Assembly (NCBI RefSeq): GCF_900101015.1
Contig: NZ_FNFZ01000029.1
Location: 7,583 to 45,498, forward strand
Reading direction: 5' to 3'
DNA length: 37,916 nt
DNA from: Sarcina sp. DSM 11001
GTDB lineage: Bacteria; Bacillota; Clostridia; Lachnospirales; Lachnospiraceae
Shown here: in pieces, positions 1 to 37,916 of the stretch
Position numbering within the stretch: position 1 is the first letter of the stretch
Layout: every line of letters starts with the position of its first letter
Notes under the pieces: model-generated
Databases searched by the model: none
What the model saw: the letters and a program-made list of their open reading frames with translations, nothing else
Told to the model about the DNA's origin: nothing
Made by a program: the position numbers and the translations under genes

Positions 1-2011
1 GCAGGAGACAGAGGGAGCCGGCACAGAGCAGGATCCGCAACTGCAGGAGACAGAAGCTGACGGCACAGAGCAGGATCCGGAGCCGCAGGAAACAGAAGCT
101 GACAGCACAAACCAGGATCCTGAGACACAGCCGCAGGAGTCAGAAACAGACAGCACAAATCAGGACCCTGAGACACAGCTTCAGGAGACAGAAGCTGAAG
201 GTGCGGAACTTACACCGGAACAGGAACAGGCTCAGACCGGAGAGGCCCTTGCAGAGGATGAATCTGCTGCTGTCGGCGGGAAACAGGAAGGGCAGGAAAC
301 TGTTCAGGAAAAGGAGCTGAAGACAGATCAGAAGACAGATCAGAAGGAGACAGCCCTGCTGGCTGAGGACCAGGAAGAGGAGGCCGTCAGTGAAGAGGCG
401 GCGAGCGCGATCGCGTCCGGGTTGACTCCGTCGGAAGAATCGAAGAAACAGCAGGAAAGTGCCGGCAAAGCGGTTACGGTTGAAGCGGTCGTCAGTATCC
501 GGAAAGCGAAAATAACTCTTTCCAGGACCAGTTATACCTACACGGGAAAAGCCATCCAGCCGGGTGTGACCGTTGTCAGAGGGAAGACAACGCTGAAAAA
601 GAACAGGGACTATAAGGTCACTTTTTCCGCAAATGTTTCTGTCGGCACAGCGACGGCAAAGATCACCGGAATCAAAAAATACCGGGGAACGATAATAAAG
701 ACTTTTAAGATTAACAGGGCAGCACAGAAGCTGACGCTGAAGGCCAGTACGTCAAGGGTCTCTGCCGGCAGAACAATGACAGTAAAGGCGGGCGGAGCCA
801 GGGAGACAAAGAAGTATTCCTTTAAGTCCTCCAACAAGGCTGTCGCAAAGATCTCTTCGACAGGAAAGATCACCGGAGTAAAGGTCGGTACGGCAAAGAT
901 AAGGGTCTCTACTCCCGCGACAAAAAACTATAAAGCAGGATCTAAAACGATCACGGTCAAGGTCGTACCCACAGCGACAAAAAGCCTGAAGGCCTCGAAC
1001 CAGGTGGGCGGCATAAAGCTGACATGGGCGAAAGTGGCCGGGGCCAACGGTTATTATCTCTACAGAGACGGAAAGCGGATCACCACGATCAGCAAAGGAT
1101 CCACTGTGACCTGGCTGGATAAGAAGGCAGGCACTAAGAACAGGAAGTATACCTATAAAATTATCGCGAAGGCTTCCACTGGAGCCAGCACCCTGTCCAA
1201 ATCTGTCGGAATCAGGCGTGTGATCAAAATCAAGGCTTCGAGCTCGGCTACGGCCAGGTATTGCCTCGAACAGAGATATGTTTCCAGAACCCTTACAAAC
1301 TCAAAGAAAAACAATCTGGCAGTCATTGACCCGACAGGGATCAATACATCGCTGATCGCGAAGGCAAAGGACAGGGGGGTAGTGGTTTACGGCTACATTA
1401 ATGCCGGTGCACTCGAGAAAACGAGGAAATATTATAGCCAGTTTGAACATCTCCGTATCTGTGAATATGATGGCTGGCCGGGAGAATACTGGGTAGATGT
1501 CACATCCTCTTCCTGGAAGACCCATCTGATCGATGAGGCGAAAAAACAAAAAGCTGCCGGAGTGACCGGAGTATATTTTGACAACGTGGAAATCTACTAC
1601 ATGGTCAAACATGGTTTTCACGGGAAACATTTATACCGCGATCCTCCTTCACAGGAGAGTGTATACAAAGCCCTGAGCGAGGTGATCAAAAAAATAGAAA
1701 ACGAGGTCGGCATCCTGGTGATGCCCAACTGCGGAGATACCTTTGTCCGGAGATTTGAAAAAGACAATCCCGGGGTCATCCTGGAGGTCAATGTGGAGGG
1801 CGTCCTCTATGAAGACTTTGACAGAAAATCCAGTGACGAAGTAAGGTATCTGACCAGCTATCTCGACTGGTGTGCCGGCAGAGGAATGGTCACCAGAGGA
1901 ATAGAGTACACAAAAAGCAGTTCCGGAGCGGAAGAGTCAAGGGAATACTACAAAAAGCACGGGTGGACAAGTGTCTATATCAGCAGACATAAGGACCTTG
2001 AAGGTGATTGA
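1..2011 (+). CDS. Secreted Ig-like / GH114-type glycosidase surface protein (5' truncated by window)
   Basis: The reading frame is open from base 2 to the TGA at 2009-2011, so the gene starts before the window. A TTG at 422 could be read as a start, but the frame runs straight through it. The visible part opens with an acidic Q/E/T/D-rich stretch of 14-16 residue tandem repeats (bases 2-181). Next come a basic beta-rich Ig-like module (about 500-715), a Big2-like module (about 720-965) and a fibronectin-III-like module (about 970-1220). The C-terminal 250 residues (about 1258-2008) read as a TIM-barrel of the GH114 (endo-alpha-1,4-polygalactosaminidase) type, with GYINAGALE, GEYWVDVTS, GVYFDNVE and MPNCGD blocks. 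Family knowledge suggests cleavage of galactosaminoglycan-type exopolysaccharide outside the cell. The signal peptide lies off-window. The GH114 call is moderately sure; the substrate is inferred. Confidence 0.72.
   Translation, partial: QETEGAGTEQDPQLQETEADGTEQDPEPQETEADSTNQDPETQPQESETDSTNQDPETQLQETEAEGAELTPEQEQAQTGEALAEDESAAVGGKQEGQETVQEKELKTDQKTDQKETALLAEDQEEEAVSEEAASAIASGLTPSEESKKQQESAGKAVTVEAVVSIRKAKITLSRTSYTYTGKAIQPGVTVVRGKTTLKKNRDYKVTFSANVSVGTATAKITGIKKYRGTIIKTFKINRAAQKLTLKASTSRVSAGRTMTVKAGGARETKKYSFKSSNKAVAKISSTGKITGVKVGTAKIRVSTPATKNYKAGSKTITVKVVPTATKSLKASNQVGGIKLTWAKVAGANGYYLYRDGKRITTISKGSTVTWLDKKAGTKNRKYTYKIIAKASTGASTLSKSVGIRRVIKIKASSSATARYCLEQRYVSRTLTNSKKNNLAVIDPTGINTSLIAKAKDRGVVVYGYINAGALEKTRKYYSQFEHLRICEYDGWPGEYWVDVTSSSWKTHLIDEAKKQKAAGVTGVYFDNVEIYYMVKHGFHGKHLYRDPPSQESVYKALSEVIKKIENEVGILVMPNCGDTFVRRFEKDNPGVILEVNVEGVLYEDFDRKSSDEVRYLTSYLDWCAGRGMVTRGIEYTKSSSGAEESREYYKKHGWTSVYISRHKDLEGD
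2..223 (+). repeat. In-frame tandem repeats in the GH114-type protein
   Basis: Units begin at bases 2, 44, 86, 134 and 182, with 42, 42, 48 and 48 bp periods. They encode variants of QETEADGTEQDPEP. Two of the units carry an extra Thr-Gln. The periods stay multiples of three, so the copies are kept as an acidic, unstructured linker. Such linkers usually lie between the signal peptide and the folded domains of wall-exposed proteins. Confidence 0.85.
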
Positions 2012-2080
2012 CATCATAGAGTAACAGTAAACCTCAGTAATTGAAAACCTGCTTTCCGCAAGGCAGACACCGGCGCCGGG

Positions 2081-2117
2081 AATTCAAGACCTGCCCGCGA
2101 GTCTTGCGGAAATGAAG
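2081..2117 (+). repeat. Copy 1 of a small dispersed stem-loop repeat
   Basis: CAAGAC and GTCTTG can pair around a CTGCCCGCGA loop, followed by GCGGAAATGAAG. A relative lies at 29886-29920 with CAGGAC/GTCCTG arms and the same tail. A third relative is inverted at 27023-27043. The paired change in both arms suggests the stem is what is conserved. Confidence 0.6.
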
Positions 2118-2122
2118 ACTAG

Positions 2123-2174
2123 AAAAGCTGCTGTCCCGAGGCCGTGAGACCTCTGCAGGGACAGCAGCTTTTTT
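2123..2174 (+). terminator. Rho-independent terminator, probably bidirectional
   Basis: A 15-bp stem (AAAAGCTGCTGTCCC at 2123-2137 with its complement at 2158-2172) closes a 20-nt loop and runs into six T residues. On the minus strand the stem is followed by TTTT, so it may also stop the converging operon that ends at 2358. Confidence 0.88.
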
Positions 2175-2357
2175 CATCTTGCTGTATTTTACATCCGCCT
2201 GTATTTTACATCTTGCTGTACTTACATCCGCCAGTATTTGCGTTTACCTTTATTAGGGGGTTATGTGCATGTATTTGCTGCGGGAGCAGTTTTTGCTGTT
2301 CTCGGACACTTACATTTATTTGCATTTATTGTGTGCCTGCACCAGCTACTGCCCTGT

Positions 2358-2933
2358 CTATACGCCCGCAAAACGGAACACAACACCGACCACGGCTGAA
2401 AACACAATGAAGGCGACCGGATGGATCTTTGGAAAGAGCTTCTGACCGCCAAAAATGATGATTCCAAGCAGGATGGCCTTCCACAGAAAGAGGTCGGCGG
2501 GGTTATGGGAAGCCTGGAAGGCATCGATGTTGATCAGGGCGACCTTGGCCACATTCAGGCCGGCGGCTGTGATCATGGCAATTGAGGCGGGACGCAGGCC
2601 GTAGAGGGCGTTCTGCACGTGCCGGCTCTCCTTGAATTTCTGGAGGAAACCGGAAATGATTAGGATGATGATCAGGGAGGGGGTGGCAAGGGCGACTGTT
2701 GCCAGGACGCCGCCCGGATAGCCGGCAGTCTTGAATCCCGCATAGGTCGACATATTGATGCCGATGGCTCCCGGAGTGGACTCCGAGATGGCGATCATGT
2801 CCGCGATATCCGAAGTGGAAAACCAGTGGGTCCTGTTGGACATCTCGTAAAGGAAGGGCAGAGTAGCCAGACCTCCGCCGATTGAAAAAAGTCCGGTCTT
2901 AAAAAAGTTGATAAACAGAAGGAGGTAGATCAT
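2358..2933 (-). CDS. ChrA-family chromate transporter, half-size subunit (second gene)
   Basis: This 191-residue hydrophobic protein carries the ChrA-domain N-terminal signature FFKTGLFSIGGGLATLPFLYE and a second half with a PGAIGIN motif. About five to six membrane segments are visible. Full-length ChrA proteins have two such domains. Here they are two separate genes, and this one overlaps its partner by four bases (ATGA at 2930-2933), so translation is coupled. The pair would act as a heterodimer in the membrane. The family is named for chromate/sulfate exchange, but many anaerobe members have unknown substrates. Its place at the end of an aconitase-family operon hints at another anion. It is the last gene of the six-gene minus-strand operon. 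Confidence 0.9.
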   Translation of the reverse strand: MIYLLLFINFFKTGLFSIGGGLATLPFLYEMSNRTHWFSTSDIADMIAISESTPGAIGINMSTYAGFKTAGYPGGVLATVALATPSLIIILIISGFLQKFKESRHVQNALYGLRPASIAMITAAGLNVAKVALINIDAFQASHNPADLFLWKAILLGIIIFGGQKLFPKIHPVAFIVFSAVVGVVFRFAGV

Positions 2934-3514
2934 TTATCGGAACCCCCTTTCCCGGATGTGCCTGCGGGAGGTACAGCTCTTCCCAGCAGGACACCCAGCA
3001 TACCGGACAGGATGACCAGAATGGCGGCGGGGACAGCCACGGGCAGTACCCCGGAGAGGGCTGTCATCAAAAAGACCACCAGATACATGGCCAGGCTGAC
3101 GTGGTCGATCACGGATTTACTCCACAGCCTCATGACAGCCTCTACGATCAGTACGCAGACACAGACCCTGATCCCGGCGAAAGCATTCTGTACGACCGGG
3201 AGGTGGGCAAATCCCTGCAGGAAGGTGGCGATCAGCAGGATTATGATGATCGGAACAGTGATGAAGCCCAGGGTCGCCGCAATGGCGCCTGCGACCCCCT
3301 TGCGGCGGCTGCCGATAAAGGTCGCCACGTTGAGGGCGATCAGGCCGGGCGTACACTGCCCGATGGCAAAATAGTCCGTCAGGTCTTCCGTCGTCGTCCA
3401 GCCCCGGGTCTGTACCAGGTCACGTTCCAGCAGCGGGAGCATGGCGTAGCCGCCCCCGAAGTTGACCGCGCCGATCCGGAGAAAAGCAAGATAAAGTGCA
3501 ATGATATCATTCAT
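2930..3514 (-). CDS. ChrA-family chromate transporter, half-size subunit (first gene)
   Basis: This 194-residue membrane protein begins with MNDIIALYLAFLRIGAVNFG and continues with the GGGYAMLPLLERDLV block typical of the ChrA domain. It also has FAIGQCTPGLIALN and about six membrane segments. An AAAGGA ribosome binding site precedes the ATG at 3514. It starts 27 bp after the large dehydratase subunit gene ends (3542) and overlaps the next ChrA gene by four bases. The two halves likely pair to form one transporter. The transported anion cannot be told from sequence; chromate is a family label, not evidence of the natural substrate. Confidence 0.9.
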   Translation of the reverse strand: MNDIIALYLAFLRIGAVNFGGGYAMLPLLERDLVQTRGWTTTEDLTDYFAIGQCTPGLIALNVATFIGSRRKGVAGAIAATLGFITVPIIIILLIATFLQGFAHLPVVQNAFAGIRVCVCVLIVEAVMRLWSKSVIDHVSLAMYLVVFLMTALSGVLPVAVPAAILVILSGMLGVLLGRAVPPAGTSGKGGSDK

Positions 3515-3541
3515 GTTGAAAATTCCTTTTTAAAGCACCTG

Positions 3542-4816
3542 TTATGCATCTGATCCGGGTACGGTGATCTTTCCTGTGAGGGCTGCCCAGGCAGCGGATT
3601 TGGGGGAAGCGAGGTAGATCCGGACCTTTGAAGTGCCCATGCGGCCGAGGAAGTTGCGGTTGTTGGTGGCGACCACGACTTCTCCGTCCGTCAGGATCCC
3701 GCCCGCGCGTCCGCAGCAGAGGCCGCAGCCGGGGTGGGTGATCATGGCGCCGGCTTCCGCGAGGGTGCCCAGAATGCCGGCCTCCAGGGCCTGGCGGTAG
3801 ATCTTGCGGCTGGCGGGGGTCACGATGAACTTCACGAAGGGAGCGATCTTTCTGCCCTTCAGGATCTCTGCGGCTGCCGCCAGGTCCTCCAGCCGGCCGT
3901 TGGTGCAGGAGCCCAGGAAAACCTGGTCCACAGGAATGCCGGCGATCTCACTGACGGGGCGGATGTTGTCCACCTGGGAAGGACAGGCCATCACAGGGAC
4001 CAGGTCCTCCGCGCGGTAGGTGAGGGTGCGTTCGTAAACAGCATCGGGGTCTCCGTGGAGGGACTGCAGGAAGGAGTCCTTCCGGAAATCATCCGCAGGG
4101 ATCCCGCAGTACTCCGCCGTTTTTTCATCGGGGGCGAAGAGGCCGCACTTGGCTCCGCATTCCACTGCCATGTTGGACATGGTCATACGGGCGGCGACGC
4201 TCATGGCTTCGACAGTGCTGCCGGTGAACTCGAGAGATTTGTAGGTCGCGCCGTCGGCCCGCAGGTCGCCCAGAATACGGAGGATGACGTCCTTGGAGGT
4301 GACATTGTCCGGGAGAGTGCCGTCGATCTGGACTCTGATCGTCTCGGGAACCCGGATCCAGAGCTTTCCGGTACCCAGAATGCCGGCCATTTCCGTGTAG
4401 CCGATCCCGGTGGAAAAGGCGCCCACACAGCCGTAGGTTGTTGTGTGGCTGTCCGTGCCAAAGGCGATGTCTCCGGGCTTCACATAGCCTGCCTCGGTCA
4501 TCAGCTGGTGGCAGATGCCGTCAGACCGGTGGACATTTTTGACGCCGTACTTCGCGGCAAAGGCATCGCCCTTCGCGAAATGGCGGGTGTCGTCGATCTG
4601 GCTGGCCGGAACCAGGTGGTCGTAAATAAGGACCATCCTGTCGGGATCCCAGATTCTGGAGAAACCCATCTCCTCGAATTTGTCCGCCACAAAGGGGATA
4701 AAGATGTCGTGGACCATGACCCGGTCCACATTGACGGTGACGATCTCGCCGGGAGTCACTTTTTCGCGCCCGATATTGTGGGCAATGATTTTTTCAATGA
4801 GAGTCTGTCCCATCAT
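3542..4816 (-). CDS. 3-isopropylmalate dehydratase family, large subunit (second pair)
   Basis: This 424-residue protein belongs to the LeuC/HacA branch of the aconitase superfamily and dehydrates/rehydrates a 2-hydroxy acid using a [4Fe-4S] cluster. Visible motifs are FGTDSHTTTYG (active-site loop), FLGSCTNGRLEDL (first cluster Cys) and HPGCGLCCGRAGG (Cys-x-x-Cys for the other two). The C-terminal NNRNFLGRMG and YLASP blocks are typical of LeuC. Canonical LeuC usually has CGPCLG where this one has CGLCCG. The ATG at 4816 overlaps the TGA of the small subunit and has an AAGGAGG site 5' to it, so the two subunits are translationally coupled. Candidate substrates are isopropylmalate, citramalate/3-methylmalate or dimethylmalate. 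The genes leuA and leuB are not nearby. Confidence 0.92.
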   Translation of the reverse strand: MMGQTLIEKIIAHNIGREKVTPGEIVTVNVDRVMVHDIFIPFVADKFEEMGFSRIWDPDRMVLIYDHLVPASQIDDTRHFAKGDAFAAKYGVKNVHRSDGICHQLMTEAGYVKPGDIAFGTDSHTTTYGCVGAFSTGIGYTEMAGILGTGKLWIRVPETIRVQIDGTLPDNVTSKDVILRILGDLRADGATYKSLEFTGSTVEAMSVAARMTMSNMAVECGAKCGLFAPDEKTAEYCGIPADDFRKDSFLQSLHGDPDAVYERTLTYRAEDLVPVMACPSQVDNIRPVSEIAGIPVDQVFLGSCTNGRLEDLAAAAEILKGRKIAPFVKFIVTPASRKIYRQALEAGILGTLAEAGAMITHPGCGLCCGRAGGILTDGEVVVATNNRNFLGRMGTSKVRIYLASPKSAAWAALTGKITVPGSDA

Positions 4817-5373
4817 GCACCTCCTTTCGATCCGGAGCCATCGGAGCAGGCCGTACAGGACGCGGTATTTTCAGGGGAAGAGACACCGATACCGTTCAGC
4901 CTCTGCATGGCCTTGACCAGGCCGCCTGCCTCCAGGATATCCAGGAGATTCTGGGGAAGCGGGGAGATGGGATATTCCCTGCCCTTATAGAGGATGGCCT
5001 CGCCGACCCGCACTGTGATCTCGTCCCCCTCCTTCACATCTGCTGCCAGATCGGCATTTTCGATCAGGAGAAGCCCGTTGTTGATCGCGTTGCGGAAAAA
5101 AATGCGGGCGTAGGAGCCGGCGATGACGCAGCGGATCCCCAGGGCCTTGATGACCTCCGGAGCCTGTTCCCGGGAGGAGCCGCAGCCGAAATTCTTGCCG
5201 GCCACGATGATGTCGCCGGGCGCGATCTGGGCCGCGAGCTCCGGACGGAGAGGGGAAAAGGCGTAGGGACGCATGTCGTTGACGGTTTTCAGAGCCAGGT
5301 ATTCCGTGGGCATGATGATGTCTGTATCGATATCATCGCCCAGAAGCCAGACTTTCCCGGTAAACTGTTCCAT
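4813..5373 (-). CDS. 3-isopropylmalate dehydratase family, small subunit (second pair)
   Basis: This 186-residue swivel-domain subunit (LeuD type) shows DDIDTDIIMPTEYLALK near the N-terminus, then GKNFGCGSSREQAPEVIKALG, the substrate-binding block of the family. The specificity loop reads YLAL. Characterised archaeal homoaconitases have an Arg in this loop (YLRT), so a homoaconitase role is unlikely and a hydrophobic side chain on the substrate is more probable (inference). The C-terminus is about 25 residues longer than usual and Gly/Ser/Cys-rich. It overlaps the large subunit gene by four bases. A 179-bp gap separates it from the upstream large-subunit gene, and no clear promoter is visible in the gap. 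Confidence 0.9.
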   Translation of the reverse strand: MEQFTGKVWLLGDDIDTDIIMPTEYLALKTVNDMRPYAFSPLRPELAAQIAPGDIIVAGKNFGCGSSREQAPEVIKALGIRCVIAGSYARIFFRNAINNGLLLIENADLAADVKEGDEITVRVGEAILYKGREYPISPLPQNLLDILEAGGLVKAMQRLNGIGVSSPENTASCTACSDGSGSKGGA

Positions 5374-5552
5374 GTTTGATCCTTTCTGTTCGTAGTATCA
5401 GTCATAGTATCAGGAAGTGCCCCCGTGAAGGGCGGCACCGGGTTGTTTTTTTCAGTTTGTGCGGCATTCAGCCTTCTTGGAACAGCCTCAGTTCGTGTAG
5501 TATCAGCCCTTGCTGGTTTTCACGTCATTTGGCCGCCGCAGGAACAGCTGTT
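5374..5552 (-). other. Gap between the two dehydratase pairs
   Basis: No gene. The nonamer TAGTATCAG occurs three times on the plus strand (near 5394, 5407 and 5499). An imperfect GC-rich hairpin lies near 5418-5437. It may hold a processing site or a weak internal promoter, but I see no convincing -35/-10 pair. Confidence 0.4.
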
Positions 5553-6803
5553 TTACAGGCTTTCCGCGCTGCAGATCTCGCCCCGGATGGCAGAAGCGGT
5601 GACTGTGGCGGCGGAGCCGAGATAGACAAAGGAGTCGCGGTCGCCGGCCCGCCCCTTGAAATTGCGGGTCCCTGTGCTGATCAGGACCTCGCCGGCTCCA
5701 ATGACACCCTGGCAGCTGCCCCAGCACACACTGCAGTTGGGGTTCATGACGATGGCGCCCGCTTCCATAAAGATGTCCAGAATGCCTTCCTTCATGGCGT
5801 CGAGCCAGACCTCGCGGCTTGCGGGGACCACCAGGAAGCGGACAGTGGGCGCAACCTTTTTCCCTTTTATGATCGAGGCGCCCAGACGCAGGTCCTCCAG
5901 ACGGCCGTTATTGCAGGAGCCCAGGAAGGCCTCGTTGATCTTGATTCCCGTACATTCACTGACCGGGGCGATATTATCCACGAAATGAGGCTTTGCCACG
6001 ACAGGGACAATGGTCGACAGGTCTATGTCGTAAACCTTTTCGAACTTCGCGTCAGGATCACTGGTATAACAGGCGGCCGGCTTCCTGCCCCCGTGGGCGG
6101 CCAGATATTCCAGCGTGACGTCGTCCACTTCCATCAGTGCGGTCTTCGCGCCCGCCTCCACACAGAGGTTGCAGATCGCGATGCGGTCGCTCATCGTGAG
6201 GGAGGCCATGCCGGGACCGGCAAATTCCATGGCGTGATAGTTGGCGCCGTTGGCGCCGATCTGCCCGATGATGGTCAGGATCAGGTCGCGCGCCGTCGCC
6301 CCGTTCCCCAGCTTTCCGGTGAGATTGAAGCGCAGCGTCTCAGGCACCAGGACCCAGGACTTGCCGGTCACCATACCGTAGAGATAATCCGTGCATCCGA
6401 CGCCGGTGCCGAAGGCACCGAGAGCCCCGTAGGCACAGGTGTGGCTGTCCGCGCCGAAGATCAGCTGTCCGGGCACCACGTGGTTTTCAATCATCACCTG
6501 ATGACATACACCGGCGCCCTCATAGAAGGTGATCCCGTGTTCCTTTGCGAAATCGCGCATTTTTTTCTGCGAAGCAGCGGTCTTGGGGCTGTCGCAGGGA
6601 ACGTTGTGGTCCACGATCCAGACAAGCTTGCTGACATCGGCGATATGAGGGTGTTTCAGGTTGTTGTACATATCGATCGTCAGATGAGTGGTCCCGTCGT
6701 TGCTCATGAGGTAGTCGAGCTCGACCGTGTGGATATCGTTCGCATGCGCCTCACTGACTCCGGCGGCTCTCGCCACGATCTTTTCTGCAATAGTCATTCC
6801 CAT
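5553..6803 (-). CDS. 3-isopropylmalate dehydratase family, large subunit (first pair)
   Basis: This 416-residue [4Fe-4S] hydro-lyase large subunit has FGADSHTCAYGALGAFGTGVG, FLGSCNNGRLEDL and MNPNCSVCWGSC. The last block supplies the Cys-x-x-Cys cluster ligands but reads CSVCWG instead of the canonical LeuC CGPCLG. The C-terminus has STGTRNFKGRAGDRDSFVYL, unlike the NNRNFLGRMG form of its neighbour at 3542. The two large subunits are therefore clearly diverged paralogues rather than a fresh duplication. It lies 55 bp downstream of its small subunit. Likely reactions are isopropylmalate isomerisation, or a related step such as citramalate or 2,3-dimethylmalate dehydration. Specificity cannot be settled from sequence alone. 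Confidence 0.92.
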   Translation of the reverse strand: MGMTIAEKIVARAAGVSEAHANDIHTVELDYLMSNDGTTHLTIDMYNNLKHPHIADVSKLVWIVDHNVPCDSPKTAASQKKMRDFAKEHGITFYEGAGVCHQVMIENHVVPGQLIFGADSHTCAYGALGAFGTGVGCTDYLYGMVTGKSWVLVPETLRFNLTGKLGNGATARDLILTIIGQIGANGANYHAMEFAGPGMASLTMSDRIAICNLCVEAGAKTALMEVDDVTLEYLAAHGGRKPAACYTSDPDAKFEKVYDIDLSTIVPVVAKPHFVDNIAPVSECTGIKINEAFLGSCNNGRLEDLRLGASIIKGKKVAPTVRFLVVPASREVWLDAMKEGILDIFMEAGAIVMNPNCSVCWGSCQGVIGAGEVLISTGTRNFKGRAGDRDSFVYLGSAATVTASAIRGEICSAESL

Positions 6804-6858
6804 TTTATTAATCTCCTGTGAAACAAGTCTTTTTCCAGTTGAGAATCCTCATGAATCC

Positions 6859-7326
6859 TCATTTGTCGAGGGACGCGATCAGACCTCCCTGATCCAGGAT
6901 CCCCTGCAGGTGGGCAGGGAGCTTTGTGCAGGCATAGGTTCTGCCGCCGGCCGTAACGGTTCCCTCTGTCATGGACAGCTCGATCTCATCCCCGCTCTGA
7001 ACATAATCGTGAAGATCTTTACAGACGATGGCGGGCAGGCCGATATTGATGCAGTTGCGGTAAAAGATCCGCGCGAAGGATTTGGCCAGCACAGCGCGCA
7101 CGCCCAGTGCCTTGAGTACGCTCGGTGCCTGTTCGCGGGAGGAGCCGCAGCCGAAGTTTTCTGCCGCGACAACGAAATCACCGGGTTTTACGTTTTTTGC
7201 AAAGTCCGCGTCGAGAGATTCAAATGTGTGCGGAGCCATTTCCCCGACGGATGGAAACAGCAGATACTGGGAAGCAATGATCTGATCTGTGTCGACGTCG
7301 TTGTCAAACTTGAATACTTTTCCCAT
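6859..7326 (-). CDS. 3-isopropylmalate dehydratase family, small subunit (first pair)
   Basis: This 155-residue LeuD-type subunit has FDNDVDTDQIIASQYLLFPS and AAENFGCGSSREQAPSVLKALG. The length is normal for the stand-alone small subunit. The loop reads YLLF, different from YLAL in the second pair, so the two enzymes probably differ in side-chain preference (inference). An AGGAAAGG site lies just before the ATG at 7326. It is the first gene of the six-gene operon, in the order small-large-small-large-ChrA-ChrA. Confidence 0.92.
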   Translation of the reverse strand: MGKVFKFDNDVDTDQIIASQYLLFPSVGEMAPHTFESLDADFAKNVKPGDFVVAAENFGCGSSREQAPSVLKALGVRAVLAKSFARIFYRNCINIGLPAIVCKDLHDYVQSGDEIELSMTEGTVTAGGRTYACTKLPAHLQGILDQGGLIASLDK

Positions 7327-7502
7327 GGTGTTCCTTTCCTGATGGTAAAAATGCTGATAAATAAGGGATTATTAACAATCTACAATCATTGAAAAACTTT
7401 ATGTACACTTCTATGGACACTTTTTGATTTTAAAATGCTTTTGCTATTAAGTCCATCTCTTTTGCTTTTGTTGATGGCAGTACGCAAGTGTGCATTGAAT
7501 GT

Positions 7503-7508
7503 ATTATA
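7503..7508 (-). promoter_or_regulatory. Possible -10 box for the dehydratase/ChrA operon
   Basis: The minus strand reads TATAAT here, about 175 bases before the first start codon. No good -35 box lies at the right distance, so an activator may be needed. The leader is A/T-rich. A short CCATC/GATGG inverted repeat falls at about 7453-7478. No T-box or known riboswitch was recognised. Confidence 0.35.
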
Positions 7509-7654
7509 CCCCTGTATCCATTGATTTGCCTATGGATTATCATGATTTATTCATCTTTGGGTATATTAAACGATGATAAAAAACGATTTCCGGGATGCCC
7601 TGCGACACCACGCGGTTTTAAAAACTACTTATTGCAACTTTACCGGTTCACACA

Positions 7655-7683
7655 TTGTCTTTTCGGTTTATATCGCTTATAAT
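7655..7683 (+). promoter_or_regulatory. Sigma-A promoter for the degV-like gene
   Basis: TTGTCT at 7655-7660, a 17-bp spacer and a perfect TATAAT at 7678-7683. Transcription would begin near 7690, giving a leader of about 30 bases with the AAAGGAAG ribosome binding site. Confidence 0.75.
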
Positions 7684-7720
7684 GACTAAAACAAATCCTA
7701 TCGAAAGGAAGAAAAATCAC

Positions 7721-8593
7721 ATGTTTAAAATCATTACAGATAATGGATCAGACCTGTCACCCAGCTTTCTTTCGGAAAACGACGTCGGCTGCATGTATCT
7801 GAGCACCATCCTGGAAGGCAAGGTGATCGCAGGGAAGGATAAGTTCCTCTCCCCTGAGGATTTTTACCGCATGCTGAGAGAGGGGGCCAAGCCCTCCACT
7901 TCTCAGATCAATCCAAGTGACGCGCGGGAATACTTCGAAGAGCACATAAATGAAGCGGATGAATTCCTGTATGTCGGGATCTCGTCCGGGCTGTCGGGCA
8001 CAGTGGGCAGTGTGCGTGCGGGCGTGGAGGAAATACTCGAAAAATATCCCGGAAAGAAAATAGAGATTGTTGACGCTCTCACTGCCTCCTGCGGGGAAGG
8101 TCTTCTTGTATATTATGCCGTTTTGCTGCGCAATCAGGGAAAGACTCTGGAGGAGACAGCCTCCTGGCTCAGGGCAAACGCGAAAAGTGTCCTGCTGGCC
8201 ATCACTGTCGACAACCTCTTTGACCTCTGGCGGGGCGGCCGCGTGTCCAGGACCAGCGCACTGATCGGGACGCTCGCCTCCGTCAAGCCCTTCATCATTG
8301 TCGACAATGAGGGCAAGCTCCAGGTGATCAAAAAGATCCGCGGCCGTAAGAAATCGCTGGAGTATCTGGTCGATTATATGGAAGAACGTATGGGCTCCCG
8401 CAAAGAAGAGAACCGGCAGATGGTCATTGTCAACCACGGAAATGCCCCTGCGGACGCGGAACTGACAGCCAAAATGATCCGTGACCGCTTCGGCTTTGAA
8501 AATATTATGGTGGGCAATGTCGGATCGATGATTGGTGTCCACACAGGCCCCAGTATTGTTGTCGCTGCCTTTCTTGGAGAAGAGCGCATCTGA
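7721..8593 (+). CDS. DegV family fatty-acid-binding protein
   Basis: The ATG at 7721 has AAAGGAAG seven to ten bases upstream. In-frame codons before it would lie inside the promoter, so I set the start here and get 290 residues, the normal DegV length. The N-terminus FKIITDNGSDLSP, the TSQINPSDAREYF block and GISSGLSGTVGS are DegV hallmarks. Later LWRGGRVSRT and VGSMIGVHTGP also fit. DegV proteins bind a fatty acid between two domains. In Firmicutes the FakB members hand it to FakA kinase for phospholipid synthesis. No fakA is nearby, so this may be one of several FakB-like carriers. It is a single-gene unit, cytoplasmic. Confidence 0.93.
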   Translation: MFKIITDNGSDLSPSFLSENDVGCMYLSTILEGKVIAGKDKFLSPEDFYRMLREGAKPSTSQINPSDAREYFEEHINEADEFLYVGISSGLSGTVGSVRAGVEEILEKYPGKKIEIVDALTASCGEGLLVYYAVLLRNQGKTLEETASWLRANAKSVLLAITVDNLFDLWRGGRVSRTSALIGTLASVKPFIIVDNEGKLQVIKKIRGRKKSLEYLVDYMEERMGSRKEENRQMVIVNHGNAPADAELTAKMIRDRFGFENIMVGNVGSMIGVHTGPSIVVAAFLGEERI

Positions 8594-8805
8594 TTCCTGT
8601 TGAATTGATTGAGAAATATGCTGGTCCCTGTTATGATTATTGATGCGGGACATGGAAGAGGCGGTATCTGCCGCAGTCCGCAGTAACAGGTCCTTTGACT
8701 TGATCGGATCATCCTATTAAAAAATCATTTTATAATTGGACCGGTCACAGGAAAGCGAATGTAAATCAGTAAACAGGAAACCACCAAGAAACAGGAGGAA
8801 AGAAT

Positions 8806-8895
8806 ATGAAGTTAATGATCGTCCTGGTAACTGCGATCACAGCCATTGCAGCGATTGCGATCACAGCCGTCTCGATCCCCAGCAGATTCGAATAA
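8806..8895 (+). CDS. 29-residue hydrophobic single-membrane-segment peptide
   Basis: The ATG at 8806 follows a near-ideal CAGGAGGAAAG ribosome binding site with seven-base spacing. The frame ends at TAA 8893-8895. The product begins MKLMIVLVTAITAI and ends IPSRFE. Residues 4-23 are almost wholly I/V/A/T/L, enough to cross a membrane once, with a short polar tail carrying Arg and Glu. A TATAAT at 8731-8736 lies upstream and a 20-bp-stem terminator at 8991-9037 downstream, so it looks like a self-contained transcription unit. It resembles small membrane proteins or type I toxins in size. I do not recognise the family and assign no function. Confidence 0.55.
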   Translation: MKLMIVLVTAITAIAAIAITAVSIPSRFE

Positions 8896-8990
8896 AGCGG
8901 CACAGATCCGGCAGCCGTATGGGAATGATGTCCGTGGGATGTCCGGAACTTTTTTACAGGCGGCCGTACAGGCCGAAGGCAGACAGAGGT

Positions 8991-9037
8991 AAAGCCGGTG
9001 AAAGATGGAACAGAGTTCCATCTTTCACCGGCTTTTT
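8991..9037 (+). terminator. Strong rho-independent terminator
   Basis: A 20-bp perfect stem begins AAAGCCGGTGAAAGATGG and closes a 5-7 base loop (CAGAG region), followed by TTTTTGTTTT. It ends the short transcript that carries the 29-residue peptide. Confidence 0.92.
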
Positions 9038-9084
9038 GTTTTGGAAACAGGGCTTTAGGCAATTAAGACCTGTAGACAAATAAA

Positions 9085-9127
9085 GACCTGTAGATAATTG
9101 ATATTTACAATCATTTATCTACAGGTC
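9085..9127 (-). terminator. Terminator of the GH25 muramidase gene
   Basis: GACCTGTAGATAA (9085-9097) pairs perfectly with TTATCTACAGGTC (9115-9127), with a 17-base loop. Read on the minus strand the stem is followed by TTTATTTG. It lies about 80 bases after the minus-strand stop at 9210. Confidence 0.7.
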
Positions 9128-9209
9128 CACATGTCAGTGTAATTTTTAGTTTCAGGTCACTGCAGGCCTCGAAGGACCGTTGCAGGATCAAATTATCACT
9201 GCAGGTTCA

Positions 9210-10559
9210 TTACTGCAGGATCGCTGAGTGGAGCAGCAGGTCGCAGTCCACATAGCCGTTGATTCCGGGGATCCTTCCGCGGGAGGAAAACTGCCAGAGA
9301 TCAAAACGGGTGGGGGTCTTCATTTTGTTTGCCTGGCCCCAGATGTAGGCGGCCGGCTGGTTGGTTCCCCAGTAAGCATACCAGGTGGAATATCTTTTCA
9401 GCCTGGAATTGTCAAAGAAGTTGTTGTAATAGGAGAGGTTGAAATAATAACCTGCGCGTCTTCCGCCCTGAATGATGGTATTGCAGAAAGCAATGGTCAT
9501 ATCCGTGATCTTCGTGCGGCTTTTGACATGTGTATAGTTCATGGAATCGTATTCCCAGTCAAAATAGACCGGCATGTCGATCTTATAAGCCTTCAGCAGG
9601 CGGAGACACATTTTTGCCTCGTTTATGGCTTTCTGTTTTGTGCCGGCATAGCTGAACCAGTAAATTCCCACAGGGAGACCGGCAGCCTTTGCCTTGGAGA
9701 TATTAGAGTGGAATTTGTAATCGGCGCGGCCGCCGTTTTTACCGTGTCCGGCGCGGATAATGACGCCGCGGACGCCGGAGGCCTTGACTCTCTGGAAATC
9801 GATCTTTCCCTGATGTTCGGAGACGTCGATCATCTTTCTGTAGAGATTGGAGGAATCGGGATCCTGGCCGCCAACCTGCCCTACGAGCTTTCCGTTGGAA
9901 TCCAGCCGGTAGGTCTTGTTCCCGATCTTCTGGACGCCGGTCAGAAGCGAGCCGTAATGGCCTTTCTTATTGCAGCTCGCGTAGTATTTGCTCCCTGAAA
10001 CGGTGAACCATCCGGTGACCATGTGGCCCTTGCTGTTGAAATAATAGCGTCTGCCCTTGATTTTCTGGAATCCTGTCGAAACAGCTCCCGGGTAGGGGGT
10101 GGAGGCGGGATTCAGGAAATAAAAATAAGTTCCGATGCGGACCAGACCGGTGAGGATCTGCCCTTTGCCCTTTTCGCCCCTGACACAGCTCGCGTAGTAT
10201 TTTTTTCCTTTATAGGTAAAAAAGCCAGTCGTCAGATTTCCCTTGGAATCAAAAAAGTAAAGTATCCCATTTACACGGACAAAACCGGTCCTGTATTTTC
10301 CGTCAGAAGACAAGAGACGGAGATGACCGCCTACAGTTTTCCATTTGGCAGAGGAAATATCAACCGGGGTCTGTTTTTCCGTCCTGTCCATAATGAAAGA
10401 GCCATTGCCCCCCGAATCACCTGAAATATTTCCCGGTCCTGAACAGGCAGGCATCTGCTGACCTGGCTTCACGGCTGCCCCGACAGGAAGGCAGACGGTA
10501 CTCAGAACAATAGAAACTGCAAGAAAAGCGGTGAGCAATCTTCTGGACTGTGCTGACAT
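9210..10559 (-). CDS. Secreted GH25 muramidase with cell-wall-binding repeats
   Basis: This 449-residue protein starts with a signal peptide (residues 1-29, ending LPVGAA). Residues about 80-230 hold five or so aromatic/Gly repeats of the choline-binding type, such as VNGILYFFDSKGNLTTGFF and IKGRRYYFNSKGHMVTGWF. Residues 240-449 are a GH25 lysozyme domain, with MIDVSEHQGKIDF carrying the first catalytic Asp, VGIYWFSYA, and MPVYFDWEYD carrying the Asp/Glu pair. The end has FDLWQFSSRGRIPGINGYVDCD. The enzyme would cut N-acetylmuramyl linkages in peptidoglycan outside the membrane, in remodelling, cell separation or attack on neighbours. A GGAGGAAG site lies just before the ATG at 10559. It is a single-gene unit ended by the hairpin at 9085-9127. 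Confidence 0.93.
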   Translation of the reverse strand: MSAQSRRLLTAFLAVSIVLSTVCLPVGAAVKPGQQMPACSGPGNISGDSGGNGSFIMDRTEKQTPVDISSAKWKTVGGHLRLLSSDGKYRTGFVRVNGILYFFDSKGNLTTGFFTYKGKKYYASCVRGEKGKGQILTGLVRIGTYFYFLNPASTPYPGAVSTGFQKIKGRRYYFNSKGHMVTGWFTVSGSKYYASCNKKGHYGSLLTGVQKIGNKTYRLDSNGKLVGQVGGQDPDSSNLYRKMIDVSEHQGKIDFQRVKASGVRGVIIRAGHGKNGGRADYKFHSNISKAKAAGLPVGIYWFSYAGTKQKAINEAKMCLRLLKAYKIDMPVYFDWEYDSMNYTHVKSRTKITDMTIAFCNTIIQGGRRAGYYFNLSYYNNFFDNSRLKRYSTWYAYWGTNQPAAYIWGQANKMKTPTRFDLWQFSSRGRIPGINGYVDCDLLLHSAILQ

Positions 10560-10716
10560 ACTTCCTCCATTTTAAGAAATTGTTTTTAAAATATGTTTTT
10601 TGGAAATGAATGCAGAATCTGAGTTCAGCAACTAAATTCAGCAACTGAATTCAGCCCCTGATTCGTATATATTACCTGATTCGCATATAATGTAGATAAC
10701 TGGAGCTATTACCAAA

Positions 10717-10908
10717 GTATGAATAAACAGCGAGTCAAGCGGCTGCAAATGCCATGCTCGCATGAGCATTTGCAGACATTTGACGAGCGTTCAAACATGG
10801 GGAAGAAGCCGTTTTGCGCGTGCTTTTCGTGCAAAACAAGCGGATTCCGAATGGTTGGAGCGATGCGAGAGCGCCCGTGGCGCGGAGCAGCGCGTAGTTT
10901 ATTCATAC
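10717..10908. mobile_element. 192-bp element with 12-bp terminal inverted repeats (MITE-like)
   Basis: GTATGAATAAAC at 10717-10728 is the exact reverse complement of GTTTATTCATAC at 10897-10908. Inside lies a hairpin with CTGCAAATGC and GCATTTGCAG arms (about 10743-10775). After it comes a GACGAGCGTTCAAACA block that recurs in a second element at 30607-30740. No transposase is encoded, so any movement would need one supplied elsewhere. Confidence 0.6.
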
Positions 10909-10969
10909 ATGTTTGCAGGCGCTCGCCCATAGCCACAAGTATAAAGGAAAAAAGAAAATCTGTCTACGA

Positions 10970-11017
10970 GAAAAAAAAGAACACCACAACCGGGATTGAC
11001 CACAGAAATGATGTTCT
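10970..11017 (-). terminator. Terminator of tRNA-Lys
   Basis: On the minus strand AGAACATCAT pairs with GTGGTGTTCT (with G-U pairs) and is followed by eight T residues. It begins four bases past the tRNA 3' end. Confidence 0.75.
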
Positions 11018-11020
11018 CCG

Positions 11021-11093
11021 TGCGCCGTCAGGGACTCGAACCCTGGACACCCTGATTAAGAGTCAGGTGCTCTACCAACTGAGCTAACAGCGC
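11021..11093 (-). tRNA. tRNA-Lys (anticodon CTT)
   Basis: The minus strand folds as a 73-base tRNA. The acceptor is GCGCTGT pairing with ACGGCGC, the D-arm reads GCTCAGTTGGTAGAGC, and the anticodon stem is CCTGA/TCAGG around CTCTTAA with anticodon CTT. The T-arm is CCAGGGTTCGAGTCCCTG and the discriminator is A. CCA is not encoded, so it must be added by nucleotidyltransferase. Confidence 0.96.
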
Positions 11094-11291
11094 ATATTTA
11101 TTATTCTTTGTCTGTCCGGTGTTTTCCGAACGCAAGTAGTATTATATGCGAAGCCCAACAGGAATGCAATAGTTTTTTTGAAAGTTTTTTGGAAAATTTT
11201 AAAATTTTTTAAAAGCATTTTTAAAAGGCGCATTTTAAAGGCGGAATAATATAAAGGGCGGATCAATTCAGAATCAAAAAGGGGCGGTATG

Positions 11292-11300
11292 TGTTATAAT
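11292..11300 (+). promoter_or_regulatory. Extended -10 promoter for tatD
   Basis: TGTTATAAT at 11292-11300 is a perfect extended -10 (TG-N-TATAAT). The -35 is poor, as is usual for this class. Transcription would start about 28 bases before the tatD ATG. Confidence 0.65.
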
Positions 11301-11334
11301 ACAACCAACGGTTCAGAAAGGGTTGAAATGATTT

Positions 11335-12117
11335 ATGAATATGATTTTTGAGACACATGCGCATTACAATGATGAAGCTTTTCAGGAAGACCGCGAGGAG
11401 ATCTTCGCTCAGTTCCCTGAAAAAAGGATCGGCACAGTGGTCAACATAGCTTCTGACCTCAAGAGTATCGATGAATGTCTGGACCTTGCGCACAGGTATC
11501 CGTTTATGTATTGTGCTCTGGGGATCCATCCATCGGACTGCCAGCCCCTGACGGAAGAGCTTCTGGAAGAGATCCGGGGAAAGCTGTCCGACCCGCGGGT
11601 CGTCGCTGTAGGGGAGATCGGGCTGGACTATTACTGGGACACGACATTCAGGGATGCGCAGAAATACTGGTTTGAGCGCCAGATGGAGATGGCAAGGGAC
11701 ACGAAGCTTCCCGTGGTCATTCATTCCCGGGAAGCGGCACAGGATACGCTCGCGCTCATGAAAAAACACAGGGCAGAGGAGATCGGAGGAGTGGTCCATT
11801 GCTTTTCTTATAGTGCGGAGATCGCAAAAGAAGTAGTCAAAATGGGCTTTTTCATCGGTATCGGCGGTGTTATAACTTTCAAGAATGCCAGAAAGCTTAA
11901 AGAGGTCGCCGACCAGGTCCCGATTGAGAACATCGTCCTCGAGACGGACTGCCCCTATCTTGCGCCGGTCCCCTTCCGGGGAAAACGCAACAGCTCCCTC
12001 TACCTTCCTTACGTCGTAGAGGAACTGGCTAAGATCAAGGGAATAGATACAGAGGAAGTGATCGAGCGGACTGCGCAGAACGCGCGCAGGCTTTACAGCA
12101 GGATCACAGACTTGTGA
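11335..12117 (+). CDS. tatD: TatD family metal-dependent deoxyribonuclease
   Basis: This 260-residue TIM-barrel metalloenzyme begins MNMIFETHAHYNDEAF, with the family His-x-His metal site. It continues with ALGIHPSD, AVGEIGLDYYWD, LPVVIHSREA, GGVVHCFSYS and LETDCPYLAPVP, the full set of TatD motifs. TatD proteins are 3'-5' exonucleases or DNases linked to DNA repair and quality control. The ATG at 11335 has AAAGGG 12 bases upstream; the in-frame ATG at 11341 is an alternative that loses two residues. It lies 140 bp upstream of rsmA in the same direction, a common Firmicutes pairing. Confidence 0.95.
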   Translation: MNMIFETHAHYNDEAFQEDREEIFAQFPEKRIGTVVNIASDLKSIDECLDLAHRYPFMYCALGIHPSDCQPLTEELLEEIRGKLSDPRVVAVGEIGLDYYWDTTFRDAQKYWFERQMEMARDTKLPVVIHSREAAQDTLALMKKHRAEEIGGVVHCFSYSAEIAKEVVKMGFFIGIGGVITFKNARKLKEVADQVPIENIVLETDCPYLAPVPFRGKRNSSLYLPYVVEELAKIKGIDTEEVIERTAQNARRLYSRITDL

Positions 12118-12257
12118 TCGATGACGTTTCTCAGGGGTTTTTTAGAGTTTATGGCTCTAAAGGATTTATTGATTTTAAAGATATATATAAACACTGCCAT
12201 GAGGATTCAGATAAGAGCCTGTTTTTTATAAGGCTTTGTTTCAGGAAAGGACTGGAT

Positions 12258-13124
12258 TTGGAAAGACTGACATCGCCGGGTGTGACCCGGGCTGTACTTG
12301 AGCGGTTCGGGATCCGTGCAAGAAAAAAATACGGACAGAACTTTCTGACAGATGGAAATATAGTGAGGGGTATTGTTGACGCCGCTGAAATCAGCAGCGA
12401 GGACTGTGTTCTTGAGATAGGGCCTGGAATCGGAACGATGACGCAGGCTCTGTCCGGGGCTGCCGCGCATGTTGTCTGCGTCGAGATCGACGAGAATCTC
12501 CGTCCTGTACTGGCGCTGACCCTGGAGGACTGCGGCAATGTGGACGTGATCTGGCAGGATATTCTCCGGACCGATCTGCGCGGGCTCGCGGATCAGTACA
12601 ACGGAGGCAGGCCAATGAAGGTGGTCGCAAATCTACCTTACTATGTGACGACTCCGATCCTCCTTTATCTGCTGGAGGAAAAAGGGTGCTTCGAAAGTAT
12701 CACGGTCATGGTACAGAAGGAAGTGGCAGACCGCATCTGCGCCGGTCCCGGAAGCAGGGAGTACGGCGCCCTGTCTCTGGCAGTACAGTATTATTCGGAA
12801 CCGCGGGTTGTTTTGAAGGTCCCCCCGGCCTGTTTTCTCCCGCGGCCTGCTGTGGAGAGCGCTGTTCTCCATTTAAAGGCATTCAGCGAGCCGCCCGTTC
12901 AGGCGGATGAAAAACAGCTGTTTGCTCTCATCCGGGCATCCTTTAACCAGAGACGCAAAACACTTGCGAATGGACTCTCACACGGCTTTTCCCTCGATGG
13001 AAAAAGACTGACAAGAGAGGAAGTGGAGAAAGCTCTGGCAGTGATGGGTCTTCCCGCGGATATCAGGGGAGAAAAGCTGTCTCTTGAAGAGTTTGCCCGG
13101 CTCAGCCGACTTCTGCTGGACTGA
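12258..13124 (+). CDS. rsmA: 16S rRNA (adenine-N6,N6)-dimethyltransferase RsmA/KsgA
   Basis: I choose the TTG at 12258 because AGGAAAGG lies seven bases before it and the product then begins MERLTSPGVTRAVLERFG, as RsmA proteins do. An in-frame GTG at 12114 would overlap tatD and add 48 residues unlike the family. The 288-residue product has KYGQNFLTDGNIV, the SAM-binding VLEIGPGIGTMTQAL, and the catalytic NLPYYVTTPI motif, plus RPAVESAVL and ASFNQRRKTL near the end. It dimethylates two adjacent adenines in helix 45 of 16S rRNA during late 30S assembly. Loss in bacteria usually gives kasugamycin resistance. Confidence 0.95.
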   Translation: MERLTSPGVTRAVLERFGIRARKKYGQNFLTDGNIVRGIVDAAEISSEDCVLEIGPGIGTMTQALSGAAAHVVCVEIDENLRPVLALTLEDCGNVDVIWQDILRTDLRGLADQYNGGRPMKVVANLPYYVTTPILLYLLEEKGCFESITVMVQKEVADRICAGPGSREYGALSLAVQYYSEPRVVLKVPPACFLPRPAVESAVLHLKAFSEPPVQADEKQLFALIRASFNQRRKTLANGLSHGFSLDGKRLTREEVEKALAVMGLPADIRGEKLSLEEFARLSRLLLD

Positions 13125-13133
13125 CTTACGGTT

Positions 13134-13161
13134 TTGACATTGATGTACAGCCTGTGATAAA
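13134..13161 (+). promoter_or_regulatory. Promoter for the TPR-protein/glgB cluster
   Basis: TTGACA at 13134-13139, a 16-bp spacer, and GATAAA at 13156-13161 with an upstream TG (extended -10). The transcript would have a leader of about 95 bases before the TTG start at 13264. Confidence 0.6.
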
Positions 13162-13199
13162 CTAAAACGATACTATATGCTATCCTGATAATAACTTCA

Positions 13200-13230
13200 G
13201 GAGAAGCCTGCCCGGGGCGTTCTCCTTTTT
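13200..13230 (+). terminator. Terminator-like hairpin in the leader
   Basis: GGAGAA (13200-13205) pairs with TTCTCC (13220-13225), with further GC pairing inside, followed by TTTTT. It could end rsmA transcription or attenuate the transcript that begins near 13168. A second hairpin, GCCGCAC/GTGCGGC (13233-13251), abuts the GGGAGGTG ribosome binding site. Confidence 0.65.
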
Positions 13231-13263
13231 CTGCCGCACACTGAGTGCGGCGGGAGGTGTAAG

Positions 13264-14838
13264 TTGGACAAATATGAATTGAGAGTAAGTCTGGATGAGA
13301 TCGACAGACTGATTTCAGAGAGGCGTTTCAAAGAAGCAGCCGGGGTTGCCGACAGGATCGACTGGACGCGGATCAAAGGAACGCAGACTCTGTGCAGAAT
13401 CAGCGACCTGTACAAGATCAACAAGAGATACAGGGAGAGCCGGGATCTTCTGGCCATCGCTTATAAAAAGAATCCGGAATCAAGAAAGATTATCTATTCA
13501 CTCTGTGAGCTTGAACTGAAGCTGAACAATTATATCCATGCACTTCAGCTCTACAACGCATTTATCAATGTGGCACCCAGGGATTCCGACCGGTACCTTC
13601 TCCAGTACAAGCTGTATAAAAAGCAGGAAGTCAACGTGCTGGAGCAGATCGCCGTCCTGGAGGAATTCCAGCAGCATGATTTCAGAGAGAGATGGGCCTA
13701 TGAACTCGCGACGCTGTACTATCGCGCCGGAGATGTTCAAAGCTGTATCCGCCAGTGTGATGAGATCGTCGCCTATTTCGGGGACGGCCGCTTCGTACTG
13801 CGCGCGCTTGAATTAAAAAAATCTCTCACGGATCTGAATCCGCAGCAGAACGAGAGACTGGAGCTCCTTAAGAAGGGCGGTAAGTATGTTCCTCCCGTGC
13901 AGCCTGAACCTGTGACAGATGCTGCTCCCGAGGCTGCTGATGCCGTGAAGGATGCTGCCTCTGCAGTGCCCGGGGCCGGGGACAATACCGCTCCCGGGAT
14001 GCCTGAGTCCGGTAAAGCCGCTGCCCCTGAACTGCCAGTGCCTGAGTCCGGGAATGCTGCTGCCTCAGCAATGCCTGAGTCCGGGAAGAATACCGCTGCC
14101 GCGGTGTCCGAAGCTGCCGGCCGGGCGGATGGACCGGAAAACCTGACAGTAAGCTCATTGAACCCGGACGGGAGTTCCGGACCGGACAGAGCGAAGCCTG
14201 CGGCGCAGACTTCCGCAGATCAGACCAGGAGACCGGCTGAGGAGGAGACTTCGCGGAAAGAAGCGGAGATTTCCGGAAACGGACACCCGGACCAGGGGAT
14301 CATGGAGCCTGAACCGGACGAAGAGGAGGCGGATGCCTCTGAACCTGCGGGAACACCGGAGGAATATACAGATACCCTGTTGAATGACGTACACATGGAA
14401 GAGACGATCGCGCAGGGAATGCGGGAGATTGGGGATTACGACAGCGTCCTCGCCCAGGAGACCAGCGGTCAGCTCGCAATGGTCATGGAGGAAGAAGAAA
14501 AGGAAGAGAGCCAGATCGAAGGCCAGCTCAATCTCGAACAGATCATGTCGGAATGGGAAAAGATCCGCAAGGAGAGCGAACAGAAGCGCCTCGCGGATGC
14601 CCGCCGGAGGGTCCTGGAAAGATCTGATGCCGCCAAGAGGCAGCTGTACGGAGATGACTTTGTACGGGCCGGCGCAGGGAGCGGCAGAGATCCGGAACCG
14701 GAGGAGTTCTCAGGATCGGAGAAATCTTCTTCCGCACCCCAGGATTTTCAAGGCCGGGACGAAGCCGGAAAGACCCGGTCCTGGCGGAGAGAGGATGTGG
14801 AAAGCGGTCTGAAAAAGAACCGGAAAAAGAACCTGTAA
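13264..14838 (+). CDS. TPR-like protein with long disordered linker and C-terminal helix
   Basis: The TTG at 13264 has GGGAGGTG five bases before it and is the only sensible start. The 524-residue product has three parts. Residues 1-205 are helical and read like degenerate tetratricopeptide repeats (RRFKEAAGVADRI, NKRYRESRDLLAIAYKKNP, LKLNNYIHALQLYNAFI, AGDVQSCIRQCDEIV). Residues about 210-370 are a low-complexity Ala/Pro/Glu/Ser linker with repeated MPESGK motifs. Residues about 375-480 are acidic then highly charged helix (EEEEKEESQIEGQ, MSEWEKIRKESEQKRLADARRR). There is no signal peptide, so it is cytoplasmic. I do not recognise a function. The TPR part suggests a scaffold, and glgB follows 49 bp downstream. 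Confidence 0.8.
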   Translation: MDKYELRVSLDEIDRLISERRFKEAAGVADRIDWTRIKGTQTLCRISDLYKINKRYRESRDLLAIAYKKNPESRKIIYSLCELELKLNNYIHALQLYNAFINVAPRDSDRYLLQYKLYKKQEVNVLEQIAVLEEFQQHDFRERWAYELATLYYRAGDVQSCIRQCDEIVAYFGDGRFVLRALELKKSLTDLNPQQNERLELLKKGGKYVPPVQPEPVTDAAPEAADAVKDAASAVPGAGDNTAPGMPESGKAAAPELPVPESGNAAASAMPESGKNTAAAVSEAAGRADGPENLTVSSLNPDGSSGPDRAKPAAQTSADQTRRPAEEETSRKEAEISGNGHPDQGIMEPEPDEEEADASEPAGTPEEYTDTLLNDVHMEETIAQGMREIGDYDSVLAQETSGQLAMVMEEEEKEESQIEGQLNLEQIMSEWEKIRKESEQKRLADARRRVLERSDAAKRQLYGDDFVRAGAGSGRDPEPEEFSGSEKSSSAPQDFQGRDEAGKTRSWRREDVESGLKKNRKKNL

Positions 14839-14887
14839 TAAATGCTTTATGTTCCTGACATTTTTAAAATAAAAGAAAGGGGTACTT

Positions 14888-16801
14888 ATGGCTGCTAATC
14901 GCGAAAGGGTTTTTGTATCAGAGACAGATGCCTATTTGTTCGGAAATGGAACACATTATGACATCTATAAAAAACTGGGTGCGCATCCCTCTGTTGAGGA
15001 GGGAGAGAAAGGGTTCTTCTTTGCTGTATGGGCCCCTAATGCGCTCGCGGTGCATGTGATTGGAAATTTTAACGACTGGGATGAGGAAAAGTGTCCCATG
15101 ACAAAGCTGAATGACGGCGGGATCTGGACATTGTTCATCCCCGGGATCGAAGCCGGAGTGCTCTATAAGTACTGCATTACAACTGAGGACGGAACAAAAG
15201 TTTATAAAGCAGATCCCTTTGCGAACTCGGCAGAGCTCCGTCCCGGCACGGCATCTAAAACAGCGGATATCACCAATTTCCACTGGACAGACGGCCGGTG
15301 GATGAACAAGCGCGGCAAGAAGAACCCCAATCAGCAGCCGATCGCGATCTATGAGTGCCACATCGGCTCCTGGATGAAGCATCCGGACAGCGGTGACGGC
15401 TTCTATACCTACAGAGAGTTTGCGGACAGGATCGTAGAGTATCTGAAGGAAATGAAATTTACCCATATCGAGCTGATCGGTATCTCTGAGCACCCCTTCG
15501 ACGGGTCCTGGGGATATCAGGTCACGGGCTATTATGCTCCGACATCCCGCTACGGCACTCCCAACGATTTTATGTACATGATCAACAAGCTGCATACAGC
15601 CGGGATTGGAGTCATCCTTGACTGGGTGCCTGCCCACTTCTGCCCTGATGCCCACGGCCTGGCAAAATTCGACGGCAAATGCATCTTTGAAGATCCGGAT
15701 CCGCGCCGCGGCGAGCATCCGGACTGGGGCACACGTATTTTCAACCTCGCCAAACACGAGGTCAGCAATTTCCTGATCGCAAATGTTTTTTACTGGATCA
15801 ACGAGTTCCATGTGGACGGCATCCGCGTCGATGCCGTGGCCTCCATGCTCTATCTTGACTACGGCAAGAGGGACGGCCAGTGGCTGCCCAACAAGTACGG
15901 CGGAAACGAGAACCTCGATGCCATCGAATTCTTCAAGCATCTCAATTCTGTCGTGCACGGCAGGGATCCGGGCTTTTTGACGATCGCAGAGGAGTCCACT
16001 GCATGGCCCAAGATCACAGCCAGCCCCGAGGACAATGGTCTCGGTTTCAACTTCAAGTGGAATATGGGCTGGATGCATGATTTCTGTGAATATATGAAGC
16101 TGGATCCTGTCATGCGGAAGGGCGACCATAACGGCATGACCTTTGCTATGAGCTACAACAGCGCGGAGAATTATATCCTTCCTCTTTCCCACGATGAGGT
16201 CGTCCACCTCAAGTGCTCCATGGTGGAAAAGATGCCCGGCTACCGCGTGGACAAGTACTCCAACCTGCGCCTGGGCTACACCTTTATGATGGGGCACTGC
16301 GGCAAGAAGCTCCTCTTCATGGGACAGGAGTTCGGCCAGGAACGCGAATGGAGCGAGGAGCGTGAGCTTGACTGGTTCCTCCTTTCTGACGAGCAGAACA
16401 GCGGCATGAAGTACTATTTCAGCAAGCTTCTGGAGATGTACAGGAATTACAAGTGCCTCTACGAGATCGATAACGACTGGGGCGGTTTTGAATGGATCAA
16501 TGCCAATGACGCTGACCGCAGCATCTATACCTTCCTGCGTAAGTGCCCGTCAAGCCGCAAGGGCCTGATGTTCGTACTCAATATGACACCTGTTAAATAT
16601 GAAGGTTTCCGGATGGGTGTTCCCGTAAACAAGCGTTATAAACTGATCCTGAACAGCACGGACAAGCAGTTCGGCGGTTTCGGAGACACACCTGTTCCCG
16701 AGATCATCCGTCCCAAGAAGGGACTCTGCGATTTCCGCGATCAGTACATTGAATTTGACCTGCCTGCCTACGGCGGACTGGTGTTTGAGTATTCTTATTG
16801 A
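14888..16801 (+). CDS. glgB: 1,4-alpha-glucan branching enzyme GlgB
   Basis: This 637-residue GH13 enzyme cuts an alpha-1,4-glucan chain and re-attaches it by an alpha-1,6 bond during glycogen synthesis. Residues about 30-130 form the CBM48 module (FFFAVWAPNALAVHVIGNFN). The GH13 barrel shows ILDWVPAHF, GIRVDAVASMLYLDY (nucleophile Asp about 315), TIAEESTAWP (acid/base Glu about 368) and LPLSHDEVVH. The length fits the short GlgB type without the extra N-terminal domain of the E. coli enzyme. AAAGGGG lies before the ATG at 14888. No glgA, glgC or glgP is in the window, so the glycogen genes are split on this chromosome. Confidence 0.97.
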   Translation: MAANRERVFVSETDAYLFGNGTHYDIYKKLGAHPSVEEGEKGFFFAVWAPNALAVHVIGNFNDWDEEKCPMTKLNDGGIWTLFIPGIEAGVLYKYCITTEDGTKVYKADPFANSAELRPGTASKTADITNFHWTDGRWMNKRGKKNPNQQPIAIYECHIGSWMKHPDSGDGFYTYREFADRIVEYLKEMKFTHIELIGISEHPFDGSWGYQVTGYYAPTSRYGTPNDFMYMINKLHTAGIGVILDWVPAHFCPDAHGLAKFDGKCIFEDPDPRRGEHPDWGTRIFNLAKHEVSNFLIANVFYWINEFHVDGIRVDAVASMLYLDYGKRDGQWLPNKYGGNENLDAIEFFKHLNSVVHGRDPGFLTIAEESTAWPKITASPEDNGLGFNFKWNMGWMHDFCEYMKLDPVMRKGDHNGMTFAMSYNSAENYILPLSHDEVVHLKCSMVEKMPGYRVDKYSNLRLGYTFMMGHCGKKLLFMGQEFGQEREWSEERELDWFLLSDEQNSGMKYYFSKLLEMYRNYKCLYEIDNDWGGFEWINANDADRSIYTFLRKCPSSRKGLMFVLNMTPVKYEGFRMGVPVNKRYKLILNSTDKQFGGFGDTPVPEIIRPKKGLCDFRDQYIEFDLPAYGGLVFEYSY

Positions 16802-16829
16802 TCAACTTGAGTTATAAGGGGGATAAAAC

Positions 16830-17204
16830 GTGGTAATTCATGAGTCTGCAGAAGATTATCTCGAGACTATACTGGTTTTGCACGAGAGAAACGGACAGGT
16901 TCGTTCGATCGATATTGTCAATGAAATGAATTTTTCAAAACCCAGTATCAGCATTGCAATGAAGAAACTTCGCGAAAACGGCTATATCCGTATGGATGTC
17001 AACGGACTGATCACCCTGACGGATACCGGCAGAAATATAGCGGAGCGCATTTATTCCCGTCATAAGCTTCTGACGAAAGTCCTTGTCGCGATCGGGATCG
17101 ATGAGAAGAAGGCCTCCAGTGAGGCCTGCAAGATCGAGCATGATATTGATGACGAGACCTACGAAAAGATCAGCGCGTTTTACGAATCCTATAAAAAAAA
17201 CTGA
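16830..17204 (+). CDS. DtxR/MntR-type metal-dependent transcriptional regulator (short)
   Basis: The GTG at 16830 follows AAGGGGG with a seven-base gap. The 124-residue product begins MVIHESAEDYLETILVLHE and has a winged helix (VRSIDIVNEMNFSKPSISIAMKKLRENGYI, then the GLITLTDTGRNIAERIYSRH wing). A helical dimerisation part follows, containing ACKIEHDIDDET, which supplies His/Glu/Asp metal ligands in the DtxR family. It lacks the C-terminal SH3-like domain of DtxR and so resembles MntR. Family members repress Mn2+ or Fe2+ uptake when metal is bound. It starts 28 bp after glgB. No metal transporter is in the window, so the targets are elsewhere. Confidence 0.88.
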   Translation: MVIHESAEDYLETILVLHERNGQVRSIDIVNEMNFSKPSISIAMKKLRENGYIRMDVNGLITLTDTGRNIAERIYSRHKLLTKVLVAIGIDEKKASSEACKIEHDIDDETYEKISAFYESYKKN

Positions 17205-17623
17205 CATAAGTGCGGCTGGCGTGAATCCGCGGCAGCCTGTACTGTAACCTGGAAGGTGCTGCCATACACGTCCTGTCGAGGGCGTGTATGGCAGTGTGCG
17301 AAAAACCCGTTCCAACAATGCGAAGCTTTGTTATCATCTCGCGATGGGATTTTCGCCGTAAAACTCGGGCTTTTCGTGAGAAGCGCGCGAAAAACGCCTC
17401 AAATTTCGCGCCGGTCTGAAAACCAGTGTGACGTCTCAATCATTTTTGAAGTTAAAATTGCCAGATCGTCGTCGTTCCCGCGAGGCGGAGGAAGGAGTCG
17501 ATGTGAACCCATCGGCGACTGACGACAACGACGCGGGCGGCGACGAGATGGTGATTTTAATTCTAATTATGATTGAGACGGCACACTAGAAGGTACGTAT
17601 TTTTGTACTGATTCAGAGCAGTG
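17205..17623. other. Gene-free structured region
   Basis: No gene. Successive palindromes are: a perfect 12-bp stem CTGCCATACACG at 17259-17270 with its complement at 17283-17294; GCGCGAAA/TTTCGCGC at 17385-17392 and 17404-17411; and the large imperfect palindrome at 17425-17587. None has a clear T-run, so they do not look like ordinary terminators. Confidence 0.65.
17425..17587. mobile_element. 163-bp near-palindromic element (MITE-like or structured RNA)
   Basis: The ends AGTGTGACGTCTCAATCAT (17425-17443) and its reverse complement (17569-17587) match at 18 of 19 positions. The pairing continues inward with scattered mismatches for about 40 bases per arm, through GTTAAAAT and CGTCGTCG blocks. 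An inner hairpin (AGTCGATG with CATCGGCGACT) sits at the tip. No coding frame or target-site duplication is visible. It is either a non-autonomous inverted-repeat element or a conserved folded RNA. Confidence 0.6.
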
Positions 17624-17651
17624 TTGACAAATAGCTGTTAATGTTTATCAT
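17624..17651 (+). promoter_or_regulatory. Promoter for fhs
   Basis: A perfect TTGACA at 17624-17629, 16-bp spacer and TATCAT at 17646-17651. Transcription would start near 17658, giving a leader of about 155 bases. Confidence 0.7.
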
Positions 17652-17653
17652 TG

Positions 17654-17689
17654 TTACTGTTCACGGCCTTACCCGGCTGTGAACAGTAA
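17654..17689 (+). promoter_or_regulatory. 15-bp hairpin at the 5' end of the fhs leader
   Basis: TTACTGTTCACGGCC (17654-17668) pairs with GGCTGTGAACAGTAA (17675-17689), including one G-U pair, around a TTACCC loop. It coincides with the predicted transcription start. After it come TTTGCTGTTTATTGG and GATTTTTC, a weak U-tract. It could protect the mRNA end or act as an attenuator. Confidence 0.55.
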
Positions 17690-17814
17690 TTTGCTGTTTA
17701 TTGGTGATTTTTCTATAGGATTTTCACCTCTTTGCGCTGGTTTTTTACAGCGATCCTTTTCACCGGATCCCGTTTTTGTTCATAATCCATTTTTTACAGG
17801 AGGAAGCATCTAGC

Positions 17815-19485
17815 ATGAAAACAGACATTCAGATCGCACAGGAGGCCGAGCTCTTTCCCGTCACACAGGTCGCCGAATCTGCGGGAATCCCTGCGGATTC
17901 ACTGGAATTATATGGAAAGTACAAAGCAAAACTGTCAGATGAGTATCTCGAGAGCCTGAAGTCAAAAGAGAACGGCAGGCTTATTCTTGTGACAGCGATC
18001 AATCCTACACCTGCCGGGGAAGGCAAGACGACCACCAGTATCGGTCTTGCGGATGCATTCCACCAGCTGGGCAAAAAAGTTGTAGTTGCGCTCCGGGAAC
18101 CCTCGCTTGGTCCCTGCTTCGGAGTCAAGGGCGGCGCCGCAGGCGGCGGCTATGCGCAGGCTGTCCCCATGGAGGATCTCAATCTCCACTTTACCGGAGA
18201 CTTCCACGCCGTCACAGCGGCCAACAACCTTCTGGCAGCCGCCATCGACAACCATATCCATCACGGCAATGCCCTCGGCATTGATCCCACGCAGATCGTC
18301 TGGAAGCGCTGCATGGACATGAATGACAGAGCCCTTCGCAGCATCGTAGTCGGTATGGGCACAAAGATGGACGGCCCCCTTCGTCAGGACCGCTTTGTCA
18401 TCACTGCCGCTTCCGAGATCATGGCGATCCTCTGTCTCGCAAATGACCGCGAGGATCTCCGTGTCCGTCTCGACCGGATCGTGATCGGATACAATTACCA
18501 GGGCGAACCCGTCCGGGCAAAGGATCTGGAGGTCACCGGCGCAATGATGGCCCTCCTCAAGGAAGCCATTTCCCCCAACCTCATCCAGACCCTGGAGCAC
18601 ACACCCACCCTCGTCCACGGCGGTCCCTTCGCCAACATCGCCCACGGCTGCAATTCCGTCCGCGCGACAAAGGCTGCTCTCAAGATTGCGGATTACACCA
18701 TTACCGAGGCAGGCTTCGGCGCAGACCTGGGCGCTGAGAAATTCCTCGACATCAAGTGCCGCATGGCCGGCCTTCATCCCGATGCCATCGTCATCGTCGC
18801 CAGTGTCCAGGCTCTGAAGTACAACGGCGGCGTCGCCAAGGCGGACCTCAAGAAGGAAAACGTCGAGGCGCTCAAGAAGGGTATCGTAAACCTTGAAAAG
18901 CACATCGAGAACATTCAGAAATACGGTGTTCCCGCCATCGTGGCCCTCAACTCCTTCATCACTGATACCGAGGCTGAGACAAAGGCGGTCGAGGAGTTCT
19001 GCACCAGCCTTGGCTGTGAGTTCTCCAAAGCCACTGTCTGGGCGGAAGGCGGCAAGGGCGGTATTGACCTCGCTCAGAAGGTCCTTAAGACCCTCGATGA
19101 AAAGAAGAGCAATTATGCCCCCATTTACCCTCTGGAAATGCCCCTTGCTCAGAAGATCGAGACCGTCGCAAAGGAGATCTACGGCGCGGACGGTGTTGTC
19201 TTCACCGGCGCGGCCCAGAAGCAGCTCAAAAACCTGCAGGCCCAGGGCTTCGGCGACCTTCCGGTCTGCATTGCCAAGACCCAGTACTCCCTGTCCGATG
19301 ACCAGACCAAGCTCGGACGCCCGACAGGTTATGACCTCAATGTCCGCGAAGTCTATGTCTCCGCCGGAGCAGGCTTCGTCGTCGCTCTGACCGGGACCAT
19401 CATGGCCATGCCCGGCCTGCCCAAACGTCCCGCTGCCTGCAGCATTGACATCGGAGAGGACGGAAAGATCACAGGACTTTTCTGA
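17815..19485 (+). CDS. fhs: Formate-tetrahydrofolate ligase
   Basis: The ATG at 17815 has ACAGGAGGAAG nine to ten bases upstream. This start gives 556 residues, the standard length, and begins [16 protein letters not shown]. The enzyme joins formate to tetrahydrofolate with ATP, feeding purine synthesis and, in acetogens, the methyl branch of the Wood-Ljungdahl pathway. The P-loop-like [16 protein letters not shown] lies at about residue 63. Other family blocks are [64 protein letters not shown] and [16 protein letters not shown]. It is followed 45 bp later by a cyclophilin gene on the same transcript. It works in the cytoplasm as a tetramer in known cases. Confidence 0.98.
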
Positions 19486-19530
19486 TGAGACAGAAACCCT
19501 GACGTAACGCTGAGCAGTTAGGAGGAAAAA

Positions 19531-20007
19531 ATGATCAGAATTACAATGAAAGACGGCGGCGTCATCGATATTGAACTCGATGAAAAGGCTGCACCCCTGA
19601 CCGTGGAGAATTTTCTCAAGCTGGTGAACATGAAGTTTTATGACGGGACGATCTTCCACAGGGTTATTCCCGGATTCATGATTCAGGGCGGAGACCCCCA
19701 GGGAACCGGCATGGGCGGCCCCGGCTGGACCATCAAGGGTGAATTCAGTGCCAATGGCGTGGACAACCCGATCAGCCACAAGCGCGGCGTCATCAGCATG
19801 GCCAGAGCCATGGATCCCGACAGCGCGGGCAGCCAGTTCTTTATCATGCACGCAGATGCAGACTACCTCGATGGTCAATATGCCGCATTCGGCCATGTAG
19901 TCAGCGGCATGGACGTCGTGGACCGGATCGCAGGCGTCCGCACCAACCGCTGGGCGGGTGACCGCCCCTACGAGGATCAGGTCATGGAGACCGTCCGCGT
20001 TATCTGA
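19531..20007 (+). CDS. Cyclophilin-type peptidyl-prolyl cis-trans isomerase
   Basis: This 158-residue protein starts at an ATG with AGGAGGAAAAA directly upstream. It shows the cyclophilin core: FHRVIPGFMIQGGDPQGTGMGG with the catalytic Arg, GVISMARAMDPDSAGSQFFIM, and YAAFGHVVSGMDVVDRIA. It has no signal peptide or lipobox, so it acts in the cytoplasm and speeds proline isomerisation in protein folding. The short bacterial form lacks extra insertions. It lies downstream of fhs and is ended by the terminator at 20161-20215. Confidence 0.96.
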   Translation: MIRITMKDGGVIDIELDEKAAPLTVENFLKLVNMKFYDGTIFHRVIPGFMIQGGDPQGTGMGGPGWTIKGEFSANGVDNPISHKRGVISMARAMDPDSAGSQFFIMHADADYLDGQYAAFGHVVSGMDVVDRIAGVRTNRWAGDRPYEDQVMETVRVI

Positions 20008-20160
20008 TGTGTCGTGTGCATCCATTATAGGGAACGCCGAAGGTAGTTTGCCGCTCACTATAAATCATCATTCCGGACACTCTAAAGCGGAGCTGACACT
20101 TGATGCCTTGTCATCAGCCGGCGATAGATTTTGGGCTTTATTAAAAGTTTAAACAGACAA

Positions 20161-20215
20161 AGGGCAGAAAGGGAACAGTTCATCCTATGAACAGATCCCT
20201 GTCTGCCCTGTTTTT
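20161..20215 (+). terminator. Terminator after the fhs/cyclophilin unit
   Basis: AGGGCAGA (20161-20168) pairs with TCTGCCCT (20202-20209). GGA/TCC and GTTCAT/ATGAAC pairs lie inside it, and TTTTT follows from 20211. It forms a long multi-segment hairpin. Confidence 0.85.
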
Positions 20216-20260
20216 ATATTCTGGCTGTATCTTTTGTAAAAATCTTTTGTAAAAAGCACC

Positions 20261-20289
20261 TTGACAGCCCTCTTCTTTTTTTGGATAAT
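20261..20289 (+). promoter_or_regulatory. Promoter for the large surface protein
   Basis: A perfect TTGACA at 20261-20266, 17-bp spacer, and GATAAT at 20284-20289. The transcript would start near 20296 and carry a leader of about 215 bases. Confidence 0.75.
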
Positions 20290-20295
20290 GGTTTT

Positions 20296-20509
20296 GTTAA
20301 GCTAACTATATAGAAATACTGACTTTCTCTGGAAAAGCCTGCTCCGTGCGGGCTTTTTCGTGACTTATGGGTTAGTTGCTTCTAATAGAAGGCTTTTGCT
20401 ATCCGGTAAAAGCACTCTTGGGAAAAGACAGAAACATGAATACATCCGCAGAGCTGTTACTCCCGGAGAAGGCAGTTACAGTAGGTGAACGATTAAAGAA
20501 GGAGGAGTC
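20296..20509 (+). promoter_or_regulatory. Long structured 5' leader
   Basis: GAAAAGCC (20332-20339) pairs with GGCTTTTTC (20351-20359), CTAAC near 20302 can pair with GTTAG near 20371, and GCTTTT pairs with AAAAGC at about 20392-20414. The start codon at 20510 has AAGGAGGAG in front. I tried to match it to cyclic-di-GMP, cobalamin and T-box classes and saw none of their consensus blocks. It may be an unrecognised cis-regulatory RNA or simply a stable leader. Confidence 0.35.
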
Positions 20510-23500
20510 ATGAAGAAAAGAAGGATACTTGCACTGGCACTTGCGCTTGCTTTGATCATGAGCCTCGTCCCGGTTTCCGGTCTGGCTGCAGAGCCTGTCG
20601 GTTTCATGGATCCCGGTGCAGTGATGCAGGAGGATACAGAGGAATCGGTAAATACGGAAGCGGTGAACGGAGAGGAAGCTTTATCTCCTGACACTTTCGG
20701 GGACGGGGAAGAAGGATCATGGCAGGATCCCGCAGGGTCCGCCGAAGACAACGATGCAGACCAGGCTCTGGAGGAGACGCCTGCCGCAGAGGATGACGGC
20801 GCAGACCAGGTCCTGGAGGAGACAACGGCCGTCGAGGACGATGGTGCAGACCAGGTCCCGGAGGAGACACCGGCCGTTGAGGACGATGGTGCAGACCAGG
20901 CCCTGGAGGAGACACCGGCCGTTGAGGACGAGGGTGCAGACCAGGATCTGGAAGAGGAGGCTGCTGTCGAAGAAGAGAACAGCGAGCCCGTTGATGAAGA
21001 GGACGCTGAAGCTGTAGAGGTAAGCGCCCCGGATCAGAACGAGGAGACTGCAGACGCGCAGGAAGCTGTCTCTGAAGACACACAGGAAGCTGCCGCTGCG
21101 GACATACAGGAAACTGCCGCTGCGGACACAGAGGAAGCAGGATCTGTGGATGAACCAGCAGTTCCCGCAGAGGACGGATCTGCTGCGGAATCCGCTGTGG
21201 ATGAAGCAGCGGTTCCCGCGGAGGAAGAATCCCTTGCGGATACTTCTGCGAATGAGGTCGAAGACGGCTATTCCTATGTCCTGATGAACATCCCCTACGC
21301 GGAATTTTACGCGGCGGAGCTGGCGGCCGGCAGCCCGGCAGTCGACGCGGTCGCTTCCGCGACGAAAAACAAACCCCGCACAGGGACTCTGGCGGGCGGA
21401 TCCTACCACGTGGACCCGGAGGGCACCGACATCAGCGGTGTCATCTATCCTGTCAAGGCCAGCAATGATGATATTGCAGCCCTGATTGCCTATGATGAGA
21501 ATCTTATGATCACGGATGAGTCCATTATCGCCATCACAGTGACCAACAGGGGACAGGAGACCACGACATGGTATGAAGGAAAGGACGCTCTCTTTGAGGC
21601 GCCTGACCACAGCTTCTATATCACGGATGATGATCCGGCCTATTATAAGGAAATGTCCATGGAAGCTGACGGGACGATGACCTTCGGACCGGTCCAGGGA
21701 GATGCGGTATCGGTTGAAGGTGTGACCGGAGCTGTTACCATCGGTGCCCGTCACGCCAATATTGAGATCAAACTCAGCGGTACGGACGGCGTCGCTCAGG
21801 GAGATGCAGTCTCCGGAGCAGTCGTAACCGCAGCGGACGATGAAGGAAATGCCACTCAGTACGGACTCCGCCATGTGGTCAATATCTGGCGCGGGACTGA
21901 GATCGGCTGGAACTACGATGAACTCGACATTTACGGAAAGACCATCACCAATATCCGCTATTACAAGCAGGACGCAGTGATCGATTATCCTGTGGACATT
22001 CCGGTCAGGGCACAGTATGTTCTGATGAACATTCCCTACGCGGATTTCTACGCTGCAGAACTTAAGGCGGGAAGCGCGGCCGTCGACGCAGTCGCTTCTG
22101 CCACGAAGAGCAAACCCCTCAACGCCAGGCTTGCAGGCGGTTCTTATCATGTGAACGCGGACGGATCGGATATCTCCGGTGTGATCTACCCCGTAAAGGT
22201 CAACAGCCCGGAGGATCTGGCGAAGCTGGAGGAAAAAGGAGCAGCCGTCATCACCGATGATTCGAGTGTGGATGTCTCAGTCCCCGGCAGGAACGGCGCT
22301 GATCCCACGATCACTGTTTACAATGGAAAAGATGCCCTTTTCCAGGCACCTGACTACAGCTACTATGACCTGGGCAGCGGAATCCAGAGCTTTTATAAGG
22401 AACTGACTGTCGCAGAGGACGGAAGCCTGTCCTTTGGCGCCGTGAAAGGCACCACGACCAGGGCGGAAGCGGAGGTGTCCGTCACGGCAAATGCTTCCCA
22501 CACTTATTATGAGATGAAAGTGACCTCCGACTATGTACAGACGGGAGATACGGTCAGCGCAGTCGTCATGACCGCAGAGGACGGCACCACCTACGGCCTG
22601 CGCCATATGGCCAACCTTTGGAGAGGAACGGAGATCGGATTTGAGGCGGATGAGACCTTCAGCGCCCTGATTGGAAAGAAGATCACAGGCCTGAAATTCA
22701 TCACCCAGAACGGAATCTACAACTTTACTGTGGACGCGCTCATTCCGGAGAAGCTTCCGGAGTATGTCCTGATGAACATCCCTTACGCGGACTTCTACGC
22801 CGCGGAGCTGGCCCAGGGCAGCCTGGCTGTCGACGCGGTCGCCTCCGCGACGATGAGCAAGCCCCGCAGCTCTCTGGCAAACGGATCCTACCACGTGAAT
22901 GTCGATGGCAGTGACATCAGTGGTGTCGTCTATCCTGTGAAGGTGGGCAAGGGCTTCCAGCTCGATCCCGCAAAGCAGGTCACGGATGCGGACAGCTTAT
23001 CTATTACAGTCATGCTCCGCGGCCAGGAAACGACAACAGAATATACCGGCAGAAATGCCCTGTTTGAAGCCCCTGACTACTCCTGGTATGCGCTCAGCGC
23101 AGAGGAAGTGCCCGCCTTCTTCAAGGAGGTCAGGTCTAACCACGGAAATACCAGCTTTGGCGCGGCAGTCGGAGAGATACTGACAGCACAGGCAACCGCG
23201 GAGGTCAAGGCAAAAGGCCGTCATGCGGACTATGAGATCAAGCTCACTCCGGATGAGGGCGTACTGGACCAGGCGACCGATGTTGTAAACGCAGTGGTCC
23301 TCACGGACTCCGAAGGAAATACCTATGGTCTGCGCCATGTCGTCAATATCTGGAGAGTCCTGGAGGTGGGCTTTAACCGGGACGAGCCGGCAGGCGCCCT
23401 CGCAGGCAAAAAGATCACTAACATCAGATACTTCAAGCAGAATGGAATCTTAGATCTGACTGTCGACATCGACGTTCCTGTCCTTTCCACCGCAGTCACT

Positions 23501-24739
23501 CTGGACAAGACCTCCGTCTCCCTGCTGGCAGGCAAAACAGCTGCCCTTGCTGCGACGGTCAATCCGGAGCAGGCAGGCCAGGCAGTGACATGGACCAGCA
23601 GCGATGAAAACGTGGTCACTGTCGATGAGAACGGCGTTCTCACGGCAGTTGCGGCAGGTACCGCGACAGTCACCGCTGCCGCCGCGGACAACACCGGCGC
23701 CTCGGCAGTCTGCGAAGTGACAGTCACGAAGCCTGTCTCCTCGATTAAACTGGACAAGACCAGCGCCTCCATCCTCAGAGGAAAGACAGTCACTCTCAAA
23801 GCGACCGTATCTCCTGATGATGCCGCCAACAAGGCAGTCACCTGGTCCAGTAGCGACAAGAAGATCGCGACTGTGGACGCAAAGGGCGTTGTCACGGGCG
23901 TTGCAAAGGGTACCGCTACGATCACGGCTAAGGCAAAAGACGGCAGCGGCGTGAAAGCCACCTGCAAGATTACAGTCAAGCAGCCCTTCACCAAGATCAC
24001 CCTCAGCAAGACATCGGCCTCGATCCTGAGGAACAAGACAATCACCCTCAAGGCCACCGCAGGCCCTTCCTCCGCCAATGATAAGTCTGTCGCCTGGACG
24101 ACCAGCAACAAGAAGGTCGCTACAGTGGATTCCAAGGGTGTCGTCAAGGGTATCGCCAAGGGAACCGCGACGATCACGGCGACGGCCAGAGACGGCAGCA
24201 AGGTCAAAGCCACCTGCAAGATCACAGTCAAACAGCCCGTCACCAAGATCACCCTCAATAAGACATCGGCCTCGATCCTGAGGAACAAGACAATTACCCT
24301 CAAGGCCACTGCAGGCCCTTCTTCCGCCAATGACAAGTCTGTTACCTGGACGACCAGCAACAAGAAGGTTGCGACAGTGAACTCTAAGGGCGTCGTCAAG
24401 GGCATCGCCAAGGGAACCGCGACGATCACGGCGACCGCAAAGGACGGCAGCAAGGTCAAGGCTGTCTGCAAGATTACGGTCAAACAGCCCGTCACGAAAC
24501 TGACGATCAACAAGACCAAACTTACTGTGAAGAAGGGCAAGACCGCCACTCTCAAAGTGACAGTCGCTCCTTCGTCCGCCAACGACAAATCCCTCAAATG
24601 GACCACCAGCAATAAGAACATTGCGACCGTGACCCAGAAGGGTGTCGTCAAAGGAATAAAGACGGGAACAGTTACAATTACAGCCGCCGCAAGGGACGGC
24701 AGCGGTAAAAAAGTCACCTGCAAGATTACCGTGCAGTAA
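20510..24739 (+). CDS. Giant surface protein: three Tp47-like repeats plus five Big2 domains
   Basis: This 1409-residue protein starts at an ATG after AAGGAGGAG. Residues 1-27 are a signal peptide (MKKRRILALALALALIMSLV, cleaved near SGLAAE). Residues 79-153 are five 15-residue acidic repeats, and acidic low complexity runs on to about 250. Three long repeats start at residues 256, 503 and 752, each opening YVLMNIPYA(E/D)FYAAEL, then VDAVASAT, GSYHV, DISGVIYPVK and GLRH(V/M)xNxWR. This pattern recalls the N-terminal domain of the Treponema pallidum lipoprotein Tp47. From about residue 993 there are five Big2 domains of 84 residues. No LPxTG anchor is visible; the C-terminus ends in the last Big2. 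The role is unknown, and an adhesin or cell-surface ligand/cofactor-binding protein is plausible. Confidence 0.9.
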   Translation: MKKRRILALALALALIMSLVPVSGLAAEPVGFMDPGAVMQEDTEESVNTEAVNGEEALSPDTFGDGEEGSWQDPAGSAEDNDADQALEETPAAEDDGADQVLEETTAVEDDGADQVPEETPAVEDDGADQALEETPAVEDEGADQDLEEEAAVEEENSEPVDEEDAEAVEVSAPDQNEETADAQEAVSEDTQEAAAADIQETAAADTEEAGSVDEPAVPAEDGSAAESAVDEAAVPAEEESLADTSANEVEDGYSYVLMNIPYAEFYAAELAAGSPAVDAVASATKNKPRTGTLAGGSYHVDPEGTDISGVIYPVKASNDDIAALIAYDENLMITDESIIAITVTNRGQETTTWYEGKDALFEAPDHSFYITDDDPAYYKEMSMEADGTMTFGPVQGDAVSVEGVTGAVTIGARHANIEIKLSGTDGVAQGDAVSGAVVTAADDEGNATQYGLRHVVNIWRGTEIGWNYDELDIYGKTITNIRYYKQDAVIDYPVDIPVRAQYVLMNIPYADFYAAELKAGSAAVDAVASATKSKPLNARLAGGSYHVNADGSDISGVIYPVKVNSPEDLAKLEEKGAAVITDDSSVDVSVPGRNGADPTITVYNGKDALFQAPDYSYYDLGSGIQSFYKELTVAEDGSLSFGAVKGTTTRAEAEVSVTANASHTYYEMKVTSDYVQTGDTVSAVVMTAEDGTTYGLRHMANLWRGTEIGFEADETFSALIGKKITGLKFITQNGIYNFTVDALIPEKLPEYVLMNIPYADFYAAELAQGSLAVDAVASATMSKPRSSLANGSYHVNVDGSDISGVVYPVKVGKGFQLDPAKQVTDADSLSITVMLRGQETTTEYTGRNALFEAPDYSWYALSAEEVPAFFKEVRSNHGNTSFGAAVGEILTAQATAEVKAKGRHADYEIKLTPDEGVLDQATDVVNAVVLTDSEGNTYGLRHVVNIWRVLEVGFNRDEPAGALAGKKITNIRYFKQNGILDLTVDIDVPVLSTAVTLDKTSVSLLAGKTAALAATVNPEQAGQAVTWTSSDENVVTVDENGVLTAVAAGTATVTAAAADNTGASAVCEVTVTKPVSSIKLDKTSASILRGKTVTLKATVSPDDAANKAVTWSSSDKKIATVDAKGVVTGVAKGTATITAKAKDGSGVKATCKITVKQPFTKITLSKTSASILRNKTITLKATAGPSSANDKSVAWTTSNKKVATVDSKGVVKGIAKGTATITATARDGSKVKATCKITVKQPVTKITLNKTSASILRNKTITLKATAGPSSANDKSVTWTTSNKKVATVNSKGVVKGIAKGTATITATAKDGSKVKAVCKITVKQPVTKLTINKTKLTVKKGKTATLKVTVAPSSANDKSLKWTTSNKNIATVTQKGVVKGIKTGTVTITAAARDGSGKKVTCKITVQ
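20744..20968 (+). repeat. Five tandem 45-bp coding repeats
   Basis: Each 45-bp unit encodes a variant of EDDGADQALEETPAV. The middle units differ at only a few bases, so the array probably changes length between strains by slippage or recombination. Confidence 0.9.
21275..23480 (+). repeat. Three long Tp47-like protein repeats (about 247 residues each)
   Basis: Units begin at 21275, 22016 and 22763. The opening about 40 residues and the GLRH(V/M)xNxWR block near the end are strongly conserved, while the middles have diverged. The conserved VDAVASAT motif begins at residues 278, 525 and 774. Confidence 0.88.
23987..24490 (+). repeat. Near-identical adjacent Big2 units 3 and 4
   Basis: The 252-bp units at 23987-24238 and 24239-24490 are almost identical, differing by a handful of bases. 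Units 1, 2 and 5 are more diverged. This points to a recent in-frame duplication. Confidence 0.85.
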
Positions 24740-24819
24740 ATGACCTGCCGGGTCCGACAGCGCAGCCTGCTGCCTGAGAACCGGCAATAAGGCCTGTCGC
24801 AAAACAGGACAAACCAGGA

Positions 24820-24878
24820 GGGGACGATTCTATTGTCTGGCTGGATGGATTTCGCCAGACAAATAGATCGTCCCCTTT
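24820..24878 (+). terminator. Terminator of the surface-protein gene
   Basis: GGGGACGAT (24820-24828) pairs with ATCGTCCCC (24867-24875), with an inner TTGTCTGGC/GCCAGACAA stem, followed by TTT. It is a long, strong hairpin with a short U-tract. Confidence 0.82.
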
Positions 24879-25148
24879 CTGAAATCAGGGGGAGGTTGAC
24901 CCTGTATGTAAGAAGCAAATCGTTATCTGCCCAAAATGTTCTGGCGATCATGCAATTCTGGAATCATGCCGGATGGGTTTTTAGTTGATAACAGATTAAA
25001 AAGCATATATCATAAGGAGAAATGCGTTCAACATGACTGGGTTTCCAGTTATTTTCACGGATTTTTCACAAAAAAGTATTTAAATAGAGAAGCGTTTCCG
25101 CAGGGGAGCTTTCCAGAAGATAAGAATTATCACAGAGAGGACAGATAG
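24879..25148 (+). other. Gap upstream of the FMN transferase gene
   Basis: No convincing gene. It holds AAGGAG followed by ATGCGTTCAACATGA near 25014-25035, which could only encode four residues. The 3' end supplies the GAGAGGA ribosome binding site for the TTG at 25149. An open frame over 24936-25148 has no ribosome binding site or recognisable product. Confidence 0.45.
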
Positions 25149-26645
25149 TTGAGAAAAAGAGGATTTATCCGGGAACCTGTTAAAAGAGCAGCGCTGATCC
25201 TGCTTGCTGCAATCATGATCACCGCCGGAACCGGTTGTGCCGCAACCAGTCAAAAGGGAGGCAGTACTGTTTCAGAGCAGGAAGAGAACAAAAAGGATGA
25301 GCAGGCGGCTTCTGCCGGAGAAGGCAGCTCCATGAAAAACGGGGTTGAGTTCGCGGCAGAGGAGGGCGGAACTGCTGCCGGGGCAGCAGAGACAACTGCG
25401 CAGGAAAAGGAAAATGCCGGCGGGGAAAAGAAGGCGGAGAAGACGCCCGAGACAGATCTGCTGCAGGAGATTCCGGAAAACCCTGTCCAAAATGATGACG
25501 GAAGCGTTACCATGGATGTTTTTGCCATGGATACTTATATGCATCTTCTGGCCTACGGAGCGGATCCGGGAGATCCGAAACAGGCTGAGAAGGCGGTACG
25601 GGCGGCTGCAAAGGAGATCCACTCTCTGGACTCAAGGCTTTCTACAGGTCTTGCCGACAGTGAAGTGTCCAGACTCAATGCCGCAGGAGGAGGCGCATTA
25701 TCCGGTATTGTCCGGGAGCTGATCCTGAGATCCCAGGATCTCAGAAAAGAGACCGGCGGCCTGTTTGAGATCGCCATCTATCCTGTCATGAAGCTCTGGG
25801 GCTTTCCAACCCAGGAATTCAGGGTGCCCGAAAAGGAAGAGATCGACGCGGCGCTGAAACTGGCGGATGCCTCTGCCATCAGTGTCACAACGAAGACGGT
25901 CACCGAGACAGTTCCGCTGACCCAGGAAGAAGCCGCACAGGCAAAGGCGGCTGCTGCCGGAAAAACAGGGACAGAAACCGGTAAGGACGAGGCCGGACAG
26001 AATGCGGAGAACACAGAGAACAGCAGTACATCCGCAACAGCCGCAGTCCCTGCTGTCAAAACAGTTACAAAAAAAGTCACGGAAGCCAAATACGGGATCA
26101 AGGGAATGGAGATCGACCTGGGCGGCATTGCCAAGGGATATACGGGAGACCGTGTCATGCAGGTCTTCAAAAAGGCCGGAATCTACAGCGGCCTGATCAG
26201 CCTCGGCGGGAATGTCCAGGCTCTCGGCTCCAAACCGGACGGAAGCCCCTGGCGGGTCGCCATCCAGGATCCCCAGAATGAACTGGAATACCTGGGGGTC
26301 CTCGAGATCTCGGACAAGGCCGTGATCACCTCCGGCGGCTATGAACGCTTCTTTGAGGAGGACGGAGTCCGCTATCACCATATCATCGATCCCCGCACCG
26401 GATATCCGGCGGACAGCGGCCTGATCTCTGCCACCATTATCAGTGAAGACGGCACCCTGGCTGACGGTCTCTCCACCTCCCTTTTCATTATGGGTAAGGA
26501 CGAGGCGGAAGAGTTCTGGAGGGCCAACTCCGACAAATTTGATTATATCCTCGAGTCCGCAGACGGACGCCTCTATGTGACAGAGGGGGTTGTCGGCTCC
26601 TTCACCACAAACGCCAAGACTATTGTGATCAGAAAGAAAAAATAA
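25149..26645 (+). CDS. apbE: Lipoprotein FAD:protein FMN transferase (ApbE family)
   Basis: The TTG at 25149 follows GAGAGGA. The 498-residue product has a signal peptide with a lipobox ending TAGTGC, so Cys about 29 would carry the lipid and the enzyme faces outward. An acidic/Ala-rich linker runs to about residue 115. ApbE blocks follow: FAMDTYMHLLAYG, LSTGLADSEVSRLNAAGGG, ETGGLFEIAIYPVMKLWGF, MEIDLGGIAKGYTGDRVM, GLISLGGNVQALGSKPDGSPW, HHIIDPRTGYP and ADGLSTSLFIMG. Residues about 245-315 are a low-complexity insert not usual in the family. ApbE enzymes attach FMN to a Thr/Ser in target proteins using FAD and Mg2+. The gene lies about 410 bp after the surface protein, which carries three motifs like the target site. 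Confidence 0.95.
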   Translation: MRKRGFIREPVKRAALILLAAIMITAGTGCAATSQKGGSTVSEQEENKKDEQAASAGEGSSMKNGVEFAAEEGGTAAGAAETTAQEKENAGGEKKAEKTPETDLLQEIPENPVQNDDGSVTMDVFAMDTYMHLLAYGADPGDPKQAEKAVRAAAKEIHSLDSRLSTGLADSEVSRLNAAGGGALSGIVRELILRSQDLRKETGGLFEIAIYPVMKLWGFPTQEFRVPEKEEIDAALKLADASAISVTTKTVTETVPLTQEEAAQAKAAAAGKTGTETGKDEAGQNAENTENSSTSATAAVPAVKTVTKKVTEAKYGIKGMEIDLGGIAKGYTGDRVMQVFKKAGIYSGLISLGGNVQALGSKPDGSPWRVAIQDPQNELEYLGVLEISDKAVITSGGYERFFEEDGVRYHHIIDPRTGYPADSGLISATIISEDGTLADGLSTSLFIMGKDEAEEFWRANSDKFDYILESADGRLYVTEGVVGSFTTNAKTIVIRKKK

Positions 26646-26687
26646 AGATTACCGGACATTCGCCGACAGACGTGTGTCCGGTAATCT
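26646..26687 (+). terminator. Strong hairpin after apbE
   Basis: AGATTACCGGACA (26646-26658) pairs perfectly with TGTCCGGTAATCT (26675-26687), a 13-bp stem. No T-run follows on the plus strand, while A-rich sequence precedes it. It may terminate poorly or protect the mRNA 3' end. Confidence 0.6.
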
Positions 26688-26841
26688 CGCGTTTGGCGAT
26701 TCCAATATACTGTGCTGTGCAGTCCGCCGGAATAATCCCGGCAGAACAATCTGCCTGTGCATTTTGTTGACTTTATCACGTTGGCGTATTAACATAATAG
26801 GAGTTTTGGGCGGATTTTGCGTTGAAAGCTGCGCGGCCGCA

Positions 26842-26956
26842 CGGCTTTCGCGGCTGATTCTGCGATGAAAAACACGCGGAAACACTCGGCTTTCGCGGCT
26901 GATTCTGCGATGAAAAAAAACACGCAGAAACATTCGGGTTTCGTGACGGATCTGCG
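26842..26956. repeat. Tandem 45-48 bp non-coding repeats
   Basis: Units begin CGGCTTTCGCGGCTGATTC at 26842 and 26887 and a degenerate CGGGTTTCG copy at 26935, each followed by TGCG and mostly by GATGAAAAAACACGC. They lie in the 420-bp gap between apbE and the antiporter gene, about 110 bp before the next start codon. Confidence 0.75.
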
Positions 26957-27022
26957 TAAAGCTCCATCCATTATGTAAGGTGTACCTGTTGTTTTATCTC
27001 AGTGGGGAAGACTCGCAGCGGG

Positions 27023-27043
27023 AAAGACTCGCGGGCGGGTCTC
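27023..27043 (-). repeat. Inverted copy of the small stem-loop repeat
   Basis: On the minus strand this reads GAGACCCGCCCGCGAGTC then TTT, close to copy 1 at 2081-2117. It lies 26 bases before the antiporter start codon. On the plus strand an AAGACTCGC(A/G)GCGGG-like direct repeat surrounds it (27008-27039). Confidence 0.5.
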
Positions 27044-27068
27044 AAACTTTAGAGGGGATTATTGAGTT

Positions 27069-28703
27069 ATGGAAAACAAAACACGCACAGTACCGGTGAC
27101 GGTTGCGGCCTTTGTCGCAGTCCTGATTTTTTTGGTGTTCGCCTCCTTCGTGACAACGCCTGAGAGTGTCCAGCAGAGTTACTGGTCGCTGATTCCGCCG
27201 GTGATCGCCATTATCCTGGCATTGGTGACGAAAGAAGTTTACAGTTCTCTTTTCGTTGGTATCATAACCGGATCGCTCCTTTATTCCGGTTTCAGTTTTG
27301 AAGGGACAATGACGCACATCTTCAATGACGGGATCATCGCTTCCCTGTCGGATTCCTGGAACGTCGGCATCCTGATTTTCCTCGTCTTTCTTGGTACGAT
27401 CGTACAGCTGATGAACCGTACGGGCGGAAGTGCCGCCTTCGGAAACTGGGCATCACGCCGGATCCAGTCCAGGGAGGGGGCGCAGCTGGCTACCATCGCC
27501 CTCGGCGTCATGATCTTTATTGATGACTATTTCAACTGCCTGACAGTCGGCAGTGTCATGCGTCCTGTGACGGACAAGTTCAAAATCTCCCGCGCCAAGC
27601 TGGCCTATCTGATCGATGCCACCGCGGCACCCGTCTGTATCATTGCGCCGATCTCCAGCTGGGCGGCGGCAGTGGCCGGGTTCGTAGAGGGAGAGAACGG
27701 TCTTTCGCTGTTTATCCGTACGATTCCTTATAATTACTATGCTATCCTTACGATCGCAATGATGATCATGCTCGTCCTGATGCATATCAATTACGGCCCC
27801 ATGGCTGTGCATGAGTATAATGCGGAGGAAAAGCACGATATTTATACGACGCCCGACCGTCCTTATGAAAATGCGGTCGATGATTCTCAGGGAAAAGTGG
27901 GAATTGTCGCTGATATGCTCGTGCCGATCTTTTCCCTGATCATCTGCTGTGTCATCGGCATGATCTATACCGGCGGCTTCTTCAGCGGAGAATCCTTCGT
28001 CGACGCCTTCGCCAACAGTGATGCTTCTGTCGGTCTGGTCCTGGGTTCCTTCTGCGGTCTGGCCATTACGACGGGTTATTACATGATCCGCAAATCCCTG
28101 TCCTTTGAGGAAATAATGGGCTGCCTTCCCGACGGGTTCAAGCAGATGGTTCCCGCGATCCTCATCCTGACCCTTGCCTGGACGCTGAACGGTACGACCT
28201 CAAGTCTGGGTGCCAAGGAGTTTGTTGCCGGTGTCATTGAAAACAACGCCGCCGGTTTTGCCTCCTTCCTGCCCTGCGTCATCTTCCTGATCGCAGTCGG
28301 TCTTTCCTTTGCGACCGGGACCTCCTGGGGCACCTTCGGCATCCTGATCCCGATCGTTGTCGCCTGCTTCCAGAAGACCGACCCTCAGCTGATGATCATC
28401 GCGATGAGCGCCTGCATGGCCGGTTCCGTCTGCGGTGACCACTGCTCGCCTATCTCGGACACCACGATCATGTCCAGCGCCGGCGCCCAGTGCAACCACA
28501 TTAACCACGTCTCGACCCAGATGCCCTATGCGCTTACCTGCGCGGCCGTCTCCGCCGTGACTTACATTGTTGCCGGTCTGATCCGGAACCCTGTGGTCTC
28601 CTTAGTGGTCGGCCTGGTCATCATGTTTGCCGTCATGACCATCTTCAAGATTGCCGGCAAGAGCAGTCTGCCTGTGGATACAGAGGTGGAAAAAACTGAA
28701 TAA
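27069..28703 (+). CDS. nhaC: Na+/H+ antiporter, NhaC family
   Basis: This 544-residue membrane protein has about 11-12 hydrophobic segments. Family blocks include FVGIITGSLLYSG, GSAAFGNWASRRIQSREGAQL, IFIDDYFNCLTVGSVMRPVTD, ATAAPVCIIAPISSWAA and FATGTSWGTFGILIPI. The end has GDHCSPISDTTIMSSAGAQCNHINHV. The paired Asp residues in FIDDYFN and the SPISDTT loop are typical of NhaC-like exchangers. It would expel Na+ in exchange for protons, or move a charged organic solute in related NhaC-like carriers. GAGGGG lies 14 bases before the ATG. It is a single-gene unit ended by the hairpin at 28757. Confidence 0.92.
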   Translation: MENKTRTVPVTVAAFVAVLIFLVFASFVTTPESVQQSYWSLIPPVIAIILALVTKEVYSSLFVGIITGSLLYSGFSFEGTMTHIFNDGIIASLSDSWNVGILIFLVFLGTIVQLMNRTGGSAAFGNWASRRIQSREGAQLATIALGVMIFIDDYFNCLTVGSVMRPVTDKFKISRAKLAYLIDATAAPVCIIAPISSWAAAVAGFVEGENGLSLFIRTIPYNYYAILTIAMMIMLVLMHINYGPMAVHEYNAEEKHDIYTTPDRPYENAVDDSQGKVGIVADMLVPIFSLIICCVIGMIYTGGFFSGESFVDAFANSDASVGLVLGSFCGLAITTGYYMIRKSLSFEEIMGCLPDGFKQMVPAILILTLAWTLNGTTSSLGAKEFVAGVIENNAAGFASFLPCVIFLIAVGLSFATGTSWGTFGILIPIVVACFQKTDPQLMIIAMSACMAGSVCGDHCSPISDTTIMSSAGAQCNHINHVSTQMPYALTCAAVSAVTYIVAGLIRNPVVSLVVGLVIMFAVMTIFKIAGKSSLPVDTEVEKTE

Positions 28704-28756
28704 AAGAACTGGATAAAAGAACTGAATAAAAGAATCTGAACATACTCAATCAGGAA

Positions 28757-28797
28757 AGCCCCTGTGCGCAGTTTTCTGCTGCCGCACAGGGGCTGTT
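28757..28797 (+). terminator. Terminator, likely bidirectional
   Basis: AGCCCCTGTGCG (28757-28768) pairs with CGCACAGGGGCT (28783-28794) and is followed by GTTCGTTT. On the minus strand the stem runs into TTTCC. It serves the converging antiporter and HAD genes. Confidence 0.8.
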
Positions 28798-28922
28798 CGT
28801 TTCAAATAGTTAGTATTTATACCTTATACTACACGATATTACACGGGGGGATTACACGGACAGGATCCGTTTTTCTGCACATATTTTCTGTGAGAATGGC
28901 TTTTCCGCATATCCGCCTGCGT

Positions 28923-29840
28923 CTACAACAGCTCCGACAGCTCCTCCAGGGAAGGCAGGATGACATCCGGCCGGAAGTCGTACTGTTCCAGATCTTCCAT
29001 CTGCGTCTCACCGGTGAGGACCATGATGGAGAGCGCTTTTGTTCCATTGGCGATTGCGATATCGGTATAGATGCGGTCTCCTACAAAAGCCAGCTCTTCC
29101 TCTTTGAAACCGGTGTGGCGGATGATGTGCTTCAGCGCGTGCCTGGAAGGCTTCCCGTAAAAGTCGGGGAAACGTCCGGTTGAGCGTTCGACAAGTTTCG
29201 CGATCGAGCCGCAGTCAGGGATATATTCAATGACACCGTTCTCATCGACCGGGCAGTTGTAGTCCATATTGACACCGTAATAACAGGCGCCGTGCCGCAC
29301 ATATCTGCAGGCCAGCGCGATTTTTTCATAGGTCAGAGTGGTGTCGAAACCCAGAATGACAACCGGAAGACCGGATGTTTTGTTATCGACATCTGCTTCC
29401 TGCCCGGCAGATTCATAGTCCGCCGCGGGTGCTTCTGTTCCGGCGGATCCGTTTATCACCTTCAGTCCGGCTCCGCGGAAGGCATTTTCCAGATTGGGAG
29501 TACCCACGATGAAAAAAGAGTCCCGGGAGTGAAGACGCTCCATCTCTTCGAGAATGACCTGCGTAGAGAGAAAGACCTGTTCGGGAACCAGATCGATCCC
29601 CATGCCGGTCAGTTTGTCCACATAGTCCTGCTTGTTTTTGGACGAATTGTTCGTAAAAAAGCAGTACGACCGCCCTGTTGCCTCCAGCCTTTTCAGAAAA
29701 GGGATCGTATAGGGAAAGATACGGTTGCTGAGATAGATCGTCCCGTCCATATCGAGGACAAAGCAGCGCACCTGGCGAAGGCGTTCACGGATCTGTTCAG
29801 TATGTTCCGGCAGGGTCAGAAAATGGGAGGTAGTGCTCAT
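28923..29840 (-). CDS. HAD-IIA family hydrolase (NagD-like phosphatase)
   Basis: This 305-residue cytoplasmic protein has the HAD motifs in order: FVLDMDGTIYLSN (nucleophile Asp), FFTNNSSKNKQDY (motif II), FYGKPSRHALKHI (motif III Lys) and FVGDRIYTDIAIANGTKALSIMVLTGE (motif IV). The NagD-type C2 cap lies between motifs II and III and carries a small acidic insert (GTEAPAADYESAGQEADVDN) not common in the family. NagD-like enzymes hydrolyse nucleotide or sugar monophosphates; the substrate is not evident here. AAAGGA precedes the ATG at 29840 by about ten bases. It is a single gene facing the antiporter. Confidence 0.93.
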   Translation of the reverse strand: MSTTSHFLTLPEHTEQIRERLRQVRCFVLDMDGTIYLSNRIFPYTIPFLKRLEATGRSYCFFTNNSSKNKQDYVDKLTGMGIDLVPEQVFLSTQVILEEMERLHSRDSFFIVGTPNLENAFRGAGLKVINGSAGTEAPAADYESAGQEADVDNKTSGLPVVILGFDTTLTYEKIALACRYVRHGACYYGVNMDYNCPVDENGVIEYIPDCGSIAKLVERSTGRFPDFYGKPSRHALKHIIRHTGFKEEELAFVGDRIYTDIAIANGTKALSIMVLTGETQMEDLEQYDFRPDVILPSLEELSELL

Positions 29841-29885
29841 CGGGAGGTCCTTTCAAAAATACGGTAAAACATGTGCCTTAGAGGC

Positions 29886-29920
29886 ATTCAGGACTTGCTC
29901 GCGAGTCCTGCGAGATGAAG
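29886..29920 (+). repeat. Copy 2 of the small dispersed stem-loop repeat
   Basis: ATTCAGGACTTGCTCGCGAG begins the copy, followed by TCCTGCGAGATGAAG. Compared with 2081-2117 both stem arms have changed together (AAGAC/GTCTT to AGGAC/GTCCT), so pairing is kept. Confidence 0.65.
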
Positions 29921-30293
29921 CGGGTTTCTTTTTTTTGTGCGCGTATCCCACAACTGAAGTCCGGGTATTACGCGATGAAGAATAAAACATATGCCGCACC
30001 GGCAGAGGATACATGTACGGCCTCAGGCCCTAAGAAACACAAAAGAGCCAATACAAATAAGGCGGTACATCGGAGATTTCAAGGTACACCGGAGATTTTG
30101 ATGTGATTCTGTAATTTTAACCCACAACTGCTTTAAACTGCAACTCTTACATTTCTCCAGACTATCTCACGAGACTATCTCAGGACTTTTTCTCCAGACT
30201 ATCCCCGGACTTTTTCTCCGGGTTTTCTTCACTCGATTTTCGCCACGTAGTTTCTGTCCGGACTTCCTGTCCGTACTTCCTGACAAAAACCGC
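29921..30293. other. Intergenic region before tRNA-Ser
   Basis: No credible gene. It holds reiterated (T)CTCCAGACTATC and GGACTTTTTCTCC blocks between 30155 and 30222. A short terminator-like hairpin, CCCGGA/TCCGGG with a seven-base loop followed by TTTT, lies at 30204-30226. An open frame at 29915-30106 lacks a ribosome binding site and family features. Confidence 0.5.
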
Positions 30294-30323
30294 TTGCAAT
30301 TCCCCCTGGCTTTGGCATATAAT
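30294..30323 (+). promoter_or_regulatory. Promoter of tRNA-Ser
   Basis: TTGCAA at 30294-30299, an 18-bp spacer and a perfect TATAAT at 30318-30323, about 35 bases before the mature 5' end. Confidence 0.75.
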
Positions 30324-30357
30324 AGCATTTGCCTGTTAAGTCAGGACTTATACAGAT

Positions 30358-30447
30358 GGAGACGTATCGAAGCGGTCATAACGAGCTCGACTCGAAATCG
30401 AGTTGTCGGTTAGTCCCGGCACGTGGGTTCGAATCCCACCGTCTCCG
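30358..30447 (+). tRNA. tRNA-Ser (anticodon CGA)
   Basis: This is a 90-base class II tRNA. Acceptor GGAGACG pairs with CGTCTCC. The anticodon stem is CTCGA/TCGAG around CTCGAAA with anticodon CGA. A long variable arm (about 14-16 bases, GTCGGTTAGTCCCGGC region) and the T-arm GTGGGTTCGAATCCCAC follow. The discriminator G is typical of tRNA-Ser. CCA is not encoded. Confidence 0.96.
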
Positions 30448-30457
30448 CTAATCAGTA

Positions 30458-30509
30458 AACCCGCGCAGAAACTGGAATCCATCGGAAGGCCAGCTCCTGC
30501 GCGGGTTTT
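30458..30509 (+). terminator. Terminator of tRNA-Ser
   Basis: AACCCGCGCAG (30458-30468) pairs with CTGCGCGGGTT (30497-30507), with an inner CTGG/CCAG stem, followed by T residues. It begins ten bases after the tRNA. Confidence 0.88.
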
Positions 30510-30606
30510 GTGTTGAAAGAGTTAAAAATATAAGAGGTGAAAATACCAGAGCTGAAAAGAAAGAGCTGGAAACTCAGAGGGCAAAGGCAAAGGCCGAAAA
30601 ATAAAA

Positions 30607-30740
30607 TATGAATAAACAGCGAAGAAAAGCCGAGGGAGCGTCGTGAGCAAACTGCGCAGCAGTTTGCTGCCGAACGCTCATGAGGCCTTGACGAGCGTCC
30701 AAACACGAGGAAGGAGCCATTTTGCTTGTGTTTTTTGGCG
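30607..30740. mobile_element. Second, degenerate copy of the ATGAATAAAC element
   Basis: It starts TATGAATAAACAGCGA as at 10718. It then has its own hairpin (AGCAAACTGC/GCAGTTTGCT flanked by GAGCGT/ACGCTC, about 30636-30680) and a GACGAGCGTCCAAACA block followed by AGCCATTTTGC. The right-hand inverted repeat GTTTATTCATA is missing, so it is truncated or decayed. It lies just upstream of the pfk promoter. Confidence 0.55.
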
Positions 30741-30750
30741 AGTTCTATTG

Positions 30751-30770
30751 TATAATGATAGATAGCTATC
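30751..30770 (+). promoter_or_regulatory. -10 box and palindrome upstream of phosphofructokinase
   Basis: TATAAT at 30751-30756 has only a poor -35 (TTGTGT at 30726, 19-bp spacer). The perfect palindrome GATAGCTATC at 30761-30770 lies at the expected transcription start and could be an operator (inference). Confidence 0.4.
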
Positions 30771-30844
30771 AGAAATAAGCATGAACTCAGGGATATCTCA
30801 ATAAAATAAGGCAATCGTTTTATTAAAAAAGAAGGAGGCATCAG

Positions 30845-31921
30845 ATGTTACGTATCGGAATGCTCACCAGCGGCGGTGACTGCCAGGCCCTGAATGCGGC
30901 CATGAGGGGCGTCTTTAAGGCTGTCACAAGGAACAGCAAAGAACCCGTCGAGTTTTACGGATTTGAGGATGGTTACAAGGGCATGATCTACAGCAAGTTC
31001 CGCATCCTTGACGGACGTGATTTTAAGGGGATCCTGACCCGGGGCGGCACGATCCTCGGCACCAGCAGATGCCCGTTCAAGACCATCCGCGACCCCGATG
31101 AGAACGGTCTGGACAAGGTCGAGGCGATGAAACAGACCTACCACAAGCTCCAGCTCGACTGCCTGGTCATGGGAGGCGGCAACGGCTCCACCAAGACAGC
31201 CAACCTTTTGAGTGAAGAAGGCCTCAATGTCATCACGCTTCCCAAGACGATCGACAACGACCTGTACGGGACAGACATGACCTTCGGCTTCCACAGCGCC
31301 CTGGATATAGCCACCAAGTGCGTCGATGATATCCATACCACCGCTTCTTCTCACGGCCGTGTCTTCATCGTCGAGATCATGGGGCACAAGGTCGGCTGGC
31401 TTCCCCTGTATGCCGGTATCGCCGGCGGCGCGGACATCATTCTTCTCCCTGAGATCCCTTATGATATCGATAAGGTCGTGGACGCGATCGAAGCCAGAGA
31501 TAAGGGCGGAAGCCGCTTTACCATTATCGTAGTGGCAGAGGGCGCGATCTCCAAAGAGGACGCGAAGCTCTCCAAAAAAGAATATAAGAAAAAAATGGCC
31601 AGTTACGAGTATCCTTCGGTCTCCTACGAGGTCGCGGACCGCATCCAGAAGGCCACCGGCCGCGAGGTCCGTGTCACTGTGCCCGGACATACGCAGCGCG
31701 GCGGCGCTCCCGATGCCTATGACCGTGTCTTCTCCACACAGGTCGGCGCTGTAGCGGGCAAGCTGATCCTCAAGAAGCAGTTCGGCTATATGGTTGCCTC
31801 CAAAAACGGCGAGATCATAAAAGTTCCGCTCAAGGAAGTGGCCGGCAAGCTCAAGACTGTGGATCCCAATGCCCCTATCATCAAGCAGGCCAAGTATGTG
31901 GGAATTTCCTTTGGCGATTAA
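30845..31921 (+). CDS. pfkA: 6-phosphofructokinase (non-canonical donor site)
   Basis: The ATG at 30845 follows AAGGAGG. The 358-residue product begins MLRIGMLTSGGDCQALNAAM and is longer than the 320-residue classical enzyme. It phosphorylates fructose 6-phosphate, the committed step of glycolysis. The catalytic PKTIDND is at 133-139 (Asp137 equals E. coli Asp127), and HKVGWL and PGHTQRGGAPDAYDR are present. The phosphoryl-donor loop reads GGNGS (111-115). Asn113 replaces the Mg-binding Asp103, Gly114 keeps the ATP-type residue, and Lys134 is the residue seen in PPi-dependent and group III enzymes where classical ATP-PFK has Gly124. Donor (ATP or PPi) is therefore uncertain. A second, canonical pfk elsewhere in the genome is likely. 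Confidence 0.93.
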   Translation: MLRIGMLTSGGDCQALNAAMRGVFKAVTRNSKEPVEFYGFEDGYKGMIYSKFRILDGRDFKGILTRGGTILGTSRCPFKTIRDPDENGLDKVEAMKQTYHKLQLDCLVMGGGNGSTKTANLLSEEGLNVITLPKTIDNDLYGTDMTFGFHSALDIATKCVDDIHTTASSHGRVFIVEIMGHKVGWLPLYAGIAGGADIILLPEIPYDIDKVVDAIEARDKGGSRFTIIVVAEGAISKEDAKLSKKEYKKKMASYEYPSVSYEVADRIQKATGREVRVTVPGHTQRGGAPDAYDRVFSTQVGAVAGKLILKKQFGYMVASKNGEIIKVPLKEVAGKLKTVDPNAPIIKQAKYVGISFGD

Positions 31922-32234
31922 AGGATATGAAGATTGATTTATCGCAGCCGGCCGCCTGCTGACCGGCCGCGGGATGCGTTCACGCTTTGCGGGCACATTC
32001 CGCTCAGCGTGTAACAGGGAACGATTTTTCAGTTTCAGCCTTTGAGAGGATGAAGGATGATTTAACAGCCGCGCAGACGGATTCTGACGGCAGTTTCTAA
32101 CAGTGATGATCAAGCTCTGACAGACAGCGGACGGCGGGAGCGTGCTCTCTGCCGCCCGCCGTATTTTTCAATCTGCAGGCTGTAAAAAAGCCTTCTGTGA
32201 AAAGCGGCTGTTTTTTTGAAAGAGACAAAACCAT
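31922..32234. other. Gap between pfk and dnaX
   Basis: No gene. Hairpins lie at about 31949-31970 (CGGCCG arms) and 31981-32012 (CACGCT/AGCGTG), then the terminator at 32131-32168. The dnaX ribosome binding site (AAAGAG) is weak. Confidence 0.55.
32131..32168 (+). terminator. Rho-independent terminator before dnaX
   Basis: ACGGCGGG (32131-32138) pairs with CCCGCCGT (32155-32162), followed by ATTTTT. It separates pfk from the replication/repair cluster. Confidence 0.85.
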
Positions 32235-33959
32235 ATGGCAGATCAGGAATACCTGGCACTGTACCGCAAATACCGTCCCGTCGACTTCGATGATGTCCGG
32301 GGACGAGATGCGATCGTGCGCACATTAAAAAACCAGATCATTTCGGGAAGAATAGGACACAGCTATCTGTTCTGTGGTACGCGTGGTACCGGCAAGACTA
32401 CGATCGCGCGTATTTTTGCCCGTGCCGTCAACTGCGAAAACCAGCGGGACGGCAATCCCTGCGGGGAGTGCCCGACCTGCCGGGCGATCCTGGCGGACGC
32501 CAACCTGAATGTGACCGAGCTCGATGCCGCGTCCAACAACAGCGTCGACGACATCAGGGCGATCGTGGAACAGGTGGAGTACTCGCCCACGCAGGGAAAA
32601 TACCGGGTCTTCATCATAGACGAAGTCCACATGCTGTCCAACGCGGCCTTCAACGCCCTGCTCAAGACCCTTGAGGAGCCGCCCTCCTATGCGATCTTTA
32701 TCCTTGCCACTACAGAGCCCAACAAGCTCCCCGTGACGATCCTGTCCCGGTGCCAGCGGTATGATTTCGGCAGGCTCTCCACCGGGATCATCGAGGGAAG
32801 GCTCCGGGAAGTAGCCCAGATGGAATCCCTGGAGATTGAGGACAAGGCTTTCCGCTATATCGCCGGGGCTGCCGACGGATCCCTCAGGGACGGCCTGAGC
32901 CTCCTCGATCAGTGCAATGCCTTTAATTACGGCAGCGGCCTCCTCACCTATGACCGCACTCTGGAGATCCTGGGCGCGGTGGACGCCCGCGTGTTCGGAG
33001 ACCTCTACCGCAGTATTCATGAGGGCGATGTGACAAAGGCTCTATCGGTTCTCGATGAGATCCTGCTCCAGGGCAGGGAGCTGATGCAGTTTGTCACTGA
33101 CTTTACCTGGTATCTGCGCAATCTCATGCTCCTGAAAGCCTCTGAACAGACTGCCGGCTCTCTCGATATTTCCGCGGATAACCTCCAGGAAATGATCAAA
33201 GAGGCAAGGATGTCTGATATGGAAGAGATCATGAGATGTATACGGGTATTTTCCGCCCTTCCCGATCTCATCCGCTATTCGCCCAACCGGCGGATCCTCA
33301 CCGAAATGACGATCATCCGGGCCTGCCGGTCTGCTATGGATGACGGCGCTGAGGGGGAGGAAATGCTCCCTCTGGAAAAAATCAAGAACCGCGTCCGCGA
33401 GATGGAAAACAGAGTGTACAACAATGAACGCAGCATTGACAGACTGGAAAAAGAAGGCCCCGGTCCTGCGGCAGCCGGAGCTTTTTCGGGCGGCATAAGG
33501 GATGACCGGTCAGCGGCCGGAGACGGCGGTACGCCGGAGGCTCCCCCCGCCAGCCCGGCAGTAAAGCAGGAGCTTCCCCCCGCTCTCCCGGAAGAGATCA
33601 AAAAGATCGTTGAAAACTGGTCCAAATATGCATCCCAGGCACCTCCCGGATCCAGACGGATCGCCCTGACCAGAGCGCGTCTGAGCCTCGGCGATCAGGG
33701 ACAGCTCATCATTATTTTTGATAAGGAATACGGGAATCCCTATCTATATCAGCGCAGGGACAAGGACGAGGCCTCCAGATCCCGCGTGGACGAAGACCGC
33801 AGGGAACTGCAGGCTTTTTTGCAGAACAAGACCGGCAGGGCGATCGAAATAGAATACCGGGTACTTGACAGAGGCAGGCGGATAACAGACAATTATGTGG
33901 ATCTGCTGTCGCTCGTTGATTCAGGGATGATTCGGATGGACATCGAGACAGAAGATTAA
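32235..33959 (+). CDS. dnaX: DNA polymerase III subunit gamma/tau
   Basis: This 574-residue AAA+ clamp-loader ATPase loads the sliding clamp during replication. The N-terminus YLALYRKYRPVDFDDVRGRD is typical of DnaX. Walker A GTRGTGKTT lies near residue 47, the zinc-binding Cys set CENQRDGNPCGECPTC near 64, Walker B IIDEVHM near 128, and the ATTEPNKLPVTILSRCQRYDF sensor region follows. Residues about 410-450 are a Gly/Pro/Ala-rich linker, then a C-terminal tau-like domain. I looked for an A-AAA-AAG slippery site that would make a short gamma form and found none. The order dnaX-ybaB-recR is the classical Firmicutes arrangement. Confidence 0.97.
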   Translation: MADQEYLALYRKYRPVDFDDVRGRDAIVRTLKNQIISGRIGHSYLFCGTRGTGKTTIARIFARAVNCENQRDGNPCGECPTCRAILADANLNVTELDAASNNSVDDIRAIVEQVEYSPTQGKYRVFIIDEVHMLSNAAFNALLKTLEEPPSYAIFILATTEPNKLPVTILSRCQRYDFGRLSTGIIEGRLREVAQMESLEIEDKAFRYIAGAADGSLRDGLSLLDQCNAFNYGSGLLTYDRTLEILGAVDARVFGDLYRSIHEGDVTKALSVLDEILLQGRELMQFVTDFTWYLRNLMLLKASEQTAGSLDISADNLQEMIKEARMSDMEEIMRCIRVFSALPDLIRYSPNRRILTEMTIIRACRSAMDDGAEGEEMLPLEKIKNRVREMENRVYNNERSIDRLEKEGPGPAAAGAFSGGIRDDRSAAGDGGTPEAPPASPAVKQELPPALPEEIKKIVENWSKYASQAPPGSRRIALTRARLSLGDQGQLIIIFDKEYGNPYLYQRRDKDEASRSRVDEDRRELQAFLQNKTGRAIEIEYRVLDRGRRITDNYVDLLSLVDSGMIRMDIETED

Positions 33960-34062
33960 AAACGGCTTTTACTGTACTGCTGCCAAAACGAAGTTAGAAG
34001 AACTAAAACAAATTATGGCAGCATTTTGCTGACAAACGACATTTATTGACAAGGAGGAAAAA

Positions 34063-34395
34063 ATGGCCAGAAGAGGCGGATTCGGCGGCATGGGTATGCC
34101 CGGCAATATGAATAACCTGATGAAACAGGCACAGCGCATGCAGCGCCAGATGGAAGAAAACAAGAAGGCACTCGATGAGAAGGAATTCAAGGCAACTGCG
34201 GGCGGCGGTGCTGTAGAGGTCGTGATGACGGGCAGCCACCAGATGAAGTCGATCACGATCGATCCCGATGCGGCAGATCCCGATGATGTCGAGACTCTCC
34301 AGGATATGATCCTGATCGCGGTGAATGACGTCCTGGGTCAGATCGAAGAGGAGAGCAGCAAGCTTATGGGAGGAATGGGCGGACTGGGATTCTGA
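34063..34395 (+). CDS. YbaB/EbfC family nucleoid-associated protein
   Basis: This 110-residue protein starts at an ATG after AAGGAGGAAAAA. It has a Gly/Met-rich N-terminus (MARRGGFGGMGMPGNMNNLM), a helix MKQAQRMQRQMEENKKAL, then the EFKATAGGGAVEVVMTGSHQMKSI core and a Met/Gly-rich tail. YbaB dimers bind DNA and influence nucleoid structure or gene expression. The position between dnaX and recR matches many bacteria and suggests a tie to replication or recombinational repair. The gap to dnaX is 103 bp. Confidence 0.95.
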   Translation: MARRGGFGGMGMPGNMNNLMKQAQRMQRQMEENKKALDEKEFKATAGGGAVEVVMTGSHQMKSITIDPDAADPDDVETLQDMILIAVNDVLGQIEEESSKLMGGMGGLGF

Positions 34396-34540
34396 ACCCC
34401 GCCTGTCTTTTTTTCGCGGACCCTCGCCAGGCACAAAAAAGAAGCTGCCTTTGCAATCTCAGATCAAATGCATATTCAGATCCATTGTTTTTGGAATCGG
34501 GACATGCGCGGGATGAATGCCGGGGAGGACTGTGGAAAAA

Positions 34541-34571
34541 CGTTGATAAGAAAAATCTTTTCCTTATCAAC
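34541..34571. repeat. Inverted repeat between ybaB and recR
   Basis: GTTGATAAG pairs with CTTATCAAC around an AAAA/TTTT-containing centre. No T-run follows, so it is more likely an mRNA-stabilising or regulatory stem than a terminator. Confidence 0.5.
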
Positions 34572-34602
34572 GCGAATGTGTGACGAAAAGTGAGGAAATG
34601 AC

Positions 34603-35202
34603 GTGGAGTTATACAGTGGATATATCAACAGACTGATCGAAGAGCTTTCGGCTCTGCCGGGGATCGGGAATAAATCAGCCCAGCGTCTTGCCTTCCATAT
34701 CATAGGGATGTCTCCCGCACGGGTCAACCGCCTTGCGGAGACGATCCGTGATGCCAAGGAACACGTCACCTTCTGTAAAGTATGCCAGAATCTGACCGAT
34801 GAAGAGATATGTCCGATCTGTAAAAATCCATCGCGCGATCCTTCGACCATCATGGTGGTGGAGAATCCCCGGGACCTGGCGGCCTACGAGCGCACAGGCC
34901 GGTATCAGGGACTCTACCATGTCCTTCACGGAGCCATTTCCCCCATGCTCGGCGTGGGGCCGGCAGATATCCGCCTGAAGGAACTGATGGAGAGACTGAG
35001 GGACGATACTGTTCGGGAGGTCATCATCGCGACCAATTCAAGTCTCGAAGGCGAGACAACAGCCATGTACATCAGCAAACTTATCAAACCTGCCGGCATC
35101 CGTGTGACCAGGATCGCCAGCGGAGTTCCGGTCGGCGGCGACCTGGAGAATATTGATGAAGTGACCCTGCTCAGGGCACTCGAAGGCAGAACCGAGCTCT
35201 GA
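34603..35202 (+). CDS. recR: Recombination protein RecR
   Basis: The GTG at 34603 has GAGGAAATG a few bases upstream and gives the usual 199 residues. The helix-hairpin-helix LSALPGIGNKSAQRLAFHI lies near residue 15, the zinc finger CKVCQNLTDEEICPIC near 58, and the Toprim domain starts with STIMVVENPRDLAAYE. RecR works with RecF and RecO to load RecA at single-strand gaps. The C-terminal ASGVPVGGDLENIDEVTLLRALEGR block is fully conserved. It is the third gene of the dnaX cluster. Confidence 0.97.
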   Translation: MELYSGYINRLIEELSALPGIGNKSAQRLAFHIIGMSPARVNRLAETIRDAKEHVTFCKVCQNLTDEEICPICKNPSRDPSTIMVVENPRDLAAYERTGRYQGLYHVLHGAISPMLGVGPADIRLKELMERLRDDTVREVIIATNSSLEGETTAMYISKLIKPAGIRVTRIASGVPVGGDLENIDEVTLLRALEGRTEL

Positions 35203-35216
35203 GAGCAGGACAAAAA

Positions 35217-35284
35217 CGGGCAGAAAAGGAATACGGACAGAAGAGGAATACGGACAGAAAAGGAATACGGGCAGAAAAGGAACA
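35217..35284 (+). repeat. Four 17-bp tandem repeats carrying Shine-Dalgarno cores
   Basis: Units start at 35217, 35234, 35251 and 35268 and read CGG(A/G)CAGAA(A/G)AGGAA(T/C)A. Each contains AGGA. The last unit supplies the ribosome binding site for the ATG at 35289. The 17-bp period is not a multiple of three. Confidence 0.88.
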
Positions 35285-35288
35285 GGGT

Positions 35289-36950
35289 ATGGAAGAGAAC
35301 AAAAAACAGGGCTTTTCTTCTCACACAGAGGATTTACCGGAAGAAATGCTGTTTTCCGAAGACTATGATGAAGACAACGTCCTATACGATACCAATGCCC
35401 GGATCTACGAGACGGATGAGTCAGATGCTGTTTATGACGAAGAGAACGCTGAAGACGACATTCTCTATGACGCCGATGCCCGGTACTATGAAGAATTCGA
35501 AGAGAATGATGAGGAGAATGGAGAAGAGGGCGGCGAGGAAGCCATAGAGGATTCCGGAGATGACGGAACGGACAGCACGATGGGGAGCGGTTTCCAGGCA
35601 GACGGACCTCAGGAAAGCAGTCTTCCCGGAAACAGGCCGCAGGGAAACAGCCCCCGGGAAAACGGACTTCCGGCAAACGGTCTCCAGACAGATGGATTTC
35701 CTGGAAACGGCTTCCAGGAAAACAGCTTTCAGGGAAAGGAATTGGAAAATACTCTGGAGGAGGTGCGCAAAAAGCCCGGCAAAAAGCGCGGGGCTGCCGC
35801 GCTCACTCCTTATGAGGAAAAGCTTCGGCGCCATAAAAGGCGCAGATATATCCGCACTGTAACCTTTGTCCTGCTCCTGATCGCGGTCCTGATGTCTGGT
35901 GTGATCCTGTGGATGCGCCGCGGGTACAGACACGCGGACCTCGAGCCCGTCATCACCCTTTCAGCGGAGGATGGAACAGCCTACGAAAGCCTTGGCGGAA
36001 ATATCATCCGGTATGGAAGCGAAGGCGCCAAGTGCATTGACAGACGGGGCAACATCCTGTGGGATGTGTCTTATGAGATGCAGCAGCCGGTCACGAGCGT
36101 GAGTGGAAACGTGATCGCGATCGCGAACCGGAGCGGGTATTATGTCTATGTCATGAATACGCAGGGACTCATGGGGACCATACACACGATGCTTCCCATC
36201 CACAGCATTGCCGCTTCTGAAAACGGGGAAGTGGCTGTTATCATGAATGACAGCAAAGTGACCTGGGTCCGCCTTTACACAGCCCGCGGAAAGGAGATCG
36301 CCTATATTGTCCGTTCCATGGAGGAAAACGGCTATCCAATCGCTGCGGCTGTATCGCCGGATGGCAAAACCCTGTGCCTGTCCAGCGTTCAAATGTCCAA
36401 TACCGCAGTTAAATCAAATGTTTCCTTCTACGACTTTGGGAAAAATGGAAGCGGCAGCGGAGACCATCTGGTGGATTTTTCGGATTTTATCGATGAAGTC
36501 GTACCTGAGATCCGATATATCGACAATTCCACCTGCGTGGGAGTTTCTGACAAACGCCTGATCTATTTTATAAACTCTCCCTTCAGACCTTCCAGCAGCA
36601 CGAACATTATGTTCTCCGAAAACCTCCAGGGAGTTTTCTGCAGCGAGAGTCTTATCGGCCTCTTGTTTGTAAATACAAAGGAAGACAGCGAGTACCGCCT
36701 GGCGGTTTATAATAAAAGAGGAAAGAAGCTGGGAACAGTCAAGTTTACCATGCAGTTTACGGATATTGCCATCGCGGGAGATAAAGTCTACATCTACGAT
36801 GAGAAAAACTGTCAGATCTTTACGATCGACGGACGTTGCCTGTTTAACGGAGAACTGGGCAAATCGATCCGCGCCATGATTCCGGGACCTGAGCTTTCGG
36901 ATATTCTGGTCGTCTCGGGAGGAGAAATCGACAGCGTTCATCTGCACTGA
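35289..36950 (+). CDS. DUF5711-like membrane-anchored protein with extracellular beta-propeller-like domain
   Basis: This 553-residue protein starts at an ATG after AAAAGGAACAGGGT. Residues 1-105 are acidic (many Asp/Glu/Tyr). Residues about 108-150 hold eight pentapeptide repeats such as GNGFQ, ENSFQ and ENGLP. A basic stretch (KKPGKKRGAAALTPYEEKLR) precedes one membrane segment at about 188-206 (VTFVLLLIAVLMSGVILW). The rest is beta-rich with WD/PQQ-like blades, such as GNILWDVSYEMQQPVTSVSG and YPIAAAVSPDGKTLCLSS. The acidic part would lie in the cytoplasm and the propeller-like part outside. I associate this architecture with DUF5711 proteins of Lachnospiraceae; the function is unknown. 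It follows recR directly. Confidence 0.8.
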   Translation: MEENKKQGFSSHTEDLPEEMLFSEDYDEDNVLYDTNARIYETDESDAVYDEENAEDDILYDADARYYEEFEENDEENGEEGGEEAIEDSGDDGTDSTMGSGFQADGPQESSLPGNRPQGNSPRENGLPANGLQTDGFPGNGFQENSFQGKELENTLEEVRKKPGKKRGAAALTPYEEKLRRHKRRRYIRTVTFVLLLIAVLMSGVILWMRRGYRHADLEPVITLSAEDGTAYESLGGNIIRYGSEGAKCIDRRGNILWDVSYEMQQPVTSVSGNVIAIANRSGYYVYVMNTQGLMGTIHTMLPIHSIAASENGEVAVIMNDSKVTWVRLYTARGKEIAYIVRSMEENGYPIAAAVSPDGKTLCLSSVQMSNTAVKSNVSFYDFGKNGSGSGDHLVDFSDFIDEVVPEIRYIDNSTCVGVSDKRLIYFINSPFRPSSSTNIMFSENLQGVFCSESLIGLLFVNTKEDSEYRLAVYNKRGKKLGTVKFTMQFTDIAIAGDKVYIYDEKNCQIFTIDGRCLFNGELGKSIRAMIPGPELSDILVVSGGEIDSVHLH

Positions 36951-37200
36951 CAAGAGTGTTTCCGCCCGGAGGCTTATCTGTTCATCTGCACTGACAAGAG
37001 TGTTTCCACCCGGAGGCCTATCTGTTCATCTGCACTGACAAGAACGTTTCCATCCGGAAGCTTATCTGTTCATCTGAAATGCAGAGAGTTTTTCCGCCCG
37101 GAGGATTAACCATCCATCTGCATTTGCTGAGAGTACCTCTACACAGATGCATATTTGTCCATCAGTATTGCCGAAGGCGTTTTACACGGGGGCGTATCAT
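36936..37200 (+). repeat. Six 44-bp tandem repeats between the DUF5711-like and CvpA-like genes
   Basis: Units begin at 36936, 36980, 37024, 37068, 37112 and 37157. Copies 1-3 are nearly identical, copies 4-6 increasingly diverged. Unit 1 contains the TGA stop of the upstream gene. Each unit except the fifth has CGGAGG or CGGGGG near its end, and unit 6 supplies the CGGGGG ribosome binding site and borders the TTG start of the next gene. Confidence 0.85.
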
Positions 37201-37589
37201 TGAATATTTATTTCTGGCTCATCCTCATTGTCTCAGTCCTGCTGCTGGCAAGAGGAGTAATAAAAGGCTTTAGGATTGGATTTGTAAAAGAGGCAGAAGG
37301 ACTGGCGGCAGGAATCTGTGCTCTGGTCGCGCTGATCCTGATCAGCAGCCTGGCAATGGGAGCAATGGGAGATAAAGTGAGCACCAAGGTGATGGCGATC
37401 GCACTGCTGATCGTTCTCGGTGCCATGTATGCTCTGTTCAAAATCATCTTTTCTTCCCTGAAACTTTTTGCGGGTCTCCCGGTCATCAGCCTGGTCGATC
37501 ATATCCTGGGCGCCGGAGCCGGAGCTGCAAAAACCTTCATCTTACTATATATAGTGGATTACCTTGCCAGAATTTGGCTTAATTTGTAA
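37200..37589 (+). CDS. CvpA-like four-segment membrane protein
   Basis: I choose the TTG at 37200 because CGGGGGCG lies eight bases before it; another TTG at 37155 has no ribosome binding site. The 129-residue product has four hydrophobic segments: YFWLILIVSVLLLARG, GLAAGICALVALILISSLAM, KVMAIALLIVLGAMYALFKI and LGAGAGAAKTFILLYIVDYL. The layout, including the GVIKGFRIGFVKEAEGLAAG link, fits the CvpA (colicin V production) family, whose members are widespread, have an unclear biochemical role, and are linked to envelope stress or cell-surface processes. It is the last gene of the cluster. Confidence 0.75.
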   Translation: MNIYFWLILIVSVLLLARGVIKGFRIGFVKEAEGLAAGICALVALILISSLAMGAMGDKVSTKVMAIALLIVLGAMYALFKIIFSSLKLFAGLPVISLVDHILGAGAGAAKTFILLYIVDYLARIWLNL

Positions 37590-37633
37590 AAAAACGGTGG
37601 GATTAAAAAATTTAAAAAAATTAAAAAAACTTC

Positions 37634-37665
37634 TTGCTTTTTAGGGAACACCGTGATATTATAAT
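37634..37665 (+). promoter_or_regulatory. Probable stable-RNA operon promoter P1
   Basis: TTGCTT at 37634-37639, a 17-bp spacer and TATTAT at 37657-37662 with TGA before it (extended -10). An A/T-only tract (37596-37628) lies directly upstream, like an UP element. Confidence 0.6.
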
Positions 37666-37737
37666 ACTCGCCGCTGAGAACGGCGGCAGACAACAGCATA
37701 AAAAAATAACTTTTCAAAAGAAATTTTAAAAAAGCTG

Positions 37738-37766
37738 TTGACAAGCTCATAAAGCTGTGCTAAGAT
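37738..37766 (+). promoter_or_regulatory. Probable stable-RNA operon promoter P2
   Basis: A perfect TTGACA at 37738-37743, 17-bp spacer and TAAGAT at 37761-37766 with TGC before it. An A/T-rich tract (37700-37733) precedes it. Tandem strong promoters with UP-like tracts after the dnaX-recR region suggest an rRNA operon just outside the window. A leader with hairpins (CCTGC/GCAGG near 37816-37828) and no ORF follows. Confidence 0.7.
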
Positions 37767-37916
37767 ATTTGAGTCGCTCACGCGAGGCAACAGCTTAGAG
37801 CGAAAAAACGGAGACCTGCCCTGCAGGCTCCGGAACACATTTCCAACCTTATATGAGAACAAGACAGAAATGCAACCCTGAATATATTCCTTATATTTAG
37901 AAGGTCATTAACGACC

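Follow-up and report, generated by a model that had tools for sequence, protein, structure and literature searches.

The window, by which we mean the whole stretch of 37,916 nucleotides that was analysed, contains a gene for a large surface protein that is followed on the same strand by a gene for an ApbE FAD:protein FMN transferase (Table 1). The N-terminus of the surface protein is signal-like and that of ApbE is signal- or lipoprotein-like, both judged by reading alone. In the surface protein, an acidic region rich in Glu, Ala and Asp (about aa 60-250) precedes three repeats of about 250 aa each, and Pfam also recognized five Big_2 stretches. Repeats 2 and 3 are 50% and 52% identical to repeat 1, respectively. 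The first-pass annotation had read VDAVASAT in each repeat, with Thr285, Thr532 and Thr781 as possible sites of FMN attachment; coordinates and residues are right, and its observation of motif-bearing repeats beside an apbE gene is confirmed. Elsewhere in the window, a Clostridiales-1 RNA (RF01699, 82.1 bits) is located at 10722-10903.

Table 1. Features of the surface protein-apbE locus (window coordinates).
Feature	Position	Strand	Basis
Surface protein gene, 1409 aa	20510..24739	+	ORF and Pfam; composition, coordinates
Tp47-fold repeat 1	21260..22024	+	
DAVASAT in repeat 1 (Thr285 as candidate site for FMN)	21344..21364	+	
Tp47-fold repeat 2, aligned bounds overlapping neighbours	22007..22777	+	
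DAVASAT in repeat 2 (Thr532 as candidate site for FMN)	22085..22105	+	
Tp47-fold repeat 3	22766..23500	+	
DAVASAT in repeat 3 (Thr781 as candidate site for FMN)	22832..22852	+	
409-bp gap, surface gene to apbE	24740..25148	.	Hairpin and promoter-like site
ApbE FAD:protein FMN transferase gene	25149..26645	+	Pfam; whole-genome search

The identity of the neighbouring gene is clear from its PF02424 match (281 bits against a cut-off of 25.6), and a whole-genome search found no apbE in this genome other than the window copy. A low-complexity insertion splits the Pfam match of this ApbE; two matches were likewise obtained for the ApbE proteins of five genomes of the same genus (G289, G291, G292, G296 and G299; G and L numbers denote genomes and loci). 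Because the gap between the two genes contains a strong hairpin (about 24818-24878, z -5.7) and a promoter-like site (24985-25013), co-transcription of the surface gene and apbE is doubtful.

Structure comparison with 1o75 showed that the repeats have the Tp47 fold, with 13% identity to Tp47 in the structural alignment. Neither PF14889 nor PF14888 matched above the cut-off; the best match, for repeat 1 only, had an E-value of 0.063 and 13.2 bits against the 25 required. The annotation had pointed out that Tp47 itself carries a related stretch of the DAVSRAT type, and this is the case: 1o75 and five Tp47_a rows have Arg at motif position 5, the slot of the consensus Gly, whereas the repeats have Ser. 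Because an FMN_bind protein has also been crystallised without FMN, presumably for want of a transferase (accessible part of PMC10339131), a Tp47 crystal without reported flavin need not oppose flavinylation.

Homology of the repeats to FMN_bind was considered and rejected, as the alignment comprised the 12 motif columns only, with a probability of 4.3%. A PF04205 search of the surface protein gave no match, and FMN_bind was absent among the structure matches listed for the whole repeat and for its N-terminal 150 residues. FMN_bind, these repeats and Tp47_a/c domains are joined in one chain in L011, L017 and L020; in L018, the FMN_bind domain of such a chain falls below the cut-off. A further type of stretch, with AYDAVTSATxFSGxHAKDIPSL, was seen in the surface proteins of L098 (about aa 620-675) and L100 (about aa 638-763 and 952-1049, both in stop-to-stop frame numbering). 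The L098 copy has no Pfam match, and this type of stretch may be a further, divergent carrier of the motif.

The motif was surveyed in 53 rows of the repeat family, the three window copies among them, and is nearly fixed, which supports the annotation's interpretation. Asp is present in all 53 rows, Ser or Thr occupies position 4 in 50, Ser occupies the Gly slot in 51, Ala follows at position 6 in 49, and the last position is Thr in 52 and Ser in one. Ala at position 4 is confined to the window's own three rows. Lys38 is present in 52 rows, and among 195 columns ranked by conservation Asp, Thr and Lys38 stand 6th, 14th and 15th. Invariant aromatic residues of the repeat alignment are Tyr13, Phe16, Tyr17, His205 and Trp210. 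The strict ApbE motif D-x-x-[S/T]-G-A-[S/T] is found in none of the rows (the window copies read DAVASAT), and a relaxed form, D-x-x-[STA]-[GSTA]-A-[ST], which allows for replacements that Rnf subunits from these genomes show, is found in 49. This relaxed form is rare in the other ORFs of the same loci (2 in 108,092 aa), and composition shuffles of the repeats produce it in 2.8%. The motif stretch is modelled with low confidence (pLDDT 58 for the block 31-40 and, in another model, below 50 for residues 29-51); a low-confidence loop that holds the top-conserved Asp, Thr and Lys38 is as expected of a recognition or binding site. A divergent subfamily beside FMN_bind genes (L079, L081-L084) reads DAVSSVT, DSVSSVT, DAVTSPT or DSVSSPT, and L096 has Glu in place of the motif Asp. 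Copies 2 and 3 of the window group together (0.92) and copy 1 pairs weakly with L098 (0.72), so that the three copies may, but need not, stem from one young triplication.

NqrB/RnfD and FMN_bind are established ApbE substrates, and the repeats share with them the pattern D-x-x-[ST]-x-A-T. That Ser replaces the consensus Gly in the window motif had been given as a doubt; the replacement is real, and Ser occupies the same slot in the RnfD of this genome, which reads DAVTSAT. RnfD could be read in 25 of 27 loci, with Gly in the slot in 15, Thr in five, Ser in four and Met in one, so that Ser or Thr is found in 9/25; Ala stands at position 4 in 2/25, and one RnfG (L060) has Ala at position 5. RnfD is named among the flavinylated classes in the accessible part of PMC11334425, and we infer that the RnfD of this organism carries flavin. 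For one model protein, the accessible part of PMC12052999 reports that Gly-to-Ala and Ala-to-Val changes lower flavinylation to about half. By contrast, Gly is retained in 42/52 FMN_bind domains from these loci (Arg in six, His in three, Glu in one).

The RnfG of this genome (L038) reads FAFISGASVSG, with the motif Asp replaced and Ser as the acceptor. Arg or His stands in place of Gly in the last FMN_bind domain of the multi-FMN_bind proteins of L011, L013, L016, L017, L018 and L087 and in the last two of the L020 protein; these terminal variants read DTVSRAT, DTVSHAT, DTVTRAT and similar, with Arg as in Tp47_a.

We examined co-localisation with apbE in 250 Lachnospiraceae genomes, one per genus, of which 27, including the present one, carry the repeat domain. 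The mere presence of apbE was discarded as a test: because the gene is found in 193 of the 223 genomes without the domain as well as in all 27 with it (Fisher P 0.026), presence says little, and distance is the useful measure. An apbE gene lies within 10 kb of a repeat gene in 18 of the 27 genomes (17 of 26 without our own) against 0.25 expected under random placement (P about 4e-31), so that Tp47-like genes and apbE do co-occur beyond chance, the check that the annotation had proposed. These distances were taken among the matches listed, and the apbE genes of five genomes were looked up separately. In at least 24 of the 26 other genomes, FMN_bind is part of the same ORF or no more than 10 kb away. 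This ties the repeats to flavin proteins, in favour of a flavin role, but it also counts against flavinylation of the repeats, since FMN_bind genes in these clusters explain the co-localisation of apbE equally well. Neither apbE nor FMN_bind was nearby among the matches listed for G136 and G203, and a local profile found none of the genes in L094 (G136).

A second sample of 32 loci, which overlaps the first (L011, from Fusicatenibacter saccharivorans, and G118 share apbE coordinates), showed apbE inside the fetched flanks of 14, with several flanks ending at contig ends. A common order (L011, L013, L016, L017, L018 and L020) is apbE, a multi-FMN_bind gene, a small FMN_bind gene, further genes and the surface protein gene. 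In L018 and L020, the two loci checked, the gene that follows the small FMN_bind gene encodes a NapH-like Fer4_5 protein. A shorter repeat protein is paired with an FMN_bind gene in L023, L024, L027-L032, L079 and L081-L084. In L011, L018, L020, L026, L029, L079 and L099, Shr-like HID (haemoglobin-interacting) domains above the cut-off occur in the same protein as Tp47-fold repeats, a hint at haem or iron as the acceptor.

Within the genus, 4/25 genomes carry the repeat domain. The gene order in G299 (L098) is cyclophilin, surface protein, a protein with five FMN_bind domains (5xFMN_bind), a further FMN_bind protein, a NapH-like protein, ApbE and NhaC. In G289 (L100), cyclophilin, the surface protein, 5xFMN_bind and a small FMN_bind protein are together and apbE is on another contig, and G292 (L108) has FMN_bind, NapH-like, ApbE and NhaC genes. 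Cyclophilin, ApbE and NhaC genes stand together without the cassette in G291 and G290, as do cyclophilin and ApbE genes in G282. Among 13 apbE loci from members of the genus that lack the repeat domain, apbE is at the window's place in three (L106, L110 and L113), none with the surface gene, and has no window marker genes beside it in nine (L101-L105, L107, L109, L111 and L112), three of which are contigs of about 3 kb; the remaining locus is L108, with the gene order given above. Because of these nine loci, and because the cassette of G301 also lacks the window's marker genes, the position that apbE has in the window is not one shared by all members of the genus.

Neither a multi-FMN_bind gene nor a transmembrane electron carrier was found within the window, and a PF04205 search of the assembly (98.6% complete) recovered neither a 5xFMN_bind nor a small FMN_bind gene of this kind. 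The FMN_bind domains that the genome does have are on other contigs: the Rnf contig has them in RnfG and in a fumarate-reductase-like protein, and others belong to a subtilase and to two other large proteins. Most simply, the locus in the window can be read as a reduced cassette whose other genes may have been lost here, unless they were gained in G299. The hairpin of the 409-bp gap lies at the site where cassette genes are missing and could act as a terminator or represent a small repeat; among 113 loci, exact 20-base copies of it occur only in L033 and L034, overlapping loci of this same genome, and a search of the gap for remnants of the missing genes gave nothing convincing. Whether by loss or by gain, a cassette that carries ordinary substrates accounts for the adjacency, which is the main correction to the annotation.

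Clusters of this kind have precedents. The accessible part of the eLife 2021 paper PMC8238504 describes clusters of genes for multi-flavinylated proteins in which large cell-wall proteins that lack annotation also occur, and its main text does not contain the term Tp47. Like those clusters, the related loci have apbE, multi-FMN_bind, further FMN_bind and large surface protein genes, some of the surface proteins have FIVAR domains, and a NapH-like Fer4_5 protein is present where checked (L018, L020 and L098); unlike them, the window has no FMN_bind or NapH-like members, whereas G299 has the full set. According to the accessible parts of PMC8238504 and PMC11334425, DUF2271, DUF3570, Flavodoxin_4 and FMN_red have been shown to be ApbE substrates at the bench, and for the latter two it was apbE co-localisation together with the motif that led to the proof (PMC11334425). 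The repeats resemble these four in having both features on a fold that is apparently not FMN_bind; they differ in that their clusters also hold FMN_bind genes and in being candidate substrates by sequence. In the open-access literature, we found no earlier link of Tp47, or of Tp47 domain names, to ApbE or flavin.

Support is good for the view that the surface protein originates as the outer member of a cassette for flavin-based extracellular electron transfer, and we hold it with considerable confidence. The parent cassette would have comprised a NapH-like membrane iron-sulfur protein, a small FMN_bind protein, a multi-FMN_bind protein, the large surface protein and ApbE, of which the window would keep only the surface gene and apbE. 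In the explanation that we favour, although its chances fall just short of even, ApbE would recognise a relaxed D-x-x-[S/T/A]-S-A-T in a presumably exposed loop that follows helix 1 of every Tp47-fold domain. It would transfer FMN from FAD to the motif threonine, and each domain would present its flavin at the cell surface and pass electrons to an outside acceptor. As searches of this genome did not recover the usual FMN_bind partners, electrons would have to arrive by another route, such as Rnf or the other FMN_bind proteins. The proposal builds on the observed fold, motif conservation, co-localisation and synteny. Direct flavinylation, which the motif suggests, has about an even chance for the repeat family and a somewhat lower one for the window protein. 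The annotation's interpretation thus stands in part: the near-fixed motif, the Ser slot shared with RnfD and the co-localisation with apbE speak for it, and the ApbE next door has lost its value as specific evidence, since canonical FMN_bind and NapH-like genes intervene in G299 and apbE occupies the same place in three members of the genus that lack the surface gene.

Close behind, and ranked just below flavinylation, comes the reading in which the repeats carry no flavin and act as the receptor or scaffold of the flavin cassette, binding the acceptor, haem or a cell-wall ligand through a D-x-x-[ST]-S-A-T-x-x-K loop that is ligand-binding or structural, while ApbE serves RnfG/RnfD and FMN_bind proteins. 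The nearby canonical FMN_bind domains in nearly all other genomes with the repeat fit such a role, as do the HID domains in several of the same proteins, the conservation of Lys38 as strong as that of the motif, the relatives with Val, Pro or Arg at positions 5-6, and a position 5 that is nearly fixed as Ser where RnfD varies. A ligand loop would, however, have to match the RnfD site of the same genome, end in Thr with a single Ser, and use a pattern that is rare in the other ORFs.

Even if relatives are flavinylated, the protein could be a relic in this organism, with its electron-supplying genes absent and its motif drifted, now serving as an adhesin-like protein or as some other surface protein with no redox role. 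The cassette genes between surface gene and apbE in G299, the partial sets in G289 and G292, the lack of 5xFMN_bind and small FMN_bind genes in the present assembly and the restriction of Ala at position 4 to the window copies all point in this direction, but the ORF is open throughout, all three repeats retain Asp, Ser, Ala and Thr of the motif, and RnfD, too, can have Ala at position 4; we regard a relic as improbable. Far less probable still is that motif likeness and gene adjacency are unrelated. The three repeats count as one event, the strict motif is absent and shuffles do produce the relaxed one, yet coincidence accounts neither for the observed excess of nearby apbE genes nor for a motif nearly fixed across the family.

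If the threonines carry FMN, the recognition rule of ApbE would be wider than written, a function would emerge for the large surface proteins found with many flavin electron-transfer clusters of Clostridia, and the puzzling Tp47 fold would gain a redox link. As a rather doubtful extension, the Tp47 fold may be an unrecognised class of ApbE substrate with which Lachnospiraceae and relatives display strings of covalent FMN on surface repeats, attached at a relaxed D-x-x-[S/T]-S-A-T site, with Tp47 itself a carrier or the descendant of one. Even without flavin, Tp47-fold proteins are tied to flavin electron-transfer clusters.
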